This document shows, in pieces, positions 1-17,890 of a stretch of 17,890 bases of DNA. Each line of letters starts with the position of its first letter. Position 1 is the first letter of the stretch. The stretch is from Patescibacteria group bacterium (GTDB lineage: Bacteria; Patescibacteriota; Patescibacteriia; UBA2591; UBA6264): assembly GCA_022572625.1 (NCBI GenBank), contig JACZVN010000001.1, positions 1 to 17,890 on the forward strand, read 5' to 3'. Made by a program: the position numbers and the translations under genes. The notes under the pieces were generated by a model. It searched no databases. It saw nothing but the letters and a program-made list of their open reading frames with translations, and had not been told where the DNA came from.

Positions 1-1
1 C

Positions 2-190
2 TACCCAGAGCCAAGGCATGAGCAGCGCGAAGGCTCCTATCAGTAGGTTAATCCAGTTATCCTTCACCCAGTCCACAATGGCGGTGAAGATCTCTACAAC
101 CTGATCCTTGAGCCAGATCACCTTCTCCACGATGAAGCTGGTGGCCGTGTCCCAAGCGCTCTTGAGGAAGCGAAGCAGAAGGCAATCCAG
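2..190 (-). CDS. Partial frame resembling phage tail tape-measure protein
   Basis: The minus strand is open without a stop from about 190 to the window edge. It encodes about 63 residues, including a helical Trp/Lys/Asp-rich stretch (FIVEKVIWLKDQVVEIFTAI) followed by a segment like WVKDNWINLLIGAFALLMPW. An amphipathic helix followed by a 'DNW..LL.G.FALL' hydrophobic turn resembles the membrane-like part of phage tail tape-measure proteins; that comparison is from memory of the family. The frame has no visible start, because it runs into the DMT transporter fragment at about 180-190 in a different frame. GC is clearly higher than in the rest of the window. It could instead be part of any helical membrane protein. 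It probably does not belong to the same molecule as the main contig. Confidence 0.35.
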   Translation of the reverse strand, partial: MDCLLLRFLKSAWDTATSFIVEKVIWLKDQVVEIFTAIVDWVKDNWINLLIGAFALLMPWLWV

Positions 191-587
191 TCATGACCAG
201 AATTCCCAAGAACCCCAATCCGATTCCTAATACCGATCTAGAACTCTGTTTCTCGCGTAGGATGATACAACCAAGTACTCCAACGAAAATTGGGTGTATC
301 TGAACCAAAATTACCGAGTTGGCTACACTCGTCAAAGTAACAGACGTGATCCATAGGCCTAAATGAATGGCTAGTATTACGCCTATACCGAGCATTATCC
401 CAACGTCTCTGATTTTGACAGAAAGCGAACCTCGTTCTACATACAGTAATGGTAGGATCATCAGGGTAGCAAACAAAGTTCGATAGGCTGCTATTACAAT
501 AGGGTCTGACTCACTAAATCTTACAAATATAGCAGAGAATGAAAGTGAGACTACAGAAATAGTCAATACACCATACGGCTTGATCAT
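183..587 (-). CDS. EamA/DMT-family transporter, N-terminal half only
   Basis: This encodes the first EamA domain of a drug/metabolite transporter superfamily permease, an inner-membrane carrier of unknown substrate. The start is ATG at 587. About 134 residues make sense: four to five hydrophobic helices, the family-like N-terminal pattern (SFSAIFVRFSESDPIVIAAYRTLFA), the helix with SVTLTSVANSVILVQIHPIF, and the REKQS loop before a glycine-rich helix ending ILVMTG. Full family members have about 280-300 residues and ten helices, so half is missing. After residue ~134 the frame continues to a stop at 57-59 in low-complexity His/Gly/Arg sequence with no transporter character. That is the signature of a breakpoint near 180-190. 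The gene has a better GC balance than the CPR genes and looks archaeal-like, which is inference. It follows the antiporter gene on the same strand with about 120 nt between them. Confidence 0.75.
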
Positions 588-709
588 AGCTCTCTAACTC
601 TCTAAAGTCGACTTGCTGGCATTCGTGTGTATAAGAACGCTTCACAAGTTGGTGATTGTATTATAATCCATGCAGATGTGCAGGAAGATGGTAGTTTGCG
701 AAAAAAAAA

Positions 710-1687
710 TCACGAAAGTAAGAGTTGAAGAGCGATCGTTCCAATATAGAGAGAAGTTAAGATCACAGCATCTCGAAGTACAAGCCTCCTTCGCCTAGCC
801 ATTAGAAATATGGCTACTAACGTTATCACAGCAGCCCACAACACGGTAAAAGGCAGTATGCCAGTAGGTTGAATTACCGGGGTTACAGTATACATGGCAG
901 CAAATATCATAACAGCAAGTAGTAGAGTATTATTCAATATCTTAGATCCTAAGACATTCGCCACAGCGATAGATACGCCTCGCTCACCTTTCCGAGCAAG
1001 TATAATTATTGCCAATTTTTCAGGCATTTCACCAGCTATAGGACTCAAGATCAGAGCAATAACAATAGGGGCAACGCCGATAGCAACTGATACTCCTTCT
1101 AGGGCTAGAACGAACGGTGCGGCAGCAATGAATAGCCCCGCACTCCCTACGGCCAGCAAGGCAGCTCCTTTCCCAGATGATGCTTGTGCTTCGTTTCTTT
1201 CAATAGTGTTGATCTCTTTCTTGCCTTCTATGAAGGCAAAAATTAGATAAGCAACGAACATAGCTAAGAAAATTACGCCATCTAGCAGACTATAGCCATC
1301 ATAGAAGAGGATCACGGCCACCAATGCCGATACAACCAGAAAGATCATGTCGAGCCTGAACTCGTCTACCTTCACCTCTTTTAGTCGGACTCGTGCGAGG
1401 GAAGTTGTAGCTACTATAACCATTATAGATAAACCGACAGTCATCATGAGAATATTGCTTCCAAACGCAGAGCCCATAGCAGTTCCATGAAAACCTCGTA
1501 ACGCAGCAGAGGCAACGATAAAGATCTCAGGGAGGGTAGTAGTTATGCTCAGAATTGTGCGTCCCACAAATTTCCCGCCCAGTTTGTAGGATAAAGATTC
1601 AGCACCTAGAGAAAGTAAAAAGCTTGAGAAGATCAGAATTGTGAACCAGAGTATCAGCCACAAAATTGGAACTAGGACATCAGCCAT
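710..1687 (-). CDS. CaCA-family sodium/calcium exchanger-like antiporter
   Basis: This is an integral membrane cation antiporter of the CaCA superfamily, probably exchanging Ca2+ or another cation for Na+ or H+. Its 325 residues match the usual 310-360. Two inverted alpha repeats are visible. The first, around residues 30-90, has GAESLSYKLGG, then ITTTLPEIFIV and AFGSNILMM, the counterpart of the usual GTSLPE and GSNIFN motifs. The second, around residues 200-260, has LSPIAGEMPEKLAIIILA and NVLGSKILNN. The acidic residue after Pro is kept in both repeats (LPE, MPE), as expected for cation binding. A hydrophilic loop near residues 150-170 separates the halves. The second repeat has SPIAGEMPEK in place of the common GTSLPE form, marking a divergent subgroup that I associate with archaea. 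The gene is complete but lies in the left-end block that seems foreign to the contig. Confidence 0.85.
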   Translation of the reverse strand: MADVLVPILWLILWFTILIFSSFLLSLGAESLSYKLGGKFVGRTILSITTTLPEIFIVASAALRGFHGTAMGSAFGSNILMMTVGLSIMVIVATTSLARVRLKEVKVDEFRLDMIFLVVSALVAVILFYDGYSLLDGVIFLAMFVAYLIFAFIEGKKEINTIERNEAQASSGKGAALLAVGSAGLFIAAAPFVLALEGVSVAIGVAPIVIALILSPIAGEMPEKLAIIILARKGERGVSIAVANVLGSKILNNTLLLAVMIFAAMYTVTPVIQPTGILPFTVLWAAVITLVAIFLMARRRRLVLRDAVILTSLYIGTIALQLLLS

Positions 1688-1770
1688 TGACCTTACTGTT
1701 TAGAGAATTATCTATTACGATCTTATTTAGGGATTATGGGTTCGAGATGAGGCTAAGGTGACAACCGCGG

Positions 1771-2112
1771 TCACATAGTAGATCTAGTCAACTGGTCGCC
1801 TGTACTTTCCTTATCATCAACCTCAATTACCACTTTTGAGTATTCATGATTTTTTAATCTCAAAGTAATACACTTCGATCCATTCTTCACATACCAAAAG
1901 GACTTTCCTTCTTTTATCCAAAAAGTTCCTGCCATGAAAAATTTCGGAAGATGAGTTCCTAACCGACGGGCGTACCATAATAATGTGACTTTCTCTGTTG
2001 AGACCTCTACTATCAATCTGCGAGGAATCTTTAATGTACGCTTCATTGCCAAGAACTTCTGTATTCCAGTGAAGCTAAAGACGACAGTGTCTTTTTCGAC
2101 TTCGACCTCCAC
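1771..2112 (-). CDS. PH-like hypothetical protein, fused at its N-terminus to ileS
   Basis: From about residue 87 of the fused frame onward, the sequence leaves the isoleucyl-tRNA synthetase pattern and becomes a small beta-rich protein of about 107 residues. Recognisable stretches are [59 protein letters not shown] and [11 protein letters not shown]. The order resembles small PH-domain-like hypothetical proteins found in archaea and Gram-positive bacteria ('...AGTF...G...FW.V.......I.L....Y..VVVEVDD'); this is recalled, not searched. Such proteins typically begin with a short EVEVE-type strand, which is why an in-frame join to the VEVEVEK of IleRS is possible. No function can be assigned. 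The native start is lost. Confidence 0.55.
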
Positions 2113-2370
2113 CCAGATGCCCTGGCAATCAAAGCCGTTTTGCCAGCGCTGGTCAAATCCCTGCATCGCTTTATAGCGCTGGAATAAATCCTTATAGGTC
2201 CGGCCCCAGGCATGATGGACGCCCATTGGATTATTGGCGGTGATTGGACCGTCCAAAAAAGACCAAGTTTTCTGGCCTTTATTTTTTTTGACTAATTTAT
2301 CAAAAATTTTATTTTTTTGCCAAAACTTTAAAATTTTTTCTTCAAGTTGAGGAAAATTTATTGGGGGCAT
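2092..2370 (-). CDS. ileS: Isoleucyl-tRNA synthetase, 5' fragment (about 93 codons)
   Basis: This encodes the N-terminus of class I isoleucyl-tRNA synthetase, which charges tRNA-Ile in the cytoplasm. The ATG at 2370 starts [20 protein letters not shown], and the characteristic Rossmann-fold segment follows: [20 protein letters not shown] with the HIGH-type signature at residues 49-53, then [15 protein letters not shown] and [17 protein letters not shown] complete enzyme is around 900-1,000 residues, so over 90 percent is missing. The normal continuation after VEVEVEK (usually an E-L-G-F-type stretch) is replaced by unrelated sequence. The start lies 24 nt downstream of the preceding minus-strand membrane protein gene, so the two were probably one transcript. 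No SD site is visible. The truncation is probably an artefact of the junction: a free-living or episymbiotic cell needs a full ileS unless another copy exists elsewhere. Confidence 0.85.
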
Positions 2371-2394
2371 ATAAATAATTAAAACTTATAATTT

Positions 2395-4137
2395 TTAATT
2401 TCCTATTACTCGGCCTAATCCCTGGCCGACCGGGTCATCTTTTAATTCCGTGCTGAGAAAATCAAACAGCTGATTAATTTTGTCGCCGGTGAATTGATCT
2501 TCGGCGTTTAAAACTATGGTTTCAGTTAAAGGTAAAACTAAATCGATTTGTGATGCCTGGGGAGTAATTTCCACTTCAAATCCAGCTTCAACCAATGAAT
2601 AGGGTCCACCGGAATAAATGGGCAGTTGCGGTATTTGCCAGACCACTTCACGATTGTTTTCATTATATAAAACTAGGCCATAATTAGCTTTAGTTTCACT
2701 GCTCCACTCTACTCCCTGGGGTAAACGAGTTTTAATTGAAAGATTCTCGACTGGATTAGTCGTATTTTTCAACCGCCAGAAAATCCAATAACTGGTTTTT
2801 TCTCCTACCTTTGGCGGCAGCGGTCCTTGGCCAATAATAGCCCGTTCATCATCATAGTAGCGAGCCGAAACTTCAAGCTTTAAATTAGTTTTGATTTTTA
2901 TTTCCTTTAAATTGCTTTGAACCTCCCATTCCTTTATTTTGCTCAGCAATTGGCCGCGGGCTAAAACCTGAATCGTTAATTCAGCCTGAGAATAATTATT
3001 CTTAGCCGCTTCCAGCGCCGAAATAATCGGTAAATCAAAGTTAATTTCTTGATTATCCCCGGATAAAACTTTTTGCTTAGACCACTCGGTCTGTACCAAA
3101 GGATCAAGTATGACATATTGATCTCGATTGATTTTTAACTCTAAAACAAGATCTTTAATTATTTCCTGGTTATTATTTTGGTAAATTAATTTAATTGGTA
3201 TATTTTCTCCCCAGCTAAAAGTCGATTCACTAATGGTTAAAGAAAGATCAAAGCCAAACCGATCCATCTTGATTATTTTTTCTTCTTCCAATTGAAGAAA
3301 AAAATCTTTTTCTTTAACTAACCCGGCCTGGGCGACAAAATTTTCTTGACTGGTGGTGGCGCTTTTAAAATAGCCGGAAAAATTCAACTCCCTTTCTTGG
3401 CCGGCGTCCAGTTCACTAATCTGCCACTTAATTTGACGTTTCTTTTTATTAATTTCAATCCGGTCCAGATTTAATTCTTGTTTGCTGAAAATCGCTTCCG
3501 AAACAACAAAATCTTCCGGCCAGATAACCATGATTTCAATCTGAGAAATCATCAACTCGGTAATATTTTCCAAATAAATAACTGACTCTAATTCCTGGGA
3601 CATCGCGCTTTTGGATGGAATTTCCCAGTTTAAAGACAGTGAAGGTTTTAAAGTTACGGCCGAGGATAGATTTTTTTGAAACTCAGAAGAAAAGCCTTGT
3701 AATTGAAAATTTAAATAACCATCAAAAAATTGATCCTGATTGGCCTGGCTAAAGAGTTGGCCCTTTATTTCAATTTCTTTTAATTCTCCTTTTTTAATAT
3801 CACTTAATCGCCAAAGGCAACCCTGGGTTAAAACTTTTTGACATTCAGGCGTGCTGGAACTCAAGATAAATCCAGGCGGAAAATTTAAAACCACTTCGAC
3901 ATTTTCTAAATCACGAACTTCCTGATTTTTAATAAAGACGAAATAAGTATTTTCTTGGCCAATAATTTGCTGATCATGGCGGTAAAGCCAAAATTCGACT
4001 CCCTGATCAGTATTAGTTGAATCTGATTGGCTAAAATAAAAAAATCCGAACAAAGTAACGGCTAAAATAAAAACTAGTAAAATAATAATCAAGCCAAAAA
4101 AACTTGACGCTTTATTTTTCAACTGGCCAAGGGGCAT
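2395..4137 (-). CDS. Membrane-anchored exported protein with DUF11-like beta modules
   Basis: This 580-residue protein has one N-terminal transmembrane anchor (about residues 14-36: GLIIILLVFILAVTLFGFFY) and a long predicted extracytoplasmic part. The exterior is a series of Ig-like beta modules. In each, a 'N.....L..V.V...LP.G....' strand pattern recurs: NVEVVLNFPPGFIL (about residues 79-92), QIEIMVIWPEDFVV (about 200-213) and NLSIKTRLPQGVEW near residue 465. The segment WRLKNTTNPVENL also resembles the DUF11/CARDB-like folds common in surface proteins. No catalytic motif is seen. It begins just downstream of the 152-residue membrane protein (21 nt gap) and ends 24 nt before ileS, so the three form a minus-strand operon. 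No SD precedes the ATG. The function is unknown; a scaffold or adhesion role at the cell surface is inference only. Confidence 0.8.
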   Translation of the reverse strand: MPLGQLKNKASSFFGLIIILLVFILAVTLFGFFYFSQSDSTNTDQGVEFWLYRHDQQIIGQENTYFVFIKNQEVRDLENVEVVLNFPPGFILSSSTPECQKVLTQGCLWRLSDIKKGELKEIEIKGQLFSQANQDQFFDGYLNFQLQGFSSEFQKNLSSAVTLKPSLSLNWEIPSKSAMSQELESVIYLENITELMISQIEIMVIWPEDFVVSEAIFSKQELNLDRIEINKKKRQIKWQISELDAGQERELNFSGYFKSATTSQENFVAQAGLVKEKDFFLQLEEEKIIKMDRFGFDLSLTISESTFSWGENIPIKLIYQNNNQEIIKDLVLELKINRDQYVILDPLVQTEWSKQKVLSGDNQEINFDLPIISALEAAKNNYSQAELTIQVLARGQLLSKIKEWEVQSNLKEIKIKTNLKLEVSARYYDDERAIIGQGPLPPKVGEKTSYWIFWRLKNTTNPVENLSIKTRLPQGVEWSSETKANYGLVLYNENNREVVWQIPQLPIYSGGPYSLVEAGFEVEITPQASQIDLVLPLTETIVLNAEDQFTGDKINQLFDFLSTELKDDPVGQGLGRVIGN

Positions 4138-4158
4138 ACTAAAAATTTAATAAATCGT

Positions 4159-4617
4159 TTATTTGGCTTGTTGTAATTCTTCAATTGAAGCCACTACTTG
4201 AGAATCTTGACTAAGTTTTTGCATGAATAAAACATGACTCCAGTTAATCTTCATCTCATTTTCAGGCGCATGAAGTTCCTCAGTAATATTGACTAAAGTA
4301 AGTTGAGGTTGTTGTGGTTGAGCTCCTTCTTCTACTGGAGCTGGCTGTTGAACTTGAATGTAATAAACATTCTGTAAAACTACTATATCTGAATTCTGTT
4401 TAACTAACTGGCCAAAATAGGTTCGACCATTAGTCAGGAAAACAGCCTGCCAGGCTGAACCATTGGAAGGGAAAGAAAAGATCATGTAGACGAGGAAAGT
4501 AACCACAGCAATCAAGATAATAATCCCGACTACCAACATAATTAATCCTCGGCGCCCGGCCCCGTTTGGCCTAGATGGTGTTAAGACGCTTGATGATGAT
4601 TCGTGTGATTCTGTCAT
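4159..4617 (-). CDS. Single-pass membrane protein, hypothetical (152 aa)
   Basis: The N-terminus (about residues 1-24) is polar and rich in Ser and Arg, followed by a single transmembrane helix at about residues 25-48 (IMLVVGIIILIAVVTFLVYM). The exterior domain holds the segment WQAVFLTNGRTYFGQLVKQN, then SDIVVLQNVYYIQ, then a Pro/Gln-rich linker (PAPVEEGAQPQQPQ), then NITEELHAPENEMKINWSHV and a short coiled tail. The 'VFL.NG..YFG.L......V.L..VYY' strand pair recurs in small CPR membrane proteins as I remember them; no function is known. It is the first gene of the minus-strand run that continues into the 580-residue protein and ileS. Its promoter is probably the minus-strand member of the divergent pair at 4657-4685. 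No SD precedes the ATG at 4617. Confidence 0.8.
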   Translation of the reverse strand: MTESHESSSSVLTPSRPNGAGRRGLIMLVVGIIILIAVVTFLVYMIFSFPSNGSAWQAVFLTNGRTYFGQLVKQNSDIVVLQNVYYIQVQQPAPVEEGAQPQQPQLTLVNITEELHAPENEMKINWSHVLFMQKLSQDSQVVASIEELQQAK

Positions 4618-4656
4618 AAAATTAGTAAATTATTAAATTAATTAGAGTTAATCAAA

Positions 4657-4696
4657 ATTATAACACAATTCAAAAATATAGGCAATGTGTTATAAT
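4657..4696. promoter_or_regulatory. Divergent promoter pair in an 11-bp inverted repeat
   Basis: ATTATAACACA at 4657-4667 and TGTGTTATAAT at 4686-4696 are perfect inverted copies. Each carries an extended -10 element (TGnTATAAT) pointing outward. Toward smpB, TATAAT at 4691-4696 ends only 8 nt before the ATG at 4705, so the transcript should be leaderless or nearly so. Its -35 match is weak, consistent with reliance on the extended -10. Toward the minus strand, TATAAT (4662-4657) has TTGCCT exactly 17 nt upstream (4685-4680). The -35 regions of the two promoters overlap, so they probably compete for polymerase. Confidence 0.65.
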
Positions 4697-4704
4697 GTGG
4701 ATAT

Positions 4705-5154
4705 ATGCCAACCATTGCCAAGAACAAAAAAGCCTATCATGATTATGAAATTTTAAAGACTTTTGAAGCCGGAGTAATTTTATCTGGCCCAGAAGTTAAA
4801 TCGGCTCGATCCGGCCAGATTAATCTTGCGGGTGGTTATATTACTATTGACCAGCAGGAAACTCCCTGGCTGATTAATATTAGAATTGCCCCTTATCCGC
4901 CGGCTTTTACAGCTCAACAAAATTATGATCCGCTTCAAAATAGAAAAATACTTTTACATAAAAAAGAAATAATTTCATTGATTGGAAAAATAAGAACCCA
5001 GGGATTAACTTTGATTCCGCTAAGGGTCTATACAAAAAAAGGACTGATTAAAATAGAGGTTGGTTTAGTTAAGGGAAAGAAAAAATGGGATAAAAGAGAA
5101 AATATTAAAAAACGGGAAACAAAAATAAAAATTCAGCGCAGGCTGAAAAGATAA
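4705..5154 (+). CDS. smpB: SsrA-binding protein SmpB
   Basis: SmpB binds tmRNA and brings it to ribosomes stalled on mRNA without a stop codon. It mimics the anticodon arm of tRNA in the decoding centre. The 149 residues match the family size (about 145-160). Typical features are KNKKAYHDYEILKTFEAGVI at the N-terminus, SGPEVKSARSGQINLAGGYI, the beta-barrel strand GLTLIPLRVYTKKGLIKIEV and the GLVKGKKKWDKRE motif. The C-terminal tail is basic (KKRETKIKIQRRLKR), as needed for entering the mRNA channel. ATG at 4705 is the only sensible start and gives the expected N-terminus; there is no SD, and the -10 element lies just upstream. The partner tmRNA gene is in the same window at 9314. Confidence 0.96.
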   Translation: MPTIAKNKKAYHDYEILKTFEAGVILSGPEVKSARSGQINLAGGYITIDQQETPWLINIRIAPYPPAFTAQQNYDPLQNRKILLHKKEIISLIGKIRTQGLTLIPLRVYTKKGLIKIEVGLVKGKKKWDKRENIKKRETKIKIQRRLKR

Positions 5155-5167
5155 ATTCCAAAATTCT

Positions 5168-5241
5168 TGGTCGGGCTGCCGAGAATCGAACTCGGGCTAT
5201 ATCCTCCCCGAGGACACGTACTACCATTATACTACAGCCCG
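5168..5241 (-). tRNA. tRNA-Pro(GGG), CCA encoded, with C at position 33
   Basis: It folds as a clean cloverleaf of 74 nt. The acceptor CGGGCTG pairs fully with CAGCCCG; the C1-G72 pair and A73 are proline identity features. T8 and A9 follow, then the D-arm GTAT/GTAC with GG in the loop. The anticodon stem is TGTCC/GGATA, the loop TCGGGGA, the variable loop 4 nt, and the T-arm CCGAG/CTCGG has the loop TTCGATT. CCA is encoded. The anticodon is GGG, reading CCC and CCU. Position 33 is C instead of the nearly universal U. It is preceded on the same strand by rpmB. Confidence 0.9.
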
Positions 5242-5281
5242 GCACATGTCCGAAATTTATTTTATATTAAGGACAAGTGCC
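5241..5281. repeat. Inverted repeat between rpmB and tRNA-Pro
   Basis: GGCACATGTCC at 5241-5251 is nearly the reverse complement of GGACAAGTGCC at 5271-5281 (10 of 11 pairs), with an AT-rich loop of 19 nt. In the minus-strand transcript the hairpin would lie between the end of rpmB and the tRNA 5' end, touching tRNA base 1. No T-run follows on either strand, so a processing or leader structure is more likely than an intrinsic terminator. Confidence 0.45.
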
Positions 5282-5298
5282 CTTAATAAGCCGCGATA

Positions 5299-5478
5299 CT
5301 ACACTGCGAGTTTTCTCTTAAATGATTTTAAACATTTAGTACAAAGCTTTATCCTCTTGCCAGATATTCTTTTTATCTGTAAATTTATATATTGACGCCT
5401 TTTAGTAGCAATGTTGGAATGGGAGCGCGAAATGGCCGTCCTTGGACCACGACCGCAGATGGTACAAAATCTAGACAT
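5299..5478 (-). CDS. rpmB: 50S ribosomal protein bL28
   Basis: This 59-residue protein is a component of the large ribosomal subunit. Translated from ATG at 5478 it starts MSRFCTICGRGPRTAISRSH, continues with SNIATKRRQYINLQIKRI and ends KLCTKCLKSFKRKLAV before a TAG. The family signature is present: an N-terminal CxxC (C5, C8), the G-R-x-P-x-T-x-x-x-x-R-S-H-S-N-x-x-T-K-R core, and a second CxxC (C46, C49), giving the four-cysteine zinc-binding form. The size is at the short end of the family. There is no SD. The next gene on the same strand is tRNA-Pro, 57 nt downstream, so both may share a transcript. The M50 protease gene diverges from it across a 59-nt AT-rich gap. Confidence 0.93.
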   Translation of the reverse strand: MSRFCTICGRGPRTAISRSHSNIATKRRQYINLQIKRISGKRIKLCTKCLKSFKRKLAV

Positions 5479-5537
5479 ATAGTTTTTTATTAATATTTAA
5501 CATCTAATATTATAACATACTAAGTATTATTTTGACA

Positions 5538-6161
5538 ATGATTGATATCAGATTTTTTCTATATATAATTATTATTCTCTCGGCCGTCTTCCATGAATAT
5601 GCTCATGGTTGGGTTGCCTATCGTCTGGGTGATTCAACGGCCAAGGACGCCGGCCGGTTGACTTTAAACCCTTTGGTTCATTTAGATCCTATTGGGACGG
5701 TTCTTCTGCCTTTATTTTTATTATTTACCTGGGGCGGATTTATTGGTTGGGCCAAACCGATTCCCTATAACCCCCATAATCTCAGTGACCAGAGATATGG
5801 CTCGTTAAAGGTGGCAATTGCCGGACCGGCCGCCAATTTATTAATCGCTTTAACCTTGGGTTTAATACTTAGATTTTCATTTGGCTATCTTTTTTCTTTA
5901 AGTCCAGGCCTGTCTCAATTGCCCATGCTCCTAAGTTTGATTGTTTATATTAATATTTTCTTAGCTTTATTTAATCTTATTCCTTTTGCACCGCTTGATG
6001 GTTCAAAAATCTTTGCTGATTTATTTCCCAATCAGTGGATGTATTTTATGCGGACTGGTTTTTTGGGAATATTCCTGGCCCTTTTTATCGCCTTTACCGT
6101 TCTTTCACCGATCGCCAATTTTATTTTTTGGGTCATTGTTGGCCACCCCATTAATTTTTAA
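5538..6161 (+). CDS. Site-2 protease family membrane metalloprotease (M50)
   Basis: This is a polytopic intramembrane zinc protease of family M50. With ATG at 5538 it has 207 residues; a TTG two codons upstream (5532) is possible but less likely. The zinc motif HExxH is HEYAH (H19, E20, H23) in the first helix. The second metal-binding region is NLIPFAPLDGSKI (N-x-x-P-x-x-P-L-D-G type). Between them lies GPAANLLIALTLG, typical of the compact 'YwhC/rhomboid-like' M50 subgroup without PDZ or CBS domains. About five to six membrane segments are visible. The substrate is unknown; members release membrane-bound regulators or clean up signal peptides. No SD precedes it. It stands apart from rpsL, which has its own promoter. 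Confidence 0.9.
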   Translation: MIDIRFFLYIIIILSAVFHEYAHGWVAYRLGDSTAKDAGRLTLNPLVHLDPIGTVLLPLFLLFTWGGFIGWAKPIPYNPHNLSDQRYGSLKVAIAGPAANLLIALTLGLILRFSFGYLFSLSPGLSQLPMLLSLIVYINIFLALFNLIPFAPLDGSKIFADLFPNQWMYFMRTGFLGIFLALFIAFTVLSPIANFIFWVIVGHPINF

Positions 6162-6185
6162 ACAAACTATAGGTTAAAAAAAGAC

Positions 6186-6218
6186 TTGACAATATTAAAA
6201 ATTAATTTAAAATATAAT
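6186..6218 (+). promoter_or_regulatory. Sigma-70-type promoter for rpsL-rpsG-fusA
   Basis: TTGACA (consensus -35) is at 6186-6191 and TAAAAT at 6208-6213 with a 16-nt spacer. An overlapping TATAAT at 6213-6218 would give a 21-nt spacer and is a weaker choice. The predicted start leaves a leader of roughly 10-15 nt before the rpsL ATG at 6235. Confidence 0.6.
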
Positions 6219-6234
6219 ATTAATCATTTAATTT

Positions 6235-6654
6235 ATGCCAACCATAAACCAATTAGTTCGCAAAGGAAGAACAAGAGCAAAGAAAAAATCTGCTACTCCA
6301 GCCCTGCAGAGTAATTTTAATATTTTAAAAAGAAAAAGAATTAAAATAAGTAAAGGCCACCCATTCTTGCGTGGCGTTTGTTTAAAGGTTACGACTCAGA
6401 CACCTAAAAAACCAAATTCAGCCCTGCGAAAAATCGCTCGAGTTAGATTATCCAATAGGCTGGAAGTAACCGCCTATATTCCCGGTGAAGGCCATAATCT
6501 TCAGGAACATTCCGTGGTTTTATTGCGCGGTGGCCGAGTCAAAGATCTGCCCGGCGTTCGATATCATATTGTGCGCGGAGTATATGACACCAGCGGAGTG
6601 GAAGGCAGAAAACAAAGCCGATCCCTTTACGGGACTAAAAAAGAAAAAAAATAA
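6235..6654 (+). CDS. rpsL: 30S ribosomal protein uS12
   Basis: uS12 sits at the decoding centre of the small subunit and influences accuracy. The start [12 protein letters not shown] is canonical. The functional loops are present: [11 protein letters not shown] at residues 56-66, which contains the lysine altered in streptomycin resistance in other bacteria, and [12 protein letters not shown], which carries the other accuracy-related Lys-Asp site. The protein has 139 residues; relative to E. coli (124) there is an insertion of about 16 residues around 28-45 (rich in Lys/Arg), as in many CPR and some Gram-positive uS12. A basic tail ends KKEKK. It is first in the str operon; the rpsG ATG follows after 13 nt. 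No SD is visible. Confidence 0.97.
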
Positions 6655-6667
6655 ATAAAGTTAATTT

Positions 6668-7138
6668 ATGCGTGGAAAAGCAGCCCCCAAAAGAAAAATT
6701 AATCCTGACTCTAAATATCAGCTAGTGGAAATAGCTAAATTTATTAATTATGTTATGCGCCGGGGCAAAAAAACAGTGGCCACTAAAATAGTTTACGATA
6801 GTTTAGAAACTATATTTAAAAAAACAAAAAAAGATCCAATTGAAACTTTTAAACTGGCGATTAAAAATGTTTCCCCTATAGTCGAGGTAAAATCGCGCCG
6901 CATTGGCGGAGCTAATTACCAGATTCCTATCCCTACTCAGCCTTCCCGTCGCTTTATTTTAGCGTCACGCTGGATTATTGAATCGGCTAAATCTAAAAAA
7001 GGAAAAAAAATGTCAGAAAAATTAGCCGAAGAATTAATTGAAGCGTCTCAAGGACAAGGTAACGCAATTAAAAAAAAGAATGACATTTATCGCATGGCGG
7101 AAGCTAATAAAGCCTTTGCTCATTTTGCCAGATACTAA
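6668..7138 (+). CDS. rpsG: 30S ribosomal protein uS7
   Basis: uS7 nucleates assembly of the 30S head and contacts mRNA near the exit site. The 156 residues match the family size. Family features are MRGKAAPKRKINPDSKY at the start, KFINYVMRRGKKTVATKIVY, the VSPIVEVKSRRIGGANYQIP core, the RWIIESAKSK segment and the conserved end KKKNDIYRMAEANKAFAHFA. The beta-hairpin residues (VKSRRIGGANYQIP) that reach the E-site are intact. It lies between rpsL (13 nt gap) and fusA (3 nt gap), so the three are one operon. No SD is seen; translation may be coupled. Confidence 0.97.
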   Translation: MRGKAAPKRKINPDSKYQLVEIAKFINYVMRRGKKTVATKIVYDSLETIFKKTKKDPIETFKLAIKNVSPIVEVKSRRIGGANYQIPIPTQPSRRFILASRWIIESAKSKKGKKMSEKLAEELIEASQGQGNAIKKKNDIYRMAEANKAFAHFARY

Positions 7139-7141
7139 TTT

Positions 7142-9232
7142 ATGAGTGAAATTCCACTAAAACAAATAAGAAACATTGGCATTATTGCCCATATTGACGC
7201 CGGTAAAACTACAGTAACCGAGCGAGTTTTATATTATACGGGAAAAAAACATAAAGTTGGCGAAGTTCATAAGGGCGAAGCGGAAATGGATTGGATGGAA
7301 CAGGAAAAAGAACGCGGCGTCACCATTACCGCGGCGGCCACCACTGTTTTCTGGACACCTAAAAATAAGAAAGAACAAGTTAAAATAAATATTATTGACA
7401 CGCCAGGACACATTGATTTTACAGCGGAAGTCCAACGTTCTTTGCGCGTACTTGATGGTGGAGTAGTTGTTTTTGACGGGGTGGCTGGAGTTGAACCACA
7501 ATCGGAAACAGTTTGGCATCAAGCGGAAAAATTCAAGATTCCTTTAATTGCCTTTATTAATAAATTAGATCGGACGGGAGCCGATTTTTATTCTGACCTT
7601 GATTCAATTCATGAACGTTTAACAAAAAATGCTTATCCTATTCAATTACCGGTCGGCACCGAAGCTGATTTTAAGGGTATTATTGATTTATTTACCCGCC
7701 GAGCCCAAATTTATTTAGATGAAATGGGAAAAGAAATAAAAGATGAAGAAATACCGGCTGAATTAAAGGATAAAACTGAAGAATATCGGCATAAATTAAT
7801 TGAAGCGATTGTTGAACACGACGATCAATTAATGGAACAATATCTGGAAGGAAAAGAACTGGCCATTGATGATCTTAAAAAAGTGCTACGTCAGGCCGTT
7901 ATTAAAGGAAAAATCGTACCGGTTTTATGCGGATCAGCCTTAAAAAATAAAGGAATTCAAGCAATGTTAGATGCGGTTTGTGAATATTTACCTTCTCCCC
8001 TGGATGTTCCACCAGTAGAGGGAATTGTGCCATCAACCAAAGAAAAAACTACCCGCCGAGCCGATGAGAATGAACCGTTAGCCGCTTTAGCCTTTAAAAT
8101 TGCCACCGACCCATATATGGGTCGTTTATGTTATTTCCGCGTTTATTCTGGAGTTATTACCGCTGGCTCATATATTTTAAATACGACCACTAATCATAAA
8201 GAAAGGATCGGTCGAATCGTACGGATCCACGCTAACCGACGGGAAGAAGTTGAAAGCGTTGGCGCCGGTGATATCGCCGCCATTGTCGGCATAAAAAACA
8301 CCAGTACCGGGGATACCTTATGCGATATTGATCATCCTATTATTTTAGAATCAATTACCTTTCCCGAACCAGTGGTTTCAGTGGCGATTGAACCTAAAAC
8401 CAAATCCGATCAAGAAAAAATGGGAATAGGTATTGCTAAATTAGTTGAAGAAGATCCAACCTTTAAAGTTAGAAGTGATGAAGAAACCGGCCAAACCATT
8501 ATTTCCGGCATGGGAGAACTTCATTTAGAAATTATTGTTGATAGATTAAGTCGTGAATTTAATATTTCGGCTAATGTTGGCCAGCCGCAGGTAGCTTATA
8601 AGGAAACTATTACCGCGGAGACTAAAATTGAAGGCAAATATATTCATCAATCAGGCGGACGTGGTCAATATGGACACTGTTATTTAAAACTTGAACCCTT
8701 GGAAAGAGGAAAAGGGTTTGAATTTGTCGATGCCATTAAAGGGGCGTCTATTCCGCGAGAATACATTCCGGCCATTAAAAAGGGCGTAATTGAAGCCATG
8801 AGCGGAGGCGTTTTAGCCGGCTATCCTGTCATTGATATGAAAGTTACGGTTTATGACGGTTCCTATCATGAAGTTGACTCTTCCGAAGCCGCTTTTAAAA
8901 TTGCGGCTGCCCGGGCGATCCGCGAAGGAGTTAAGAATGCCAAACCCGCCATTTTAGAACCAATTATGAAAATTGAAGTGGTGGTGCCAGAAAAATTCCT
9001 AGGAGAAATTATCGGCGACCTTAATTCTCGCCGGTCGCAAATCCAGGGAACAAAAACTAGGGGGCAAATGAAACTGGTTGAAGCAATCTCACCTTTAGCA
9101 GAAATATTTGGTTATACGACGGCCCTACGATCAATGACTGAAGGCCGGGGAAGTTCAACTATGGAATTCTTCCATTATGCTCCGGTGCCTCGTAAAGTTC
9201 AGGAAAAATTAACGGGAGAAGAAAATAAATAA
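7142..9232 (+). CDS. fusA: Elongation factor G
   Basis: EF-G is the GTPase that drives translocation and, with recycling factor, splits ribosomes. Its 696 residues match the family (690-705). GTPase motifs are all present: AHIDAGKT near residues 16-23 (G1), the switch I segment ERGVTITAA (about 57-65), DTPGH (G3) and NKLD (G4). Domain II holds [15 protein letters not shown]; domain III holds [14 protein letters not shown]; domain IV holds the [10 protein letters not shown] motif and, at its tip, [16 protein letters not shown]; domain V ends with the [11 protein letters not shown] motif. It follows rpsG by 3 nt as the last gene of the str operon. EF-Tu is not adjacent here. A terminator-like hairpin follows. 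Confidence 0.98.
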
Positions 9233-9243
9233 AAATTTTAAAA

Positions 9244-9284
9244 CCCTCGCCTCTTTATTTTAAGGTGAGGGATTGACTTTTTTA
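9244..9284 (+). terminator. Intrinsic terminator after fusA
   Basis: CCCTCGCC at 9244-9251 pairs with GGTGAGGG at 9264-9271 (eight pairs, one G-T) around a 12-nt AT loop. The T-run starts six bases after the stem (9278-9283), so it is not an ideal terminator. It separates the str operon from the tmRNA promoter, whose -35 begins inside its tail. Confidence 0.6.
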
Positions 9285-9301
9285 AAAAAATAAATTATAA
9301 T
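9273..9301 (+). promoter_or_regulatory. Strong sigma-70-type promoter for tmRNA
   Basis: TTGACT at 9273-9278 and TATAAT at 9296-9301 are separated by exactly 17 nt. The expected start, around 9307-9309, lies a few bases before the mature tmRNA 5' end at 9314. The downstream infC-rpmI-rplT genes could be served by read-through from here. Confidence 0.75.
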
Positions 9302-9313
9302 TAAATATCTTAT

Positions 9314-9666
9314 GGGGATGAACAATAATCGACGAAGATTGCAGATAAAAATTGCCTTTTGTCCTAAGGAAGACATAAAAAGTCTTAAAAACATATAAAT
9401 GGCAATAGAAATATGGCCCTTGCTGTAGCTTAATAAGTTATAGTCATCGATATTCTTGATTCCTACTATTGAATATTGATGTTATTTAGTAGGATAAGGT
9501 ATTGGAAACCGCTTGAAGTCCAATGCTGATCCAATCTCAAGCTAGGATTTTAGAAGTTTTGTCTAGTTTGAATTCTAAAATTCAAAAATTATCAACTAGA
9601 CTATAAAGGTAGAAATTTTTAGCTAATTTCTTACGGACGCGGGAGAATTACCCGCCATCTCCACCA
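9314..9666 (+). ncRNA. ssrA: tmRNA (SsrA RNA)
   Basis: This is transfer-messenger RNA, which rescues stalled ribosomes together with SmpB. The tRNA-like ends pair fully: 5' GGGGATG (9314-9320) with 3' CATCTCC (9656-9662), including the G3-U70 alanine identity pair, then A73 and an encoded CCA. The motif ATCGACG near the 5' end is the usual tmRNA signature. The tag frame is best read from GGC at 9401: GGC AAT AGA AAT ATG GCC CTT GCT GTA GCT followed by TAA TAA (9431-9436), giving a tag (A)GNRNMALAVA. Its ALAVA end fits the usual degradation-signal form. The total is 353 nt. The T-stem GCGGG/CCCGC (9639-9655) is intact, but its loop is AGAATTA, not the normal TTCrAnT, which is odd. Confidence 0.93.
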
Positions 9667-9684
9667 TACCATTACTGATGGTAT
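9666..9684 (+). repeat. 7-bp hairpin at the tmRNA 3' end
   Basis: ATACCAT at 9666-9672 and ATGGTAT at 9678-9684 form a perfect 7-bp hairpin with a 5-nt loop, starting at the last base of tmRNA. Only TTT-AAAT follows, so termination would be weak. It may guide 3' processing while letting transcription pass into infC. The remaining 35 nt to infC hold no SD and no clear promoter. Confidence 0.4.
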
Positions 9685-9719
9685 TTAAATAATTAATATA
9701 AATATTTAATCTTTAGTTT

Positions 9720-10235
9720 CTGAAATATTATCGCGTCAACAATAGAATAAGTGTTCCTAAAGTTCGACTAATTGATGAAAACAATGTTCATTTAGGCACG
9801 TTAGAAACAGAAAAAGCGCTTAAAATAGCGCAAGATAAAGGGCTAGATCTAATCGAAATTAGTCCTAAAGCTGATCCGCCGATTGCAAAAATTACTGATT
9901 TTGGTCAGTTCAAATATAGTCTAAAGAAAAAAGAAAAAGAGCAAAAAAAGCAAAAAAAAATAGGTGAAGTAAAGGGAATTCGACTAACCCCCAGGATTGG
10001 CAAGCATGATTTAGACTTCAGGGTTGAAAAAGCAAAGAAATTTTTAGCTCAAAATTCAAAAATTAAAATTGAAATGATTCTTAGGGGAAGAGAAAAAGCT
10101 CACTTTAGTTTAGCTAGAGATCTAATTAATCAATTCATCAGCCTTTTAGGAGAAGAAGTAAAAATTGAACAACTTCCGAAAAAACAGGGACACCGAATAA
10201 TTGCCCTGCTTAGCCCACTTAAACAAGTTAAATAA
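9720..10235 (+). CDS. infC: Translation initiation factor IF-3, apparent CTG start
   Basis: IF-3 binds the 30S subunit, keeps it free of 50S and checks start-codon choice. The frame has no ATG, GTG or TTG before its conserved N-terminus. An in-frame TAG at 9714-9716 is followed only by TTT CTG AAA TAT TAT CGC and then the IF-3 signature RVNNRISVPKVRLIDENN. The only near-cognate start is CTG at 9720, giving 171 residues, a normal length. The N-domain contains DLIEISPKADPPIAKITDFG; a Lys/Glu-rich linker (KKKEKEQKKQKKIGEVKG) joins it to the C-domain (IRLTPRIGKHDLDFR, KIKIEMILRGREKAH). Rare starts are known for infC elsewhere (AUU in E. coli) and allow IF-3 to limit its own synthesis; the same control here is inference. 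rpmI begins 3 nt after the TAA. No SD is present. Confidence 0.93.
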   Translation: MKYYRVNNRISVPKVRLIDENNVHLGTLETEKALKIAQDKGLDLIEISPKADPPIAKITDFGQFKYSLKKKEKEQKKQKKIGEVKGIRLTPRIGKHDLDFRVEKAKKFLAQNSKIKIEMILRGREKAHFSLARDLINQFISLLGEEVKIEQLPKKQGHRIIALLSPLKQVK

Positions 10236-10238
10236 ATT

Positions 10239-10421
10239 ATGAATAAGACTCGTAAAACAATTGCTAAAAGATTAATGGTCACTAAAACTGGAAAAATTTT
10301 GCACCGAACTTGCGGTCAAAATCATTTTAATGCTCGTGAATCAAGAAAAATTACTAAAAATAAAAGATCTGATAAATTAATTAGTAAATCTTTCAAAAAA
10401 ACTTTAGCGCAGTGTTTGTAA
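10239..10421 (+). CDS. rpmI: 50S ribosomal protein bL35
   Basis: This 60-residue basic protein of the large subunit has family features KTRKTIAKRLMVTKTGKILH, then the GQNHFNARESRKITKNKR segment and a C-terminal FKKTLAQCL. The usual pattern K-T-x-K-x-x-x-K-R-x-x-x-T-x-x-G-K-I is recognisable, although the alanine/serine stretch after KR is shorter than in E. coli. It is in the standard infC-rpmI-rplT order, 3 nt after infC and 39 nt before rplT. There is no SD; coupling to infC is likely. Confidence 0.94.
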   Translation: MNKTRKTIAKRLMVTKTGKILHRTCGQNHFNARESRKITKNKRSDKLISKSFKKTLAQCL

Positions 10422-10460
10422 ACAAATTTAATTTAATATTAAAAAAATTTTCTTTATATT

Positions 10461-10805
10461 ATGCCCAGAATTAAACGTGGTACAAGTCATGTCAAAAAAA
10501 GAAGGCGCATTTTAAAGGCAACCAAAGGCTATCGAGGTGGAAGAAGCACAAAAGTTAGATTAGCTAAAACCGCTATTAAAAAAGCTGGCGTTTATGCGTA
10601 TCGTGACCGACGGAGAAAAAAAAGAGATTTTAGGGCTCTTTGGTTAATTAGAATTAATGCCGCTTGTCGTAATCTTGAAACAACCTATTCTAAATTTATT
10701 GATGGTTTAAAGAAAAATAATATTGAAATTGATCGCAAAATCTTGGCTAATTTAGCTGAAAACCATCCTAAAGCATTTTCGGAAATTGTTAAATTGGTCC
10801 GGTAG
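10461..10805 (+). CDS. rplT: 50S ribosomal protein bL20
   Basis: bL20 is an early assembly protein of the 50S subunit, and in other bacteria it represses its own operon. Its 114 residues match the family. Recognisable are MPRIKRGTSHVKKRRRILKA at the N-terminus, KGYRGGRSTKVRLAKTAIKK, YAYRDRRRKKRDFRALWLIR and INAACRNLETTYSKFIDGLK. The C-terminus is ENHPKAFSEIVKLVR. The stop TAG (10803-10805) and the last three codons lie within the tRNA-Asp gene, which begins at 10796. The 39-nt gap after rpmI is AT-only, and no SD is visible. In E. coli, control acts through an rRNA-like mRNA structure; I do not see one that I can defend here. Confidence 0.96.
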   Translation: MPRIKRGTSHVKKRRRILKATKGYRGGRSTKVRLAKTAIKKAGVYAYRDRRRKKRDFRALWLIRINAACRNLETTYSKFIDGLKKNNIEIDRKILANLAENHPKAFSEIVKLVR

Positions 10806-10872
10806 ATCAACTGGTTAGATCGTCTGCCTGTCACGCAGAAGGTTGCGGGTTCGAGTCCCGTCCGGACCGCCA
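10796..10872 (+). tRNA. tRNA-Asp(GTC), overlaps the 3' end of rplT
   Basis: It is a complete 77-nt cloverleaf. The acceptor GGTCCGG/CCGGACC is fully paired, followed by T8 A9, D-arm GATC/GATC, anticodon stem TCTGC/GCAGA with loop CTGTCAC (anticodon GTC), 5-nt variable loop, T-arm GCGGG/CCCGT with loop TTCGAGT, discriminator G73 (aspartate identity) and an encoded CCA. Its first 10 nt are also the last three codons and the stop of rplT. A terminator follows at 10885. Bases 10847-10869 recur, with two changes, at 11989-12011. Confidence 0.95.
10847..10869 (+). repeat. Direct repeat, left copy (tRNA-Asp 3' part)
   Basis: This is the 23-nt T-arm/acceptor segment of tRNA-Asp, running from the GGG of the T-stem to G73. 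It matches 11989-12011 at 21 of 23 positions. With the right copy it brackets about 1.1 kb that contains only the broken dioxygenase gene. Such a pair is what integration into a tRNA 3' end leaves behind. Confidence 0.6.
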
Positions 10873-10884
10873 TTTGTAAAGTAA

Positions 10885-10912
10885 AAGACCGTTTTTATAA
10901 ACGATCTTTTTT
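10885..10912 (+). terminator. Intrinsic terminator after tRNA-Asp
   Basis: AAGACCGTTT at 10885-10894 pairs with AAACGATCTT at 10899-10908 (nine of ten pairs) around a TTAT loop, followed by TTTT. It closes the ssrA/infC/rplT/tRNA-Asp transcription unit. The next 86 nt, to 10998, are AT-rich and show nothing else. Confidence 0.8.
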
Positions 10913-10998
10913 ATTATTCTAAAATACTTTTGAAATAATCAACTGGAACAATCTTCTTATTGCTTTTTTTATTTTAATCCAGGTGAAGTATTATACTA

Positions 10999-11844
10999 CT
11001 ATTTTTTAATGAATGATCTATATAATCCATATAAAAACCTGCGAAGTCGGCTCCCGGAAAATGGAATTAAACTCGAATCAATAGACTGTATCTTTCCGTC
11101 TCTTAAATAATATGGCCACTTGACTGCTGCATCCGCTCGAGAAAAACCATTCATATAAGTCATCCTCATATTACTAGACTCGTTAGAAGCTGAACCATGA
11201 ACAATCATAACAGACCATATCATTACATCTCCCGGCCTTGCTAAATATACTTTTTCTTTTAAGTCTGGAAATAGTTGTCTAATTTGCTCTCTGCTAAAAT
11301 GTCTTAAATTACTGAAATCATCGTGAACCAATCTAAGATTCCCTAATTTATGAGAGCCGGGTATATATTCAATAGCCCCATTATTTGGCGTAATCTCATC
11401 AACGACAATAATAGTCTGTAAATAACTATCTTTTATGTTGGTATATTCGTCATATGGTTGACGGAAAACAACGTCTTGATGCCAAGAAAAAGAATCACCA
11501 TCTCCTGGCATTCTAAAATAGATCTGATTATTCAACTACTTTACATTATCCCCTAAAAACTCTCTTGCAATAATAATCATCCTTTCGTCCTGCCTAATTT
11601 TATTTAAGTATTTATTTTTTAAACACGGCCAATACATTAAAAGTGGAAAATCTTGACCAAAATTATTTCTTATTTCTAACTGATTGTGTTTATATCCAGA
11701 CGGTTCACCTATTTTACATAAAGACATTAATGCTGCGGCACGAATGCAATCTACTTCTTGTTTTGAAAAAACTTGAGGAATATTTGCAACTCCATCTTTT
11801 TTATATACTTCTTTAGCCTCTTTTATTTTCTCCACTAAATCCAT
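10999..11844 (-). pseudogene. Phytanoyl-CoA dioxygenase family protein, interrupted by in-frame TAG
   Basis: This is an Fe(II)/2-oxoglutarate-dependent oxygenase of the PhyH family, normally hydroxylating a small organic substrate. The first part starts at ATG 11844 (MDLVEKIKEAKEVYKKDGVA) and ends after ...FLGDNVK at a TAG at 11536-11538. The same frame continues directly with LNNQIYFRMPGDGDSFSWHQ and runs to a TAG at 10999-11001. Joined, the protein has about 281 residues, normal for the family. The active-site pattern is intact: WHQD gives the first His and the Asp, SVMIVHGSASN the distal His, and the Arg of NMRMTY should bind 2-oxoglutarate. The middle segment NNGAIEYIPGSHKLGNL is highly typical. 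The only lesion is one stop codon, so decay is recent, or it is a sequence error. A downstream restart at the TTG after the TAG is possible but would lose the N-terminal third. No SD is present. Confidence 0.8.
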
Positions 11845-11878
11845 AACAAAATATAATTCTAATAATTAGTAAATTTTA

Positions 11879-11909
11879 ATGCCATAATACTATATTAGTA
11901 TTATGGCAT
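11879..11909. repeat. Perfect 14-bp inverted repeat upstream of the dioxygenase gene
   Basis: ATGCCATAATACTA (11879-11892) and TAGTATTATGGCAT (11896-11909) are exact reverse complements with a 3-nt spacer (TAT). It lies 35 nt before the ATG of the dioxygenase gene, where an operator or mRNA leader hairpin would be. No T-run follows on either strand, so it is a poor terminator. Confidence 0.7.
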
Positions 11910-11988
11910 ATTTAATAATGGTTTACAAATTAGTAATCCAATCTTGGCCTTATAATATCAAATTTTTCATGTTCATCTCTTAAAAATT

Positions 11989-12011
11989 GGGTTCAAGTCC
12001 CGTCCGAACCG
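11989..12011 (+). repeat. Direct repeat, right copy: partial tRNA-Asp 3' end
   Basis: The sequence GGGTTCAAGTCCCGTCCGAA plus CCG repeats the T-arm and acceptor of tRNA-Asp with two G-to-A changes. The bases upstream (AT-rich) cannot complete a cloverleaf, since no GGTTCGG 5' strand is present, so it is a remnant, not a tRNA gene. A T-run and a terminator follow it, echoing the layout after the intact tRNA. Confidence 0.65.
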
Positions 12012-12023
12012 TTTTTTTTTTCT

Positions 12024-12050
12024 AAAATAGAGTTATTTACTCTATTTTTT
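12024..12050 (+). terminator. Intrinsic terminator after the tRNA-Asp remnant
   Basis: AAAATAGAGT (12024-12033) pairs with ACTCTATTTT (12039-12048) around a five-base loop and leads into T residues. It would stop any transcript entering from the left and insulate the pncA promoter. Confidence 0.75.
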
Positions 12051-12093
12051 ATTATCAGTTAAATATAGTTTAAACTACTTGTGGATAACTAAT

Positions 12094-12121
12094 TTGACAA
12101 AAATATTTAAAAAGGTAAACT
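12094..12121 (+). promoter_or_regulatory. Promoter of the pncA-pncB operon
   Basis: TTGACA, a perfect -35, is at 12094-12099. The best -10 is TAAACT at 12116-12121 with a 16-nt spacer (four of six consensus matches). The palindromic element at 12125-12143 then lies on the expected transcription start, a position typical for repressor operators. Confidence 0.5.
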
Positions 12122-12124
12122 ATA

Positions 12125-12158
12125 TAGTGTATATGATACACTAACTAATGGTGTATCA
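12125..12158. promoter_or_regulatory. Operator-like palindromes before pncA
   Basis: TAGTGTATATGATACACTA (12125-12143) is a perfect palindrome with 8-bp arms and a 3-nt centre. Its right arm region TGATACAC (12134-12141) also pairs with GTGTATCA at 12151-12158, so three GTGTAT half-sites are present in alternating orientation. Such an array can bind a dimeric repressor or form alternative hairpins in the mRNA leader. The protein that reads it is unknown; an NAD-responsive repressor is an inference from the genes downstream. Confidence 0.55.
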
Positions 12159-12185
12159 GAGAACCTTAAAAATAAGGAGGTTAAA

Positions 12186-12776
12186 ATGTCTAAAAAAGCT
12201 TTAGTTATTGTTGATGTTCAAAATGACTTTTGCCCCGGTGGTACTTTAGCAGTTCCACAGGGAGATGATGTAATTAAACCCCTAAATAAAATGATTGCTT
12301 ATGCTCGCCAACATAACTGGCTGATTGTTGCTTCTCGAGACTGGCATCCGATGGTTACTAACCATTTTCAAGAGTATGGCGGTCTTTGGCCTATTCATTG
12401 TGTAAAGGATACAAAAGGAGCAGAATTCCATTCTGATTTAAAGGTAGATGAAATCACGGTTGTTTCCAAAGCAACTGAACCTGATCAAGATGGATATTCG
12501 GCTTTTAATGGCTATAAAGATGATGGACAAACCCTTAAAGAATTCTTTGAATCCAATGACATTAAAAAAGTCTATATTGGCGGATTAGCGACTGATTATT
12601 GTGTTAAAGCCAGTGCGGTTGATGCAGTCAAATTAGGATTTGAAACCTTTTTACTGCTTGATGTTTGCCGGGCGGTAAACCTAAAACCCGGTGACGGTGA
12701 AGAAGCAGTTAAAGAAATGATTGACTTGGGAGTGAAAGTTATCAACACCCGGGAGGTGCAAAATGAAAAATCATAA
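12186..12776 (+). CDS. pncA: Nicotinamidase
   Basis: It hydrolyses nicotinamide to nicotinate and ammonia in the cytoplasm, the first step of NAD salvage. Its 196 residues belong to the isochorismatase-like hydrolase fold. The catalytic triad is visible: D10 (in VIVDVQNDF), K95 (in VVSKATEPDQDGYSAF) and C139 (in GGLATDYCVKAS). Metal ligands expected from the M. tuberculosis enzyme are all present: D52, H54, H60 and H71 (RDWHP, NHF, WPIHC). The oxyanion cis-peptide region GGLATDYC is typical. A perfect SD, AGGAGG at 12175-12180, stands 5 nt before the ATG. This contrasts with the SD-less ribosomal genes to its left. It overlaps pncB by 14 nt, so the two are translationally coupled. Confidence 0.95.
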   Translation: MSKKALVIVDVQNDFCPGGTLAVPQGDDVIKPLNKMIAYARQHNWLIVASRDWHPMVTNHFQEYGGLWPIHCVKDTKGAEFHSDLKVDEITVVSKATEPDQDGYSAFNGYKDDGQTLKEFFESNDIKKVYIGGLATDYCVKASAVDAVKLGFETFLLLDVCRAVNLKPGDGEEAVKEMIDLGVKVINTREVQNEKS

Positions 12777-14001
12777 AAATCGTCTGCCTTTGGAAACTTT
12801 TGACATTCCGATTCAAAAAATAAGACGAGGCTATTATAGTGCGGTTTATTTCTGGCGGGAAAAACAGATTTTAGAAAAACTAAATCATAGCAAACAAATA
12901 TTGATGCAAGTTTTTCAGAAAAATAAAGCGGTTATTTGCGGAACCGATGAAGCGATAGCGATTCTGAAACTTGGCAGTGGCTATTACCGAAAACCAGAAA
13001 AAGCTTATAAACTCTTTGATCGTTATGTTAAAAATGAAAGAATTATTCGTGAATTACAAGCTTTAAGGAATTATAAAAAGCTTAAACAGTCTCTGGAAGA
13101 AAAAATACAATTAGAAATAGAACTGGATAACCTTTGGGAAAATAAATCGGCTGAACTGGAAATTAATTCACTTTATGATGGGGAACCAATAAACCCCCAT
13201 GAAACAGTGATGACTATCGAAGGATTACCTCAATATTTTGCTCATTTAGAATCTATCTATCTGGGAATTTTGGCCCGACGGACATTGGTGGCCACTAATG
13301 TTTCCCGAGTAGTAGAAGCGGCTCAAGGAAAACCAATTTTATTCTTTGGCGACCGATTTGATCATTATTTTAATCAAACCGGTGACGGCTACGCGGCGAT
13401 GTCTAGCGGTGTCTACGGCGTAGCGACCAATATTATGGGCGAATGGTGGGGTAATAAAAAAGGTATTGGTACTACTCCTCACGCCTTAATTGCCTGCTTT
13501 AATGGCGACACTACTGAAGCTACGTTAGCCTTTGCCCGGCAATATCCAGATGTCCCTTGTATTTCTTTAGTCGATTTCCATAATGACTGTGTTAAAACTA
13601 GTTTAGAAGTGGCTAACCGCTTTAAATCAGAAGGACTTGAATTATGGGGCGTCCGTTTAGACACTTCAGGAACAATGGTTGATGATTCCCTGATACGCAA
13701 TAAACAATTGGGAATTGAACGGCCGACTGGAGTTAATCCTATTCTGGTTAATAATGTACGTTCGGCTCTTGATCGGCATGGTTATGATAAAGTAAAAATC
13801 GTTGTTTCCGGCGGCTTTAATCAGGAAAAAATTGCCTTATTTGAAAAACGCCAAGTGCCAGTTGATGCCTATGGCGTAGGTAGTTCTCTCTTAAAAGGCA
13901 ACTATGATTTCACGGCTGATATTGTTTTGGTTGATAATCAACCAATGGCTAAGATTGGACGGCAATATAATCCAAATTCCAAATTAACTAAAGTAAATTG
14001 A
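12763..14001 (+). CDS. pncB: Nicotinate phosphoribosyltransferase
   Basis: It joins nicotinate to PRPP (ATP-assisted) to make nicotinate mononucleotide, the second step of NAD salvage after pncA. The 412 residues include the N-terminal region RRGYYSAVYFWREKQILEKL, a central GDGYAAMSSGVYGVATNIMG segment and GIGTTPHALIACFNGDT, where H240 should be the phosphorylated histidine. The TIM-barrel strands follow: SLVDFHNDC, GVRLDTSGTM, VKIVVSGGFNQEKI and VDAYGVGSSLL. It differs from the E. coli PncB type and fits the NAPRTase subgroup common in Gram-positive bacteria and CPR, as I recall it. The ATG at 12763 lies inside the last codons of pncA, with an SD (GGAGGTG, 12752-12758) 4 nt upstream. A strong terminator follows. 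No nadD or nadE is present here, so the route to NAD must finish elsewhere. Confidence 0.92.
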   Translation: MKNHKNRLPLETFDIPIQKIRRGYYSAVYFWREKQILEKLNHSKQILMQVFQKNKAVICGTDEAIAILKLGSGYYRKPEKAYKLFDRYVKNERIIRELQALRNYKKLKQSLEEKIQLEIELDNLWENKSAELEINSLYDGEPINPHETVMTIEGLPQYFAHLESIYLGILARRTLVATNVSRVVEAAQGKPILFFGDRFDHYFNQTGDGYAAMSSGVYGVATNIMGEWWGNKKGIGTTPHALIACFNGDTTEATLAFARQYPDVPCISLVDFHNDCVKTSLEVANRFKSEGLELWGVRLDTSGTMVDDSLIRNKQLGIERPTGVNPILVNNVRSALDRHGYDKVKIVVSGGFNQEKIALFEKRQVPVDAYGVGSSLLKGNYDFTADIVLVDNQPMAKIGRQYNPNSKLTKVN

Positions 14002-14013
14002 TCTTTATTAATA

Positions 14014-14042
14014 AAAAGAGCGGATTTAAATACCGCTCTTTT
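14014..14042 (+). terminator. Intrinsic terminator after pncB
   Basis: AAAAGAGCGG (14014-14023) pairs perfectly with CCGCTCTTTT (14033-14042) around a 9-nt AT loop. It ends the NAD-salvage operon. Confidence 0.85.
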
Positions 14043-14128
14043 ACTTTATTTAAAAAGGTTGACGCTTTAGTAATAGTTTAGTAACCTAAGATAGTCAGAT
14101 CAAAAATTTATTCTGAAAGGAGGTAATT

Positions 14129-14839
14129 TTGTCCTTTAAAAAAATTAAACTCGGTCACATTAGATCGATTCCTATTTATATAGATTATAGCTGGTTTTTA
14201 ATTTTTGGGCTTTTTGTTTTTACTCTTACTAGATATTTTGCTTTTTCTTTAAAGCTTGAATCGTTGTCATTCTTGCCATTAAGTATGGGAATAATTACGG
14301 TTATTTTAGCCTTTACTTGTTTTCTGATTCATGAATTAAGTCATTCATTTGTTGCTATTAAAAATGGCATTCCAATTAAGCATATTACTTTATATATGCT
14401 CGGATTAGGAGCTGCTTTATCTAAGGATATGGAAAATGCTGGACAAGAATTTAAAATAGCCATTGCCGGACCAATTGCTAACTTTATTATTGCCGGGCTA
14501 TTAATCTGGCCAACCATAATACTTTTCCAGGGCTTGCCTGCTTATTATCCCATTTGGTTAATATTAGACTACCTGGTGATGATTAATATAATCGTTGGTC
14601 TTTTCAATTTAGCCCCGGCCTTTCCCTTGGATGGCGGACGAATATTAAGATCAGCTCTCTGGTTTATATTTAAAAACAAAATTAAGGCGACTAGGGCCGC
14701 CGTTTGGGTAGGAAGGTTTATGGCTGGTTTAATGTTTTTCATTGCCTTACATTATGGAATGATTATCATGCTTTTAATTAGTGTTTACATCTTTTTTATG
14801 GGCAATGCTGAATTAGCCAGACTAGAACAAAAAAAATAA
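14129..14839 (+). CDS. Second M50 site-2-protease family membrane metalloprotease
   Basis: This 236-residue polytopic zinc protease is unrelated in detail to the one at 5538. The zinc motif is HELSH (H68, E69, H72) in the helix FTCFLIHELSHSFVAI. The sequence GIPIKHITLYMLGLGAALSK follows, with GPIANFIIAGLL and the second metal site NLAPAFPLDGGRILRSALW. This order matches the SpoIVFB/Rip3-like group; no CBS domains follow, so it is the short form. About six membrane segments are visible. The start is TTG at 14129, chosen because a strong SD (AAAGGAGGT, 14116-14124) sits just upstream and the frame has no better ATG. A -35-like TTGACG occurs at 14059 without a convincing -10. It is separated from pncB by a terminator and ends with one of its own, so it is a single-gene unit. 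Confidence 0.9.
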   Translation: MSFKKIKLGHIRSIPIYIDYSWFLIFGLFVFTLTRYFAFSLKLESLSFLPLSMGIITVILAFTCFLIHELSHSFVAIKNGIPIKHITLYMLGLGAALSKDMENAGQEFKIAIAGPIANFIIAGLLIWPTIILFQGLPAYYPIWLILDYLVMINIIVGLFNLAPAFPLDGGRILRSALWFIFKNKIKATRAAVWVGRFMAGLMFFIALHYGMIIMLLISVYIFFMGNAELARLEQKK

Positions 14840-14841
14840 TC

Positions 14842-14878
14842 AAAAACCGAGCGATAAAATATCAGCTCGGTTTTTTTT
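14842..14878 (+). terminator. Intrinsic terminator after the second M50 protease gene
   Basis: AAAAACCGAGC (14842-14852) pairs with GCTCGGTTTTT (14865-14875), with further GAT/ATC pairing inside, and the T-run continues to 14878. The stem also works on the minus strand, where it would stop transcripts after tRNA-Arg. Confidence 0.88.
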
Positions 14879-14893
14879 ATTATAAAATAAAAA

Positions 14894-14965
14894 TGCTCCC
14901 AGGAGGAATCGAACCTCCATCTCAGGATCCGCAATCCTGTACTCTATCCGTTGAGCTATGAGAGC
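14894..14965 (-). tRNA. tRNA-Arg(GCG), CCA not encoded
   Basis: It is a 72-nt cloverleaf: acceptor GCTCTCA/TGGGAGC (one G-T), T8 A9, D-arm GCTC/GAGT, anticodon stem CAGGA/TCCTG with loop TTGCGGA, 4-nt variable loop, T-arm GGAGG/CCTCC with loop TTCGATT, and A73. The anticodon is GCG, reading CGC (and CGU by wobble) for arginine, where most bacteria use ACG modified to ICG. No CCA follows A73 (TTTT), unlike the two other tRNAs of this window. The 5' end lies one base after the stop of the upstream membrane protein gene. Confidence 0.92.
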
Positions 14966-14966
14966 C

Positions 14967-15452
14967 CTAAATTTTCATCCATCGACCTAAACGGTCAATC
15001 AATGTTTCTTCTTTCTTTTCTAAATCTTCGGTTAAATAATTATTCAATACTTCACGGACTTTATCCACTTTTTGCTCTTCCAAAGGAACAGAAAAATCAG
15101 CAAAAAATGTATTTTTCAAATCAATATAAAGTCTTTTTATTTCCGGCGGCTTATAAACGAGGCGAAAATTATTAATATCATCCCATTCGTAAAATTTTTC
15201 ACCGATGGTTATACCTTGTTCTCTAATTTTTAATTCGACCTTAGCCGGGGAACGACGAACTTGCAAAACCAAAACTAAACCAAATAAAATCAAAAAAAGA
15301 GCAAAAAGAAAATTAACTGTAATTATAGAATAAATAACAAGAACAGCTAAAAAAATGATAATAACTACATACCATGACCGCCCTCTCTCATACTGAATAT
15401 ATTCTGGAAATTGCCAGCTGAGAATAATTTTATCATTGTTATTTTCCGTCAT
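14967..15452 (-). CDS. Two-pass membrane protein with cytoplasmic PH-like domain
   Basis: This 161-residue protein has unknown function. It starts with a short cytoplasmic segment containing WQFPEYIQYERGRSWYVVII, then two closely spaced transmembrane helices (about residues 29-70: VVIIIFLAVLVIYSIITVNF then LFALFLILFGLVLVLQV). A beta-rich domain follows, VELKIREQGITIGEKFYEWD, then NNFRLVYKPPEIKRLYIDL. A helical tail (EEQKVDKVREVLNNYLTEDL) ends the protein. The layout (two helices, then I..G......Y.WD.I..F) is that of YcxB/bPH-like membrane proteins widespread in CPR, as I recall them. There is no SD. The TAG at 14967-14969 leaves one base before tRNA-Arg, so the tRNA is probably cut from the same transcript. 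Confidence 0.82.
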   Translation of the reverse strand: MTENNNDKIILSWQFPEYIQYERGRSWYVVIIIFLAVLVIYSIITVNFLFALFLILFGLVLVLQVRRSPAKVELKIREQGITIGEKFYEWDDINNFRLVYKPPEIKRLYIDLKNTFFADFSVPLEEQKVDKVREVLNNYLTEDLEKKEETLIDRLGRWMKI

Positions 15453-15471
15453 AATTTTAATAATTACTTTA

Positions 15472-17799
15472 TTATTTTAATTGATTATTTTCATAGTTTT
15501 TAAGCCAAAAATCGGCTAAACTCTCTTCTCCCAATTCAGCATAAAAAGACGATAAAACCATGGCTAAATTCTGATCATTGGGCCAAAGGGTGTAAGCATG
15601 ATGAGTTTGGGATAAGGCTAAATTAAGATCACCTTGAGTAGCATAAATCTTAATCAATTTTCGATAGATAAATTTCAAATTTTCTGGATAAGGGGGAGAA
15701 TATACCTTAACTATAAGGTAGGCTGATTTCTTTAATATGTCAATTGTTTTTTGGCTATCACCTACTTGCTGGTATATGTCAGCTAGGCTTAGATAAGCCC
15801 CAACCATTTCATTAACCACATTACGCTGATGCTCTAAATTTATATGAGGATGATTAATACTAGGATACAAAGCAATCGCTTTTTCACACTTTTCAATCGC
15901 CGCTGTCCAGTCTCTTTGATAAATTTTTAAATTACACCATTTATTATAAATCAGAGCGGTTTGAGGAGAAAACGCGGCCACCTTTTCAAAATTTTTCTCC
16001 GCTTCCATAAAATCACTTTCCTGCTGAGTTAAATAAGCTTTTTCCGCGTTTAACCAGGGCAGCCAAATTAAAGCTTCGATCGGCCGTTTGCTATAAGGAA
16101 TCGCTGAGATATTTTTTATACCCAAATTAAGCCAATCAAGCTTTGTTTTAAAACTTGGACTTGATTTTTGGTTTAATAATTCCGAAGTAGAAATAAGAGC
16201 CGAAATTTGATACAAACTTAAGGCAAATTCTTGGCGAAAATAAGGATCATCGGGACTAAATTTAATGGCTCGCTGATGATTAATAATCAGCTCATTTAAA
16301 TTCCATACCGCCTTAGCTTTTTTAGCGTTCTGAAGATAATAACTGGATAAATATAAACGACCATTAAACTGCCAAAAAGAAACTATAAGCAAAACTAAAA
16401 GGAGAAGGATAATTAAACTTTTCTGAGGAGTAAGCCCGCCTGGTTTGTCTAGATTTTGAGAAAACTTTGATGGGTCTGAACTAGCTGATTCCCTGGTTAA
16501 AATAATGACTAAAATAATAAAAAGACAAAAATAGATTATAGTAGACATAATGTGGAAGGAAAAAAGAAGGGAAACAAGATAACCAAAAAGTCCAGCCAAA
16601 ATTAAAAGTACTAAAACTCCATTTTCTCGTTTATTTAAAAAATATTTTAATCCGCGCCAAAAAACACTACCAAGCCAAAATAAATAACTAACTAAACCTA
16701 AAAAACCAGCGATTAGCAGCATATCTAAAATGTCGTTATGGGCATAATCAAGATAAATATTAGGTTTTTCATACATTGCAAATTCGGGTTGATAATAACG
16801 GGGAAAATTAAAGCGTTGCGCCCCTAGACCATATCCTAAAATTGGTCTTTGCTTAATTAAATCTAAGCTGGCCCGCCAATGCATTAATCTATATTGGCCA
16901 GCCATTTTTAAATTGGCAAAAGTTTGAAGGCGGTATAGAGACGGATAATTGACTAATCGGGTATTATCAATCCCCTTTTTATTTATAAAAATAATCAAGC
17001 CTATTAAACTTAAAAAACAAAAAATAGGAATCATGGCTAATTTCTTATTTTTCCGCCATAAAAAGAAAAAACTTATAAAACCAATTAAAGCAATCAGTCC
17101 AATCAAAGCGCCTCGTGATTTAGTTAAAACTAAAGCTGAAATAAGCAATAAAACTGAAATAAAAGAAAGAATCCTTAAAAAAGACTTTTTTTTAATTATC
17201 CCAAATAAAGACAGGGGTATAACTAATAACAGCCAAGATCCCAAAAAATTCGGCTGGCCAATAGTTGAAAAAATTCGTTTAGTTAAAAATGGGTTATAAC
17301 TCCATTCAAATGGTTCAAGTCCTAAAGCCTGAATAAATCCATAAATCGTCACTAAAAAAGAAGTTAAAGCCGTAATCAAAAGCAATCGATAAACCTGTCG
17401 ATTGCTTTTTATATTTATAAGCAAGATTAGGGCAAAAACAAAAAAATGAAGCCAAGATAAATAGCCCATTCTTCTCTCCCATGAACCCCAAAAACTAAAC
17501 CAAGGAACTTGAGAAAAAATAGTGGAAAGACCTAAAACAATAATAAAAATAAAGGCCGGCCATAAATATTTAACCCGAGACCATAAAAACCGCCTACTTG
17601 GCCAACCCTCAAGAACGAGTTTGACTAGATAAAAAAATAGTAATACTTCGGTTAAACCCTGAAATAAAATATTTTTAGGTATTTCAAAAGCATTATGCAC
17701 TCCTCTGACTAAAAAAAGAGGAACTAAAAAAATAATTACCAACCAAATAAATTCTAAAATAAAATCTATTTTATTTTTTGGATTTTTTTCTAAAGACAT
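15472..17799 (-). CDS. O-antigen ligase/polymerase-like membrane protein with TPR tail
   Basis: This 775-residue protein has about 11-12 transmembrane helices in its first ~450 residues. The ligase/polymerase core (Wzy_C, WaaL/PglL type) is shown by FSTIGQPNFLGSWLLLVIPL, the following RGALIGLIALIGF segment, and the large loop with HWRASLDLIKQRPILGYGLG and IYLDYAHNDILDMLLIAGFL; the Arg of the RGA motif and the His of AHND are the usual functional residues. Such enzymes transfer or polymerise lipid-linked glycans at the outer face of the membrane. After a last helix (about 459-475) comes an exterior domain of about 300 residues with TPR-like helix pairs, e.g. FEKVAAFSPQTALIYNKWCN and CEKAIALYPSINHPHINLEH. 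The substrate is unknown. The frame begins at ATG 17799, one base after the stop of the upstream gene; AAGGGA ten bases upstream is a weak SD. Confidence 0.9.
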   Translation of the reverse strand: MSLEKNPKNKIDFILEFIWLVIIFLVPLFLVRGVHNAFEIPKNILFQGLTEVLLFFYLVKLVLEGWPSRRFLWSRVKYLWPAFIFIIVLGLSTIFSQVPWFSFWGSWERRMGYLSWLHFFVFALILLINIKSNRQVYRLLLITALTSFLVTIYGFIQALGLEPFEWSYNPFLTKRIFSTIGQPNFLGSWLLLVIPLSLFGIIKKKSFLRILSFISVLLLISALVLTKSRGALIGLIALIGFISFFFLWRKNKKLAMIPIFCFLSLIGLIIFINKKGIDNTRLVNYPSLYRLQTFANLKMAGQYRLMHWRASLDLIKQRPILGYGLGAQRFNFPRYYQPEFAMYEKPNIYLDYAHNDILDMLLIAGFLGLVSYLFWLGSVFWRGLKYFLNKRENGVLVLLILAGLFGYLVSLLFSFHIMSTIIYFCLFIILVIILTRESASSDPSKFSQNLDKPGGLTPQKSLIILLLLVLLIVSFWQFNGRLYLSSYYLQNAKKAKAVWNLNELIINHQRAIKFSPDDPYFRQEFALSLYQISALISTSELLNQKSSPSFKTKLDWLNLGIKNISAIPYSKRPIEALIWLPWLNAEKAYLTQQESDFMEAEKNFEKVAAFSPQTALIYNKWCNLKIYQRDWTAAIEKCEKAIALYPSINHPHINLEHQRNVVNEMVGAYLSLADIYQQVGDSQKTIDILKKSAYLIVKVYSPPYPENLKFIYRKLIKIYATQGDLNLALSQTHHAYTLWPNDQNLAMVLSSFYAELGEESLADFWLKNYENNQLK

Positions 17800-17800
17800 A

Positions 17801-17890
17801 TTAATAATTTCCCTTTTTTCTAATTATTTTAGCTTGGCCTTGACTTATAATAATCTCAGCTGGACTGGGTCGAGAATTATAATTTGAACT
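17801..17890 (-). CDS. 3' end of an upstream gene (partial)
   Basis: The minus-strand frame is open from the window edge to a TAA at 17801-17803 and encodes 29 residues, including SSNYNSRPSPAEIIISQGQA and the basic tail KIIRKKGNY. It stops one base before the ATG of the ligase-like gene, the tight spacing expected for an operon partner. The fragment is too short to assign. Given its neighbour, a surface-glycan or exported-protein gene is possible, but that is a guess. Confidence 0.5.
   Translation of the reverse strand, partial: SSNYNSRPSPAEIIISQGQAKIIRKKGNY

Follow-up and report, generated by a model that had tools for sequence, protein, structure and literature searches.

A tRNA gene that begins before the preceding protein gene has ended raises the question of what becomes of the message once RNase P forms the tRNA 5′ end. 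Such an arrangement is present in the 17,890 nt of Patescibacteria DNA analysed here (the window), in which rplT, encoding ribosomal protein bL20, and the gene for tRNA-Asp(GUC) overlap on the plus strand. The rplT open reading frame covers positions 10461–10805 with the stop codon TAG at 10803–10805; its product clearly matched Pfam Ribosomal_L20 (3.2e-40), and the best named bL20 matches of the window were Patescibacteria. The tRNA gene extends from 10796 to 10872 including an encoded CCA; it was called as tRNA-Asp(gtc) by ARAGORN and matched Rfam RF00005 at 10796–10869 with 70 bits. Nucleotides 1–10 of the tRNA (10796–10805, plus strand) are at the same time the third base of TTG followed by GTC, CGG and TAG of rplT. 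The overlap reported in the first-pass annotation is thus real, but it comprises two whole codons, one base and the stop instead of three codons and the stop. The rplT stop codon coincides with U8-A9-G10 of the tRNA core, and tRNA-Asp bounds rplT directly with zero spacer, as in punctuation of the mitochondrial type.

The source assembly is a 640 kb draft of 137 contigs with a completeness of 75.8%, and an artefact of annotation or assembly might be suspected on these grounds. Against this, the identical offset was observed in five genomes of three families, each with a tRNA-Asp scoring 67–72 bits, which makes an artefact extremely improbable; the assembly explanation was rejected. As the offset recurs, at rplT in five of 134 genomes and at def in four of 22, it is unlikely to be an accident of one assembly.

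For the comparison at rplT, bL20 was searched in 193 genomes, yielding a match in 177. The 3′ end of rplT was read in 134 of these, mostly the better-scoring matches, so that nearer relatives are over-represented. A tRNA-Asp on the same strand was the nearest tRNA within 380 nt of rplT in 33 of the 134. The rest had tRNA-Asp (4) or tRNA-Arg (1) on the other strand, no tRNA within 380 nt (88) or a flank that was too short (8). The overlap occurred in five genomes, each with TAG at tRNA nt 8–10, three of them belonging to the window's family (G000, G002 and G004) and two to two further families (G007 and G181). In eight others of the 33, a separate rplT stop codon lies 1–11 nt before tRNA-Asp. 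The check for conservation proposed in the first-pass annotation therefore showed that the overlap is not a one-off. An upstream rplT stop in close relatives, which the same annotation had held to speak against its proposal, was nevertheless present in three of six family members (G001, G003 and G005), 2–6 nt before the tRNA. This finding speaks against a regulatory device that is conserved, whereas the processing consequence at this locus is unaffected by it.

On a tree built from IF3, bL35 and bL20, the overlap genomes occupy three separate places. G007 pairs with G019, which carries its own stop codon 8–9 nt before the tRNA; because its tRNA-Asp has G9, it offers no TAG at this place. G181 clusters with G089, in which tRNA-Asp is reversed. 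We read this tree as indicating at least three origins of the rplT overlap. Owing to low supports (0.05, 0.19 and 0.54), which leave the branching inside the window's family unresolved, the overlap may have arisen there one to three times. Two minor observations were made during the search. In G021 (L089) the rplT match is interrupted by a stop after residue 88 and has a further part in another frame, representing a sequencing error or a broken gene. Phage records also contained bL20 matches, which led to no further result.

The genes for tmRNA, IF3, bL35, bL20 and tRNA-Asp follow one another in this order on one strand. The tmRNA gene upstream in the cluster, claimed in the first-pass annotation, was confirmed by Rfam at 9314–9666 on the plus strand (RF00023, 94.5 bits, E 4.2e-36). 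It is followed on the same strand by an open frame at 9720–10235 with an uncertain start codon, which we take to be infC (IF3) from its resemblance and its place before rpmI-rplT, and by an open reading frame at 10239–10421, presumably rpmI (bL35) judging from resemblance and position. The tmRNA was missed by ARAGORN; within it, positions 9389–9436 contain the frame KHINGNRNMALAVA followed by two stops, which is likely the tag; read from this frame, the tag would end in ...NMALAVA. Reading the infC region by eye, we saw an in-frame TAG, one codon and then CTG AAA TAT TAT. Since ATG, GTG and TTG are absent near the expected start (9720–9745), infC likely uses a rare start codon.

Directly before the tmRNA gene, a promoter-like pair (TTGACT-17-TATAAT, 9273–9301, plus strand) matches the consensus at 11 of 12 positions and is a possible promoter of ssrA-infC-rpmI-rplT-tRNA. 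Between rplT and tRNA-Asp, located on one strand, there is no terminator, as in mRNA-tRNA operons processed by RNase P. Downstream of the tRNA, a terminator-like hairpin at 10883–10910 (plus strand) is followed by TTATTATT. The terminator that the first-pass annotation had placed after both genes was recovered as this hairpin with a T-rich tail in a loose scan (11 of 12 pairs) and in the predicted fold, but a stricter scan did not list it. A terminator-like hairpin was found 3′ of tRNA-Asp in four of the five overlap genomes. In G007, tRNA-Asp (L047, 1842–1915) has no encoded CCA and is directly followed by a run of T.

The overlap would be of little consequence if tRNA-Asp had its own promoter inside rplT and rplT transcripts were rarely cut. 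In the window, a consensus scan found no plus-strand promoter-like pair wholly within rplT before tRNA-Asp. The search for a separate tRNA promoter suggested in the first-pass annotation was extended to the 335 nt upstream of tRNA-Asp in all overlap genomes and yielded no pair of at least 9/12 in any of the five, with a scan for consensus pairs that has little power in AT-rich DNA and may be ill suited to the promoters of this lineage. The same 335-nt stretch gave a promoter-like match in all four abutting relatives tested, and these two points leave some room for an internal promoter. However, besides the lack of a match at the same threshold in the overlap genomes, the hairpins 3′ of the tRNA speak against it, and a read-through transcript of both genes would presumably still be cut. 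Overall, we regard a tRNA promoter inside rplT as unlikely. A TAAAAT hexamer, which might belong to a local tRNA promoter, is located about 10 nt before tRNA-Asp in G002. Since G002 (96% complete, 41 tRNAs found) and G004 (94%, 44 tRNAs) each show a single tRNA-Asp, the tRNA most likely derives from the rplT locus alone in these two genomes. With no promoter-like pair in rplT, a strong one before ssrA and a single tRNA-Asp in these two near-complete relatives, we infer from the sequences that the most economical reading is co-transcription in which the rplT stop codon is lost through RNase P cleavage.

Under co-transcription, the first-pass prediction of a non-stop rplT message agrees with the sequence, provided that the tRNA is made from the rplT transcript: the cut message would end in AAA TT with no stop codon, and a bL20 chain made from it would end in ...EIVK. 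A ribosome would come to a halt there with its A site holding two bases, which makes a classic tmRNA substrate. The machinery for cut and rescue is encoded: rnpB was found in the source genome above its cut-off, and the window contains both the tmRNA and the gene for its partner SmpB (4705–5154, plus strand; PF01668, 7.1e-51).

Combining these data, we consider it probable that compaction led to a UAG of the tRNA core being used as a stop codon, with a non-stop mRNA left for tmRNA. Genome compaction would have drawn tRNA-Asp into the 3′ end of rplT, making it the predicted last gene of a tmRNA-infC-rpmI-rplT-tRNA transcript, and the core U8-A9-G10 would double as the rplT UAG. The full-length transcript should be translatable to its stop until RNase P forms the tRNA 5′ end; the putative cut at 10795/10796 would then remove the final codons together with the stop. 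Each transcript could thus end up as translatable rplT mRNA or else give tRNA-Asp together with a non-stop message, and the non-stop piece, which would carry no 3′ hairpin, would presumably be removed by decay and tmRNA-SmpB. The overlap itself would be a tolerated result of compaction and probably not a dedicated regulator.

Three known systems resemble this arrangement. In mitochondrial tRNA punctuation, tRNA genes delimit the mRNAs of a compact genome, and RNase P forms ends from the polycistronic transcript, as described in PMC4394434. The likeness consists in a tRNA bounding an mRNA gene in a compact genome. The fate of the stop codon differs between the two cases. In mitochondria, polyadenylation restores the stop of messages that end in U or UA after the cut, whereas an A tail cannot restore the rplT stop in any of the five overlap genomes. 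With an A appended, the cut ends of rplT read, in codons derived by hand, as the sense codons TTA, GTA, AAA, AAA and ACA in G000, G002, G004, G007 and G181, respectively; completion by an A tail was consequently rejected, and a cut rplT message would stay non-stop. The E. coli operons secG-leuU and metY-nusA are bacterial mRNA-tRNA operons processed by RNase P and share with this locus a protein gene and a tRNA on one transcript (here predicted) from which the tRNA is cut out. Their stop codon, however, lies outside the tRNA, so that the message keeps it, whereas the rplT stop lies inside. As for tmRNA-SmpB rescue, the window encodes tmRNA as well as SmpB, and the substrate predicted here, with two nucleotides in the A site, corresponds to the type handled by tmRNA; in contrast to the usual case, production of the tRNA would inevitably generate the non-stop mRNA.

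The same geometry was found at a second gene. In the source genome (29 tRNAs found), the Pfam-verified def ends at nt 8–10 of tRNA-Gly(CCC). Within the order, def was matched in 22 genomes, and four of them (G000, G003, G018 and G019) have this def overlap at nt 8–10. In G007, def overlaps tRNA-Gly(CCC) with its stop at nt 13–15, and the genus mates G005 and G006 have gaps of 115 and 264 nt between the two genes. Elsewhere in the source genome, a candidate 107-aa open reading frame, which matched no Pfam family and was not counted as verified, ends at nt 8–10 of tRNA-Thr, the TAG of a frame that we take to be pilC-like shares its G with G1 of tRNA-Val, and six other open reading frames stop 1 or 4 nt before a tRNA. 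The rplT overlap is the only one in G002 (41 tRNAs); in G004 (44 tRNAs) it is accompanied by an overlap of one base at tRNA-Leu and by a candidate 86-aa frame reaching 29 nt into tRNA-Phe. In G007 (32 tRNAs read of 47 found), a DUF3419 gene (L320) shares 37 nt with the start of tRNA-Ser(tga) and probably has its stop, TGA, at about the anticodon, and a candidate 72-aa frame ends at about nt 10 of tRNA-Lys.

TAG occupies nt 8–10 in 18 of 29, 22 of 41 and 24 of 44 tRNAs of the three surveyed genomes (64 of 114 overall), with one extra 5′ base tolerated for ARAGORN ends. Of the ten overlaps at rplT and def, nine end at tRNA nt 8–10, a bias with p = 0.0004 against equal frames and p = 0.005 against the control-genome rate of 5/11, where the ten overlaps are partly related and not all independent. 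Should long overlaps do harm, such a bias would be expected as well. The control comprised 30 of the 43 tRNAs of a larger genome, Novosphingobium, and open reading frames of at least 60 aa. Here, 11 frames overlapped a tRNA, five of them ending at nt 8–10. As none of the five scanned (of the 11) matched Pfam, they look like chance frames of GC-rich DNA. The control shows that length alone is no proof of a gene and that frames entering a tRNA often end at nt 8–10 anyway, and it therefore lends weak support to anything beyond the Pfam-verified genes.

The remaining question is whether the overlap serves regulation. RNase P processing might limit bL20 (and IF3 and bL35), with tmRNA from the same transcript tagging the bL20 made from cut messages. 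The occurrence of the rplT overlap in three families and of ssrA in the same cluster at all five overlap loci would fit such dedicated control. Yet the tmRNA gene was also located upstream of infC at nine of ten non-overlap loci in a first set and at 14 of 20 in a second. In the first set, tmRNA was detected in 14 of 15 loci, the one exception (L033) being just 2135 bases long; in the second, five of the 14 matches were cut by the locus end, and among the six misses rRNA genes occupy this place in L039, L044 and L050, while L052, L055 and L163 show none. A tie between the ssrA position and the overlap was consequently rejected. Together with the absence of the overlap from close relatives and the identical geometry at def/tRNA-Gly, this makes dedicated control improbable, and the trade-off between bL20 and tRNA-Asp or control by tagging put forward in the first-pass annotation found no support. 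Compaction rather than regulation is favoured because the overlap varies among relatives, hits unrelated genes and is independent of the tmRNA linkage. Recurrence in two translation genes could still reflect selection for the overlap. At its most far-reaching, the arrangement would be a bacterial punctuation system lacking stop repair: RNase P in this order would set, like a timer, how long messages such as those of rplT and def remain coding, by removing the stop borrowed from the tRNA, and the tmRNA heading the rplT transcript would clear the result, thereby coupling tRNA to ribosome-gene output; we consider this idea equally doubtful.

As U8-A9-G10 is common in tRNAs, a gene that extends into a tRNA with this core can find a reserve stop codon there. 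With repeated use in this compact lineage, maturation of tRNAs would routinely yield non-stop mRNA and supply tmRNA with inherent work. A search of the literature from 2010 on yielded no paper combining stop codon, tRNA-Asp and rplT, and the titles and abstract beginnings searched contained no report of a bacterial protein gene with its stop inside a tRNA; in PMC4633059, tRNA punctuation is named solely among the references. For annotation pipelines that trim overlaps between genes and tRNAs, these loci are a warning.

Two further observations concern other parts of the window. The open reading frame at 1771–2370 (199 aa) matches ileS at residues 4–97 only and adjoins, within positions 1–2370, transporter-like genes of somewhat higher GC, possibly resulting from decay or an assembly join. 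On the minus strand, tRNA-Arg(gcg) (14894–14969) begins 1 nt after the stop of a 161-aa open reading frame, and a candidate counterpart of 166–170 aa ends 2–11 nt before tRNA-Arg(gcg) in G002, G004 and G007.
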